DNA from: Pseudomonadota bacterium
GTDB taxonomy: Bacteria > Pseudomonadota > Gammaproteobacteria > Steroidobacterales > Steroidobacteraceae
DNA: 46,393 nucleotides
Direction: 5' to 3'
Assembly: GCA_021780475.1 (NCBI GenBank)
Contig: JAJXYR010000033.1
Span: forward strand, 1 to 46,393
The translations under genes and the position numbers were made by a program. The notes beneath the pieces are model-generated. The model was not told where the DNA came from. It worked only from the letters and a program-made list of their open reading frames with translations, and did no database searches. This document shows, piece by piece, positions 1-46,393 of this stretch (position 1 is the first letter of the stretch; each line of letters starts with the position of its first letter).

Positions 1-534
1 CGCGGCCTCGAGGCGGCATTACGCGGCGCGCGCGCGGCCGGCGCGCTGGTGCTGTGGCTGCGGCCGGCGGACATCGCGGCCCTGGGCGATGCCGCCGCGG
101 CTCCGGCAACGGTGTACATGTCGGGCTTGATGGGCGGACTCGAGCATGCGCCGCTGCCGGCCGGTTGGCGCGGCCGCACGCTGCTCGCGTACCCGTTCGA
201 CCTGCCGCAACGACGCATGGTGCGGGTGGATTTCCCAATGGGCTGGTTCTCGTTCCTGCACATTCCGGTCGTTGCCGAGGCGGTGCAGGTCAACACTTAT
301 CTCGCCTGCGGCATGCTCGCCGAGACCTTGAACGGGATGGCGGACAATTTCGACCGGGAGCTTCTCGTAGAACAAATGGAGGACATGCTCGAGCATCGCT
401 ATCTGACCGGCTACTATCCACGGCTCGATCTGGCTCCGGGCCAGAGCTTCGCGTCGAAAGGCGGCTATTTGGTCAAATTTGCGGCGCCCCGCGGAAGTTC
501 GCTGCTCGCCGACGGTGCCTGGACCGTGCCTTGA
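1..534 (+). CDS. C-terminal part of a periplasmic substrate-binding-like protein (partial)
   Basis: The reading frame is open from the first base of the window and stops with TGA at 532-534, so only the last 177 residues are present and the true start lies outside. The remaining part has alternating beta/alpha character and a terminal segment (HRYLTGYYPRLDLAPGQSF, then ASKGGYLVKF) that resembles the C-terminal lobe of type-1 periplasmic binding proteins of branched-chain amino acid ABC systems. Such proteins bind a ligand in the periplasm for a transporter or a sensor. No transporter genes are visible downstream; response regulators follow instead. The family call is from memory of the terminal motif; an unrelated secreted protein remains possible. 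Confidence 0.5.
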   Translation, partial: RGLEAALRGARAAGALVLWLRPADIAALGDAAAAPATVYMSGLMGGLEHAPLPAGWRGRTLLAYPFDLPQRRMVRVDFPMGWFSFLHIPVVAEAVQVNTYLACGMLAETLNGMADNFDRELLVEQMEDMLEHRYLTGYYPRLDLAPGQSFASKGGYLVKFAAPRGSSLLADGAWTVP

Positions 535-767
535 GCCGGGTCCGGCACCGTGGGCGCTCTTGGGCTCTTTTGACATAATATTTGGCCCCGCGGAGCATCC
601 TGGCGGCTTAGTACCGTGGTTCCTCTGGCCGCGTGCGGTGTTGCCTACCGCCCGTGTTGCCCCGGCGACGGCAAAATATGTGCGGTGCATGCGCTACCGG
701 CGGAGCCTCGATTCGGGATAGGCTATCTCCGTCTGGTGGTCCGCAAGGCATGTCCATAGGGAGCGAC

Positions 768-1508
768 ATGGAGTCCATCGCTGAAAGCCCGGATGAGGCT
801 GTCTGGCCGGAGTACGTGCGGCGCGCCGAGCCTTGTCACCGCCTGGTGCTGGTCGACGACCATCCCGTGGTCCGCGCCGGACTCGCCGCGCTGTTGTCGC
901 TGGAGCACGATCTGCAGATCGTCGGCGAAGCCGGCGACGTCGACGAGGCGATCGGCCTGGTGAGGGACCTGGAACCAGATCTCGTGATCTGCGACCTGAC
1001 GATGCCGGGCTACACCGGCTGCCTCGCCGTCCGCCGCCTGTGCCGCGAATTTCCGCACACCCGTGTGATGGTACTGTCGGCGCATTGTTCGCTCGAGTGC
1101 ATCCGCGAATCCTTCGATTCGGGCGCGATCGGCTATGTACGCAAGGACGCGCTGCGGGCGGATTTGTTGTCGGCGCTGCGGCGCGCGGCGCGCGGCCTGC
1201 CGGCGACCTGTTCCGGAGTCGGCAACCTCGTCATCCGCGAGTGGCTGGTGGGAGCCGAGACCGAGCCGCGCGCCGAGGAGGTGCCGCTCGACGCCGACGA
1301 CCGGCAGGTGCTGCGTCTCATCGCGCTGGGCGTACCCACGTGGCGCATCGCGGCCGAGCTTGGACGCGGCGTGAAGGCCGTGGAGAAATACCGCACGAGC
1401 CTGATGCGGCGCCTGAATCTGAACAGCACCGCGGCGATCGCGCGCTTTGCCGTCAAATGCAAGCTGCTGTCGCTCCAGGAAGTCGATCAACTCGTCTCGG
1501 TCGATTGA
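768..1508 (+). CDS. LuxR-family response regulator (NarL/FixJ type)
   Basis: A 246-residue two-domain regulator. The receiver domain (about residues 25-145) has the acidic pair D30/D31, the phosphoacceptor D76 in VICDLTMPG, S104 and K126. The LuxR-type helix-turn-helix (about 175-235) contains AVEKYRTSLMRRLNLNSTAA. It should bind DNA once phosphorylated by a sensor kinase, but no kinase gene is in the window. I chose ATG 768 because AGGGAG lies four bases upstream; an in-frame ATG at 750 is weaker, and the frame stays open further upstream. The gene is followed after 5 bases by a receiver-only gene. It is a paralogue of the regulator at 1807-2595: both share an HTH of the form VEK.R..LMR.LNL..TAA. 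The target genes are unknown. Confidence 0.88.
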   Translation: MESIAESPDEAVWPEYVRRAEPCHRLVLVDDHPVVRAGLAALLSLEHDLQIVGEAGDVDEAIGLVRDLEPDLVICDLTMPGYTGCLAVRRLCREFPHTRVMVLSAHCSLECIRESFDSGAIGYVRKDALRADLLSALRRAARGLPATCSGVGNLVIREWLVGAETEPRAEEVPLDADDRQVLRLIALGVPTWRIAAELGRGVKAVEKYRTSLMRRLNLNSTAAIARFAVKCKLLSLQEVDQLVSVD

Positions 1509-1513
1509 ACGCG

Positions 1514-1921
1514 ATGCGCGTGCTGGTCATCGACGACGAGCCTTATGTGCGCAGCGCGCTGCAACGTGTCCTGGAATCCCGCGGCGACCAGGTGGAGACC
1601 GTCGGCGACGCCGACGCGGGCATCGCGAGCCTCGCGGCCTCGCCCAAGGACCTGGTGATCGTCGATATCGTTCTGCCCGGCACCGACGGCGTCGGCGCGA
1701 TCGGCCGGATACGGGCGCAATGCCCCGAGACGCGCATCATCGCCATTTCCGGCGGCGGAAATTTCGGGCTCAATGACTATCGGCCCGAGGCGATATCCAC
1801 CCGAGCCTACCTCGCGGCGGCGAGATCGGCCGGCGCGGACGCGGCGCTCGCCAAGCCGTTCGAGACCCGCGAACTGCGCGAATTGATCGCCCAGGTGCTG
1901 GCGCGGGATGTCGCGTCTTGA
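1514..1921 (+). CDS. Stand-alone receiver-domain response regulator (CheY-like)
   Basis: A 135-residue protein that is only a receiver domain: D7/D8 acidic pair, phosphoacceptor D51 in VIVDIVLPG, S79 and K114 in ALAKPF. There is no output domain, so it may act in a phosphorelay or by protein contact. A loop of about 25 residues (GGGNFGLNDYRPEAISTRAY) lies between beta-4 and helix-4, longer than in classical CheY. It starts 5 bases after the upstream regulator stops, so the two are probably cotranscribed. Its last 115 bases are antisense to the coding region of the converging regulator on the other strand. Confidence 0.87.
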   Translation: MRVLVIDDEPYVRSALQRVLESRGDQVETVGDADAGIASLAASPKDLVIVDIVLPGTDGVGAIGRIRAQCPETRIIAISGGGNFGLNDYRPEAISTRAYLAAARSAGADAALAKPFETRELRELIAQVLARDVAS

Positions 1922-2595
1922 TTCGCGCGAGGTGCGGACAGATCCTCATGACTGACGAGGCCATGCCGCAACGCGAACATCGTCACCGCGGCCGTGTTGT
2001 GCAAATTCAACTTGCGCATCAGGTTGGAGCGATGTTTTTCCACGGTCTTGACCGATAGCCCCAGGTCCCGCGCCGAGAGCTTGTTCGATTGTCCGAGCGC
2101 GATGCGCGTCAGCACCTCGCGTTCACGCTGGGTGATCAGGTGCGCGATCTCGCGGCCGGGTTCGCCCCGCTGGTCGATCGGCCCCGACAACATCGACCTG
2201 GCCAGCGCGCCGCAGACGAAACGATTGCCGGAGTGAACGGCGCGCAGCGCCGCAACCAATTCCGCTTGATCCGAATCCTTGAGCACGTACCCGGATACGC
2301 CGGCCTGCATCGCCGCGCGCACACGGGCTTCGTCCGCGACCCGGGTCAGCACGACGATCGGCGCGCGCCAGCCGCGCGCGGCCAATGCCTCGAACCCGAC
2401 TGCGGCGCCGCGATCCGGCGGATCCACATCCACCAGGATCACCGTGGGGACATTCGTCGCAATCGATGCGTCGGCTTCGTCGATCGTCGCGAATGCCGCG
2501 AGCGTCTCTACGCCGGGTTGGGACGCGAGCAGCTCGCTGAGTCCGGCACGCAGGATCCGGCAGTGCTCCAGCAGGTAAATCCGCAGTCCATTCAT
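1807..2595 (-). CDS. LuxR-family response regulator with extended C-terminal tail
   Basis: 262 residues. The receiver domain has a phosphoacceptor D56 (VILVDVDPPD) and K106 (GYVLKDSD), but the usual double-aspartate position reads LLEH, so metal binding may be altered. The LuxR HTH (about 152-212) contains TVEKHRSNLMRKLNLHNTAA. ATG 2595 is chosen for the GAGGG sequence upstream; the frame stays open to 2724. After the normal end of the family (about residue 220) there is a further Ala/Ser/Arg-rich tail of about 42 residues. Most of it (residues 226-262) is encoded opposite the 3' end of the receiver gene at 1514-1921. The tail looks like an extension acquired by loss of an earlier stop codon. 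No cognate kinase is present. Confidence 0.85.
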   Translation of the reverse strand: MNGLRIYLLEHCRILRAGLSELLASQPGVETLAAFATIDEADASIATNVPTVILVDVDPPDRGAAVGFEALAARGWRAPIVVLTRVADEARVRAAMQAGVSGYVLKDSDQAELVAALRAVHSGNRFVCGALARSMLSGPIDQRGEPGREIAHLITQREREVLTRIALGQSNKLSARDLGLSVKTVEKHRSNLMRKLNLHNTAAVTMFALRHGLVSHEDLSAPRANQDATSRASTWAINSRSSRVSNGLASAASAPADLAAAR

Positions 2596-2903
2596 CCGTT
2601 TACCCTCTGTCGGGGCATGCGCCTTGGCAAAGCTCGCTTCCAATGCTGAATCAAAATCTACTCTCAAATTCCGCGTCATGGCAATCAGCGGCATGCATCG
2701 ACGGGCGAAAATAGTGTGACCCACGTCGCAATTCCCACCGAGACCCCCATTACGGGGTGGGTCCCCGCCGTCGCCGTCGGGCGACGGTTTGCCGCAAGGT
2801 CCGCGGCGATGCGAAATAGCGTGCAGTGGCTCACGCCCTCGGGCGGGCGGCGGTCAGTACGCTATCGCGACCCTCAACTTCGATGATCGACGGAGATTCC
2901 CGC
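2596..2903. other. 308-base gap between the divergent regulator and a small gene
   Basis: No convincing gene is seen. The left part is the leader of the minus-strand regulator (or an N-terminal extension of it, since the frame stays open to 2724). The right part precedes the small gene at 2904. The only clear structure is a hairpin at 2768-2787. I could not support a specific -35/-10 pair for either direction. Confidence 0.5.
2768..2787. repeat. Inverted repeat, 8-bp stem with GTCG loop
   Basis: CCGTCGCC, loop GTCG, GGCGACGG, followed by TTT on the plus strand. It could form an RNA hairpin, but no gene ends just upstream on either strand, so a terminator role is not supported. An operator or a chance GC-rich hairpin are both possible. 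Confidence 0.4.
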
Positions 2904-3068
2904 ATGTCCGACAATTCCCTGACCGGCACCTACCGCCTCGATCTGCCCAAGGACCTCCTCGCGGAAGCCGAGCGCATCGCGCAACGCAAGGACCGGCAAT
3001 TGCGCGTCGAGGGCTGGCGCCGCTCCTGGCTGTCGCGCCTCACCGAGTTGCTGGTCGGCAAGGATTGA
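2904..3068 (+). CDS. Small basic protein of unknown function (54 aa)
   Basis: ATG 2904 is preceded by GGAG at about the normal distance (GGAGATTCCCGC then ATG). The product is a short, charged protein without a membrane segment or cysteines. Its middle (DLLAEAERIAQRKDRQLRVE) is predicted by eye to be an amphipathic helix, and the end is basic with two Trp residues. I do not recognise a family. It stands alone: the regulator upstream diverges and the next small gene begins about 90 bases later. A longer start at 2883 in the same frame is possible. Confidence 0.5.
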   Translation: MSDNSLTGTYRLDLPKDLLAEAERIAQRKDRQLRVEGWRRSWLSRLTELLVGKD

Positions 3069-3160
3069 GCCGTCGCCCGCGCTTGAATTAAGTCAAAACA
3101 GCAGCGATTTTCCGTCGCGTTGGCGTTACGATTGGCAGCGAGTCCACCGCTGCAGCCGGA

Positions 3161-3427
3161 GTGCCCGACGTGCGATTGGCCGGCCCTTTGTATGAATCGC
3201 TGCCGTATCTTTATGCGGCGATCGGCGCCTGCGCGATCGGCGTTTCCTACGTCGATGCCGATGGCGTGCGCGCCGCGGCAACCTTCGCCGTGGGGATCGT
3301 CGCGGTGATCGCCGCGCTGACGCTCGCTTTGCGACGGCGCGGATATCGCGAGATGCGGCGCGAGTACAGCGGCGGCGATATTTCGCCGCCGGCATCCTCC
3401 GGCGACGGCGCGGAAAGAACCCCCTAG
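3161..3427 (+). CDS. Small predicted inner-membrane protein (88 aa)
   Basis: The frame opens with GTG at 3161. Two hydrophobic stretches are visible, roughly residues 14-30 (PYLYAAIGACAIGVSY) and 38-57 (AAATFAVGIVAVIAALTLAL), followed by a basic stretch (RRRGYREMRREY) and a polar tail. By the positive-inside rule the C-terminus should be cytoplasmic. The function is unknown. The stop codon overlaps that of the converging ATPase gene (the four bases CTAG at 3424-3427 serve both). The start is uncertain because no good ribosome binding site is seen; the GTG codon at 3170 is also possible. Confidence 0.55.
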   Translation: MPDVRLAGPLYESLPYLYAAIGACAIGVSYVDADGVRAAATFAVGIVAVIAALTLALRRRGYREMRREYSGGDISPPASSGDGAERTP

Positions 3428-4668
3428 CCCTTGACGAGCACCTGCGTGTCGGTGCCGTCCGTCGGCGGCCGGCCGCGGCTGTGGCGTTCGTCGATGTACA
3501 TGATCTCGTGCCTTCCGACGACCACGACGTCGCCGTCATTGAGGTTGTGGCGGCGCACGCGCTTCGAATGCATGTAGATTCCGTTCGTGCTGTTCAGATC
3601 CTCGATCACGCAGGAATCCTGCTGGGTCAGGATCTGGCAGTGGTGGCGGCTGATGAATTTGCTGTCGATTTGCAGGTCATTGTCGGCGGTGCGGCCGATC
3701 ACGATCCGCCCGGGGCGCAGCTCGCGCTCGAACGTGGTCTTGCCCTCGTGCGCGATCAAGATCCGGCCGATCACCTGGCCGTTCGCACCGCCCGTCGATG
3801 TCCCGGGCATCGGCGCTTGTTCGACGACGGGTGCATGCATGCGGTTGGTGCGCGCCGCGTACTCGACCCATTGCAGCTCCTTGATCGCCGCTTCGAGGTC
3901 ACCGACGCTGACGCCGTCGGAATTACGCCCGAACGCGGCCATCATCGCGGTGTCGCAAAGGGTGTTGATCAGGCGCGGTACACCGCCGGTGTACCGGTAT
4001 ATCGTCGGGTAGGCTTCTTCGGCGAAGATCCGCCGGCCCTGGGAGCCGGCGACTTCGAGGCGGTGGTCGATGTAGGCGTCGGTCTCCGCCCGGGTCAGCG
4101 CCGTCAAATGAAAGCGCAGGCGCACCCGCTGAGCGAGCTGCACCAATTCCCGGGAGTTCAGCTTGTCGTTCAATTCCGGCTGGCCCGCGAGAATGATGCG
4201 CAGCGCCTTGTCCTTCGTCGTTTCGACGCCCGAGAGCATCCGCACTTCCTCGAGCACCTTGTTGTTGAGATTTTGCGCCTCGTCGACGATCAGCAGGACC
4301 TTTCGTCCGCTCGTGTGCTGTTCCATCAGGAAGTCGTTCAGGGTCGCCAGCACCTCGGGCTTCTTCATGTTGTAGGGCGTGAATCCGAACTGGACCAGCA
4401 CGGTCTGCAGGAAGGCGGTGGGCGACAGCTGGGTCTGGTTGATCTGCGCGACGATGACGTCGGTCTGCAGTTCGCGCATGAACGTCTCGATCAGCGTGGT
4501 CTTGCCGGCGCCGATCTCGCCGGTGATGACGACGAAGCCGTCCGTGAACCAGATCGTCGACTCCATGTACGCCTTGGCGCGTGCATGCTGCTTGCTGAGG
4601 TAGAGAAACTGCGGGTCCGGGCTCAACCGGAACGGCAATTCATGGAGCTTGAAGAGTTCAAGATACAT
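3424..4668 (-). CDS. AAA ATPase of the GspA/ExeA type fused to a C-terminal FHA domain
   Basis: 414 residues starting MYLELFKLHELPFRLSPDP, the N-terminal signature of ExeA/GspA-like ATPases. Walker A is GEIGAGKTTLIE (about residues 49-60), Walker B is VLLIVDEAQNL (about 125-135), and sensor/arginine motifs follow. After a linker at about 280-305, an FHA domain (about 310-400) shows the conserved set GR, SRHH and NSTNG that recognises phosphothreonine. ExeA-like proteins remodel peptidoglycan or help export machines; the FHA domain suggests recruitment by Ser/Thr phosphorylation. No secretin, exosortase or kinase gene is nearby, so the pathway is open. ATG 4668 is chosen for alignment with the family; the frame stays open to 4800. 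Confidence 0.85.
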   Translation of the reverse strand: MYLELFKLHELPFRLSPDPQFLYLSKQHARAKAYMESTIWFTDGFVVITGEIGAGKTTLIETFMRELQTDVIVAQINQTQLSPTAFLQTVLVQFGFTPYNMKKPEVLATLNDFLMEQHTSGRKVLLIVDEAQNLNNKVLEEVRMLSGVETTKDKALRIILAGQPELNDKLNSRELVQLAQRVRLRFHLTALTRAETDAYIDHRLEVAGSQGRRIFAEEAYPTIYRYTGGVPRLINTLCDTAMMAAFGRNSDGVSVGDLEAAIKELQWVEYAARTNRMHAPVVEQAPMPGTSTGGANGQVIGRILIAHEGKTTFERELRPGRIVIGRTADNDLQIDSKFISRHHCQILTQQDSCVIEDLNSTNGIYMHSKRVRRHNLNDGDVVVVGRHEIMYIDERHSRGRPPTDGTDTQVLVKG

Positions 4669-4721
4669 CGCGCAAACCGCCTTTCCCCGGGAGTGCCGCC
4701 GCCAACAGACGCCGACCCCGG

Positions 4722-5828
4722 TTACCGCCAGTGCACCAATTTTAGAACATTTCGGAGCGCTGAATCGCGCTGCTTTGCGAGCGGTTTGAGAATCGTGCAA
4801 TGGCCGAGCTTGCGGCCCGGCCGCGGTTCCTTGCCGTAGTCGTGATAGGCGAGGCCGTCGATCGCGAGCAGACGATCGCGATCCGGCATGCAGCCGAGGA
4901 AATTGACCATCGCGGTGTGGCCGAGCGCGCGCGTGCTGCCGAGCGGCAGGCCGCAGATCGCGCGCATGTGATTTTCGAACTGACTGGTCGCGCAGCCTTC
5001 GATCGTCCAGTGCCCGGAATTGTGGACCCGCGGCGCCATTTCATTCGCCATTAATTTTCCGCCGACGACGAAGAACTCGATCGCGAGGACGCCGACATAA
5101 TCGAGCGCGGCGGCCACGCGCTTGAAATAAACCGCGGCGCGCCGCTCCAGGCCCGCGTTGTGGAAGGGCGCTATGCCGTAGCGTAAAACGCCACCCGAGT
5201 GCGTGTTCGCCGACAGGGGATAGAGCGCGCAGCGTCCGTCCGGCGCGCGCGCGCCGACGATGGACACCTCGAGGCGGAAGTCCTGGAATTTCTCGTAGAT
5301 CAAGCCGCCGACGCCGACCAGCGCGCCGGCCGATTCGAGCTGCGCCGCGTCGCGCAGCACGACCTGTCCTTTGCCGTCGTATCCCAGGCGCCGCGTTTTC
5401 AGCACGCCCGGCAGGCCGAGCTTGCGCACGGCCCGATCGAGATCGGCGCGGCTGTCGACCGCCGCGTGCGGGGTCACCGGGATCTTCAAGCGGCTGAACA
5501 GGGTCTTTTCGTGCAGCCGGTCCTGGGAATGCTCGAGTGCGGCGGGGGGCGGCCGGATGACGACCCGTTTCGCGAGCGGGGCGAGCGCCCCGGCGGATAT
5601 GTTCTCCCAATCGAAGGTGAGCACGTCGCTCTGCGACGCGAGGTCGCGCAGCAGCCGCGCGTCCTCCAGTTCGCCGAGGAGTATCGGCGCGACCGCGGCG
5701 CCGGGCGAGTCGGCGCCCCGGTCGAGGAACACGCACCGCAGGCCGAGCGGTATGCCGGCGAGCGCCATCATCCTGCCCAGCTGTCCGGCGCCGACGATGC
5801 CGACGCGCGTGAAACTGCGCGCGCTCAA
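4722..5828 (-). CDS. purK: 5-(carboxyamino)imidazole ribonucleotide synthase
   Basis: A 368-residue ATP-grasp enzyme that converts AIR, bicarbonate and ATP into N5-CAIR in purine synthesis. The nucleotide-fold start ([18 protein letters not shown]), [23 protein letters not shown] and the C-terminal [17 protein letters not shown] are all characteristic of PurK. Its start overlaps the purE stop by four bases (ATGA), so the two are translationally coupled. Length is normal for the family. Confidence 0.95.
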
Positions 5829-6316
5829 GGCAGCCGTGGGTCGGGTTTGGACAGCACCGCGGCGGTTTGATCGCTGCGAAACGCATCGAGGGCCGCGCGC
5901 ACTTCGGTCGATTCGTTGGCGATGATCGCCGCGGCGAACAGGGCCGCGTTCTTCGCGCCCGCCGCGCCGATCGCGAAGGTCGCGACCGGCACGCCACCGG
6001 GCATCTGCACGATGGACAACAGCGAGTCGAGTCCGTTCAGGGCTTTGGATTGCACCGGCACACCGAGCACCGGTACCGAGGTCTTGGCCGCCGTCATGCC
6101 GGGCAGATGGGCCGCGCCGCCGGCGCCGGCGATGATGGCCTTGAGTCCGCGCGCGCGCGCGCCCTCCGCATAGGCGAACAGCAGGTCAGGGGTGCGGTGT
6201 GCCGACACGACGCGCACCTCGTAGCCGATGCCGAGGGACGCGAGCATGTCCGCCGCGCCCTGCATCGTCTCCCAGTCCGACGACGATCCCATGATGATCC
6301 CGACCGAGATTTGCAT
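5825..6316 (-). CDS. purE: N5-carboxyaminoimidazole ribonucleotide mutase
   Basis: 163 residues, class I PurE, which rearranges N5-CAIR to CAIR. Diagnostic motifs are [13 protein letters not shown] near the N-terminus, VVSAHRTPD (catalytic His) and [16 protein letters not shown]. First gene of a purE-purK pair. A -10-like TACACT lies nine bases before the ATG and there is no Shine-Dalgarno sequence, so the mRNA may be nearly leaderless. Confidence 0.96.
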
Positions 6317-6325
6317 GATGAGCCG

Positions 6326-6331
6326 AGTGTA
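6326..6331 (-). promoter_or_regulatory. -10-like hexamer nine bases before purE
   Basis: TACACT on the minus strand, nine bases before the purE ATG. A start point 6-8 bases downstream would leave a leader of only a few bases. No good -35 hexamer is visible. Confidence 0.4.
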
Positions 6332-6339
6332 CCAAACGC

Positions 6340-6867
6340 CTAGGCGAGCAATTGTTTCAAGTAGGCGAAAAGCGCCCGCGCCGCCGCCGGCGAACGCCGG
6401 TCGTCGCGCTCCTTGCTGGCTTTCTCGACGAGTCGCGTCAGCATCGCGCCGTCGGAGTCCGGATAGGCCGCGAGCAGCTCCTCGAGCGCACCGGGTTCGG
6501 CGCCGAGCAGGCGGTCGCGCCAGCGCTCGACCTGCTGGAACTCGCGCACATCCCGGTCGTGCCGGCGCTTGCGCTCCGCCAGACGCTCCACCAGGGGGTC
6601 CGGATCGATCGACCGCATCAACTTGCCGATGTACTGGCGCTGGCGCAGGCGCGCGCCGTGCGACGGCAGGCGCCGCAACTCCCGCAGCGCCGTCACGAGA
6701 TTTTCGGGCAGGTCCAAGCCTCCGAGCTCGATGTCCGGCAGCGCGGACAGTTCGACCCCGAGATCCTGCAGGGAGACGGCGACGCGTTTCATGGCGCTCT
6801 TGCTCGGTCGCGAGCGTTCGCCGGAATCGTCCTGGGTGTGGGTATTTTCTTCGTTCATGGCGCCCAT
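6340..6867 (-). CDS. darP: Ribosome biogenesis factor DarP/YjgA (DUF615)
   Basis: 175 residues. The core ([21 protein letters not shown], then [29 protein letters not shown]) is the DUF615 signature. The family promotes late assembly of the 50S subunit. As in E. coli, the gene lies head to head with pmbA. Two starts are possible, ATG 6867 and ATG 6858, neither with a strong ribosome binding site. The acidic, poorly conserved N-terminal 20 residues are typical for the family. Confidence 0.9.
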
Positions 6868-6926
6868 GCTATCACTCGGGCCGGTAGAATCGTCGGTACA
6901 CTCCCAGAACCCTCATGGAGGTCCCG

Positions 6927-8279
6927 ATGGCGGTCGTGCCCAGCAAGCCGTTTGCCTTAAGTTCCAAAGGCCTAGAATCGATCATAGAACTCGCTCTCGC
7001 CGAGGCGGCGGCGTGCGGCGCGGCACAGGCGGAGGCGGTGGTCAGCCAGAACACCGGCCTTTCGGTGGGCGTGCGACTCGGCGAGGTCGAAACCCTCGAA
7101 CACCAGCGGGATCGCAACCTCGGCGTCACGGTCTACTGCGGCGGCCGCAAAGGCTCGGCAAGCACCGCCGATTTTTCGGCCGACGCGGTGCGGGCGACGG
7201 TGGCCAAGGCCTGCAGCATCGCGCGATTCACCGCCGCGGACCCCTTCGCCGGCCTTGCCGACCGCGCGCTGATGGCGACCGGAGTTGCGGACCTGGATCT
7301 CTCCCATCCCTGGGATTTGGCGGCCGACCGCGCCATTGAAATCGCGAAGGATTGCGAGGCGGCCGCGCTCGCCTTCGACCCTCGGATCAACAATTCCGAA
7401 GGGGCGACGCTCGGCACGCACCAGGCTCTGCATGTGTACGGCAATTCGCACGGCTTCGTCGGCGGGTACCCGACGACCTCGCACACCTTAAGTTGCGTCG
7501 TTCTCGCCGGCAGCGGCGAGGACATGCAGCGCGACTACTGGTACACGTCCGCGCGCGATTGGCGGGATTTGAGCAGCGGGGCCGAGGTCGGCCGGGAAAG
7601 CGCGCGCCGCACCATCGCGCGGCTCGATCCGCGCAAACTCGGCACCCGGCGTTCCCCGGTGCTGTTCGCGCCGGAAATCGCACGCGGATTGATCGGGCAT
7701 TTCGCGGCGGCGATTCGCGGCTCGAGCCAATATCGTCAGGCTTCATTCCTGCTGAATGCGGCGGGGCAGCGCGTGTTCCCGCCGGGATTCTCGATCACCG
7801 AGCGGCCGCACATCCTGAAGGGCATGGCGAGCGCGCCGTTCGACGACGAGGGCGTCGCCACGCATGACCGCGCCCTGGTCGCGGACGGGGTGTTGGACGG
7901 CTATCTCCTGTCGAGCTATTCGGCGCGCAAATTGGGCCTGCAGTCGACCGGCAACGCCGGCGGCGCGCACAATCTCGTCGTCACACCGACGCGGCCGGGC
8001 GGCTTCGACGGGATGCTGGCGGCGCTCGGCACCGGACTTTACGTGACCGAACTGATGGGCCAGGGCGTCAATACCGTCACCGGAGATTACTCGCGCGGCG
8101 CGGCGGGATTCTGGGTGGAAAACGGCGCCATTCAATTTCCGGTCGCCGAAATCACGATAGCCGGCAATTTGTCCGCGATGCTGAAGGGCATCGTCGCCGT
8201 CGGCGATGACGTCGACCTGCGCGGCGGCGTGCGGGTGGGGTCGATTTTGATCGACCAGATGACGATCGCCGGGGAATAG
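6927..8279 (+). CDS. pmbA: TldE/PmbA family metalloprotease subunit
   Basis: 450 residues. PmbA (TldE) pairs with TldD in a protease that matures peptide natural products such as microcin B17 and degrades CcdA. The family core is seen: AVVSQNTGLSVGVRLGEVETLEHQRD at the N-terminus, and LGLQSTGNAGGAHNL plus GDYSRGAAGFWVENG at the C-terminus. PmbA lacks the HExxxH zinc motif carried by TldD, and none is seen here. ATG 6927 is preferred because GGAGGT ends four bases before it; ATG 6915 in the same frame is an alternative. tldD is not in the window. Confidence 0.93.
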   Translation: MAVVPSKPFALSSKGLESIIELALAEAAACGAAQAEAVVSQNTGLSVGVRLGEVETLEHQRDRNLGVTVYCGGRKGSASTADFSADAVRATVAKACSIARFTAADPFAGLADRALMATGVADLDLSHPWDLAADRAIEIAKDCEAAALAFDPRINNSEGATLGTHQALHVYGNSHGFVGGYPTTSHTLSCVVLAGSGEDMQRDYWYTSARDWRDLSSGAEVGRESARRTIARLDPRKLGTRRSPVLFAPEIARGLIGHFAAAIRGSSQYRQASFLLNAAGQRVFPPGFSITERPHILKGMASAPFDDEGVATHDRALVADGVLDGYLLSSYSARKLGLQSTGNAGGAHNLVVTPTRPGGFDGMLAALGTGLYVTELMGQGVNTVTGDYSRGAAGFWVENGAIQFPVAEITIAGNLSAMLKGIVAVGDDVDLRGGVRVGSILIDQMTIAGE

Positions 8280-8304
8280 TCCGTCCGACCCGGAACGTGA
8301 CGCG

Positions 8305-9615
8305 TCAGGGCGCCGCGATCAAGTCATTCAGGGTGCGGTCCCCTAGCCTCGCGTGCAGCGACTCCTCCAACTCCCGCGCGATCGCCTCGGCGCGGGCCGG
8401 CAGGCGCGCGCCGAGATCGCCCGTCTCCGGATCGGGGGCCCGGACCGCATCGAGCACCTGCGCGAGCTTGATCGCGCGGATGTCCCTGCGGGGCAGCAGC
8501 CACCCCTGTTCGGCGGTGGCCATCAAGCCGGCGCGCTCCAGGCAGTCGAGCACCGGATCGAGCGCGCTGCCAGGAAGATCCAGTTCCTCGGCGAGACGGC
8601 TCGCGGTCCAGGTGCCGGCACCGCGGGCGTGGTCCCTCGCGATCAGGAACATGATCGTGAACGCCGCGCTTTCACGGGCGCTGCCGGCCAGGTCGATCAG
8701 CTTCTGGCCGTGGCGCAGGTATTGCGGATTTTGCACGTAGAAGGCGAGTTGGGCGCCGACCAGCAGCACGAGCCAGCTGAGGTAAACCCAGATCAGCGTC
8801 GTCAACACCACGGCGAAACTCGTATAGATCGCGATCAGCTGGGATGAGTAGAGGATGAACGCCGTGAAGGCCTTGCCGATCAGCGCCCACAGCACGCCGG
8901 CGCTCAAGCCGCCGACGAGCGCGGCCCTGGGCTGCACCCGGGTGTTGGGAACGAGCGCGTACATCGCGGTGAACACGAGCGTGACGACGAGGTACGGCAG
9001 GAGCTTGCCGAGCACGGAGAAGGTCCAGTGCAGCGGCATGATCCCGCCCAGCCAGCGCGCGATGGGGCTGTCGTGCGCCGAGGCAAGAACCCCGAGCGCC
9101 GCGGCGAGCAGCACCGGACCCGCGATCGCGGCGCTCACGTACTCTCCGAAGCGGCGCGCGAGGCTCCGTGAACGGCCGATCCGCCACACGAAATTGAAGC
9201 TCGATTCGATCTTTTGGATCGTCGTCACGGCGGTGTAGAACAGGAACGCGAGGCCGATGGATCCGAGCACGTCGCCGCGCATGTTCTTCACGAACTGCAT
9301 GACGCTCGCGGTCAGCTGCGGCGCGGCGCCGCCGATCGGCCGGAAGAATTCGTAGAGGATCGCGGCGAGGTCCGCGTGCGCGCCGAGGCCCTTGAGTATC
9401 GAGATGCTGAACGCGATCAGCGGCACGATCGACAGCAACGTGGTGTAGGCGAGGCTCATGGCCCGCACGTTCAACTCGCCGGCGAGCCAATCGCGTATCA
9501 AGGCGACCGGATATCTCAGGCCCCGCAGCGTCGGGCCCCAGGGGGGCGGGGCGCCGCGCGAGCGCACGAACAGGTCGTACTCCAGCCGCGCGAACAGGCG
9601 GCCCGGACCGTTCAC
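8305..9615 (-). CDS. YihY/BrkB family inner-membrane protein with C-terminal winged-helix-like domain
   Basis: 436 residues starting with GTG 9615, which overlaps the purC stop (GTGA), so it is coupled to purC. The N-terminal two thirds is the YihY/BrkB membrane domain with about six hydrophobic segments and the motif LAYTTLLSIVPLIAFSISI near residue 55. E. coli YihY is about 290 residues; this protein adds about 120. The extra part (TASRLAEELDLPGSALDPVL, then AGLMATAEQGWLLPRR) looks like a winged helix of the Rrf2 type. The family's function is unsettled despite the old RNase BN name. The fused domain suggests a sensor or a protein contact in the cytoplasm; that is inference. Confidence 0.85.
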   Translation of the reverse strand: MNGPGRLFARLEYDLFVRSRGAPPPWGPTLRGLRYPVALIRDWLAGELNVRAMSLAYTTLLSIVPLIAFSISILKGLGAHADLAAILYEFFRPIGGAAPQLTASVMQFVKNMRGDVLGSIGLAFLFYTAVTTIQKIESSFNFVWRIGRSRSLARRFGEYVSAAIAGPVLLAAALGVLASAHDSPIARWLGGIMPLHWTFSVLGKLLPYLVVTLVFTAMYALVPNTRVQPRAALVGGLSAGVLWALIGKAFTAFILYSSQLIAIYTSFAVVLTTLIWVYLSWLVLLVGAQLAFYVQNPQYLRHGQKLIDLAGSARESAAFTIMFLIARDHARGAGTWTASRLAEELDLPGSALDPVLDCLERAGLMATAEQGWLLPRRDIRAIKLAQVLDAVRAPDPETGDLGARLPARAEAIARELEESLHARLGDRTLNDLIAAP

Positions 9616-10511
9616 GCCGTCAATAACGCGAGCGCTTGTCGATACTTCGCGCCGGTGCGCGCCAGGATCTCCGCCGGCAGGTGCGGGGCCGGCGGCTTCT
9701 TGTCCCAATGCAGTTCCTCCAGGTAGTCGCGCACGAACTGCTTGTCGAAGCTCGGCGGGTTGATCCCCGGCCGATAGGATTCGACCGGCCAGAATCGCGA
9801 CGAATCGGGAGTCAACACCTCGTCGATCAGCGTGATGCGGCCGCCACGATCGAGTCCGAACTCGAATTTCGTGTCCGCGATGATGATGTTGCGGGCGCGC
9901 GCATGCACCGCCGCGAAGCGGTAGATCTCGAGCGAAATGCGGCGGATCTCGGCGGCGTGGTCGCCGCCGATCTCGCGCACGATCGTGTCGAAGTCGACGT
10001 TCTCGTCATGCTTGCCGGCCGGCGCCTTCGACGCGGGCGTGAAGATCGGCTCGGGCAATTGGTCCGCGATCCGCAGGCCCGGCGGCAGCCGGATGCCGCA
10101 GACGGCGCCGCGGGCCGCATAGTCGCGGTATCCGGAGCCGATCAGATAGCCGCGCACGACCGCTTCGACCGGCAGCGCGTCCAGCCGTTTGACGACCATC
10201 GCACGGTCCGCGAGCTGCAGGCGCTCATCGGCATCGTGGACGACATCCTCGATGCGCAGATGCGACAGCTGGTTCGGCACGATGTGGGCGGTTTTCGCGA
10301 ACCAAAACGCGGAGATCCCGTTCAGCACGGCCCCCTTGTCCGGCACCGGATCCGGCAGGACGACATCGAACGCGGACAGGCGGTCGGTCGTGACGATCAG
10401 CAGGTGATCGGCGTCGACCTCGTAGATGTCGCGCACTTTGCCCTGATGGATCTTCCTCAAGCCGCGCAGATGTGATTCGAACAGCGGCGGCGATGGCGGC
10501 GATTGTTGCAC
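9612..10511 (-). CDS. purC: Phosphoribosylaminoimidazole-succinocarboxamide synthase
   Basis: SAICAR synthase, joining CAIR and aspartate with ATP. Signature stretches are HQGKVRDIYEVDADHLLIV, TTDRLSAFDVVLPDPVPDKG, VEAVVRGYLIGSG, KHDENVDFDTI and IADTKFEFGLD. At about 299 residues it belongs to the long form of the enzyme found in many gammaproteobacteria and fungi. GTG 10511 gives a family-like length; the frame continues to 10580 but would then enter the divergent djlA leader. Ends in a GTGA overlap with the YihY gene. Confidence 0.94.
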   Translation of the reverse strand: MQQSPPSPPLFESHLRGLRKIHQGKVRDIYEVDADHLLIVTTDRLSAFDVVLPDPVPDKGAVLNGISAFWFAKTAHIVPNQLSHLRIEDVVHDADERLQLADRAMVVKRLDALPVEAVVRGYLIGSGYRDYAARGAVCGIRLPPGLRIADQLPEPIFTPASKAPAGKHDENVDFDTIVREIGGDHAAEIRRISLEIYRFAAVHARARNIIIADTKFEFGLDRGGRITLIDEVLTPDSSRFWPVESYRPGINPPSFDKQFVRDYLEELHWDKKPPAPHLPAEILARTGAKYRQALALLTA

Positions 10512-10594
10512 GTGATTGGCGTCCGGCTGCTGATAACATGATCGGCTGGAAGAGCTGGATATTCTGGCGGCGGGACTCAATCAGGTCAACGCGG

Positions 10595-11377
10595 ATGAGG
10601 TGGACGGGGAAATTATTCGGCGCGCTGATCGGCCTCGTGGTCGCCCACAGCCTGTGGGGCGCGGTGATCGGGGCCTTCATCGGCCAGATATTCGACCAGC
10701 AATCGACGCCCGACGGCGGCGCCGGCGGCCCGGGGGCGGTGGCGTCCGTGTTCTTCCGGACGACGTTCGAATTGATGGGGCACGTCGCCAAGTCCGACGG
10801 CCGGGTTTCCGAAGCCGAGATCGATGCGGCCCGCCGGATGATGCGGGAATTGCGCTTGGCGCCGCATGAAGTGGCCACGGCCATCGCCAGCTTCCGCGCG
10901 GGCAAGGCCGCGGGCTACGACGTCGGGACTGCCGTCGAGCGTCTGCGCGAGGCGTGCGGGCCGCGGTACGACCTGCTCGCGACCTTCATGGAATTGCAGA
11001 TCTCCGCGGCGCTTGCCGGCAACGGCATGCCTCCGCCGGTGCGATTGATCCTGGCGCGGGTCGGTGAGGGCTTGGGCATGTCGGGCCTGGAGTTCGTGCG
11101 CATGGAGGCGGCGCTGCGCACCCGTCGCGGCGCCGGCCGGCGGGACGAACCGGGGCGGGGCGGCTCCTTGTCGAACTGCTATGCGGAGCTCGAAGTGGAT
11201 CCGGGCATCAGCGACCAGGAATTGAAAAAGGCGTACCGGCGGCAGATGAGCCGCCACCATCCGGACAAGCTGGTCGCCAACGGCCTGCCCGGCTCGATGG
11301 CGCAGTTGGCCAAGGAAAAGACCCAGCGGATTCAAGAGGCTTACGAGACGATTCGCGCGGCGCGCGGCATGCGGTGA
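10595..11377 (+). CDS. djlA: Membrane-anchored J-domain co-chaperone DjlA
   Basis: 260 residues with the three parts of DjlA in order. These are a glycine-rich N-terminal transmembrane segment ([20 protein letters not shown], about 8-30), a TerB-like helical domain ([19 protein letters not shown], about 60-170) and a C-terminal J domain ([19 protein letters not shown], then RHHPDKL with the HPD triad). It stimulates DnaK at the inner membrane. ATG 10595 is placed directly before the membrane segment. It diverges from purC, and rpe follows 13 bases after its stop. Confidence 0.92.
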
Positions 11378-11383
11378 TAGACT
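11378..11383 (+). promoter_or_regulatory. -10-like hexamer seven bases before rpe
   Basis: TAGACT begins directly after the djlA stop codon and ends seven bases before the rpe ATG. No Shine-Dalgarno sequence lies between them. If used, the rpe transcript would begin at or next to the AUG. Confidence 0.45.
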
Positions 11384-11390
11384 CGAGCGT

Positions 11391-12071
11391 ATGGATGCGA
11401 TCATTGCGCCGTCGATCCTGTCCGCCGACTTCGCGAGGCTCGGGGAGGAAGTCGATGCCGTGCTGCGCGCCGGCGCGGACTGGATCCACTTCGACGTCAT
11501 GGACAACCACTATGTGCCGAACCTGACCATCGGTCCGCTGGTTTGCGCGGCGCTGCGCAAGGCGGGCGTCACCGCGCCGATCGACGTTCATCTGATGATC
11601 TCCCCCGTGGACCCGCTGGTGCCGGAGTTCGCGAAGGCCGGCGCGAGCTACATCAGTTTTCATCCGGAGGCGACGCTGCACCCGGACCGCACGATCCAGT
11701 TGATCCGCGATTCCGGCTGCCGTCCGGGCATGGTGTTCAATCCGGCGACACCGCTCGATTGGCTGGATCATGAGATCGACAATCTCGACCTCATCCTGAT
11801 CATGTCGGTCAATCCGGGCTTCGGCGGCCAGCGATTCATCCCGTCGGCGCTCGAGAAACTCGCGGCGGCCCGGCGGAGAATTCGAGCCAGTGGCCGCGAC
11901 ATCCGCCTGGAAATCGACGGCGGCGTCAAGGTGGAGAACGCGGCCGAGGTGGCCAAAGCCGGAGCCGACACCTTTGTCGCGGGTTCGGCGATCTTCGGGA
12001 GCCCGGACTACGCATCGACCATCGACGCGATGCGGCGGGAAATCATCACGGGGCAAAAAGCGGCCGGCTAG
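11391..12071 (+). CDS. rpe: Ribulose-phosphate 3-epimerase
   Basis: 226 residues, a TIM-barrel enzyme interconverting ribulose 5-phosphate and xylulose 5-phosphate. Signatures: [34 protein letters not shown] (metal-binding His/Asp), [19 protein letters not shown] and LEIDGGV. It is the second pentose-phosphate gene in the window with rpiA at 16.6-17.3 kb. Its 3' end faces the CRP-like gene with only nine bases between them, leaving no room for a conventional terminator. Confidence 0.97.
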
Positions 12072-12080
12072 GCCGCCACG

Positions 12081-12878
12081 CTACTCGTCGTCGTCCTCGT
12101 CCTCGTCGAAATCGTCTTCATCCTCGTCCTCGTCTTCCTCATCGTCGTGGCGTTGTTCGGCCCGGGCGATGGACGACTTGTTGGCCGCCACACCGGCCCC
12201 GGCCTTGACCGGCACGACCAACGGCCGGGTCTTGACCTTCGGGCGCGCGTTGAACACGACGATGGTCTTGCCGGTGGCGCGCAGCAAGCCCTGTTCTTCA
12301 AGCACTTTCAGCACCCGGCCGGCCATTTCGCGGGAACATCCGACCAAGCGGGACAACTCCTGGCGGCTGACCTTGATCTGCATGCCGTCGGGGTGGGTCA
12401 TCGCGTCCGGCTCGCCGCACAAATCCATGATCGCGTGCGCGACGCGTCCGGTGACGTCGACGAACGCCAGATCGCCCAGTTTGCGGTTGGTGCGATCGAG
12501 CCGGGTCGCCAGCTGCGTCGCCAGCTCGAAAATCAAGCCGGGGCTTTCGGCGGCGATCTGGCGAAAGCGCGGATAGGTCATTTCCGCGAGTTCGGACTGC
12601 TGTCGCGTGCGCACCCAGGCGCTACGGGTCGGCTGTTCGTAGAAAAGGCCCATTTCGCCGAAGAACTGACCCTTGTTCAGATAGGCGAGGACCATTTCGT
12701 TGCCGTCCTCGTCCTCGATCATCACCTCGACCGAGCCGCTGATGATGTAGTACAAAATGTCCGGCAGGTCGCCGGCATGGATGATCACGGTCTTGGAAGG
12801 GACTGTCCTGATCCGGCAGTAGCTCAAGAAACGATTGATCGCCGGGATGTCGCTTAAGGCTTTTGCCCCTTCTTCCAT
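12081..12878 (-). CDS. CRP/Vfr-like transcription regulator with acidic C-terminal tail
   Basis: 265 residues. The first 212 align well with E. coli CRP: cyclic-nucleotide domain with FFGEMGLF and RSAWVRT (R85/S86, the phosphate-binding cassette), long dimer helix, then a helix-turn-helix with CSREMAGR that keeps the DNA-contacting Arg, Glu and Arg. At the dimer helix the pair that reads Thr-Ser in E. coli CRP is Thr-Asn here (residues 130-131), which may alter cAMP contact. Unlike CRP and Vfr it continues for about 53 residues: a basic/neutral linker, then residues 245-265, which are all Asp/Glu except one Phe. The start ATG 12878 has a strong GAGGGAG site. It stands alone, converging with rpe. 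Probably a global regulator. Confidence 0.9.
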   Translation of the reverse strand: MEEGAKALSDIPAINRFLSYCRIRTVPSKTVIIHAGDLPDILYYIISGSVEVMIEDEDGNEMVLAYLNKGQFFGEMGLFYEQPTRSAWVRTRQQSELAEMTYPRFRQIAAESPGLIFELATQLATRLDRTNRKLGDLAFVDVTGRVAHAIMDLCGEPDAMTHPDGMQIKVSRQELSRLVGCSREMAGRVLKVLEEQGLLRATGKTIVVFNARPKVKTRPLVVPVKAGAGVAANKSSIARAEQRHDDEEDEDEDEDDFDEDEDDDE

Positions 12879-12929
12879 GATGTCTCCCTCGATTTACGGG
12901 TGCTTCGCCGGTTACGACGATGCTGGCGG

Positions 12930-12960
12930 ACGTTTTATTACATAAGTACTGGAATCGCAA
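12930..12960 (-). promoter_or_regulatory. AT-rich probable promoter region of the CRP-like gene
   Basis: The only AT-rich patch upstream of the gene, with overlapping -10-like sequences (TATGTA, TAATAA) and a TTGCGA upstream with poor spacing. The gene has a leader of 50 bases or more and a strong ribosome binding site. The exact elements are not resolved. Confidence 0.3.
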
Positions 12961-12975
12961 GCGGACTTGGCGGCG

Positions 12976-13617
12976 TCACACAAGGTAGGAGCCCTTCGTC
13001 ATGACGCGCGACGTCAAGCGCATGGCCAGTCGAATCGCCCAAGGAAGAGCCGTGCCGCCCAGGGAATCGGCCGTCTGTCCGTGCCGCACCTCATCGTGTT
13101 TCATCTGGGAGAGGATCGCGCGGCTGCGGCGGTCGGCCGCCGGCAGACGGGCCAAATGATCCTCCAAGTGGGACTCGACCTGCCGTTCGGTTTCGCTGAT
13201 GAATCCGAGGCTGGTCCGATCGCCGAATGCGCCGGCGACGGCACCGATCGCCAGGGATCCCGCGTACCACATGGGATTCAGCAGGCTCGGCGCGCCGCCG
13301 AGTTCCCGCAGGCGCTGCTCACACCAGGCTAGATGGTCGCCTTCCTCCGTCGCCGCGCGGCTCATCGCCTCGACCACCGCAGGATCGCGGGCCGTCAACG
13401 CCTGGCCGCGGTAGAGCGCCTGGGCCGCAATCTCGCCGGCATGGTTGACCCGCATCAGGCGTTGCGACTCGAGTCGCTCAGCGGCATTGAGGTCCGAATC
13501 GCCTTCCGCGGCGTCCGGTCTGGGCCGCGCAGACCGGGAGGGTGCGGCCAAGACCTTGATTGCGCTGCCAATTTGACCGAATATTCGGTCCGGCAGGGTA
13601 AATGAGCGGGGATCCAT
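12976..13617 (-). CDS. coq7: Demethoxyubiquinone hydroxylase, Coq7 type
   Basis: 213 residues. A di-iron hydroxylase that adds the C6 hydroxyl in ubiquinone synthesis, the job done by UbiF in E. coli. Iron-ligand motifs are visible: LMRVNHAGEIAAQALYRGQA, EEGDHLAWCEQRL, ETERQVESHLEDHL and MKHDEVRHG. The start ATG 13617 gives MDPRSFTLPDRIFGQIGSA, the family's N-terminus. TATAAT lies six bases before the ATG and there is no ribosome binding site, so the mRNA may be leaderless. That -10 is part of a perfect palindrome shared with the rplM direction. Confidence 0.93.
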   Translation of the reverse strand: MDPRSFTLPDRIFGQIGSAIKVLAAPSRSARPRPDAAEGDSDLNAAERLESQRLMRVNHAGEIAAQALYRGQALTARDPAVVEAMSRAATEEGDHLAWCEQRLRELGGAPSLLNPMWYAGSLAIGAVAGAFGDRTSLGFISETERQVESHLEDHLARLPAADRRSRAILSQMKHDEVRHGQTADSLGGTALPWAIRLAMRLTSRVMTKGSYLV

Positions 13618-13621
13618 CAAT

Positions 13622-13635
13622 ACATTATATAATGT
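13622..13635. promoter_or_regulatory. Palindromic -10 element between coq7 and rplM
   Basis: ACATTATATAATGT is a perfect 14-base palindrome, so TATAAT is present on both strands (plus 13628-13633, minus 13629-13624). On the minus strand it sits six bases before coq7. On the plus strand it sits about 100 bases before rplM. No good -35 is seen on either side. Confidence 0.5.
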
Positions 13636-13660
13636 GTTCGAAGAGTGCGCACATCGGGGC

Positions 13661-13689
13661 TGGTAACGGGCCGCCAGCTTCTGTACACT
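13661..13689 (+). promoter_or_regulatory. Possible rplM promoter
   Basis: TGGTAA (13661-13666) and TACACT (13684-13689) are separated by 17 bases, about 43 bases before the rplM ATG. The -35 is weak. This is a candidate alternative to the palindromic TATAAT further upstream. Confidence 0.3.
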
Positions 13690-13732
13690 TTCGCGCCTTT
13701 CGTCAAAGTCCTCGAATTCCAGAGTATCCTCC

Positions 13733-14164
13733 ATGTACACGGTATTTTCCAAACCAGAAGAAACACGCGGCGACTGGTTCGTCGTCGATGCGGCCGGCAA
13801 GACCCTCGGCCGCCTGGCCTCGCAAATCGCGCACCGGCTCAAGGGCAAGCACAAGCCGAATTACGCGCCGCATCAAGACCTTGGCGACCATATCGTGGTC
13901 ATCAATGCCGGCACCGTGCATGTCACCGGGGCCAAGCTCAAAGACAAGTTCTATCATCGCCACACGGGCTATGTCGGAAACTTGAAGAGCATCTCGCTCG
14001 AGAAACTCCTGAAGGAGCATCCGGAGCGGGCGATCGAATTCGCCGTCAAGGGCATGCTGCCGAAGGGCCCCCTCGGTCGCCGGATGTACAGGAAACTGCA
14101 CGTATTCGGCGGCAACGAGCACCCGCATCAGGCCCAACAGCCCAAAGAACTCGATTTAAATTAA
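13733..14164 (+). CDS. rplM: 50S ribosomal protein L13
   Basis: 143 residues with the L13 core: [34 protein letters not shown] and the conserved [20 protein letters not shown]. First gene of the standard rplM-rpsI pair; rpsI begins 22 bases downstream. Expression is normally growth-rate controlled, and in E. coli L13 represses its own leader. Whether the leader here folds likewise cannot be told by eye. Confidence 0.98.
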
Positions 14165-14186
14165 GATTCCGCAGGAACATCAAACA

Positions 14187-14591
14187 ATGGCACAGAACTC
14201 AGCCGCCAACTCCTTCTATGGCACCGGGCGCCGCAAGACCTCCAGCGCGCGCGTTTACTTGAAACCGGGCACGGGAATCGTATCGATCAACGGCCGCACG
14301 CTCGATGAATTTTTCGGCCGGGAAACGGGCCGGATGATCGTACGCCAGCCGTTTCAAGCGATCGACATGGACGGCAAGTTCGACATCGACGCGCACGTCG
14401 TCGGCGGCGGCATCACCGGTCAGGCCGGTGCGATCCGGCACGGCATCACCCGCGCATTGATGGCCTATGATGAGACGCTCCGTCCCAGCTTGCGCAAGGC
14501 GGGTTTCGTGACGCGCGACGCGCGCGAAGTCGAACGAAAGAAGGTCGGTCGACGCAAGGCGCGACGCGGCACGCAGTTCTCCAAGCGTTAG
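14187..14591 (+). CDS. rpsI: 30S ribosomal protein S9
   Basis: 134 residues. [18 protein letters not shown] near the N-terminus and the C-terminal [17 protein letters not shown] are the hallmarks of S9, whose last Lys-Arg reaches the P-site tRNA. Second gene of the rplM operon. A tRNA-Gln gene follows 33 bases after its stop. Confidence 0.98.
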
Positions 14592-14624
14592 GCGCGAGAA
14601 CAACCTCCAATATGCGACTGTTTT

Positions 14625-14698
14625 TGGGGGATCGTCTAGTGGTAGGACAACGGTCTCTGACACCGTTTACCTAGGTTCGAATCCTAGTCCCCCAGCCA
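14625..14698 (+). tRNA. tRNA-Gln (anticodon CTG)
   Basis: A complete cloverleaf. Acceptor stem is TGGGGGA (14625-14631) with TCCCCCA (14688-14694). The anticodon stem is ACGGT/ACCGT with loop CTCTGAC, giving anticodon CUG for CAG codons. The T arm has GGTTCGAATCC. CCA is encoded at 14696-14698. Confidence 0.96.
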
Positions 14699-14703
14699 AA
14701 CCA

Positions 14704-14725
14704 GGGGCCCACGTTCGTGGGCCCC
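14704..14725 (+). terminator. Strong hairpin after tRNA-Gln, without a U-tract
   Basis: GGGGCCCAC, loop GTTC, GTGGGCCCC: a perfect 9-bp GC stem six bases after the tRNA. No run of T follows, so it may be a 3'-end processing or pause structure rather than an intrinsic terminator. kup begins 26 bases further on and might be read from the same transcript. Confidence 0.5.
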
Positions 14726-14750
14726 GATCCCGGCCCCAGCGAGAGTCAGC

Positions 14751-16625
14751 ATGTCGGTTGAACGGAACACTAACGGTCGCATGGCGCTGTTGGCGCTCGG
14801 CGCGCTCGGTGTCGTGTTCGGCGACATCGGCACCAGTCCCCTCTACGCGATTTCCGCCTGCTTCACCGGCGCGCAAATGGCCGTTTCTCCGGACTATGTC
14901 CTCGGCGTGCTGTCGCTGATTTTTTGGTCGCTGGTGCTGGTGGTCCTGCTCAAATATGTGTCGGTGGTCCTGAACGCGGACAACAACGGCGAGGGCGGCG
15001 TGCTCGCATTGACCGCGCTGGTCGTGAACACGGACCGGGCGAGCCCGAGGAAAAAACTCTACGGGCTTCTCGGAATTCTGGGCGCGGCCTTGTTCTTCGC
15101 GGACGGCGCGATCACGCCGGCGATATCTGTACTTAGCGCGGTCGAAGGCCTGAAGGTCGCGGCGCCGGATTCGCAGATCCCGATCCTGCCGATCACGGTC
15201 GTCGTGCTGCTCGGACTGTTCATGATCCAGCGCTACGGCACCGGCTCCGTCGGCCGGGTGTTCGGACCGGTCATGCTCTTCTGGTTCGCGGTACTGGCGG
15301 CCCTCGGCGCGTATTGGGTCGTGCGCGAACCGCGCGTGCTGCTCGCGGTCAATCCGGTGAACGCGTTCGACATGCTGAGGCAGCACAAGATCGGCGCGCT
15401 CGCGGTGCTCGCGGGCGTGTTCCTGACCGTCACCGGCGGTGAGGCGCTGTACGCCGACATGGGCCACTTCGGCAAACAGCCGATCCGCGCCGGCTGGATC
15501 TGCGTCGTCATGCCTGCCCTGGTCCTCAACTATTTCGGCCAGGGGGCCTTGCTGATCGAGAACCCCGCGGCCATCAGCAATCCCTTCTACCTGATGGCCC
15601 CCGCCTGGTCGCTGTGGCCGCTGGTCGTGTTGTCGACCGCCGCCACGGTGATCGCATCGCAGGCGGTGATCTCGGGAGTCTTCTCGGTGACGCGGACGGC
15701 CGTGAGCCTTGGGCTGCTGCCACGGCTGCGCGTCGAGCATTCATCGGCCGAGAATGCCGGCCAGATCTACGTGCCGTCGATGAACCGGGTGTTGATGGTC
15801 GCGGCGATCGCGCTGGTCATCGGCTTCGGCAGTTCCGCCGCGCTCGCGGGGGCGTATGGCCTCGCCGTCTCCGGCGCCATGACGATCGTCACGCCGTTGA
15901 CCCTGAGCTTGATCAAGTCGCGACTCGGTCATCCCAGCTGGCCGCTGCGCGCCGGGCTGTCGCTGTTGTTCTTCGTCGACATCGCGTTCCTGTTGGCCAA
16001 CATGACCAAGCTTGCCGAGGGTGGATGGCTGCCGCTGCTGTCGGGCCTCAGCATCTACTGGGTCATGCAGACCTGGCAGCGGGGACGTGCGTCGCTGCAC
16101 GCGCGGCTGCTGCGGGAACAGAAGCCGGTGCGCGACTTTCTCGACGACCTGAAACGCGACCCGCCGGTCCGGGTGCCGGGCACGTCGATATTCCTCGACG
16201 CAAAGGCGTCCGGAATTCCGCGCGCCTTGTTGAACAACATCAAATTCAACCGGGTGATGCACGAGCGGGTGGTCCTGCTCACGGTCGTCACGCGCGAGGA
16301 TCCGCGGATCCCGGGGAACAAGCGCTTGACGGTGACCGACGTCGGCGAAGGGATCGTGCGGATCGTCGCCCAGTTCGGCTTCATGGACAAGCCGAACATC
16401 GTCGAGGTGCTGCGCCTGGCGGAGAGTTTCGGCGTTCCCTACGATCCGGAACGGACGACGTACTTCTTGAGCCGTGAAGAGCTCATTCCCGGACGCCGCT
16501 CGGAGCTGCCGCCGCTGCGGCGCTCGGTCTACATCCAGATGGCGCGCAACGCCCAGGTCGCCGCGGATTTCTACGGATTGCCGCCGGGCCGGGTCGTCGA
16601 GATCGGCACGCGCGTCGAGATCTAG
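14751..16625 (+). CDS. kup: Low-affinity potassium transporter Kup
   Basis: 624 residues. The first helix region has the Kup signature [15 protein letters not shown], and about twelve hydrophobic segments follow to about residue 430. A soluble cytoplasmic domain of about 190 residues ends the protein. Kup takes up K+ with protons across the inner membrane and works at low pH. ATG 14751 precedes a polar stretch ([10 protein letters not shown]) before helix 1. The stop codon shares CTAG with that of the converging rpiA. Confidence 0.95.
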
Positions 16626-17281
16626 GGGGTGATGCGGCGGACGCCCCCGTCGCCGCCGACGAGCAATTCATCCGCGCCGCGGCGCGCAAACAATCCGACG
16701 GTGACGACGCCGGCGATCTGGTTGATCTCGGTCTCCAGTCCGACCGGATCGAGAATCCGCAGGTTGTGCACGTCGAGGATCGCATTGCCGTTGTCGGTGA
16801 CCACCCGCTCGCGCCAGACGGGCTGCCCCCCCAGCGCGACGATGCGGCGCGCTACGTAGGAGCGCCCCATTGGAATGACTTCGACCGGCAGCGGGAACCC
16901 CCCGAGCACGTCGACCAGCTTTTCCTCGTCGATGATGCAGACGAACCGCTTCGACGCGGCGGCGACGATCTTCTCGCGCGTGAGCGCCGCGCCGCCGCCC
17001 TTGATCAGCGCGCCGTGGCGCGTGGCCTCGTCCGCGCCGTCGATGTATAGCGCCAGATCGCCGGCGCTGTTCAGGTCCATCTCCGGGATGCCCAGCTCGC
17101 GCAAGCGAGCCGAAGTCGCCTGCGAACTGGAGACCGCGCCTTCAAGGCGGATCCTGCGGTCGGCGAGCGCCGTGATGAATTCATTGACGGTCGAGCCGGT
17201 GCCGATGCCGACTACCATGCCGTCTTCGAGGTAGCGGACCGCGGCCTGTGCCGCCAAACGCTTCTTTTCCAGGGTTTCCAC
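16622..17281 (-). CDS. rpiA: Ribose-5-phosphate isomerase A
   Basis: 219 residues, interconverting ribose 5-phosphate and ribulose 5-phosphate. Motifs: [14 protein letters not shown] (phosphate loop), LYIDGADEA (catalytic Asp) and [15 protein letters not shown] (Lys and Glu of the active site). The start is GTG 17281. A strong hairpin (17303-17332) lies immediately upstream, so rpiA must either use a promoter within about 20 bases or receive read-through from the mini-gene before it. Convergent with kup, sharing CTAG. Confidence 0.96.
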
Positions 17282-17302
17282 GACTTTTCCGGACCTCAGA
17301 AA

Positions 17303-17332
17303 CGACTGTGCCCGCAGATGCGGGCACAGTCG
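17303..17332 (-). terminator. Intrinsic-type terminator between the lysine-rich mini-gene and rpiA
   Basis: CGACTGTGCCCGC and GCGGGCACAGTCG form a perfect 13-bp stem with a 4-base loop. AGAAA on one side and TTTCT on the other flank it, so it could work in both directions. On the minus strand it begins 16 bases after the mini-gene stop codon and precedes rpiA. Confidence 0.75.
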
Positions 17333-17348
17333 GTTTCTTTACGAAGGC

Positions 17349-17414
17349 TTACTTTTTCTTAGCGGCCTTTTTCTTGGCTACCTTCTTCTTCGCCTTCTTC
17401 GCTTTCGCTGCCAT
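17349..17414 (-). CDS. Lysine/alanine-rich 21-residue mini-protein
   Basis: ATG 17414 to TAA 17349 encodes a peptide made only of Met, Ala, Lys and one Val (it begins MAAKAKKAKKK), with about 12 lysines. It has a GGAG ribosome binding site eight bases upstream, a recognisable promoter and a strong terminator, so it is organised as an independent gene. The composition resembles the tails of H1-like nucleoid proteins. A DNA- or RNA-binding role is plausible but not shown. It might also be a leader peptide for rpiA, since the hairpin follows it. I know no named family. Confidence 0.55.
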   Translation of the reverse strand: MAAKAKKAKKKVAKKKAAKKK

Positions 17415-17450
17415 GATTAAAACTCCGTTGTCGGGTTAGTCCGGGGTCCG

Positions 17451-17478
17451 AGTATATACACGAATAATCAAATTACAA
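17451..17478 (-). promoter_or_regulatory. Sigma-70 promoter of the lysine-rich mini-gene
   Basis: On the minus strand TTGTAA (17478-17473) and TATACT (17456-17451) are separated by 16 bases. Predicted start near 17444, about 30 bases before the ATG. This AT-rich block stands out from the GC-rich surroundings. Confidence 0.6.
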
Positions 17479-17528
17479 GCAATACGTCATACTCCGATGC
17501 CGCCGATGTGGTAGCGACGTGCGCGAGT

Positions 17529-17993
17529 TCACGTTAGACCGAGAATGAAATCCCAGTTCGCCCGCGTCACCGGCGTCACCGACAAGCGGTTCCCCCGGCG
17601 CAGGATCAGCAGATCGCGAAGCGCGCCGGCGGCGTGCGCGCGCAGCTCGTCGAGCGTCACGATACGCTGGAATTTACGGACCAAGCGCACGTCGACGACG
17701 AACCAGCGGGGATCGTCCGCGCTGCCGACCGGGTCGTGGTGCGCATGATGCGGATCGAGCGCGGTCGCGTCCGGATAACCCGGCCCGAGCACCTCGACGA
17801 TCCCGGCGATGCCCGGTTCGGGGCAACTGGAGTGATAAAAGAATGCCCGGTCGCCTTTCTTGAAGTCGTCGCGCAGCATGTTGCGCGCCTGGAAATTGCG
17901 CACGCCGTCCCACGCGGTGGTCTTCCCCGGGCATGCCGCGAGATCGTCGATGCTGAACGTGTCGGGCTCGGATTTGAGCAGCCAGTGATTCAT
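17529..17993 (-). CDS. EVE-domain (Thy28-like) protein
   Basis: 154 residues, a single EVE domain: HWLLKSEPDTFSIDDL at the start, then TAWDGVRNFQARNMLRD and GDRAFFYHSSC. EVE domains belong to the PUA-like fold and bind modified bases in DNA or RNA. The ATG overlaps the stop of the ygfA gene (ATGA), so the two are coupled; this follows the 6S RNA-ygfA block. The cellular role of stand-alone EVE proteins is not settled. Confidence 0.9.
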   Translation of the reverse strand: MNHWLLKSEPDTFSIDDLAACPGKTTAWDGVRNFQARNMLRDDFKKGDRAFFYHSSCPEPGIAGIVEVLGPGYPDATALDPHHAHHDPVGSADDPRWFVVDVRLVRKFQRIVTLDELRAHAAGALRDLLILRRGNRLSVTPVTRANWDFILGLT

Positions 17994-18586
17994 TGCGGTC
18001 TCCTCGGATAGCGGATGATTCCTGTTTCGCCGGCGAAGCCGTCCAGCCGCAGATCCCAAGGCTCCGCGAAAACGGCATCCACCCGCTGGAAATCGAATCC
18101 CAGGCCGATCAGGCACGGGCCGCTCCAATGCCGCCTGCACGCGCGATACGCGAAGGCGCGATCATAGAATCCGCCGCCCATGCCGAGCCGCCGCCCGCCG
18201 GCATCGATGCCGACGAGCGGCACCACCACCAGATCCAGCCAGCGCGCGCCGACCGGATGGTCGGCCTCATGGGGAATCGAGATGCCGTAGGCGCCGCGGC
18301 GCATTCTGCCGGCGAAGGGATGGAATTCGATGCGACGGCGCCGCATGTCCGCGATCACCGGCACGAAGAGGCGCACGCCGCGGCGGCGCGCCGCGGCGCG
18401 AAGCAGCGCGGTGTCGGTCTCGCGGTCGATCGGCAGGTACACGGCCACGCGCGCGCCCGCGCGGAATTGCGGCATCCGCAGGATCGCCCGTTGCGCCGCC
18501 CGGGAGAGGGCCGCGTGTTCCCGGCCGCCGAGGGCGCGCCGCTGTCCGCGCAGTTGGCCGCGCAGCGCAGCCTTCGAGGCCTTCAT
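17990..18586 (-). CDS. ygfA: 5-formyltetrahydrofolate cyclo-ligase
   Basis: 198 residues. It converts 5-formyl-THF to 5,10-methenyl-THF with ATP. The family motif RRLGMGGGFYDRAFA is present near residue 135, and an N-terminal basic helix (KAALRGQLRGQRRALGG) is as expected. In gammaproteobacteria this gene classically follows 6S RNA, as here. The start ATG 18586 sits just after the 6S RNA 3' end. Confidence 0.93.
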   Translation of the reverse strand: MKASKAALRGQLRGQRRALGGREHAALSRAAQRAILRMPQFRAGARVAVYLPIDRETDTALLRAAARRRGVRLFVPVIADMRRRRIEFHPFAGRMRRGAYGISIPHEADHPVGARWLDLVVVPLVGIDAGGRRLGMGGGFYDRAFAYRACRRHWSGPCLIGLGFDFQRVDAVFAEPWDLRLDGFAGETGIIRYPRRPQ

Positions 18587-18605
18587 CGCGCGAAGGCCGG
18601 TGAAT

Positions 18606-18804
18606 AGATGGCGCCACCCGCATGTGCCGTATTGGACCGTTGCTCCCGACCTGAGCAACAGGTGGGGCTCACTGCGGCAAGTAAGGCTTTCCGCCCATGG
18701 CGGACCTGCACAATGTTGCCAGCAAGCAAAGGCCCCTGGGGTTTACAAATTAGGGTCGAGAGGTAACCCGATCCGCATCGAACACCGCAGGCGGCGCCAA
18801 ACCT
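18606..18804 (-). ncRNA. ssrS: 6S RNA
   Basis: The stretch between zapA and ygfA is the standard place of 6S RNA in gammaproteobacteria. On the minus strand the ends can pair: TTTGGCGCC near 18800 and GGCGCCATC near 18607. The conserved motif GTCCGCC...AAGCCTTA, found near the middle of E. coli 6S, is visible. About 199 bases, slightly longer than in E. coli. 6S RNA mimics an open promoter and binds sigma-70 RNA polymerase in stationary phase. End points are approximate. Confidence 0.88.
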
Positions 18805-18824
18805 AAATCTGGGAGAAAGGCGCC

Positions 18825-19139
18825 TCAAAGCTCGAGCTGCTGTCCTTTCTCCAATGCCGACTCTACGCGCTCGCGCAGGATTCGCAAGCGGCTCCCGACC
18901 TCGGTTTCGAGACCGGAGTCGAGCTTTCGCAGTCGTATCAATTCATTGGCCATGTTCAGTGCGGCGATCACCGCGATGCGCTCGAGACCGACGACCTTGC
19001 CGCTGTCGCGGATCTCCCGCATGCGCGCGTTCAAAAATTCGGCCGAGTCCAGCAAGTCCGACCGTTCCTCCGCGGGACAGACGATCTGGTATTCCTTCTC
19101 CAACACACGCACGCTGACGCGCGCCATGGTCTCGTTCAT
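18825..19139 (-). CDS. zapA: Cell division protein ZapA
   Basis: 104 residues. The start MNETMARVSVRVLEKEYQIVCP and the helix VGLERIAVIAALNMANEL are the ZapA globular core, followed by a coiled coil with heptads to the end. ZapA bundles FtsZ filaments at the Z ring. Its ATG overlaps the stop of the ZapB-like gene (ATGA). 6S RNA begins about 20 bases after its stop, so the 6S promoter probably lies inside zapA, or 6S is processed from this transcript. An in-frame ATG at 19127 is an alternative start. Confidence 0.93.
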   Translation of the reverse strand: MNETMARVSVRVLEKEYQIVCPAEERSDLLDSAEFLNARMREIRDSGKVVGLERIAVIAALNMANELIRLRKLDSGLETEVGSRLRILRERVESALEKGQQLEL

Positions 19140-19366
19140 TGCTGTTCCATGGATTTCAAGCGGCCGATCATCGCTTCCACGCGGGCGCGCACCTGTTCGT
19201 TTTTCTGAAGCAAGCCGGCGCGCTCGGACGTCAAGGCCTCCTGGCGCTGCCGCAGGGCCCTGTTCTCTTCCTTGATCTGCCCGATCGTGCCGATCAGATC
19301 GTCCAGGCGCTTCTCGAGGCGTTTCAGTTCGAGTTCGACGGCGGATTTTGGGGCGGCATCGCTCAT
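19136..19366 (-). CDS. ZapB-like coiled-coil protein (TIGR02449 type)
   Basis: 76 residues, almost entirely heptad repeats (LELKRLEKRLDDLIGTIGQI, then ENRALRQRQEAL). Proteins of this kind sit upstream of zapA in many gammaproteobacteria and are taken to be ZapB-like partners that link ZapA to other division factors. First gene of the operon. TATATT lies eight bases before the ATG with no ribosome binding site, suggesting a leaderless or nearly leaderless mRNA. Confidence 0.85.
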   Translation of the reverse strand: MSDAAPKSAVELELKRLEKRLDDLIGTIGQIKEENRALRQRQEALTSERAGLLQKNEQVRARVEAMIGRLKSMEQQ

Positions 19367-19374
19367 GGATCGTC

Positions 19375-19380
19375 AATATA
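19375..19380 (-). promoter_or_regulatory. -10-like hexamer eight bases before the ZapB-like gene
   Basis: TATATT on the minus strand, eight bases before the ATG. No -35 was identified with confidence. Confidence 0.45.
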
Positions 19381-19427
19381 GAGTGCGGCAAACCGCATTG
19401 CAAAGGCGGGGTGGGGTGTCGCTGGAG

Positions 19428-19433
19428 TATCAT
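19428..19433 (+). promoter_or_regulatory. -10-like hexamer nine bases before ygfB
   Basis: TATCAT, nine bases before ATG 19443. The only GGAG upstream is too far (15 bases) for a ribosome binding site. Faces away from the ZapB-like promoter about 50 bases away. Confidence 0.4.
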
Positions 19434-19442
19434 GCCGCCATC

Positions 19443-20006
19443 ATGATGTCGGACATCCGTTTCCAGGACTTCGAGGACGTGCTCGCGGCGGCTGGCAGCC
19501 ATGCCGATGCCGCCGAAGCGCATGGCTCATTGTGCGGCGCATTGTGCGCGATCGCCCCGTATCGCATGCAGGACTGGGTCAACGAGATTCTGCCGGATAC
19601 CGGGGCGCTGTCGGCCGAATCGGCGGCCCTGATCGAGCGGGTGTTCACCGCCACGACGATGTCCTTCGGCGAGCAGGGGATGGCGTTCGAGCCCTTGCTG
19701 CCGGACGACGAGGAACCGCTCAACGGCCGCGCCAATGCCCTCGCGCTGTGGTGCACCGGATTCCTGTATGGCCTCGGCACCGGGCAGATCTCGGACCTGG
19801 ACTCGCTCGCCGGCGACGTCGGCGAGATCGTCCGCGACTTCTCCGAGATATCGCGCGCGACGGGTGACGATGCCGACGGCGACGAATCGAACGAGCAGGC
19901 TTACGCCGAACTCGTCGAGTTCATCCGGGTCGCCGCCCAGGTCGTCTTCGAGGAGCTGTTGCCCTTGCGCGCGCAGGTTTTTCCGCCGGCGCAGCGACTG
20001 CATTGA
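19443..20006 (+). CDS. ygfB: UPF0149 family protein YgfB
   Basis: 187 residues, helical. The family signature is seen in AEAHGSLCGALCA near the N-terminus and NALALWCTGFLYGLG in the middle, with a very acidic loop (GDDADGDESNEQAY). In Pseudomonas, YgfB has been linked to repression of a beta-lactamase and peptidoglycan-recycling regulon; whether that holds here is unknown. It is the first gene of ygfB-pepP-ubiH-ubiI and diverges from the zapB-like gene, as in related genomes. ATG 19446 is an equal alternative start. Confidence 0.92.
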   Translation: MMSDIRFQDFEDVLAAAGSHADAAEAHGSLCGALCAIAPYRMQDWVNEILPDTGALSAESAALIERVFTATTMSFGEQGMAFEPLLPDDEEPLNGRANALALWCTGFLYGLGTGQISDLDSLAGDVGEIVRDFSEISRATGDDADGDESNEQAYAELVEFIRVAAQVVFEELLPLRAQVFPPAQRLH

Positions 20007-21319
20007 CTCCTGCGGTGGATAACCGGGAATTCATCCGCCGTCGCCGGCAGTTGATGCGGCGGCTCGGCAAGGATGCGATCGCGATCCTGCCGGCGGCGCC
20101 GGTGCGCAAGCGCAACGGCGAAATCCCCTACGCCTACCGCCAGGACAGCTATTTTCATTACCTCACCGGGTTTCCGGAACCCGAGGCCGTGGCGGCGCTG
20201 CTCCCCGGGCGTCCGCAGGGCGAGTACGTGCTGTTCGTCCGCGAGCGCGACCGCGAACGCGAGGAGTGGGATGGCCCGCGCGCGGGCCCCGGCGGCGCGG
20301 TAGAACTGCACGGCGCGGACGATGCGTTCCCGATGGCCGACATCGACGAAATCCTGCCCGGTTTGATGGAGGGGAGACCGCGGATCTATTACTCGATGGG
20401 CGCGCATGAAGAATTCGACCCGCGCGTTCTCGGCTGGGTCAACGCCCTGCGGATAGAGTCCAGCGATGACGCGACCGCGCCGCAGGAAATCGCCGCCTTG
20501 TCGGCCGTCATCGACAATCTGCGCCTGTACAAGAGCCGCGCGGAACTCGCCGCCCTGCGCCGCTCGGCGCAGATCACCGTTGCCGCGCACCGGCGTGCGA
20601 TGCGCTTTGCCCGGCCGGGCGCCATGGAATACGAGGTCATGGCCGAGATCGCGCACGAGTTCAGGCGCCATAATGCGGACTTCGCCTACCACCCGATCGT
20701 CGGCGGCGGCGCCAACAGCTGCGTCATGCATTACAGCGCCAACGACCAGCCCCTGCGCGACGGGGATCTGGTGCTGCTCGACGCGGGCTGCGAGTGCGAC
20801 AGCTACGCCGCGGACGTCACCCGCACCTTCCCGGTCGGCGGGCGCTTCCGCCCGGCGCAACGCGCCGTGTACGAGGTCGTGCTGCGGGCCCAGCTGGCGG
20901 CGATCGACCGGGTGCGGGCCGGCAATGACTGGAACGATCCGCATGAGGCCGCGGTGCGCTCCGTGACCCTGGGGCTCATCGACCTCGGATTGTTGAAAGG
21001 CCGGCCGGCGCGCTTGATCAAGGACGGCGCGTACCGCGAGTTCTTCAATCACCGCACCGGCCACTGGCTCGGCATCGACGTTCATGACGTCGGCGCCTAC
21101 AAGGTCGGCGGCCAGTGGCGCCGCCTGGAACCCGGCATGGCGCTGACGGTCGAACCCGGCATCTACATCAGACCGGCGGCGAACGTGCCCAAGGAATTCT
21201 GGAATATCGGCGTGCGCATCGAGGACGACCTGGTCGTGACCGGCGCGAATCCGGACGTGCTGACCGGCGATCTGGAGAAGGATCCGGACGCGATCGAGCG
21301 CCTGGTGCAGTCGGCATGA
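20003..21319 (+). CDS. pepP: Xaa-Pro aminopeptidase
   Basis: 438 residues, aminopeptidase P, which removes N-terminal residues before proline in the cytoplasm. Metal ligands of the pita-bread fold are visible: LLDAGCECDSYAADVTRTFP (two Asp), GHWLGIDVHDVG (His), TVEPGIYI (Glu) and GVRIEDDLV (Glu). The start is probably TTG 20003, overlapping the ygfB stop (TTGA); GTG 20015 is an alternative. Ends in an ATGA overlap with ubiH. Confidence 0.95.
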   Translation: MTPAVDNREFIRRRRQLMRRLGKDAIAILPAAPVRKRNGEIPYAYRQDSYFHYLTGFPEPEAVAALLPGRPQGEYVLFVRERDREREEWDGPRAGPGGAVELHGADDAFPMADIDEILPGLMEGRPRIYYSMGAHEEFDPRVLGWVNALRIESSDDATAPQEIAALSAVIDNLRLYKSRAELAALRRSAQITVAAHRRAMRFARPGAMEYEVMAEIAHEFRRHNADFAYHPIVGGGANSCVMHYSANDQPLRDGDLVLLDAGCECDSYAADVTRTFPVGGRFRPAQRAVYEVVLRAQLAAIDRVRAGNDWNDPHEAAVRSVTLGLIDLGLLKGRPARLIKDGAYREFFNHRTGHWLGIDVHDVGAYKVGGQWRRLEPGMALTVEPGIYIRPAANVPKEFWNIGVRIEDDLVVTGANPDVLTGDLEKDPDAIERLVQSA

Positions 21320-22545
21320 CCGAAGTGTTCGACATCGCGATCAGCGGCGGCGGCATGGTCGGGGCGAGCCTCGCGGTGGCGCTGCGTCCGCTCGGGCTGC
21401 GGATCGCGCTGATCGAGGCCGTTGCGCACGACGCCGACACCCAGCCGAGTTTCGACGAACGCACGACGGCGCTGTCGAACGGCAGCCGCCGCATCCTGGA
21501 GACCCTGGGAGTCTGGCCGGGGGTCGCGGCGGCGGCGACTCCGATCCGGAGAATCCACGTGTCCGATCGGGGGCATTTCGGTTTCGCCCGCATCGACGCC
21601 AACACCCTGGGGTTGGACGCGATGGGCTACGTGTTGCCCAACAGGGCGCTGGGGCGCGCGCTCTGGGACCTCATCCGCGCCGACCCCGGGATCCGGGTCC
21701 ATTGTCCGGCGACGCTCGCCGAGGTGACGCCGGGTGCGGATACCGCGCTGGTACGGATCGCGAACGCGGACGGGACGCAGGTCCTCGTCGAGGCGAACCT
21801 GGTCGTCGCCGCCGACGGCGTCGGTTCGGTGGTTCGTGGCGCCGCGGGCATCGACATCGAGACCCGCGATTACGGTCAGAGCGCGCTGATCACGACCGTT
21901 CTGCCGCAGCGCTTCCATGATCACGTCGCGTACGAGCGGTTCACGGATTCGGGTCCGCTCGCGCTGCTGCCGCTCGCGGATGGACGCTGCACGCTCGTGC
22001 TGACCCACAAGACCGCGGACGTCGCCGCCGCGCTCGCCGCATCGGACGCGGAGTTTCTCGCCGAGGTGCAGCATCGATTTGGATTCAGGCTGGGCCGGTT
22101 CCTGCAGGCGGGGCGGCGCGTCGCGTACCCGCTCGCGCTGACGCTGGCCCGGCGCACGAGCGGCGCGCGTTGCGTGATCGTCGGCAACGCCGCGCAAAGT
22201 CTGCACCCGGTGGCCGGCATGGGCTTCAACCTCGGGCTGCGAGATGCCGCGACTCTCGCCGAACTGATCGCGGATCGCTCGGCGGAGGGCCGGCGCGATT
22301 TCGGCGATGCCGCGATGCTCGCGGCATACGACGCCTGGCGCGGCCGCGACCGGCGCGCGATCGCCGGCTTCACCGACTCGCTGGTGCGGATCTTCTCCAA
22401 CCCGCTTGGGATCATCCGCGCGGCGCGCAATGCGGGCCTGCTGGCGTTCGATCTGCTGCCGCCGGCGAAGTCCGCGCTGTCGGCGCTCAGCACCGGCGCC
22501 TCGGGGCGCGTGCCGAAGCTCGCGCGCGGAGTGGCGCTGCGGTGA
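21316..22545 (+). CDS. ubiH: 2-octaprenyl-6-methoxyphenol hydroxylase (UbiH)
   Basis: 409 residues, a FAD-dependent aromatic hydroxylase for ubiquinone ring position C1. The Rossmann motif is ISGGGMVGASLAVALR. The second FAD motif reads IVGNAAQSLHPVAGMGFNLG; Asn instead of Asp after the Gly is typical of UbiH and separates it from UbiI/UbiF. Overlaps pepP (ATGA) and the next gene (GTGA). The tight ygfB-pepP-ubiH-ubiI order matches other gammaproteobacteria. Confidence 0.94.
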   Translation: MTEVFDIAISGGGMVGASLAVALRPLGLRIALIEAVAHDADTQPSFDERTTALSNGSRRILETLGVWPGVAAAATPIRRIHVSDRGHFGFARIDANTLGLDAMGYVLPNRALGRALWDLIRADPGIRVHCPATLAEVTPGADTALVRIANADGTQVLVEANLVVAADGVGSVVRGAAGIDIETRDYGQSALITTVLPQRFHDHVAYERFTDSGPLALLPLADGRCTLVLTHKTADVAAALAASDAEFLAEVQHRFGFRLGRFLQAGRRVAYPLALTLARRTSGARCVIVGNAAQSLHPVAGMGFNLGLRDAATLAELIADRSAEGRRDFGDAAMLAAYDAWRGRDRRAIAGFTDSLVRIFSNPLGIIRAARNAGLLAFDLLPPAKSALSALSTGASGRVPKLARGVALR

Positions 22546-23771
22546 GACAGGAATTCGATGTCGTCGTCGTCGGTGCGGGCGCGGTCGGCGCCGCGACCGC
22601 CGCACTGCTCGCGACCCGGGGCGTCACGGCGCCATCCCGGATCGCGGTCGTCGATGCGCGCCTGCCGACGGCGACGCAGGCGGCCGATTGGGATTTGCGG
22701 GTGTTCGCGCTCAGCCACGCATCGCAGCGGGTGCTGCGGGAGATCGGCGCGTGGGAACGCCTGCCGCGGTCGCGGGTCGCGCGCTACGAGCGGATGTGCG
22801 TCTGGGATGCAGCCGGGGCGCCGGGCGGCGGGGGATCCCTCACCTTCGATTGCGCCGAACTCGGCGAACCCGACCTCGGCTCCATCGTCGATGGCGCCGA
22901 ACTCAAATGGCATTGTCTGCAGGCGGCGCGGCACGCGGGAGTCGCGATCGTCGAGGCCGGCCTGCGCGATGTCGGCGTGGACGCGGAGCGGGTGCGGATC
23001 CTGCTCAACGACGGCCGCGAACTCGGCGCGCGGCTGATCGCGGCCGCCGACGGCGCCGAGTCGCCGTCGCGGCGATTCCTCGGGATCGACACGGCCGGCC
23101 ATCCGTACGGGCAGGAGGCGATCGTCTGTCACCTGCACACGGAGAGGCCCCACCGAAACACCGCCTGGCAGCGGTTCTTGCCGACGGGGCCGCTGGCGCT
23201 GTTGCCGCTCTCGGACGGCCGGTCATCGATCGTGTGGAGCGTGCGCGTCGACGAGGCGCGGCGTCTGCGCGCGCTCGATCCGGCCGCGTTCGCGCGCGCC
23301 GTCGACGCCGCGAGTGACGGGGTGCTGGGCGCGACGCGCCTGTCGACGCCGATAGCGAGCCATCCGCTGCGACTGCGGTACGCCCAGGCCTACGTCGGCG
23401 AGCGGGCGGCGCTGCTCGGCGACGCGGCGCACGTCGTGCATCCATTGGCCGGCCAGGGGCTGAACCTGGGGTTCCTCGACGGCGCCGCCCTCGCCGTGGT
23501 CCTCGCCGACGCGAGCGATGCCGGTTCATTCGGAGATCTGCGGGTCCTGCGCCGCTACGAGCGTTGGCGCAAAAGCGAGAACATGCCGGCCGCTGCCGCG
23601 TTCGACGGCCTCGATCGCCTGTTCTCGAATTCCGATCCGCTGGCAGGCGCGCTGCGGCGTGCCGGACTCGGACTCGTCGGGCGCTCGCCGCTGTTACGGC
23701 GCTGGCTGGCGGCGCCCGCGCTCGGTCGGGGCGCCGCGCCTACAGCAGATCGATCTTCGCGGCGCAGATGA
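22542..23771 (+). CDS. ubiI: UbiI/VisC-like FAD-dependent ubiquinone hydroxylase
   Basis: 409 residues, the same length as UbiH. The start GTG 22542 overlaps the ubiH stop. The nucleotide fold is VVVVGAGAVGAATAALLA and the second FAD motif is LLGDAAHVVHPLAGQGLNLG, with the Gly-Asp of UbiI, UbiF and VisC. By position it should be UbiI (C5 hydroxylation), especially as C6 is covered by coq7. The last 32 bases overlap the 3' end of phhB on the other strand, and the final residues (TADRSSRRR) look like a read-through tail. Confidence 0.85.
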   Translation: MRQEFDVVVVGAGAVGAATAALLATRGVTAPSRIAVVDARLPTATQAADWDLRVFALSHASQRVLREIGAWERLPRSRVARYERMCVWDAAGAPGGGGSLTFDCAELGEPDLGSIVDGAELKWHCLQAARHAGVAIVEAGLRDVGVDAERVRILLNDGRELGARLIAAADGAESPSRRFLGIDTAGHPYGQEAIVCHLHTERPHRNTAWQRFLPTGPLALLPLSDGRSSIVWSVRVDEARRLRALDPAAFARAVDAASDGVLGATRLSTPIASHPLRLRYAQAYVGERAALLGDAAHVVHPLAGQGLNLGFLDGAALAVVLADASDAGSFGDLRVLRRYERWRKSENMPAAAAFDGLDRLFSNSDPLAGALRRAGLGLVGRSPLLRRWLAAPALGRGAAPTADRSSRRR

Positions 23772-24069
23772 AATCGTTTTCGGACAGGCCGCCGATCGAG
23801 TGCGTTCGATATACGACCCGACAGCGGTTGTAGCCGACACTGAGATCCGGATGATGGTCTTCGACGTTGGCGATGTGCGCGACGGCGTTGACGAAGCTCA
23901 TGGTGCGGTAGAAATCCCGGAATTCAAACGAACGCTCCAGGCTCTTGGTGTCCGCCGCGATGCGCCAGTCCGGGTGCAGCCCGCCGCCGAGCGCCGCGGC
24001 CTGCGCCGCCGTCAGCGGCAACACCCCGCCCTCACAGGGTACGCATTTCTTGCCGGCGAGCTGGTTCAC
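23740..24069 (-). CDS. phhB: Pterin-4a-carbinolamine dehydratase
   Basis: 109 residues. The active-site segment [20 protein letters not shown], with the paired His, is diagnostic of the PCD/DCoH family, which dehydrates 4a-hydroxytetrahydropterin. The start is GTG 24069, overlapping the ispG stop (GTGA). No phenylalanine hydroxylase gene is in the window, so it may serve another pterin enzyme such as one of molybdopterin metabolism. Its 3' end overlaps the ubiI-like gene. Confidence 0.93.
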
Positions 24070-25286
24070 GGTGCCCTGCGCGCATAGCTGCGCTCGATGT
24101 AGCGCTCGACCAGTTCCTGAAATTCCTCGGCGATCCGCTGTCCCTTCAGCGTGACCGTCTTGCCGCCGTCCTCGTAGACGGGCGCGACCGGCACCTCGCC
24201 GGTTCCAGGCAGGCTGATGCCGATGTTGGCGTGCTTACTCTCGCCCGGACCGTTGACGACGCAGCCCATGACGGCCACGGTCATTTCTTCGACGCCGACG
24301 CGTTCCTTGCGCCAGGCGGGCATCCGGTGACGGATGTGGGTCTGGATCTTTTGCGCGAGCTCCTGAAAGTACGTGCTCGTCGTCCGTCCGCAACCGGGGC
24401 AGGCGACGACCATCGGTGTGAACGCGCGCAGTCCCATGGTCTGGAGGATTTCCTGCGCCACGATGACTTCCTGGGTGCGGTCACCGCCCGGTTCCGGGGT
24501 CAAGGAAACCCGGATCGTGTCGCCGATCCCGTCCTGCAGGAGCACGCCGATGCCGGCCGTCGAAGCGACGATGCCCTTGCTGCCCATGCCCGCTTCGGTC
24601 AGGCCCACATGCAGGGGATATTGGCAGCGCCGGGCCAGGTTGCGATACACGCTGATCAAATCCTGCACGCCGCTCACCTTGGCGCTGATGACGATCCTGT
24701 CGCCGGCGAGACCCAGCGCCTCGGCGCGCGCCGCGCTTTCGAGGGCCGACGCGACGATCGCCTCGCGCATGACCTCGATCGCCGGCAGGGGCTCGGCCAG
24801 CCTGGAGTTCTCATCCATCAGCCGCGTCAACAAATCCTGGTCCAGGCTTCCCCAGTTCACGCCGATGCGCACGGGCTTGCCGTGACGGCACGCGACCTCG
24901 ATCATCTCGGCGAACTGGGGGTCGCGCTTGGTGCCGCGGCCGACATTGCCCGGGTTGATGCGCAGTTTCGCCAGGGATTCGGCGCATTCGGGGTGAGCCT
25001 TCAGCAGCTTGTGCCCGTTGAAATGGAAGTCCCCGACCAGCGGGGTGGCGATGCCGCGGGCGTCCAGACGCTCGCGAATCTTCGCGACCGCGGCGGCGGC
25101 CGCGTCGTTGTTGACGGTGATCCGGACCAGTTCGGACCCCGCGCGAGCGAGCGCCGCCACCTGTTCCACGGTTGCGTCGACATCGGCGGTGTCGGTGTTG
25201 GTCATGGATTGCACGACGATCGGCGCCGTGCCTCCGATCATCACCGGTCCGACTTTCACACCGCGACTTGTTCTTCGAGAAATCAT
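24066..25286 (-). CDS. ispG: 4-hydroxy-3-methylbut-2-en-1-yl diphosphate synthase
   Basis: 406 residues. IspG (GcpE) makes HMBPP in the non-mevalonate isoprenoid pathway. The N-terminal TIM barrel ([20 protein letters not shown]) and the C-terminal iron-sulfur domain with VACPGCGRT and [14 protein letters not shown] are complete; these carry the three Cys and the Glu that hold the [4Fe-4S] cluster. A TAGAAT about 40 bases upstream may be its -10. Diverges from the SUI1 gene. Confidence 0.97.
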
Positions 25287-25369
25287 GGCTCGGATGGATT
25301 CCAGGGCGAAGCTGCCCGGCGCCCATTCTAGCGCGCCGGCGCGCGATATGACGCCGCCCCGTTACGCGG

Positions 25370-25375
25370 CATAAT
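25370..25375 (+). promoter_or_regulatory. -10-like hexamer seven bases before the SUI1 gene
   Basis: CATAAT, seven bases before ATG 25383, with no ribosome binding site between. It overlaps a second in-frame ATG at 25374. Confidence 0.4.
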
Positions 25376-25382
25376 GCGGCGC

Positions 25383-25730
25383 ATGAGCGACAGGGTCGTT
25401 TACTCCACCGGAATCGGTCCGCTGTGCCCCAATTGCCGCAGAGCGGCAGCGGAATGCGTTTGTCCGCGGGGCGCGCCGGGGGCCGCTCAACCGGTGCGTC
25501 CGCGTGTCGGCCGGGAGACCAAGGGCCGGGCGGGACGCGGCGTCACGACGGTCAGCGGATTGGCGCTGCCGGCGGCGCAAATCGAGGCACTGGCGGCCGC
25601 GCTCAAGAAGCGCTGCGGCTCCGGCGGCACGGTACGTGACGGAATCATCGAAATTCAAGGTGAACATCGGGATACGATCGTTGCCGAACTCTGCAAGCTG
25701 GGATTGCCGGCCAAACGCTCCGGCGGTTAG
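25383..25730 (+). CDS. yciH: SUI1/eIF1-like translation factor YciH
   Basis: 115 residues. The C-terminal SUI1 fold is clear (TKGRAGRGVTTVSGLALP, KKRCGSGGTVRDGIIEIQG). The N-terminus has a small Cys cluster (CPNCRRAAAECVC) that could bind zinc, as in related YciH proteins. The family resembles eukaryotic eIF1 and affects start-site selection under stress. That is of interest next to so many unusual starts in this window. ATG 25374 is an alternative start. Confidence 0.9.
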   Translation: MSDRVVYSTGIGPLCPNCRRAAAECVCPRGAPGAAQPVRPRVGRETKGRAGRGVTTVSGLALPAAQIEALAAALKKRCGSGGTVRDGIIEIQGEHRDTIVAELCKLGLPAKRSGG

Positions 25731-25787
25731 CCAAAATGCCGACCGCCGCCTTTCGTCCAGAAATTTCCGCACGTCAAGGGAAGCTCA

Positions 25788-28616
25788 ATGCCGCGCCTCG
25801 CCGCACTAGTCTGTATCGCCGCACTTGCCGCCGGCGCCGCCCATGCCACGGGCTCGGAGGATCAGTGGGCGCGCACGCTCGAACGGATCTCCTCGTCGGT
25901 CGTGTCGATCCAGATCGACGCCCCACGGGCCTTCGACACCGAGTGGAATGAAACGGCGCAGGCGACCGGTTTCGTCATCGACGCCAAGCGCGGGCTGATC
26001 TTGACGAACCGGCACGTGGTCACGCCGGGCCCGGTGGTCGCGCAGGCGATATTTCAGAATCGCGAAGAAGTGCAGCTCTACCCGGTCTACCGCGATCCGG
26101 TGCACGACTTCGGGATCTACCGCTACGATCCGGCGAAGCTGCGATTCATCAAGCCCGTTTCGCTGCCGCTGTATCCGGCCGGCGCGGTGGTCGGCCGCGA
26201 GATCCGGGTCGTCGGCAACGACGACGGCGAACAGCTGTCGATCCTCGCCGGCACCCTCGCGCGGCTCGACCGCGAGGCGCCGCAGTACGGCTACGGCAAG
26301 TACAACGATTTCAACACGTTCTATTATCAGGCGGCATCCGGCACCTCGGGGGGATCCTCCGGGTCGCCGGTCATCGACATCGACGGCCGCGTGGTCGCCT
26401 TGAATGCGGGCGGCGCCACCGGAGCCGCGTCCAGTTTCTATTTCCCCCTGCCCGACGTGGTGAGGGCGTTGAAATTCATCGACGCCGGCAAGCCGGTGCC
26501 GCGCGGCACGCTGGAAACGGTGTTCAAATACACCCCGTACGATGAGTTGACGCGCCTCGGCCTCGATCCGGACACCGAGGCGCGGATGCGCCGGGAGTTC
26601 CCGCAGTTGACCGGCATGCTGGTCGTGGACGACGTGCAGCCTGGGTCCGAAGCATCCCGGTTCCTGGAACCGGGAGACATTCTGATATCGATCGACGGCA
26701 AGCCCATTCCCGAGTTCTTTTCCCTGGAGGCGCTGATCGACGGTCACGTCGGCCGGCAGATACGCATCGAAGTGCAGCGCGGCGGCCGGCGCATCAGCCG
26801 CGCGTTGAGGGTGGTGGACCTTGACTCGATCACGGCGCACGAGTACATCGAGTTCGGCGAATCGGTGGTGCACACGCTGTCCTACGAAGAAGCGCGCAGC
26901 TTCCACCTGCCGATCAAGGGCGTCTACGTTGCCGATCCGGGCTATGTGTTCGCAAGCGCGGGGATCCCGCGCGCGGCGCTGATCAGCGCGTTCAACGGCA
27001 AGCCGGTCGCGGATCTCGCGGATTTCGCCGCGGTGCTCGCGACGCTTCCGGACGGCGGGCGCGCCACGGTGCGCTACGTGACGCTGCAGGATCCGCGCGC
27101 CGCCCAACTCAAGGTGATCCGCATGGACCGGTTGTGGTTTCCGGCCCGCGACTGCGTCCGCGATGATCGCCTGGGGACCTGGCCGTGCCGGCGCCTGCCC
27201 GCCGGGCCGCCGCCGAAGCCTCCGGTTCCGGCGTCGACGCAATTCGCGCGCACCGGTGACCCGCGCATCGACCGCCTGAGCCCCTCGCTCGTGTCGGTGA
27301 ACTTCGACATGCCTTACTCGGTGTCGGGAGTCACGGAGCGGCACTACCACGGCACCGGCGTGATCGTCGACACGAAGCGCGGACTCGTCGTCACCGATCG
27401 CAACACCGTGCCGGTCGCGCTCGGCGACGTGCGCCTCACTTTCGGCGACACCGTCGAAATCCCGGGGAAAGTGGTGTTCATCCACCCCCTGCACAATCTG
27501 GCGGTCATCTCCTACGACCCGAAGCTCATCGGCGACACCCCGGTGCGCGCCGCGACGTTCGATACGCGCCCGCTCGAGGCGGGTGATGACGTCTGGGTCG
27601 TGGGTCAGCGCAGCGACTCGAAGATCCTGTCCCAGAAGACCGAGGTCGCGGGCCTCGACGTCCTGTCGTTCCCGCTGTCCCGCACCCTGCGATTTCGCGA
27701 CAGCAATCTCGAAGCCGTCGATCTCGTCAACCCGCCGGCGGATTACGACGGCGTGATCGCCGATGAAAAGGGGGACGTGCGCGCGCTGTGGTCGAGCTTC
27801 GCATTCGAGACCGCCCAGGGGATCGAGCAGGCGAATCACGGAATGCCGGCCGACATCGTCACCGAGATGGTCAGGGACGTGGTTGCGAACCGCCCGATCT
27901 ATTCGCTCGACGCCGAGTTCGACGTCGATTCCCTGGCCGACGCGCGCAAGCTCGGCCTGCCCGATTCCTGGGTGCGGCGCTTCGTGGAGCATGGCGGACG
28001 CCGCCGCCAGGTTCTCAGCATCGACCGGCTCGCGGCAGGTTCGCCCGAGGCGAGGGTCCTGCAGCCCGGCGACCTGCTGCTCGCGATCGACGGCCGGGTG
28101 GTGAACCGATTTCGCGAGGTGGAGCTGGCCGTGCAGCGCCCGGAGGTGAGCGTGACGGTGTGGCGCGACGGTGCCGCGAAGACCTGGACGCTCGGCACCG
28201 TGCCGCTATGGGGCCGGGGCGTCGATCGCGTGCTGCTCTGGGCGGGAGCCACGCTGCAGGCGCCGTATCGGGCGATGGCGATCCAGCGGGGCATTCCGCG
28301 CAAGGGGGTGTTCGTGTCCTTCTTCTATTTCGGTTCGCCGGCCACGCATTACGGCTTGTTCGCCGGCCGCCGGATCACCGAAGTCGACGGCAGGCCGACC
28401 GCGGACCTGGACGCCTTCATCCGCGCGGTCAGCGACAAGCCGGACCGGGCCTCGGTGCGCCTGAAGACCGTCACGTGGAACGGCCAGGTGAGCGTCATCA
28501 CACTGAAGCTCGACAAGCATTATTGGCCGGCATACGAGTTGGAGCGGCAGGCCGACGGCAGCTGGCGGCGAATCGACCTCGATCCGCTCGACGTCGGCGC
28601 GATGCCGGGCACATGA
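25788..28616 (+). CDS. Tandem HtrA-like periplasmic serine protease, Nma111 type
   Basis: 942 residues with a signal peptide (cleavage after AAHA, residue 20). First half: trypsin-like domain with H76 (LTNRH), D107 (DPVHD) and S191 (GGSSGSP), then PDZ domains (about 260-350 and 370-450). Second half (about 490-930): a second protease-like domain in which the His position is N539 (TDRNTV), the Asp position is N570 (HPLHN) and the serine motif is missing, so it is catalytically dead, followed by two more PDZ-like domains. This active-plus-degenerate layout, and the stretch from RRGTL to the PDZ, recall yeast Nma111/Ynm3 rather than DegP. The role is presumably envelope protein quality control; substrates are unknown. 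Sua5 follows 36 bases later. Confidence 0.85.
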   Translation: MPRLAALVCIAALAAGAAHATGSEDQWARTLERISSSVVSIQIDAPRAFDTEWNETAQATGFVIDAKRGLILTNRHVVTPGPVVAQAIFQNREEVQLYPVYRDPVHDFGIYRYDPAKLRFIKPVSLPLYPAGAVVGREIRVVGNDDGEQLSILAGTLARLDREAPQYGYGKYNDFNTFYYQAASGTSGGSSGSPVIDIDGRVVALNAGGATGAASSFYFPLPDVVRALKFIDAGKPVPRGTLETVFKYTPYDELTRLGLDPDTEARMRREFPQLTGMLVVDDVQPGSEASRFLEPGDILISIDGKPIPEFFSLEALIDGHVGRQIRIEVQRGGRRISRALRVVDLDSITAHEYIEFGESVVHTLSYEEARSFHLPIKGVYVADPGYVFASAGIPRAALISAFNGKPVADLADFAAVLATLPDGGRATVRYVTLQDPRAAQLKVIRMDRLWFPARDCVRDDRLGTWPCRRLPAGPPPKPPVPASTQFARTGDPRIDRLSPSLVSVNFDMPYSVSGVTERHYHGTGVIVDTKRGLVVTDRNTVPVALGDVRLTFGDTVEIPGKVVFIHPLHNLAVISYDPKLIGDTPVRAATFDTRPLEAGDDVWVVGQRSDSKILSQKTEVAGLDVLSFPLSRTLRFRDSNLEAVDLVNPPADYDGVIADEKGDVRALWSSFAFETAQGIEQANHGMPADIVTEMVRDVVANRPIYSLDAEFDVDSLADARKLGLPDSWVRRFVEHGGRRRQVLSIDRLAAGSPEARVLQPGDLLLAIDGRVVNRFREVELAVQRPEVSVTVWRDGAAKTWTLGTVPLWGRGVDRVLLWAGATLQAPYRAMAIQRGIPRKGVFVSFFYFGSPATHYGLFAGRRITEVDGRPTADLDAFIRAVSDKPDRASVRLKTVTWNGQVSVITLKLDKHYWPAYELERQADGSWRRIDLDPLDVGAMPGT

Positions 28617-28640
28617 GCGCGCCTGCGGCCGTGGTCTTGG

Positions 28641-28646
28641 TATCAT
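28641..28646 (+). promoter_or_regulatory. -10-like hexamer six bases before sua5
   Basis: TATCAT, six bases before GTG 28653, with no ribosome binding site. If active, it would separate sua5 from the protease gene and give a leaderless mRNA. Confidence 0.4.
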
Positions 28647-28652
28647 TCGCCC

Positions 28653-29642
28653 GTGGTTAGAGCGACACAAACCGAAATCGACGAGGCGGTCGAGGCACTG
28701 CGGGCGGGCGGACTCGTCGCGTTCCCGACTGAGACCGTATATGGCCTCGGCGCCAACGCGGCCGACACCGTGGCGGTCGGCAGGATCTTCGAGCTGAAGG
28801 GCAGGCCGAGCGATCACCCGGTGATCGTGCATCTCGACAATCCGCGCTATCTGCACCGCTGGGTCAAGGACATGCCGGACGCCGCCGCGCGTCTCGCCGC
28901 GCGCTTTTGGCCGGGCCCGCTGACCCTGATCCTGCCGAAGGCCGACGAAGTCAATGAGATCGTCACCGGCGGCCAGGACAGCATCGGCATCCGCGTGCCT
29001 TCGCATCCGATCGCGCAGCAGCTGCTGACCGCGTTCGGCGGCGGCATCGCCGCGCCGTCGGCCAACCGTTACGGCCACTTGAGTCCGACGAAGGCCGAGC
29101 ACGTGCGCGACGAGTTCGGCGATGCGTTGCCGGTCGTCCTCGACGGCGGCGAGTCCCAGATCGGGCTGGAGTCGACGATCGTCTCCTGTCTCGACGGCGC
29201 GGTGCGCCTGCTGCGCCCGGGATACATCACGCGCTCCCAGATCAGCGCCGTCGTCGGCGATCTCGCGCCGGCGGGCGATGCGCCGCGCGCGCCGGGAGAT
29301 CGCAGCCTGCACTATGCGCCGCTGACGCCGGTGGAAATCGTGGAGTCGGAGGACCTGGAGACGCGCGCGGCCGAATTCGCCGGCCGCGGCGCCAAGGTGG
29401 CGGTGTTGGCGATGCGGCCGCCGATGCATGCGCAGCGGCAGATGACGTGGATCAACGCGGGCAAGAAGGCTGAGACCTATGCGCATAATCTGTACAGTCA
29501 TTTGCGCACGCTCGACCGCGTGGGCAGCGTGAAAATCCTCATCCAGGCGCCGCCGCTCGATGAACCCTGGGCGGCGGTCAACGACCGCCTGTCCCGGGCA
29601 GTGGGACTCGGCGGCCGCGCTCCCGAATCGGGCGCCGGTTGA
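28653..29642 (+). CDS. sua5: L-threonylcarbamoyladenylate synthase, Sua5 type
   Basis: 329 residues starting GTG. The N-terminal YrdC/TsaC domain has LVAFPTETVYGLGANA, SDHPVIVH and a SxxG-type ATP region (GGGIAAPSANRYGHLSPT). A linker (GDRSLHYAPLTPVEI) leads to the C-terminal Sua5 domain of about 110 residues. It makes the intermediate for t6A37 of tRNAs reading ANN codons. The long Sua5 form contrasts with the short TsaC of E. coli. Ends in a TTGA overlap with the decarboxylase gene. Confidence 0.94.
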   Translation: MVRATQTEIDEAVEALRAGGLVAFPTETVYGLGANAADTVAVGRIFELKGRPSDHPVIVHLDNPRYLHRWVKDMPDAAARLAARFWPGPLTLILPKADEVNEIVTGGQDSIGIRVPSHPIAQQLLTAFGGGIAAPSANRYGHLSPTKAEHVRDEFGDALPVVLDGGESQIGLESTIVSCLDGAVRLLRPGYITRSQISAVVGDLAPAGDAPRAPGDRSLHYAPLTPVEIVESEDLETRAAEFAGRGAKVAVLAMRPPMHAQRQMTWINAGKKAETYAHNLYSHLRTLDRVGSVKILIQAPPLDEPWAAVNDRLSRAVGLGGRAPESGAG

Positions 29643-29644
29643 CG

Positions 29645-30853
29645 ATGCGGCATCCCGACGCTTGCACCGCGGAGCCGGCGGAACTCGTCACGCCGCCGGA
29701 TCCGTTCGCGCCGGAGGCGATCAAGCGGCTCGCGGCGCGCTACGGTTCACCGTTGTTGATCATCGATGCCGAGCGTATCAGAGCGGGATACCGTCGGCTC
29801 GCCGCCGCGCTCCCCGGCGTCGATCTGCACTACGCGCTGAAACCGCTGCCTCACGGGGCGGTGATCGAGATTCTGCGCGATGAGGGCGCCTTCTTCGATC
29901 TCGCGACCAACGGCGAGGTCGAACTGGTGCGCCGTGCCGGGATCGCGCCCGCTCGCTGCATCCAAACCCATCCGATCAAGCGGGACAGCGACATCCGCAC
30001 CGCGCTGGCGTTCGGCGTCGACACTTTCGTCGCGGACAATCCGGACGAAATCCGCAAATTCGTGAAGCATCGCCGTCGCGCGTCATTGTTGATCCGGGTG
30101 GCGTTCCGCAGCCCGGAAGCCGTCTGCGACTTGTCGCGAAAATTCGGCTGCGAACCGGATGCCGTGCTGCCCTTGATCGAACTGGCCGCCTCGCTCGGCA
30201 TCCGCGTGCGCGGGTTGTCGTTTCACGTCGGCTCGCAAGCCGGGGGACCGGCGATGCATGTCGAGGCGATCGCGGCCTGTGCGCAATTGCTGCGCCGCGC
30301 CGCCGCAGACGGGCACGCGCTCGGCGTGCTCGATATCGGCGGCGGCTTTCCGGTCGAATACCGGCAAGCCGTGCCGTCGATCGAAGAGTTCTGTGCGCCG
30401 CTGCGGGCCGCTTTGCGCGGCGTTCCGGAAGGCATACGCGTGATCGCCGAGCCCGGCCGTTTCATCGCCGCGCCGGCCGCGGTCGCGGTCGCGTCCGTGA
30501 TGGGCCGCGCAAAGCGGGCCGGAAAGTGGTGGTATTACCTGGATGACGGGCTATACGGATCCTACAATGGCCGGATGTTCGACCACGCGAACTACCGGAT
30601 CGACTCGCTGCGATCCGGTGACGAGCGGCATCCGTCGGTGCTCGCCGGCCCCACGTGCGACAGCATCGACGTGATCGACGAGGACATCCAATTGCCGCTG
30701 TTACATGCGGGCGACCTCATCGTCGGCCGCACGATGGGTGCTTACACCTGGGCTTCGGCCACGGAGTTCAATCTTTTCCCCAAGGCGGCCGTGCTAGTAG
30801 TCGATCGCGGACGCGTGATTTGCGGAGGCGACCATGACGATCGGCCGACGTAG
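29645..30853 (+). CDS. Fold-III PLP decarboxylase, ornithine decarboxylase type
   Basis: 402 residues from ATG 29645; a TTG at 29639 overlapping the sua5 stop is equally possible. Alanine-racemase-type barrel: PLP lysine in LHYALKPLPHGAVIEIL, then SFHVGSQAG, DIGGGFP, IAEPGRF and AGPTCDSIDVID with the Cys-Asp pair of eukaryotic-type ornithine decarboxylase. It should make putrescine. Diaminopimelate decarboxylase (LysA) is less likely because of the GPTCDSID motif; lysine/ornithine dual use remains possible. Followed 60 bases later by a HIT gene. Confidence 0.88.
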   Translation: MRHPDACTAEPAELVTPPDPFAPEAIKRLAARYGSPLLIIDAERIRAGYRRLAAALPGVDLHYALKPLPHGAVIEILRDEGAFFDLATNGEVELVRRAGIAPARCIQTHPIKRDSDIRTALAFGVDTFVADNPDEIRKFVKHRRRASLLIRVAFRSPEAVCDLSRKFGCEPDAVLPLIELAASLGIRVRGLSFHVGSQAGGPAMHVEAIAACAQLLRRAAADGHALGVLDIGGGFPVEYRQAVPSIEEFCAPLRAALRGVPEGIRVIAEPGRFIAAPAAVAVASVMGRAKRAGKWWYYLDDGLYGSYNGRMFDHANYRIDSLRSGDERHPSVLAGPTCDSIDVIDEDIQLPLLHAGDLIVGRTMGAYTWASATEFNLFPKAAVLVVDRGRVICGGDHDDRPT

Positions 30854-30913
30854 ATTCCCGCGACGGACCGACTTCGTGCATCGGGGCACCGGGGCGCGGC
30901 GGAGCCGGCACGG

Positions 30914-31345
30914 TTGACCGCGATACACCGACTGGTCGATCGTTGCCGGACGGGGGAACTGCCGACGCTGGTGGCGAAATTGACCAGCGGCTGGGTGGTT
31001 CTCGGTGAACGGCAGGTCATTACCGGTTATTGCCTGTTGTTGCCCGATCCGGTCGTGCCGCATTTGAACGCGCTGGCTCCGGCGCCGCGCAGCCTGTTCC
31101 TTGCGGAAATGGCGCGGCTTGGGGATGCCCTGCTCGAAGTGACCGACGCGGTTCGGCTGAACTATGCGATGTTCGGCAACGCCGAACCCGCGCTGCACGC
31201 GCACGTCTTTCCGCGTCATCGAAATGAGCCGCCCGCCATCCGCGCCCTGCAGCCGTGGGCGCTCGATTGGGACGGCGCGCCGGTCTACAGCGAGGCGCTG
31301 CACGGCGATCTGCGACGGCGGCTGCGATCCGCACTCGAGGGCTGA
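30914..31345 (+). CDS. HIT-family hydrolase-like protein
   Basis: 143 residues from TTG 30914, with GGAG nine bases upstream. The histidine triad region reads ALHAHVFPRHR, and ITGYCLLLPDPVVPHL is the typical preceding strand. HIT proteins hydrolyse or transfer nucleotides such as Ap4A or AMP-lysine. The substrate cannot be told. The triad is atypical because Phe-Pro follows where a third His is expected; the His of PRHR may substitute. Last gene before the converging DUF255 gene. Confidence 0.8.
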   Translation: MTAIHRLVDRCRTGELPTLVAKLTSGWVVLGERQVITGYCLLLPDPVVPHLNALAPAPRSLFLAEMARLGDALLEVTDAVRLNYAMFGNAEPALHAHVFPRHRNEPPAIRALQPWALDWDGAPVYSEALHGDLRRRLRSALEG

Positions 31346-31386
31346 CCGATGCGCATGGCGACACGGTGGGTTCTTGTTGAGCGCGA

Positions 31387-33423
31387 TCAGCCGCCGTCGC
31401 GCAGCACGCGCACCAGTTCGCCGAAATCCCTGATCGGCGCCGAGCAAGTCATGCCGGTGCACACGTAGGCGACGGCGCCGTCGCCGCCCGCGCACCCTGA
31501 AAAGACCGGCGGCAGCCCCGCGGCGTCGTCGGGAATCGAAATCACGAGCCGCGACGGTGCGTATAGCCGCGACAGATCCGCCGACCAGGCGGCGGCCTCG
31601 TCGGCGGGACCGCGGACGATCACGACGCGCGGCGGGTCGAGGTGGACGTCGAGCGCGTTCACCAGGCTCATGTGCGCCTGCGGCTGAGCCGACATCAGCG
31701 CGAATGAGGCGATGAGCGTGCGCTGCGCGGCGTGCAGATAACGAGGCTCGGCCGCGAGGTAACCGAGTTTCGTCAACACCTGGGCGGCGACGCCGTTGCC
31801 GGCGGGCAGCGACTCGTCGCCGAACGGCTTGCCGCGATGGAGCAGCTGTTCGTGGTCGGACGCGGTGAAATAGAAGCCGCCGACCTCCGGGTCCTCGAAA
31901 TGCGACAGGAGAACGTCGGCGAGGCGCGTCAACAAATCCCAGTCGCGACTGCGCCAGCGCGTCTGCAGCAGTTCCAGCAGCGCATCCGCCATGAACGCGT
32001 AGTCGTCCAGATAGGCGGGGAACCGCGCCCGTCCGCCGGCATGGACCGCCAGCAGGCGCCCGTCGCGCCAGAGGCGTTCGGCGATGAAATCCGCGGCGGC
32101 GACGGCGGCATCGGCGAGGTCGGGCCTCGCGAGCGCGCGCGCGGCGACTGCGAGCCCCTTGATCATCAGGGCGTTCCATGCGGTGAGGATCTTCGTGTCG
32201 ACACCGGGTCGTGGGCGGGCGTCGCGCACGGCGAGCAGCCGGGCGCGCGCCGCGTCGATGGTTCGTTCCGCGGCGTCGTCGGCGGCCGCTTCCACCACCC
32301 GCAGGTGCCAGCGTCCTTCGAAATTCGCCGCCCGCGTCAGGCCGAACCGCGCGGCGAAAGCCGCGAATTCGTCCGCGTCCAGGGCGGACTCGACGGCGGC
32401 CCGATCCCAGACGTAGAAGGCGCCCTCGCCGCCGGGCGAATCGGCATCGAGACTTGCATGGAAGGCTCCGTCCGCCGAGCGCATCTCGCGCAGCGCCCAG
32501 TCGGCGGTTTCAGCGGCGACGCGCCCGAACAGAGCCTCGCCGGTCGCAAGATGCGCCTCGGCGTACAGCGCGAGCAGCGTGCCGTTGTCGTAGAGCATCT
32601 TTTCGAAATGCGGAATCGACCATTCCCTGTCGACCGAGTACCGGAAGAATCCGCCGCCCAGCTGGTCATAGATGCCGCCTTCGGCCATGCGCGTCAGCGA
32701 AAGCGTCGCCATGTAGAGCGCATCCAGATCGGGCGCGGCCGATTCGGAGGTCGCGCGCCACTGCCGCAGGCAGCGTTCGATGCTCGCCGCGTGCGGAAAT
32801 TTCGGCGCAAGGCCGAAGCCGCCCCATTCGCGATCGAAGCTCCGGGCGAGCGCGGCGCGCGCACCATCCAGCGGTCCCGCATCGAGTGCGGCGCCCGCCG
32901 GTTCGCCGGGCGGGGACACGGCGTCGAACGCCGCGCGCAGGGGTTCGGTCTGCGCATCGATCTCGGCCCGATGCGCCGAGTAGTACGCGGCCACGCGGAC
33001 CAGCAGGTCGCGGAACGCCGGCAGGCCGTGGCTCGCATCCTTCGGGAAATAAGTTCCGCCGAAAAAAGGCTGTTGTCCGTCCGGCGTCAGGAACATCGTC
33101 AGCGGCCAGCCGCCGGGCGCGCGCGTGATCAACGCATGCGCGATCTGGTAGACCTTGTCGATGTCCGGACGCTCCTCGCGATCCACCTTGATGTTGACGA
33201 ACAGCGAATTCATCGTCGCCGCCGTGGCCGGATCCTCGAAGGACTCGTGCGCCATCACATGGCACCAGTGGCAGGCCGAATAGCCGACCGACAGCAGGAT
33301 CGGCTTGTTCGCGGCGCGCGCGGCGGCGAGCGCCTCTTCACCCCAGGGCAGCCAATCGACGGGATTGCCGGCGTGCTGCAGCAGGTAGGGACTGGTTTCC
33401 GAGTGAAGTCGATTGCGATGCAT
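31387..33423 (-). CDS. DUF255 thioredoxin-domain protein (YyaL/spermatogenesis-associated 20-like)
   Basis: 678 residues. The N-terminal thioredoxin-like domain has [20 protein letters not shown] and the redox motif [18 protein letters not shown], followed by [17 protein letters not shown]. The rest is an alpha/alpha-toroid resembling N-acylglucosamine epimerases and cellulases. Widely conserved, function uncertain; the CHWC motif suggests a thiol-disulfide or metal role. ATG 33423 is chosen; GTG 33432 is three codons upstream. Diverges from the RlmI-like gene, sharing a 53-base region that contains TAGAAT on the plus strand and TATAGT on the minus strand. Confidence 0.9.
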
Positions 33424-33476
33424 CGGGTGCACCCGCGTCGGTTAGAATGCGCGCCACTATAACTGAAGTGCCCTAC

Positions 33477-34688
33477 ATGACCACGACCGTAAACGCCTCG
33501 GAATTACCCGCATTGCGCCTGAGGCGCAACGAAGACCGCCGACTGCAGGCCGGACATCTGTGGGTTTTCAGCAATGAGGTGGACATCGAGCAGACGCCGC
33601 TCGGCAAGCTCGACCCGGGCGGCTTGGTGCGTGTGCTCGCGCACAACGACCGCGCCCTCGGGATCGCCTACGCCAATCCGCGTTCCTTGATCACCGCGCG
33701 GCTGCTCGAGACCTGGACGATTCCGGACGCCGCGTGGTTCGCCGCGCGCATCCACCGCGCGCTCGCCTCGCGCGAGCGCCTGCATGCCGCCCCGTACTAC
33801 CGCCTCGTTTATGGTGAAGCCGACGGCCTGCCCGGATTGGTCGTCGATCGCTTCGGCGCGATCTGCGTCGTCCAGATCGGCACCGCCGGGATGGAGCGAC
33901 TGCGGCCGCAGATCGAGCGCGCCTTGTTCGACGTCCTGCCGATCGAATCGCTGCTGCTGAAGAACGACGGCGCCGCGCGCGAACTCGAGGGCCTGCCTTC
34001 GTACGTGGAGGTGGTCGGCGCACCCATCCCCGACAGCGTCGTGGTCGTCGAGGACGGCCTCGAGTTCCGCGTGCCGCTGCGTGACGGCCAGAAAACCGGC
34101 TGGTTCTTCGACCAGGCCGCGAACCGGCGGGCGCTCGCCAGGTACGTGCGCCCGGGTTCGCGCGTGCTCGACGTGTTCAGCTACGTCGGCGCCTGGGGTG
34201 TGCGCGCCGCCCGCGCGGGCGCCGGCGAGGTTCTGTGCGTCGACGCCTCGGCCGCGGCGCTGGAATTCGCGGCCGCAAACGCCGCGCGCAACGGCCATGC
34301 TCTCGGCACCCGCAAAGGCGATGCATTCGACGTGTTGGCGGCGCTCGCGGCAGAAGGGGAGAAATTCGACGTGGTGATCGTCGATCCGCCGGCGTTCGCG
34401 AAGCGCAAGAAGGACCTGCCCAAGGCGCAGGCGGCCTACAAGCGCTTGAACCAGGCCGCGATGCAGTTGATCGGCGACGACGGCATCCTGGTGTCCTGTT
34501 CCTGTTCGCATCATCTTGCCACGGATCAACTTCAGGACGCGCTCGGCAAGGGCGCGCGCACCGCGCACAAACATCTGCAGATCCTGGAGGCGGGCGGTCA
34601 GGCCCAGGATCATCCGGTGCATCCGGCGATCCCCGAAACCCGCTACCTGAAGGCGCTTTTTTGCCGCGTCGGCGCGGCCATGAAGTGA
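33477..34688 (+). CDS. RlmI-like class I SAM-dependent rRNA methyltransferase
   Basis: 403 residues. An N-terminal PUA domain (LRRNEDRRLQAGHLWVFSNEV, about 10-85) is followed by a Rossmann methyltransferase domain with VLDVFSYVGAWGVRAARAG, VDPPAFAKRKKDL and SCSCSHHL. This matches RlmI, which makes m5C1962 in 23S rRNA. The Cys pair of SCSCSH fits a 5-methylcytosine enzyme. ATG 33477 is chosen; the frame runs up to 33447. lgt starts 45 bases downstream behind its own -10. Confidence 0.9.
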   Translation: MTTTVNASELPALRLRRNEDRRLQAGHLWVFSNEVDIEQTPLGKLDPGGLVRVLAHNDRALGIAYANPRSLITARLLETWTIPDAAWFAARIHRALASRERLHAAPYYRLVYGEADGLPGLVVDRFGAICVVQIGTAGMERLRPQIERALFDVLPIESLLLKNDGAARELEGLPSYVEVVGAPIPDSVVVVEDGLEFRVPLRDGQKTGWFFDQAANRRALARYVRPGSRVLDVFSYVGAWGVRAARAGAGEVLCVDASAAALEFAAANAARNGHALGTRKGDAFDVLAALAAEGEKFDVVIVDPPAFAKRKKDLPKAQAAYKRLNQAAMQLIGDDGILVSCSCSHHLATDQLQDALGKGARTAHKHLQILEAGGQAQDHPVHPAIPETRYLKALFCRVGAAMK

Positions 34689-34720
34689 GCGGGAAGTTCT
34701 CGGAATCGCAAACGGTGCGG

Positions 34721-34726
34721 TAGAAT
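34721..34726 (+). promoter_or_regulatory. -10-like hexamer seven bases before lgt
   Basis: TAGAAT, seven bases before the lgt ATG, with no ribosome binding site. A weak TTCTCG lies 18 bases upstream. Confidence 0.5.
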
Positions 34727-34733
34727 CCCGGAC

Positions 34734-35588
34734 ATGCTCGTATATCCTCACATCAATCCGATCGCGATCTCCATCGGCCCGTTCTTCGGCGTGGGACCGC
34801 TGCAGGTTCATTGGTACGGCATCATGTACCTCGTCGGCTTCGCGTCGGCCTGGGGACTGGCGCGGCATCGCGCCGCCCGTCCCGGATCGACCTGGACCGG
34901 TCTCGACATCGACGACCTGATCTTCTACTGCGCGATCGGCGTGATCCTCGGCGGCCGGCTCGGCTGGTGCATCTTCTACGGCAACGAAGTGATCTATGGG
35001 CGCGGCACGACCCCCGCGGACTGGCTCAACGTGTTCCGGATCTGGGACGGCGGCATGTCGTTCCACGGCGGCCTGACCGGGGTCATCGTGGCGGCGATGC
35101 TGTTCGCGCGGGCCAAGGGAAAGCACGTCGTCGACGTCTTCGATTTTCTGGCGCCGCTGCCGGGAATCGGCCTGATGGCCGGCCGGCTCGGCAATTTCAT
35201 CAACGGCGAGCTGTGGGGAAAGCCGACGGACCTGCCCTGGGCCTTCGGCGTGCCGAATGCGCAGGGCGTGCTGATCGGACGGCACCCGTCGCAGCTGTAT
35301 GAGGCCGCGCTCGAGGGTTTGCTGCTGTTCCTCATCCTGTGGTTCTTCACGAACAAGCCGCGGCCGCGGCTCGCACCGAGCGCGCTGTTCATGATCGTCT
35401 ATGGCCTCGCCCGGTTCACCGTCGAATGGGTGCGTCTGCCCGACGCCAATCTGGGCTATTTGTACGGCGGCTGGCTGACGATGGGAATGCTGTTGACGAT
35501 GCCGATGATCCTCATCGGCGCCGGCATGATGATCTATTCATACCGGCGCGATGCGGCGAGCGGCAACCTGGTTCGCCCCGCCGGCTAG
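34734..35588 (+). CDS. lgt: Prolipoprotein diacylglyceryl transferase
   Basis: 284 residues, seven hydrophobic segments. Lgt motifs: VHWYGIMYLVGF, GGRLGWCIFYG, WDGGMSFHGGLTG (catalytic His), LGNFINGELWGKPTD and HPSQLYEA. It attaches diacylglycerol to the lipobox cysteine at the inner membrane. Upstream of thyA with three bases between them, as in many gammaproteobacteria. Confidence 0.97.
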   Translation: MLVYPHINPIAISIGPFFGVGPLQVHWYGIMYLVGFASAWGLARHRAARPGSTWTGLDIDDLIFYCAIGVILGGRLGWCIFYGNEVIYGRGTTPADWLNVFRIWDGGMSFHGGLTGVIVAAMLFARAKGKHVVDVFDFLAPLPGIGLMAGRLGNFINGELWGKPTDLPWAFGVPNAQGVLIGRHPSQLYEAALEGLLLFLILWFFTNKPRPRLAPSALFMIVYGLARFTVEWVRLPDANLGYLYGGWLTMGMLLTMPMILIGAGMMIYSYRRDAASGNLVRPAG

Positions 35589-35591
35589 TCG

Positions 35592-36386
35592 ATGCGCCAG
35601 TACCTGGATTTTCTGCGTCATATCCGCGACAGCGGCACACGCAAGGCGGACCGTACCGGAACCGGGACCTTGAGCGTCTTCGGCCATCAAATGCGCTTCG
35701 ATCTCGCGGCGGGCCTGCCGTTGGTGACGACCAAGAAGCTGCACCTGCCGTCGATCATCCACGAGTTGTTGTGGTTCCTGAGCGGGGACACGAACGTCAA
35801 GACTCTGCGCGCCCACGGGGTCACGATATGGGACGAGTGGGCGGATGCCGACGGCGACCTGGGCCCGGTCTACGGCCGGCAGTGGCGGGCCTGGCCCGCC
35901 GCGGACGGCCGGCACATCGATCAGATGGCGGCGGCGATCGCGCAACTGCGCGCCGATCCGGACTCGCGCCGCATCGTCGTCTCCGCATGGAACGTCGGTG
36001 AACTCGAAAAAATGGCGCTGCTGCCCTGCCACGCGCTGTTTCAATTCCACGTCGCCGCCGGCCGCCTGTCGTGCCAGTTGTACCAGCGCAGCGCGGACGC
36101 GTTCCTCGGCGTTCCGTTCAACATCGCCTCGTACGCGCTGTTGACGCACATGGTCGCCGATCAGTGCGGGTTCGTGCCGGGTGAATTCATCTGGTCTGGC
36201 GGCGACTGCCATATTTATCTCAATCATCTCGACGCGGTGGAGACGCAGCTCGGGCGCGAGCCCCATGCGCTTCCGAGCCTGCGCCTCAACCGCCGGCCGC
36301 CGAGCCTCTTCGACTACCGATACGACGATTTCTCGATCCTGGAATACCGATGCCACCCCGCGATAAAAGCACCAATAGCCGTTTGA
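35592..36386 (+). CDS. thyA: Thymidylate synthase
   Basis: 264 residues, the same as E. coli Thy[21 protein letters not shown], the nucleophile loop [31 protein letters not shown] and [13 protein letters not shown] are all present. Makes dTMP using methylene-THF; the dihydrofolate formed is reduced by FolA, encoded two genes downstream. The SET-domain gene begins inside its last 37 bases. Confidence 0.98.
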
Positions 36387-36931
36387 CCAAGCCGCCGCGC
36401 CGCGCGCCGATGATCGAGGTCCGCCACTCGCGGATCCACGGCTTCGGCGTGTTCGCGCTGCGGCGCATACGCAAGGGCACGACGGTCATGGAGTATCTCG
36501 GCGACCGGATCTCGCATGCCGAGGCGGACGCGCGCTACGCCGACAAGGCCGACGACGACAACCACACGTTCCTGTTCACCGTTGACAAGAGGACCGTCAT
36601 CGACGGCGGTGTCGGCGGCAACGAGGCGCGCTACATCAACCACGGCTGCGATCCGAATTGCGAGAGCGCGCTCGCCGACCGGCGCGTCTACATCGAGGCG
36701 ATACGTACGATCCAAAAGGGCGAGGAGCTCTCGTACGATTATCAGATACAGCGCGATCCGGACGACGCGGCCGACGTCGACGAAGTGTTCGGCTGCCGCT
36801 GCGGGGCGGCCGCATGCCGGGGCAGCATGCTCGAGCCGCGCAAGCCCACCCGGACCAAGAAGGCCAAGAAGGCCAAGAAGGTCAAGAACGCGAAGAAACG
36901 CACCAAAGCGACGCGGCGCCGCTCCGTCTGA
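36350..36931 (+). CDS. SET-domain lysine methyltransferase with lysine-rich tail
   Basis: 193 residues. The SET domain (about 20-150) has [34 protein letters not shown] and GEELSYDYQ, and a post-SET cysteine cluster [12 protein letters not shown] that should bind zinc. It therefore looks catalytically complete. The last 40 residues are almost all Lys, Ala, Arg and Thr in imperfect repeats ([15 protein letters not shown]), like an H1 tail. Its substrate is unknown; ribosomal or nucleoid proteins are possible, or its own tail. It overlaps thyA by 37 bases in another frame. Confidence 0.88.
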
Positions 36932-36981
36932 GCCGTCGCGGGGCGCCGCACGCCGCGCCGCGCACCGTGAACGGGCGGCCG

Positions 36982-36995
36982 GCTCCCCGGGGAGC
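36982..36995. repeat. 14-base palindrome upstream of the sigma-54 promoter
   Basis: GCTCCCCGGGGAGC is a perfect palindrome about 50-65 bases before the predicted transcription start. It might be a regulator site, or part of a weak terminator for the SET gene since T-rich sequence follows (GGTTTCGGTGTTTTC). Confidence 0.4.
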
Positions 36996-37020
36996 TGCGG
37001 GTTTCGGTGTTTTCATCATA

Positions 37021-37036
37021 TGGCACGCGAATTGCT
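37021..37036 (+). promoter_or_regulatory. Consensus sigma-54 (RpoN) promoter of the LysR gene
   Basis: TGGCACG, CGAA, TTGCT: the -24 GG (37022-37023) and -12 GC (37034-37035) are spaced exactly as required, and every conserved base of the TGGCACG-N4-TTGCW consensus matches. Predicted start near 37047, about 80 bases before the ATG. A sigma-70 -10-like TATAAT (37039-37044) overlaps the start region but lacks a -35. Confidence 0.75.
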
Positions 37037-37128
37037 TCTATAATCGCGTCAGGGACTTGTTCCAATCGAAGAGAACCGGGCCGCAGCCCCCCTTGAATTC
37101 CCGCCAGTAGCGATCGTTGGTCGAACAT

Positions 37129-38019
37129 ATGCGCTTGCCGTCGCTCAAGTTTCTCAAGACATTCCAAGTCGCGGCCAAGCTGCAGAGCTTCAAGGCGGCG
37201 GCGGAGGAACTGTACGTGACTCCGTCGGCGGTCAGCCACCAGATCAAGGCTCTCGAGGAGCAGCTCGGCGTCACGCTGTTCGAACGCGGCGCCCGCGGCG
37301 TGCGCACCCTCGTGCTCACCGACGCCGGCGCCCACTACCTCGAGCACATCAACGACATCTTCTCCAAGCTCGAGTCCGTGACCGAGCAGCTGCAGATCCG
37401 CTACGGACGCACCATCATCCGCCTGAACGTGCCGCCGTTCTTCGCCAATGAGATGCTCCTGCCGCGTCTCGCCTCGTTCACGCAGGCGCGCGAGGAGACC
37501 GACATCCGCATCGAGACGACCTTCTCTGCGCCGAAGACCCACCCGCCGGAGGCGGACCTTTCGATCGTCGTCGGCGCGGGCCCCTGGGACGGACTCACGG
37601 TCCATGAGCTGTTCGCGCAGAGCTTCATCGTCGCCTGCTCGCCGTCATTCCTGGTCGACAACCCGATTTCGAGCTACGGCGATTTGAACGGCAAGACGCT
37701 GCTGGTGCACGAGGAGCGGCGCGAAGCCTGGGAGCGCTGGGCGCTCGGGCTCGGGATCGAGCCGATCAAGCCGAACCGTCTCGTCCGTCTCGACACCATG
37801 TCCGCCGTCGTGCTCGCCGCCGAGCAGGGCGTCGGCGTCGCGCTCGTGCCGGCGCGCCTGAGCGCCGACCGCTTCGCCGCGGGCGGGCTCGTCAAGCTGT
37901 TCGATGCTGAACTCGAGACGAACGAGAGCTACGTGATCCTGCACCGGCCCGAGGACCGCAATCGCGAGGATCTGCAGGAGTTCACGCGGTGGATCCTGCA
38001 GGAGTGCCGGGTCGCTTGA
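37129..38019 (+). CDS. LysR-family transcription regulator (GcvA-like)
   Basis: 296 residues. The N-terminal winged helix has SLKFLKTFQVAAKLQSFKAA, then YVTPSAVSHQIKALEEQLGV, the LysR/GcvA recognition helix. The remainder is a two-lobed effector domain (about 95-295). ATG 37129 is preferred over a TTG at 37117. It sits behind a consensus sigma-54 promoter, unusual for a LysR gene. The following folA overlaps its stop codon (TTGA), so the two may be cotranscribed. Target genes are unknown; no divergent partner gene is present. Confidence 0.9.
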   Translation: MRLPSLKFLKTFQVAAKLQSFKAAAEELYVTPSAVSHQIKALEEQLGVTLFERGARGVRTLVLTDAGAHYLEHINDIFSKLESVTEQLQIRYGRTIIRLNVPPFFANEMLLPRLASFTQAREETDIRIETTFSAPKTHPPEADLSIVVGAGPWDGLTVHELFAQSFIVACSPSFLVDNPISSYGDLNGKTLLVHEERREAWERWALGLGIEPIKPNRLVRLDTMSAVVLAAEQGVGVALVPARLSADRFAAGGLVKLFDAELETNESYVILHRPEDRNREDLQEFTRWILQECRVA

Positions 38020-38519
38020 CACCCGGATCACAAGCGTTCGAGATCGTCGTCGCCGCCGCGCAGAACGACGTGATAGGGCGCCGCAACGGTCTGCCGTGGC
38101 GCCTGCCGGATGACCTGCGCCGCTTCAAGGCCATCACCATGGGCAACACCGTGCTGATGGGCCGCAAGACGCATGAATCGATCGGACGCGCGCTGCCCGG
38201 GCGCCGCAATCTCGTGCTGACGCGCACCACGGGCATCGCGACCGCCGGCTGCATCGCCGTCGCGGATCTGCAGGCCGCGCGGGCTGCGGCCATCCCCGAA
38301 CGCGCGATCATGGTCATCGGCGGCGGCGAGATCTACCGGCTGTGTCTGCCGCTCGTCACGCGCATCCATCTGACGCTGGTACACGCGCGCATCGACGACG
38401 GCGATACGGTATTCGACGGTTGGCGCGGCACCGAGTGGCGTGAATCGGCGCGCGAGTCGCACCCCGCGGACGAGCGGAACAGCTTCCCCTACAGCTTCAT
38501 CACGCTCGACAGGGCCTGA
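38016..38519 (+). CDS. folA: Dihydrofolate reductase
   Basis: 167 residues from TTG 38016, overlapping the LysR stop. Motifs: VVAAAQNDVIGRRNGLPWRLPDDLRRFK (substrate Asp in PDDL), TVLMGRKTHESIGRALPGRRN and IMVIGGGEIYRL. Regenerates tetrahydrofolate after ThyA. Its last 31 bases overlap the 3' end of kmo on the other strand. A few other starts are possible in the first 20 codons, but the core begins immediately. Confidence 0.95.
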   Translation: MTPGSQAFEIVVAAAQNDVIGRRNGLPWRLPDDLRRFKAITMGNTVLMGRKTHESIGRALPGRRNLVLTRTTGIATAGCIAVADLQAARAAAIPERAIMVIGGGEIYRLCLPLVTRIHLTLVHARIDDGDTVFDGWRGTEWRESARESHPADERNSFPYSFITLDRA

Positions 38520-39877
38520 TCGATCGGCGGCAGTTGCGCCTCGACTTCCCGCCTTGCCTCGTCGAAGTCGATCTGCCCGAGCGACGCCGCCCCCGCGGTA
38601 AGCCGCGCGAGCAGGCGCGACTGAACCAGTCCGCGGCTGGCCGCGAGGCGATAAGGGATCTCGGGGTGAAACATCACCATCGAATAGCGCGGGATGAAGC
38701 GCCCGGGATGCCGGCGTTCTAGTTCCCGGGACAATGCGTTTTGCAGCTGAAATCCCGGATCGGCGACCCGTTCGCGCATCTCGAGATAATTCTCCAGCGC
38801 CATCGAGGCGATCGCCTCGGTGTTCTCCTTGCGCAGTGCATAGAAAGCGGCGAACCGTGCCTCCCAGTCGTCGTGCAGGTCGATGCAGGCGTCGAAGGCG
38901 AGGCAGTCCTCGAGGCAGCAGTTCATGCCCTGGCCGTGGAACGGAACGATCGCGTGCGCGCTGTCGCCGACGAGCACCGTCATGCCGCGGTGCTGCCACG
39001 GCGCGGCGTGCACCGTGCCCAGGAAGCCGGTCGGATGTTCGAGAAATTCCCGCACGCCGTCGGGCATCAAGGCCAGTGCATCGGGGAAATTGCGCGCGAG
39101 AAAGTCCGCGGCGGCTTCGCGCCCGCGCAGCGTGTCGAAACCCGGATCCCCGCGATTCGGCAGGAACAAGGTCGCGGTGAAGCTGCCGTCGTCGTTCGGA
39201 AGCGCGATCAGCATGTAGCCGCCGCGCGGCCAGATGTGCAGCGCCTCGCGCTCGAGCCGATAGCCTCCGTCGGAGCCCGCCGGAATCGACAGCTCCTTGT
39301 AGCCGTGCGCCAGATCCTCCTCGCGCGCGTCGATCAAGCCCGCATCGCGCAAACTACGGCGCATTTGCGAACCGGCGCCGTCGCAGGCGATCAGCGGCCG
39401 CATCGGCACTTGAATGGTCTCGTTCCGGCGTAGATCCCGGATATGGGCGTTGCCGGCCGCGAAGTCGGCATCGACCAGGCGGTGTTCGAACTCGAACTCC
39501 ACCCCGTGCGCCGTGCGCGCAATGTCGATCAACAGCCGTCCGAGGCGCGCGCGGGAAATCGCGAAGATCGCCTCGTCGGGACGCCTGCCGTAGGGTTGCC
39601 GGGTGGTTCCGCCGTCGCGATCGTGGATCATTCGCGCGCGCATCGGCACCATTGCGTCCCGCAGCGCATCGTGTATGCCGACGCGCCGCAGGGCATTGAT
39701 GCCGCGGGCGGCGAGGGCCAGATTGATCGAGCGCCCCGACTCTCCGGGAGTGCGGCGCGGATCCGGGCGGGCATCGTACACCGTCACCCGGTATCCACGG
39801 CGGCGCAGCAGGATCGCGAGCAGCGCGCCGGTTGGACCCGCGCCCGCGATCGTCACGCGCTCCGCCACGTCCGTCAT
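38489..39877 (-). CDS. kmo: Kynurenine 3-monooxygenase
   Basis: 462 residues, FAD-dependent. VTIAGAGPTGALLAILLRR at the N-terminus, ESGRSINLALAARG (specific for KMO) and VGDSAHAIVPFHGQGMNCCL identify it. Converts kynurenine to 3-hydroxykynurenine. The C-terminal 100 residues are amphipathic, as in other KMOs that dock to the membrane. Its ATG overlaps the kynU stop by four bases. Third gene of the nbaC-kynU-kmo operon. Confidence 0.96.
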   Translation of the reverse strand: MTDVAERVTIAGAGPTGALLAILLRRRGYRVTVYDARPDPRRTPGESGRSINLALAARGINALRRVGIHDALRDAMVPMRARMIHDRDGGTTRQPYGRRPDEAIFAISRARLGRLLIDIARTAHGVEFEFEHRLVDADFAAGNAHIRDLRRNETIQVPMRPLIACDGAGSQMRRSLRDAGLIDAREEDLAHGYKELSIPAGSDGGYRLEREALHIWPRGGYMLIALPNDDGSFTATLFLPNRGDPGFDTLRGREAAADFLARNFPDALALMPDGVREFLEHPTGFLGTVHAAPWQHRGMTVLVGDSAHAIVPFHGQGMNCCLEDCLAFDACIDLHDDWEARFAAFYALRKENTEAIASMALENYLEMRERVADPGFQLQNALSRELERRHPGRFIPRYSMVMFHPEIPYRLAASRGLVQSRLLARLTAGAASLGQIDFDEARREVEAQLPPIDQALSSVMKL

Positions 39878-41127
39878 CCGCCGAGCGCGGCGGCGAGCGC
39901 TTCGGCGGCGCGCAGCGCGTCGGCAAAGCGGTTATACGAGGGAACCGGCGCCAGACGCAGCACGTCGGGCTCGCGCCAATCGCCGACTATGCCCGCCGCG
40001 GTCAGACGCTCGAAACAGCGCGTGCCGCCTCGCGGCACGCGCAGACTCAACTGGCAGCCGTGCGCGTCGGCGGCGCGCGGAGTGAGGATCTCGACGCCGC
40101 CCGGAACGAGCCGTTCGATCGCGGCACGCAGGTAGGCTGTCAGCGCGATCGATTTGGCGCGCAGCCGGCGGAAGTCCGCGCGCCGGAAAATATCGAGCGC
40201 CGCGTACAGCGGCGCGGCGGAAAGCACCGGCGGATTGCTGAGCTGCCAGCCTTGCGCGCCCGGGATCGGCTCGAAATCGGGACCCATCATGAACCGGGAT
40301 CCTTTGTCGTGACCCCACCATCCGGCGAAGCGCGGCGCGGCGGGCATTGCACCATGGCGGGCATGCACGAAGCATCCACCGATGGCTCCGGGCCCGCCAT
40401 TCAGATACTTGTAACCGCACCAAACGGCGAAATCGACGTTCCAGTCGTGCAACTCGAGCGGCGTGTTGCCGATGGCGTGCGCGAGGTCGAGGCCGATCAC
40501 GGCCCCCGCGGCGCGCGCCGCGGCCGCGATCGCCGCGAGATCGAGCGCCTGGCCGGTGAGATATTGAACGCCCGGCAGCAACACCAGCGCGAGCCGCGAT
40601 CCTTCGCGCTCGATCGTGTCGATCAGATCCTCGGTGCGCAGGCAGCATTCGCCGGGGCGGGGCGCGAGCTCGATCAGGTGGCTCGCCGGGTCGAAGCCGT
40701 GAAAGGCCAGTTGCGAACAAATCGCGTAGCGATCGGATGGGAACGCCGATTTTTCGATCAGAACGCAGGGCCGCTGCGCGGTCGGCCGATAAAAGCTCAC
40801 CATCATCAAGTGCAGATTCACCGTCAGCGAATTCATCGCCACCACTTCGGCGGCGCCGGCACCGGCCAAAGCGGCGAGCGGTGCGCTCAGGCCTTCGTGG
40901 TACTGGATCCAGGGCCGCGGTCCCTCGTGGTGGCCGCGCACCGCCAGATCGCGCCAGGCCGCCAGTTCTTCCTCGACATAACGCGCGGCGGACCGGGGTT
41001 GGAGCCCGAGCGAATGTCCGCAAAGATAGACCGCCCGGCGCCCGGCGGCGTCCAGTGGGTGATGGAATTCGTCGGCGAATGGCGCGAGGGGATCCGCTGC
41101 GTCCAGCGCTGCAGCGTCCGCCGTCAT
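39874..41127 (-). CDS. kynU: Kynureninase
   Basis: 417 residues, fold-I PLP enzyme. VYLCGHSLGLQPRSA, HHEGPRPWIQYHEG, GLDLAHAIGNTPLELHDW and the PLP lysine in VWCGYKYLNGGPG are diagnostic. Cleaves 3-hydroxykynurenine to 3-hydroxyanthranilate and alanine. Its ATG overlaps the nbaC stop (ATGA), so the operon is translationally coupled. Confidence 0.97.
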   Translation of the reverse strand: MTADAAALDAADPLAPFADEFHHPLDAAGRRAVYLCGHSLGLQPRSAARYVEEELAAWRDLAVRGHHEGPRPWIQYHEGLSAPLAALAGAGAAEVVAMNSLTVNLHLMMVSFYRPTAQRPCVLIEKSAFPSDRYAICSQLAFHGFDPASHLIELAPRPGECCLRTEDLIDTIEREGSRLALVLLPGVQYLTGQALDLAAIAAAARAAGAVIGLDLAHAIGNTPLELHDWNVDFAVWCGYKYLNGGPGAIGGCFVHARHGAMPAAPRFAGWWGHDKGSRFMMGPDFEPIPGAQGWQLSNPPVLSAAPLYAALDIFRRADFRRLRAKSIALTAYLRAAIERLVPGGVEILTPRAADAHGCQLSLRVPRGGTRCFERLTAAGIVGDWREPDVLRLAPVPSYNRFADALRAAEALAAALGG

Positions 41128-41642
41128 CCCGCGGGGGCCTGCATCACGGCGCCGCAGCTGCGGCAGGTCCGTTGCTCGATGTTCGAATAGAACCGGGAAA
41201 ATATCAGCGGTAATTGATTCTCAATATCGGCGACGGCGACGCGCTCACTGTGCAGGCATTGACCGCAATTCTCGCAATACCAGGAAAAACCGTCCAATTC
41301 ATGCGGCTGCCGTCGACGTTCGACGACGATGCCAACCGTCCCCGCCGGTCGCTGCGGCGAATGTGCCACTTCCGCCGGAAGCCTGAAAATCTCGCCTTGG
41401 CGGATTTCGATGTCGATCGCATGCCCATCTTGGATCGTTCGCAGTACGATGTCGCCCTGAACCTGGTAGAAGATCTCCTCTCCGGGGTCATGATGGAAGT
41501 CCTTGCGCCGGTTCGGTCCGCCGACCGCCATGACGATGAATTCGCTGTTCCGGAACAACAACAAGTTGCCGACCGGCGGCCGCAATAGATCGCGGTTTCG
41601 CTCGATCCAGCGGCCGACGTCGAAGGGCGGTTCGATCTGCAT
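41124..41642 (-). CDS. nbaC: 3-hydroxyanthranilate 3,4-dioxygenase
   Basis: 172 residues. A cupin with iron ligands in FHHDPGEEIFYQVQGD (His, Glu) and EVAHSPQRP (His). The C-terminal rubredoxin-like site has two Cys pairs (YCENCG and CRSCG), typical of the bacterial dimeric form. Product is the precursor of quinolinate, feeding NAD synthesis. First gene of the operon. TATAAT lies six bases before its ATG and no ribosome binding site is seen. kynA, kynB and nadC are not in the window. Confidence 0.96.
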   Translation of the reverse strand: MQIEPPFDVGRWIERNRDLLRPPVGNLLLFRNSEFIVMAVGGPNRRKDFHHDPGEEIFYQVQGDIVLRTIQDGHAIDIEIRQGEIFRLPAEVAHSPQRPAGTVGIVVERRRQPHELDGFSWYCENCGQCLHSERVAVADIENQLPLIFSRFYSNIEQRTCRSCGAVMQAPAG

Positions 41643-41648
41643 GCGGAC

Positions 41649-41654
41649 ATTATA
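41649..41654 (-). promoter_or_regulatory. -10 hexamer six bases before nbaC
   Basis: A perfect TATAAT on the minus strand, six bases before the ATG. The predicted first base of the mRNA is the A of AUG. No clear -35 is visible. Confidence 0.55.
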
Positions 41655-41735
41655 GCCGCGGGGCGAAACTTACGCGCCCGGCGCGCGGTCTGATCCGCAG
41701 AGGAGGGGGTGTTTCGAGGGTCAACGGGGTCTATT

Positions 41736-42341
41736 ATGCGGTTCAACAAGGCGATGACAGGATTGTGGTTGATCACGGCTCTGGCCGGCGTCCCGAGTCT
41801 CGCGGCGACCGGGGTTCCGTTGCCGGCGGTTTGGAAGGAACACCGCGTGAATTTCGTCTACATGGGGCGCACGTCACGCTATTCCTGTGATGGGCTGTCC
41901 GACAAGGTGCGCGCGATGCTGCTGGACCTGGGCGTGCGTCGCGATCTGCGCATCGTCGCGATCGGGTGCGAGGAGTTCGGGCGGCCGCCGGGACCGAATT
42001 CACTGAACCCAAGCCTCAATATCGAATTCTCCGCGCCGGCGCTGCCGGACGCCGCGTCCAAACCGCGCCATGCAGGGGATCTGGCCCCGGTCGACGCCCG
42101 CTTCGAACCGTTCACGATTTCGGCCGATGCGTTCCGTGACATGAGCGTCGGCGACTGCGAGTTGGTCGAGGAATTCGCCCGGCAAATCCTGCCGCAATTG
42201 ACGACGCGCGATCTCAAACAGGACATCACCTGCGTGCCGTACCAACTGAGCGGCAGCCGATATTACGTGAGCGGAGACATTCTGCGCGCGCTGCCGGCGG
42301 TCGAGGAATCGGCGCTGCGCAAATCGAGAATGCCGAAATAG
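41736..42341 (+). CDS. Secreted protein of unknown function
   Basis: 201 residues. A signal peptide is evident (MRFNKAMTGLWLITALAGVP, then SLAAT). The mature part is globular with four Cys spread as in a disulfide-bonded periplasmic protein (YSCDGL, AIGCEEF, GDCELVEE, DITCVPY). I do not recognise a family. ATG 41736 is chosen because it directly precedes the signal peptide; a GTG at 41709 is in frame. It diverges from nbaC and converges with apaH, leaving one base between the two stop codons (TAGGCTA). Confidence 0.75.
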   Translation: MRFNKAMTGLWLITALAGVPSLAATGVPLPAVWKEHRVNFVYMGRTSRYSCDGLSDKVRAMLLDLGVRRDLRIVAIGCEEFGRPPGPNSLNPSLNIEFSAPALPDAASKPRHAGDLAPVDARFEPFTISADAFRDMSVGDCELVEEFARQILPQLTTRDLKQDITCVPYQLSGSRYYVSGDILRALPAVEESALRKSRMPK

Positions 42342-42342
42342 G

Positions 42343-43167
42343 CTAGGGTCCGCCAGCGGACTCCGCGCAGGCGACCGATATCGGCCGCGCATCGTCGGCG
42401 TCCAATCGCAAGGCCGTCAAGCTCCCGCCCCACACGCAACCCGTGTCGAGGCCGATGACGTCCGCGTCCCGGAAAAATCCGAGCGTCGACCAATGCCCGA
42501 AAACGATCTTCGAGCCGCGCCAGGCGCGATCCGCGGCTTCGAACCAGGGCACGAGACTCGCGCTGCGCGATCGCTCGGGCGCGTCCTTGAAACGCAGCAC
42601 GAGCCGCCCATCGGCATCGACGTAGCGCAGACGGGTCAGGCAGTTCACCGTGAAGCGCAAGCGCTCGGCGCCGCCCAACCCCGCCGACCACAGATCCGGT
42701 CCGTCTCCGTACATGGAGTCGAACACGCGCTCCGGTCCTTGCTGCAGTGCGTGCTCGAATTCCCGCGCACATTCGACGGCAATCTGGGCCGTCCATTGCG
42801 GCGGCAGTCCGGCGTGGAGCAGCAGCCGGTCCTGCTCAGCGTGGAGCAGCGGCCGCGCGAGCAGCCAGTCGATCAGGACCTTGCGGTCCCGGGCGCGCAG
42901 CAGGCCGTCCAGCGTGTCGCCGCCGCGCTGCCGGCCCTTGCCGAGCGCGACGGCGAGGAAGTGCAAATCATGATTGCCGAGCACGCAGACGGCCGCGTCG
43001 CCGAGGCCGCGTATCCGCCGCAACACCGCGGCAGAGTCGGGGCCGCGATTCACGAGATCGCCGACGAACCAGAGGCGGTCCCGCCGGGCCGAAAAACCGA
43101 TCGCTTCCAGCAGCGCGCCCAGCTCGCGATCGCAGCCTTGTATGTCGCCGATCGCGTAGAGCGCCAT
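42343..43167 (-). CDS. apaH: Symmetrical bis(5'-nucleosyl)-tetraphosphatase
   Basis: 274 residues. Metallophosphoesterase motifs AIGDIQGCDREL, WFVGDLVNRGPDS, LGNHDLHFLAVA and FGHWSTLG fit ApaH, which splits Ap4A to two ADP and decaps Np4-RNAs. ATG 43167 is directly before the first motif. Follows apaG with four bases between them. Confidence 0.96.
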   Translation of the reverse strand: MALYAIGDIQGCDRELGALLEAIGFSARRDRLWFVGDLVNRGPDSAAVLRRIRGLGDAAVCVLGNHDLHFLAVALGKGRQRGGDTLDGLLRARDRKVLIDWLLARPLLHAEQDRLLLHAGLPPQWTAQIAVECAREFEHALQQGPERVFDSMYGDGPDLWSAGLGGAERLRFTVNCLTRLRYVDADGRLVLRFKDAPERSRSASLVPWFEAADRAWRGSKIVFGHWSTLGFFRDADVIGLDTGCVWGGSLTALRLDADDARPISVACAESAGGP

Positions 43168-43171
43168 CGGC

Positions 43172-43558
43172 TTAGTGCAGGACCCCGGGCATCGCCAGCC
43201 TGAACGGTGCGATCGGCGCGTCGAATTGTTTTCCGTCGTCGGCGACCATCTGATAGCTGCCCTGCATCGTGCCGACCGGCGTTTCGATGACGGCACCGCT
43301 CGAGTAGCGGAAGCCCTGGCCCGGCTTGAGATACGGCTGCTCGCCTACGACGCCGTCGCCGCGGGTCTCTTTGACGTTGCCGTTCGCGTCCGTGATGATC
43401 CAGTGACGGGTCAGCAGCCGCGCGGGCACGGGCCCGTCATTGCGGATCGTGATCGTGTAGGAGAACACGAACCGCTTGTCGCGTGGATCGGACTGTTCCT
43501 CGAGGTAGGCGGTCTCGACTTCGACCCGGATGTGCGGGTTCGCCGGCTCGGCTGTCAT
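43172..43558 (-). CDS. apaG: ApaG/Co2+-Mg2+ efflux-associated protein
   Basis: 128 residues, a fibronectin-III-like fold: [21 protein letters not shown], then [19 protein letters not shown] and [14 protein letters not shown]. Function unsettled. ATG 43567 is an alternative three codons upstream. Sits between uspA and apaH; in E. coli it directly follows rsmA. Confidence 0.93.
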
Positions 43559-43571
43559 GGGGCGCATCGCA

Positions 43572-44003
43572 TCACTTGAGCCGCACGGCGAGCACGTCGC
43601 AATGCGCGGCGTGCAGCACCGTGTCCTCGGTGAAGTTGACGAGGATCGCGAGCCCGTGACGCTCGCGGCTGCCGAGTACGATCAGATCCGCGCGTTCCTG
43701 TTCGGCGACGCGCAGGATCTCGGCCTTCGTGTTGCCGGCCTCGACCCGGCAGATCGTCCGCGGCAGGTCGGCGCGACGCACCAGTTCTTCGAGCCGCTCG
43801 CGCGAACGCCTGATCAGTTCCTCCTCGATCTGTATCGGCGGCATCAAGGATTCGCCCATGGGCTCGACGGGGACGAATTCCACGACGTGCAACGCGACGA
43901 TGGCGGCGTTGGAGATGGAGGCCATTTTGCGGCCCGCGGCCGCAACTTGTTCGCTGCCGTCCGACAGGTCCAGCAGCAGCAGGATTTTCCGGTAATCGCC
44001 CAT
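43572..44003 (-). CDS. Universal stress protein, UspA family
   Basis: 143 residues. [14 protein letters not shown] at the start and the ATP-binding-type motif [11 protein letters not shown]...[18 protein letters not shown] at the end define the Usp fold; the G-2x-G-9x-G(S/T) motif is only partly kept. It is inserted between rsmA and apaG, where E. coli has nothing. It has its own -10 (TATACT seven bases before the ATG), so it may be induced separately. Confidence 0.9.
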
Positions 44004-44010
44004 GGCTCCA

Positions 44011-44016
44011 AGTATA
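44011..44016 (-). promoter_or_regulatory. -10 hexamer seven bases before uspA
   Basis: TATACT on the minus strand, seven bases before the ATG. The GGAG in the spacer is only two bases from the ATG, too close for a ribosome binding site. Confidence 0.5.
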
Positions 44017-44033
44017 GCGGAGCGGCGCCGGAT

Positions 44034-44837
44034 CTAGCTCGTCGGTGTTTTGGCCGCCTCCCGCCGTCCGTGCAGGCTTGCGGCGAGCCGGCCGAATTGG
44101 GCCGGTTCCAGGACTTCCGGCCGCAACGACGGATCGATCCCGCAGGCCGCGATCTCATCGGCGCTCAACAGATCCTGCAGGCCGTTCTTCAGGGTTTTGC
44201 GCCGGTGCGAGAAGGCCGTCGTCACCAGCGACCGCAGGGCGGCGTCGCTTCCGAAATCGAACGCCGGCGCGCCGAGCGGCCGCACGCGCACGACCGACGA
44301 CCACACCTTGGGGGGCGGTTTGAAGGAGCCGGGTCCGACGTCGAACAGGCGCTCTACGTCGGCATGGGCCGCGAGCATCACGCTGAGCCGTCCGTAGGCC
44401 TTGCCGCCCGGGCGCGCCGTCATGCGGTCGACGACCTCCTTTTGGAGCATGAAGTACATGTCGGCGACCGCCCCGCGTTGGTGCAGGAGATGGAACAGCA
44501 GCGGCGTCGAAATGTTGTAAGGCAGGTTGCCGACGATCCGCAGCGGCGGCCCGTCGCCCCTGAGCGCGACATAATCGGTCGCCAGGGCGTCGCCGACGTG
44601 CAGGCGCAGCCGGCCCGCGGCCCGCGGATCGGTCTGCAGCCGCGCGGCGAGGTCGCGGTCGATCTCCACCGCGTCGAGGGACGGCAGCCGTTCGAGCAGC
44701 GCGAACGTGAGCGCCCCGCGGCCCGGACCGATCTCGACGACGCGCTCCCCGGCCGCCGGAGAGATGGCCTGCACGATCCGGCTGATCACGCTCCGATCGT
44801 GCAGGAAATGCTGGCCGAAGCGCTTACGAACCGGCAA
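44034..44837 (-). CDS. rsmA: 16S rRNA adenine dimethyltransferase KsgA/RsmA
   Basis: 267 residues from TTG 44837. RKRFGQHFLHDRSVI, VVEIGPGRGALTFAL and IVGNLPYNISTPLL (catalytic NLPY) are diagnostic; it dimethylates A1518 and A1519. GAGG lies six bases before this TTG. The frame opens further to a TTG at 44876, but that would lie 53 bases inside pdxA. The chosen start overlaps pdxA by 14 bases. Confidence 0.94.
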   Translation of the reverse strand: MPVRKRFGQHFLHDRSVISRIVQAISPAAGERVVEIGPGRGALTFALLERLPSLDAVEIDRDLAARLQTDPRAAGRLRLHVGDALATDYVALRGDGPPLRIVGNLPYNISTPLLFHLLHQRGAVADMYFMLQKEVVDRMTARPGGKAYGRLSVMLAAHADVERLFDVGPGSFKPPPKVWSSVVRVRPLGAPAFDFGSDAALRSLVTTAFSHRRKTLKNGLQDLLSADEIAACGIDPSLRPEVLEPAQFGRLAASLHGRREAAKTPTS

Positions 44838-45825
44838 CTGCGGCCTCGGTGGCGGCGAGTTTCGCGGCGAGCGCAACCGCCGTCCGCAGACTCCCCGGGT
44901 CCGCGCGACCGGAGCGCGCCAGCGCGAGCGCCGTACCGTGATCGACGCTGGTGCGGATGATCGGCAGGCCCAGGGTCACATTCACCGCATCGCCGAAGCT
45001 CGCGTGCTTGATGACCGGCAATCCTTGGTCGTGGTACATCGCGAGGACGACGTCGACGTCGTCCAGCGCGCGGCGCGCGAATGCGGTGTCCGCCGGCAGC
45101 GGTCCGCGCGCATCGATGCCTTCGCTCCGCGCCCGGTGGATCGCGGGCTCCAGGACCTCGATTTCCTCGCGGCCCAGATGCCCGGACTCTCCCGCGTGGG
45201 GGTTGAGGCCGAGCACCGCGATGCGCGGCGCGGGAACGCCAAAGCGGCGGCCGAGATCCGCGTGGACGATGCGCAGCGTGGTGAGCAAGCGGCCCGCCGT
45301 GATGGCCCCCGGAACCTCGGCGAGCGGCAGATGGGTGGTCACCAGCGCGACCCGCATGCGCTCATCGACGAGCATCATCACCGGCAGCGCGGCGCCGGTG
45401 CGGGCCGCCAGATATTCGGTGTGTCCGCTGAAATCCGCCCCGGATTCCATCAACACGCTCTTTTGCACGGGCGCGGTCACCAGCGCCGCGAACTCCCCGC
45501 TCATGCAGCCGTCGCAGGCGCGATCGAGCATTTGAAGCACATAGGGCGCATTGCCGGCGTCGAGGCGTCCGGCGACGACCGGCCGCCGACAGGGGATCGC
45601 GAGAATCTTCAACCGTCCGCGGCGGTGCGGTTCGCGCGGCGCGGCAGCACGATACTCGTCGAGTTCGAGCGGCAGGCCCAGGGTCCGCGCCGCCGATTCG
45701 ATCAGTTCCGGGTCGGCCGCGACGACCAGGTCCGCGCCGCAGTCCGACTGGGCGAGCATGACGCAGATGTCCGGGCCGATTCCGGCGGGCTCACCCGATG
45801 TGATGACGATCCTTGGATTGCGCAC
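44824..45825 (-). CDS. pdxA: 4-hydroxythreonine-4-phosphate dehydrogenase
   Basis: 333 residues starting GTG 45825, overlapping the surA stop codon by one base. Motifs: ITSGEPAGIGPDICV, FSGHTEYLAARTG, GLNPHAGESGHLGREE and MYHDQGLPVIK (metal and substrate sites). Part of pyridoxal phosphate synthesis. surA-pdxA-rsmA order as in E. coli. Confidence 0.97.
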   Translation of the reverse strand: MRNPRIVITSGEPAGIGPDICVMLAQSDCGADLVVAADPELIESAARTLGLPLELDEYRAAAPREPHRRGRLKILAIPCRRPVVAGRLDAGNAPYVLQMLDRACDGCMSGEFAALVTAPVQKSVLMESGADFSGHTEYLAARTGAALPVMMLVDERMRVALVTTHLPLAEVPGAITAGRLLTTLRIVHADLGRRFGVPAPRIAVLGLNPHAGESGHLGREEIEVLEPAIHRARSEGIDARGPLPADTAFARRALDDVDVVLAMYHDQGLPVIKHASFGDAVNVTLGLPIIRTSVDHGTALALARSGRADPGSLRTAVALAAKLAATEAAVAGS

Positions 45826-46393
45826 TACATCCTGACTTCAACGAACGCGTCGTCGCGCAGTCGTTGCAGCCAGAGTTCCGTCTCCTCGTCGGCCTTACTG
45901 GCGCGGATCGCCTCGAACGCCTTTTGGCGCCGGATATCGGTCGTGTCGTCGACGGTGCGCTTGCCGAGCAGCTGCACGATGTGCCAGCCGTAGCGCGTCT
46001 TGAACGGCATGCTGATCTCGTTGATCTTGAGATTCGCGATCGCCTTGCTGAACTCCGGCACGAAGGTGCTGGGGGATGTCCAGCCCAGATCGCCGCCGTC
46101 CGGCGCCGAGCCCGGGTCCTCAGAGGTGGTGGTCGCGATGCCGGCGAAGTCCTCGCCGTTCAGGATCCGCTGGCGGATTTTCAGTAGCTTCTGACGGATC
46201 GTCTGATCGTCGTCCAGTTCATTGGGCTTCAGCAGGATATGGCGCAGGTGAACCTGGTTGACGAACACCGGCTTCTCGCCGCTGCGCATCCCGTTGAGCT
46301 TGATGATGTTGAAACCGCTCGGCGTGCGCACCGGCCCGCCGATTTCGCCGGGCTTCATTTTCGTGACCAACTGCAGCACGAATTCCGGCAGCT
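45825..46393 (-). CDS. surA: Periplasmic chaperone/peptidyl-prolyl isomerase SurA (3' part)
   Basis: The frame is open to the window edge, so only about 189 C-terminal residues are seen. They include the end of one parvulin domain (GGPVRTPSGFNIIKLNGMR) and a complete second one (VHLRHILLKPNE, then GGDLGWTSPSTFVPEFSKAI and RYGWHIVQLLGKR), then the C-terminal helix. SurA escorts outer-membrane proteins. lptD normally lies upstream, beyond this window. Confidence 0.94.
   Translation of the reverse strand, partial: LPEFVLQLVTKMKPGEIGGPVRTPSGFNIIKLNGMRSGEKPVFVNQVHLRHILLKPNELDDDQTIRQKLLKIRQRILNGEDFAGIATTTSEDPGSAPDGGDLGWTSPSTFVPEFSKAIANLKINEISMPFKTRYGWHIVQLLGKRTVDDTTDIRRQKAFEAIRASKADEETELWLQRLRDDAFVEVRM

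Follow-up and report, generated by a model that had tools for sequence, protein, structure and literature searches.

A conserved gene for a 21-residue lysine- and alanine-rich peptide upstream of rpiA in Steroidobacteraceae, possibly a miniature of bacterial histone-H1-like polycations

Introduction

Bacterial histone-H1-like proteins are known as long repeat proteins, and their function is mostly unclear. Very short basic proteins are known from the ribosome, where bTHX, bS22 and bL37 belong to this kind. With regard to expression, a G+C-rich discriminator is typical of growth-rate-controlled genes, and rRNA promoters have G+C-rich discriminators of a GCGCC-like kind.

According to one report, Hc2-like proteins comprise 149–237 amino acids, BpH1 of Bordetella is expressed in exponential growth and Bordetella BpH1 knock-outs grow like the wild type (PMC2848022). 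AlgP is described as a protein that associates with polyphosphate granules and needs its KPAA-repeat tail for their spacing, the N-terminal domain having 124 amino acids (PMC9239181).

Here we analyzed a window, by which we mean the whole stretch of 46,393 nucleotides of contig JAJXYR010000033.1, for which an initial annotation had proposed a transcription unit for a short lysine-rich peptide. The family to which we refer in the following is Steroidobacteraceae by some of the record titles.

Results

Organization of the transcription unit

The promoter, the GGAG site, the 21-codon Lys/Ala frame and the 13-bp hairpin that had been described for this region were all located, and the whole unit lies on the minus strand in the order promoter, GGAG, 21 codons, hairpin and rpiA, with a gene for an EVE-domain protein on the far side. 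The promoter (TTGTAA-16-TATACT, 17478..17451) is the sole sigma-70-like match between positions 16500 and 18500, where shuffled sequences gave a mean of 0.2. In detail, the sigma-70 scan placed the -35-like hexamer TTGTAA at 17473..17478 (minus strand), which differs among genera in the family alignment, and the -10 hexamer TATACT at 17451..17456 (minus strand), followed by a G+C-rich discriminator. The leader core CGGACTAACCCG (17432..17443, minus strand), which was defined by family alignment and pattern scans, is probably located at or just 3' of the transcription start. The ribosome-binding site GGAG (17426..17423, minus strand) is positioned 8 nt 5' of the ATG, and a GGAG near the ATG was found in all 86 family members measured. 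The open reading frame of 21 codons (17414..17349, minus strand) encodes MAAKAKKAKKKVAKKKAAKKK and is followed by the hairpin (17332..17303, minus strand), which has 13 bp with ten G-C pairs, a loop of 4 nt and the core GCCCGC-N4-GCGGGC. Downstream, the gene for ribose-5-phosphate isomerase A, rpiA (16622..17281, minus strand), was assigned by NCBIfam NF001924 with 289.8 bits at a cut-off of 192, and its listed start at 17281 is 21 nt away from the end of the hairpin. The upstream neighbor (17529..17993, minus strand) was assigned to the EVE domain by PF01878 (E 1.1e-48).

In the vicinity of the unit, a CTANCACA-like box at 17507-17514 (minus strand) lies 5' of the promoter; by eye it recurs in many same-genus loci and in genus g22, and it is a possible regulator site. 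Furthermore, a 6S RNA is found at 18611-18796 (minus strand; RF00013, 73.9 bits, gathering threshold 46.4) beside the frame 18658..17990, which presumably encodes a protein resembling the ygfA-type 5-formyltetrahydrofolate cyclo-ligase.

Selection on the peptide sequence

The peptide contains 12 Lys and 7 Ala among its 21 residues and no acidic residue, and its KKK blocks have Ala between them. The codon-position test comprised 22 loci, 21 from the same genus (window included) and one from another genus, and the frame is complete in 21 of them. At one locus (L023, on the same contig as L110) it is broken by an N inside the assembly stretch. The 21 complete frames encode the identical peptide in 20 cases, the exception being L018 with MAAKKKAGKKKATKKKAAKKK. 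Among the 20 loci with identical peptide, 13 third codon positions are variable and not a single first or second position. The chance that all 13 variable columns fall on third positions is 2.4e-8 if they are distributed at random over the 66 positions. As variation is restricted to third positions, we conclude from the alignment that the frame is translated and that selection acts on its peptide product, and the comparison argues that this 21-residue Lys/Ala gene is real and conserved. The original statement that such an order of elements is not expected by chance is thereby confirmed, also with regard to the DNA identity of 84-92% that the best same-genus matches to the 246-bp unit display.

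The 246-bp unit was matched in 35 of the 40 genomes searched (own genome included), and matches from other families were chiefly confined to the Lys codons. A search of the 21-mer against the Pfam and NCBIfam profile libraries returned no match, and phmmer with the peptide against PDB chains gave 0 matches, which is a weak test for such a short and simple sequence. A DNA pattern for KKKAxKKK occurs only once in the own genome, namely at the peptide gene, and is present in 57 of 60 family genomes. Several of these genomes, e.g., G236, G325, G195 and G287, have additional KKKAxKKK sites away from rpiA (G236:C5:2920-2958, G325:C149:299-352 and G195:C14:18030-18068). These sites perhaps represent other Lys-rich proteins in some members of the family, and redundancy with them is possible in those genomes.

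Distribution within the family

A scan of 296 genomes of the order with the leader pattern TATAYTNNGNCCNNGGACTAANCCG gave hits in 37, every one of them a member of the same family, and the reversed control gave 0 matches. The six genomes examined with a relaxed leader-core pattern contain it once each, and the control matched a single time across all six. In the named collection (84,980 species) the leader pattern retrieved 81 stretches, whose titles read Steroidobacteraceae, Gammaproteobacteria, Proteobacteria or Pseudomonadota. Eighty of the 81 were listed and read; some share one genome, they overlap with the family genome set, so that the two sets are not independent, and the leader is present in them by construction. 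An intact short K-rich frame was seen in 77 of these 80 stretches, with L079 and L101 counted by their full frames, a cut-off frame in two and an N-containing one in the last. The rpiA gene follows downstream in 71/80, the other nine having at most 301 nt left, and the EVE gene is located upstream in only 43 of the 63 stretches with at least 900 nt upstream; rpiA is therefore the steadier neighbor.

A family sample that used neither the leader pattern nor the peptide was reached via rpiA, which was matched in 106 of 110 family genomes. The region upstream of rpiA was read at 90 loci (30 returned with flanks and 60 fetched; one genome gave two), and 89 of them carry a Lys-rich frame of 14-30 amino acids, counted from the ATGGC start after GGAG and not as the longest frame that any possible start codon would give. 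The sole locus without the frame, L225, holds 260 nt only. The same small frame thus stands upstream of rpiA in relatives, where the initial annotation had suggested to look for it. We also looked for relatives that had lost the frame or its lysines and kept the hairpin; frame, lysines and hairpin were retained together, and the only broken frame is the N-containing one of L023/L110.

Leader and hairpin counts refer to 86 of the 90 loci, because L149, L156, L190 and L225 are too short upstream. These 86 members span 23 genera, contain 50-67% Lys, no Asp or Glu and a C-terminal KKK in all 86, and encode lysine by AAG (844 codons) and AAA (146 codons). All 86 have ATACT followed after 5-7 nt by [CG]GGAYTAA; the stricter core CGGAYTAA is present in 80/86, and in 86/86 if G is allowed as first base. 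The discriminator has a mean G+C content of 82%, with GCGCC in 13 members. Within genera the short form is nearly fixed, and between genera the frame stays open though its length changes. In genus g22 (loci L031-L052) the peptide has 16 or 17 amino acids. In the majority of these 22 loci, two hairpins in a row can be made out by eye in the interval from the peptide gene to rpiA.

The hairpin and transcription of rpiA

The hairpin had been interpreted as a terminator. The stem of 13 bp was confirmed and the folding energy of the stretch is -32.5 kcal/mol (z -7.5 versus shuffles), but the T-run accepted by the terminator scan belongs to the plus strand, opposite to the gene, and the tail after the stem on the gene's own strand, TTTCTGAG, is a weak U-tract. 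The label terminator is therefore not secure, and we regard the hairpin as a putative partial terminator or 3'-end stabilizer. Transcription through the hairpin into rpiA is plausible, and we infer partial termination in the window, with the peptide promoter also serving rpiA, though at a lower level. The 21 nt between hairpin and rpiA are too short for another promoter.

Across the family the core GCCCGC-loop-GCGGGC lies between peptide gene and rpiA in 86/86 members, and the own genome contains the core stem at one site. Both sides of the outer pairs 1, 2 and 4 change with standard pairing in 86/86, i.e., these pairs covary: pair 1 is T-A in 81, G-C in 4 and A-T in 1 member, pair 2 is G-C in 70, A-T in 12, G-T in 3 and C-G in 1, and pair 4 is C-G in 73, A-T in 7, T-G in 5 and G-T in 1. 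Standard pairing was found for pairs 3 and 5 in 81/86 and for pair 6 in 73. Pairs 7 and 8 are standard in only 47 and 50 of the 86 members, so that the stem ends there in many of them. Five consecutive T occur no more than 16 nt 3' of the core in 14/86 family members, so that termination may be efficient in certain genera; of the 15 long-form loci (see below) that have the core, 8 contain such a run no more than 12 nt from it.

The strong conservation of leader core and hairpin, including the covariation, would also be expected if a regulatory RNA or processing hairpin were the element that matters and the open frame were incidental. We consider this highly improbable, as the 20 sequences vary in third codon positions alone and the frame stays open between genera despite the change in length. 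An element that acts as RNA only was ruled out by the codon-position test on the 20 identical peptides.

In a single fold that covered the leader and the frame, the hairpin forms as well, and none of the remaining stems is in competition with it. The same fold contains a 6-bp helix of the leader core with the stretch just before rpiA and another helix that joins the frame to bases 3' of its stop. Just 3' of the stop, at 17340-17351 (minus strand), GCCTT/GGCCT can pair with AAGGC in the frame, and this motif is found in 35/86 family members.

The initial annotation had also offered a leader peptide that links lysine supply to rpiA, with ribosome stalling at the lysine codons coupled to read-through of the hairpin. 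The position 5' of hairpin and rpiA, with rpiA next in 71/80 named stretches, and the two additional helices of the fold fit such a model. However, these helices leave the hairpin unopposed in that one fold, GCCTT/GGCCT follows the stop in only 35/86 members, the whole amino-acid sequence is kept beyond the Lys codons, and proteins of up to 209 amino acids with a similar promoter occupy the same slot in sister families. We are not aware of any connection between the supply of lysine and ribose-5-phosphate isomerase, and we judge the leader-peptide model to be very unlikely.

The same slot in other families of the order

The region upstream of rpiA was also read at 58 loci from other families (30 + 28) in genomes chosen by hand, the second set being weighted to family f15. 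A Lys/Arg/Ala-rich gene of 20-209 amino acids precedes rpiA in 46 of them; this number includes L337 and L338, which are apparently frame-shifted at the end, and excludes two frames that were considered unrelated, one of 25 residues in L259 and a shifted one in L237. The gene is missing at the other 12 loci, four of which have less than 400 nt readable. Overall, the slot is occupied in the majority of the families sampled, and a few families have no such gene at rpiA. At class level rpiA was found in 111/114 genomes, and the region upstream of it was read in 41, on two occasions for two of these. Outside the order a Lys-rich gene before rpiA was detected in only one of these 41 genomes (G385/L263). 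Genome G187 has two rpiA matches (L341 and L324), and a Lys-rich gene lies upstream of only one.

When 21 of the long or slot genes (20 from other families and one from outside the order) were aligned with the family leaders, TATACT was found in 19, GGAG in 21 and the GCCCGC/GCGGGC hairpin core 3' of the gene in 15. The slot gene varies between 20 and 174 amino acids within f15 and between 20 and 57 in its genus g38; its length is therefore fluid. In an RpiA tree the short forms of f15 (20-35 amino acids) appear in two places among long ones. As 19 of the 42 inner branches of this tree are open and family f1, the family of the window, was not recovered as one clade, the tree is compatible with shrinkage as well as with ancestral shortness in f1.

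The short family gene and the long genes thus have the slot in common; their promoters are similar as far as alignment can tell, and in many cases the hairpin core is shared as well. The simplest account would be one orthologous slot with a product that varies in repeat number and is kept at 14-30 residues in the family of the window. We infer homology with the long genes from slot, promoter and hairpin, because low-complexity Lys/Ala sequence can arise by convergence.

Discussion

We assume, with a probability of roughly 0.6, that the peptide is a natural miniature of a bacterial histone-H1-like polycation of the Hc2/BpH1 type, linked to growth and in part transcribed together with rpiA. The codon positions show that the peptide sequence is under selection and hence translated, and it is conserved throughout the family sample. 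In the proposed mechanism the gene's own promoter would drive the gene of the 21-residue polycation, and the G+C-rich, rRNA-like discriminator suggests high expression in growth; growth control of the unit would follow the same signal. Exponential-phase expression is likewise reported for BpH1 of Bordetella, but the normal growth of its knock-outs counts against our reading (PMC2848022). The strong hairpin with its poor U-tract would pass part of transcription on to rpiA, so that one growth-linked unit would yield much peptide and less RpiA. A product with 12 Lys, no acidic residue and Ala-separated KKK blocks should bind nucleic acid by charge, be it DNA, rRNA or mRNA, and might act as a short clamp or counter-ion. 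The earlier proposal of a nucleoid or RNA-binding peptide thus stands with respect to a lysine-rich product, and the binding itself is putative.

It is conceivable that the target is a defined rRNA site and that the peptide, like bTHX, bS22 or bL37, is small, basic and either part of the ribosome or associated with it. The near fixation within genera, with 20 of 21 peptides identical in the codon-position set, would fit a single defined partner, e.g., the ribosome, and the rRNA-like discriminator (GCGCC in 13/86) and the GGAG in 86/86 would agree with it. We regard this as a serious rival and yet as rather unlikely, since the slot drifts in length from 14 to 209 amino acids, unlike a fixed ribosomal site; the phmmer search against PDB chains, in spite of its low power for so short and simple a sequence, points in the same direction.

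A role as polycation in the handling of polyphosphate or storage granules, as for the Lys/Ala/Pro-rich tails of AlgP and PhaF, seems improbable. The composition is similar, and AlgP sits on polyphosphate granules that are spaced by its KPAA-repeat tail, but the 124-residue N-terminal domain described in that study is absent here (PMC9239181).

The relation to H1-like proteins was analyzed using profiles. Four long forms from the same slot were compared with the HC2 profile PF07382, two of them scoring 37.4 and 25.9 bits at a cut-off of 40 and two giving no match, and their best score against the NCBIfam H1-like profiles was 24.7 at a cut-off of 80. None of these four long forms, nor the 21-mer, reaches the curated cut-off of PF07382 or NF038053. 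In terms of composition, the 86 family members display the low-complexity, Lys/Ala-rich sequence with spread positive charge of H1-like proteins; their published size of about 150-240 amino acids with repeats differs from the 14-30 amino acids in the family and the 20-209 in sister families. We therefore do not claim membership in PF07382, and it is reasonable to assume that the peptide works like an H1-like polycation.

More tentatively, and with less confidence than we have in the assumption above, the family may use one of the smallest genome-encoded nucleic-acid-condensing proteins, with 14-30 residues that are mainly Lys and Ala, which arose by shrinkage of an H1-like gene and is tied to growth and ribose-5-phosphate supply. 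If this is true, the core function of bacterial H1-like proteins would need only two or three KKK blocks. The selected form of 14-30 residues versus 20-209 in the slot of the relatives represents a natural experiment on the amount of polycation required. The peptide is also a sign of a class of conserved genes that is easily missed by the size limits of gene calling. A search of the open-access literature for "histone H1-like" together with "rpiA" found nothing, and as far as searched there, a 14-30-residue form across a family is undescribed.

Comparison with known systems

Attenuators of the trp/his type share with this locus the small frame and the hairpin in front of a metabolic gene; they differ in that the slot product of the sister families has up to about 200 residues and no competing antiterminator is seen in the single fold. 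The ribosomal proteins bTHX, bS22 and bL37 are alike in size and charge, whereas the peptide has no sequence match among PDB chains and a slot of variable length. With the Lys-Ala-Pro tails of AlgP and PhaF from Pseudomonas the peptide shares a disordered, lysine-rich repeat region, which is DNA-binding in AlgP/PhaF according to PMC9239181; there the polycation is the tail of a larger protein, whereas here it is the entire gene product. Closest are Hc2 of Chlamydia and the Hc2-like or BpH1 proteins of Bordetella and Burkholderia (PF07382, NF038052, NF038053), with short Lys/Ala/Val/Thr repeats, spread positive charge and a length that varies by repeat number, and the main difference is one of scale, as the Hc2-like/BpH1 proteins have 149-237 amino acids according to PMC2848022 and the peptide has 14-30 in the family sample.
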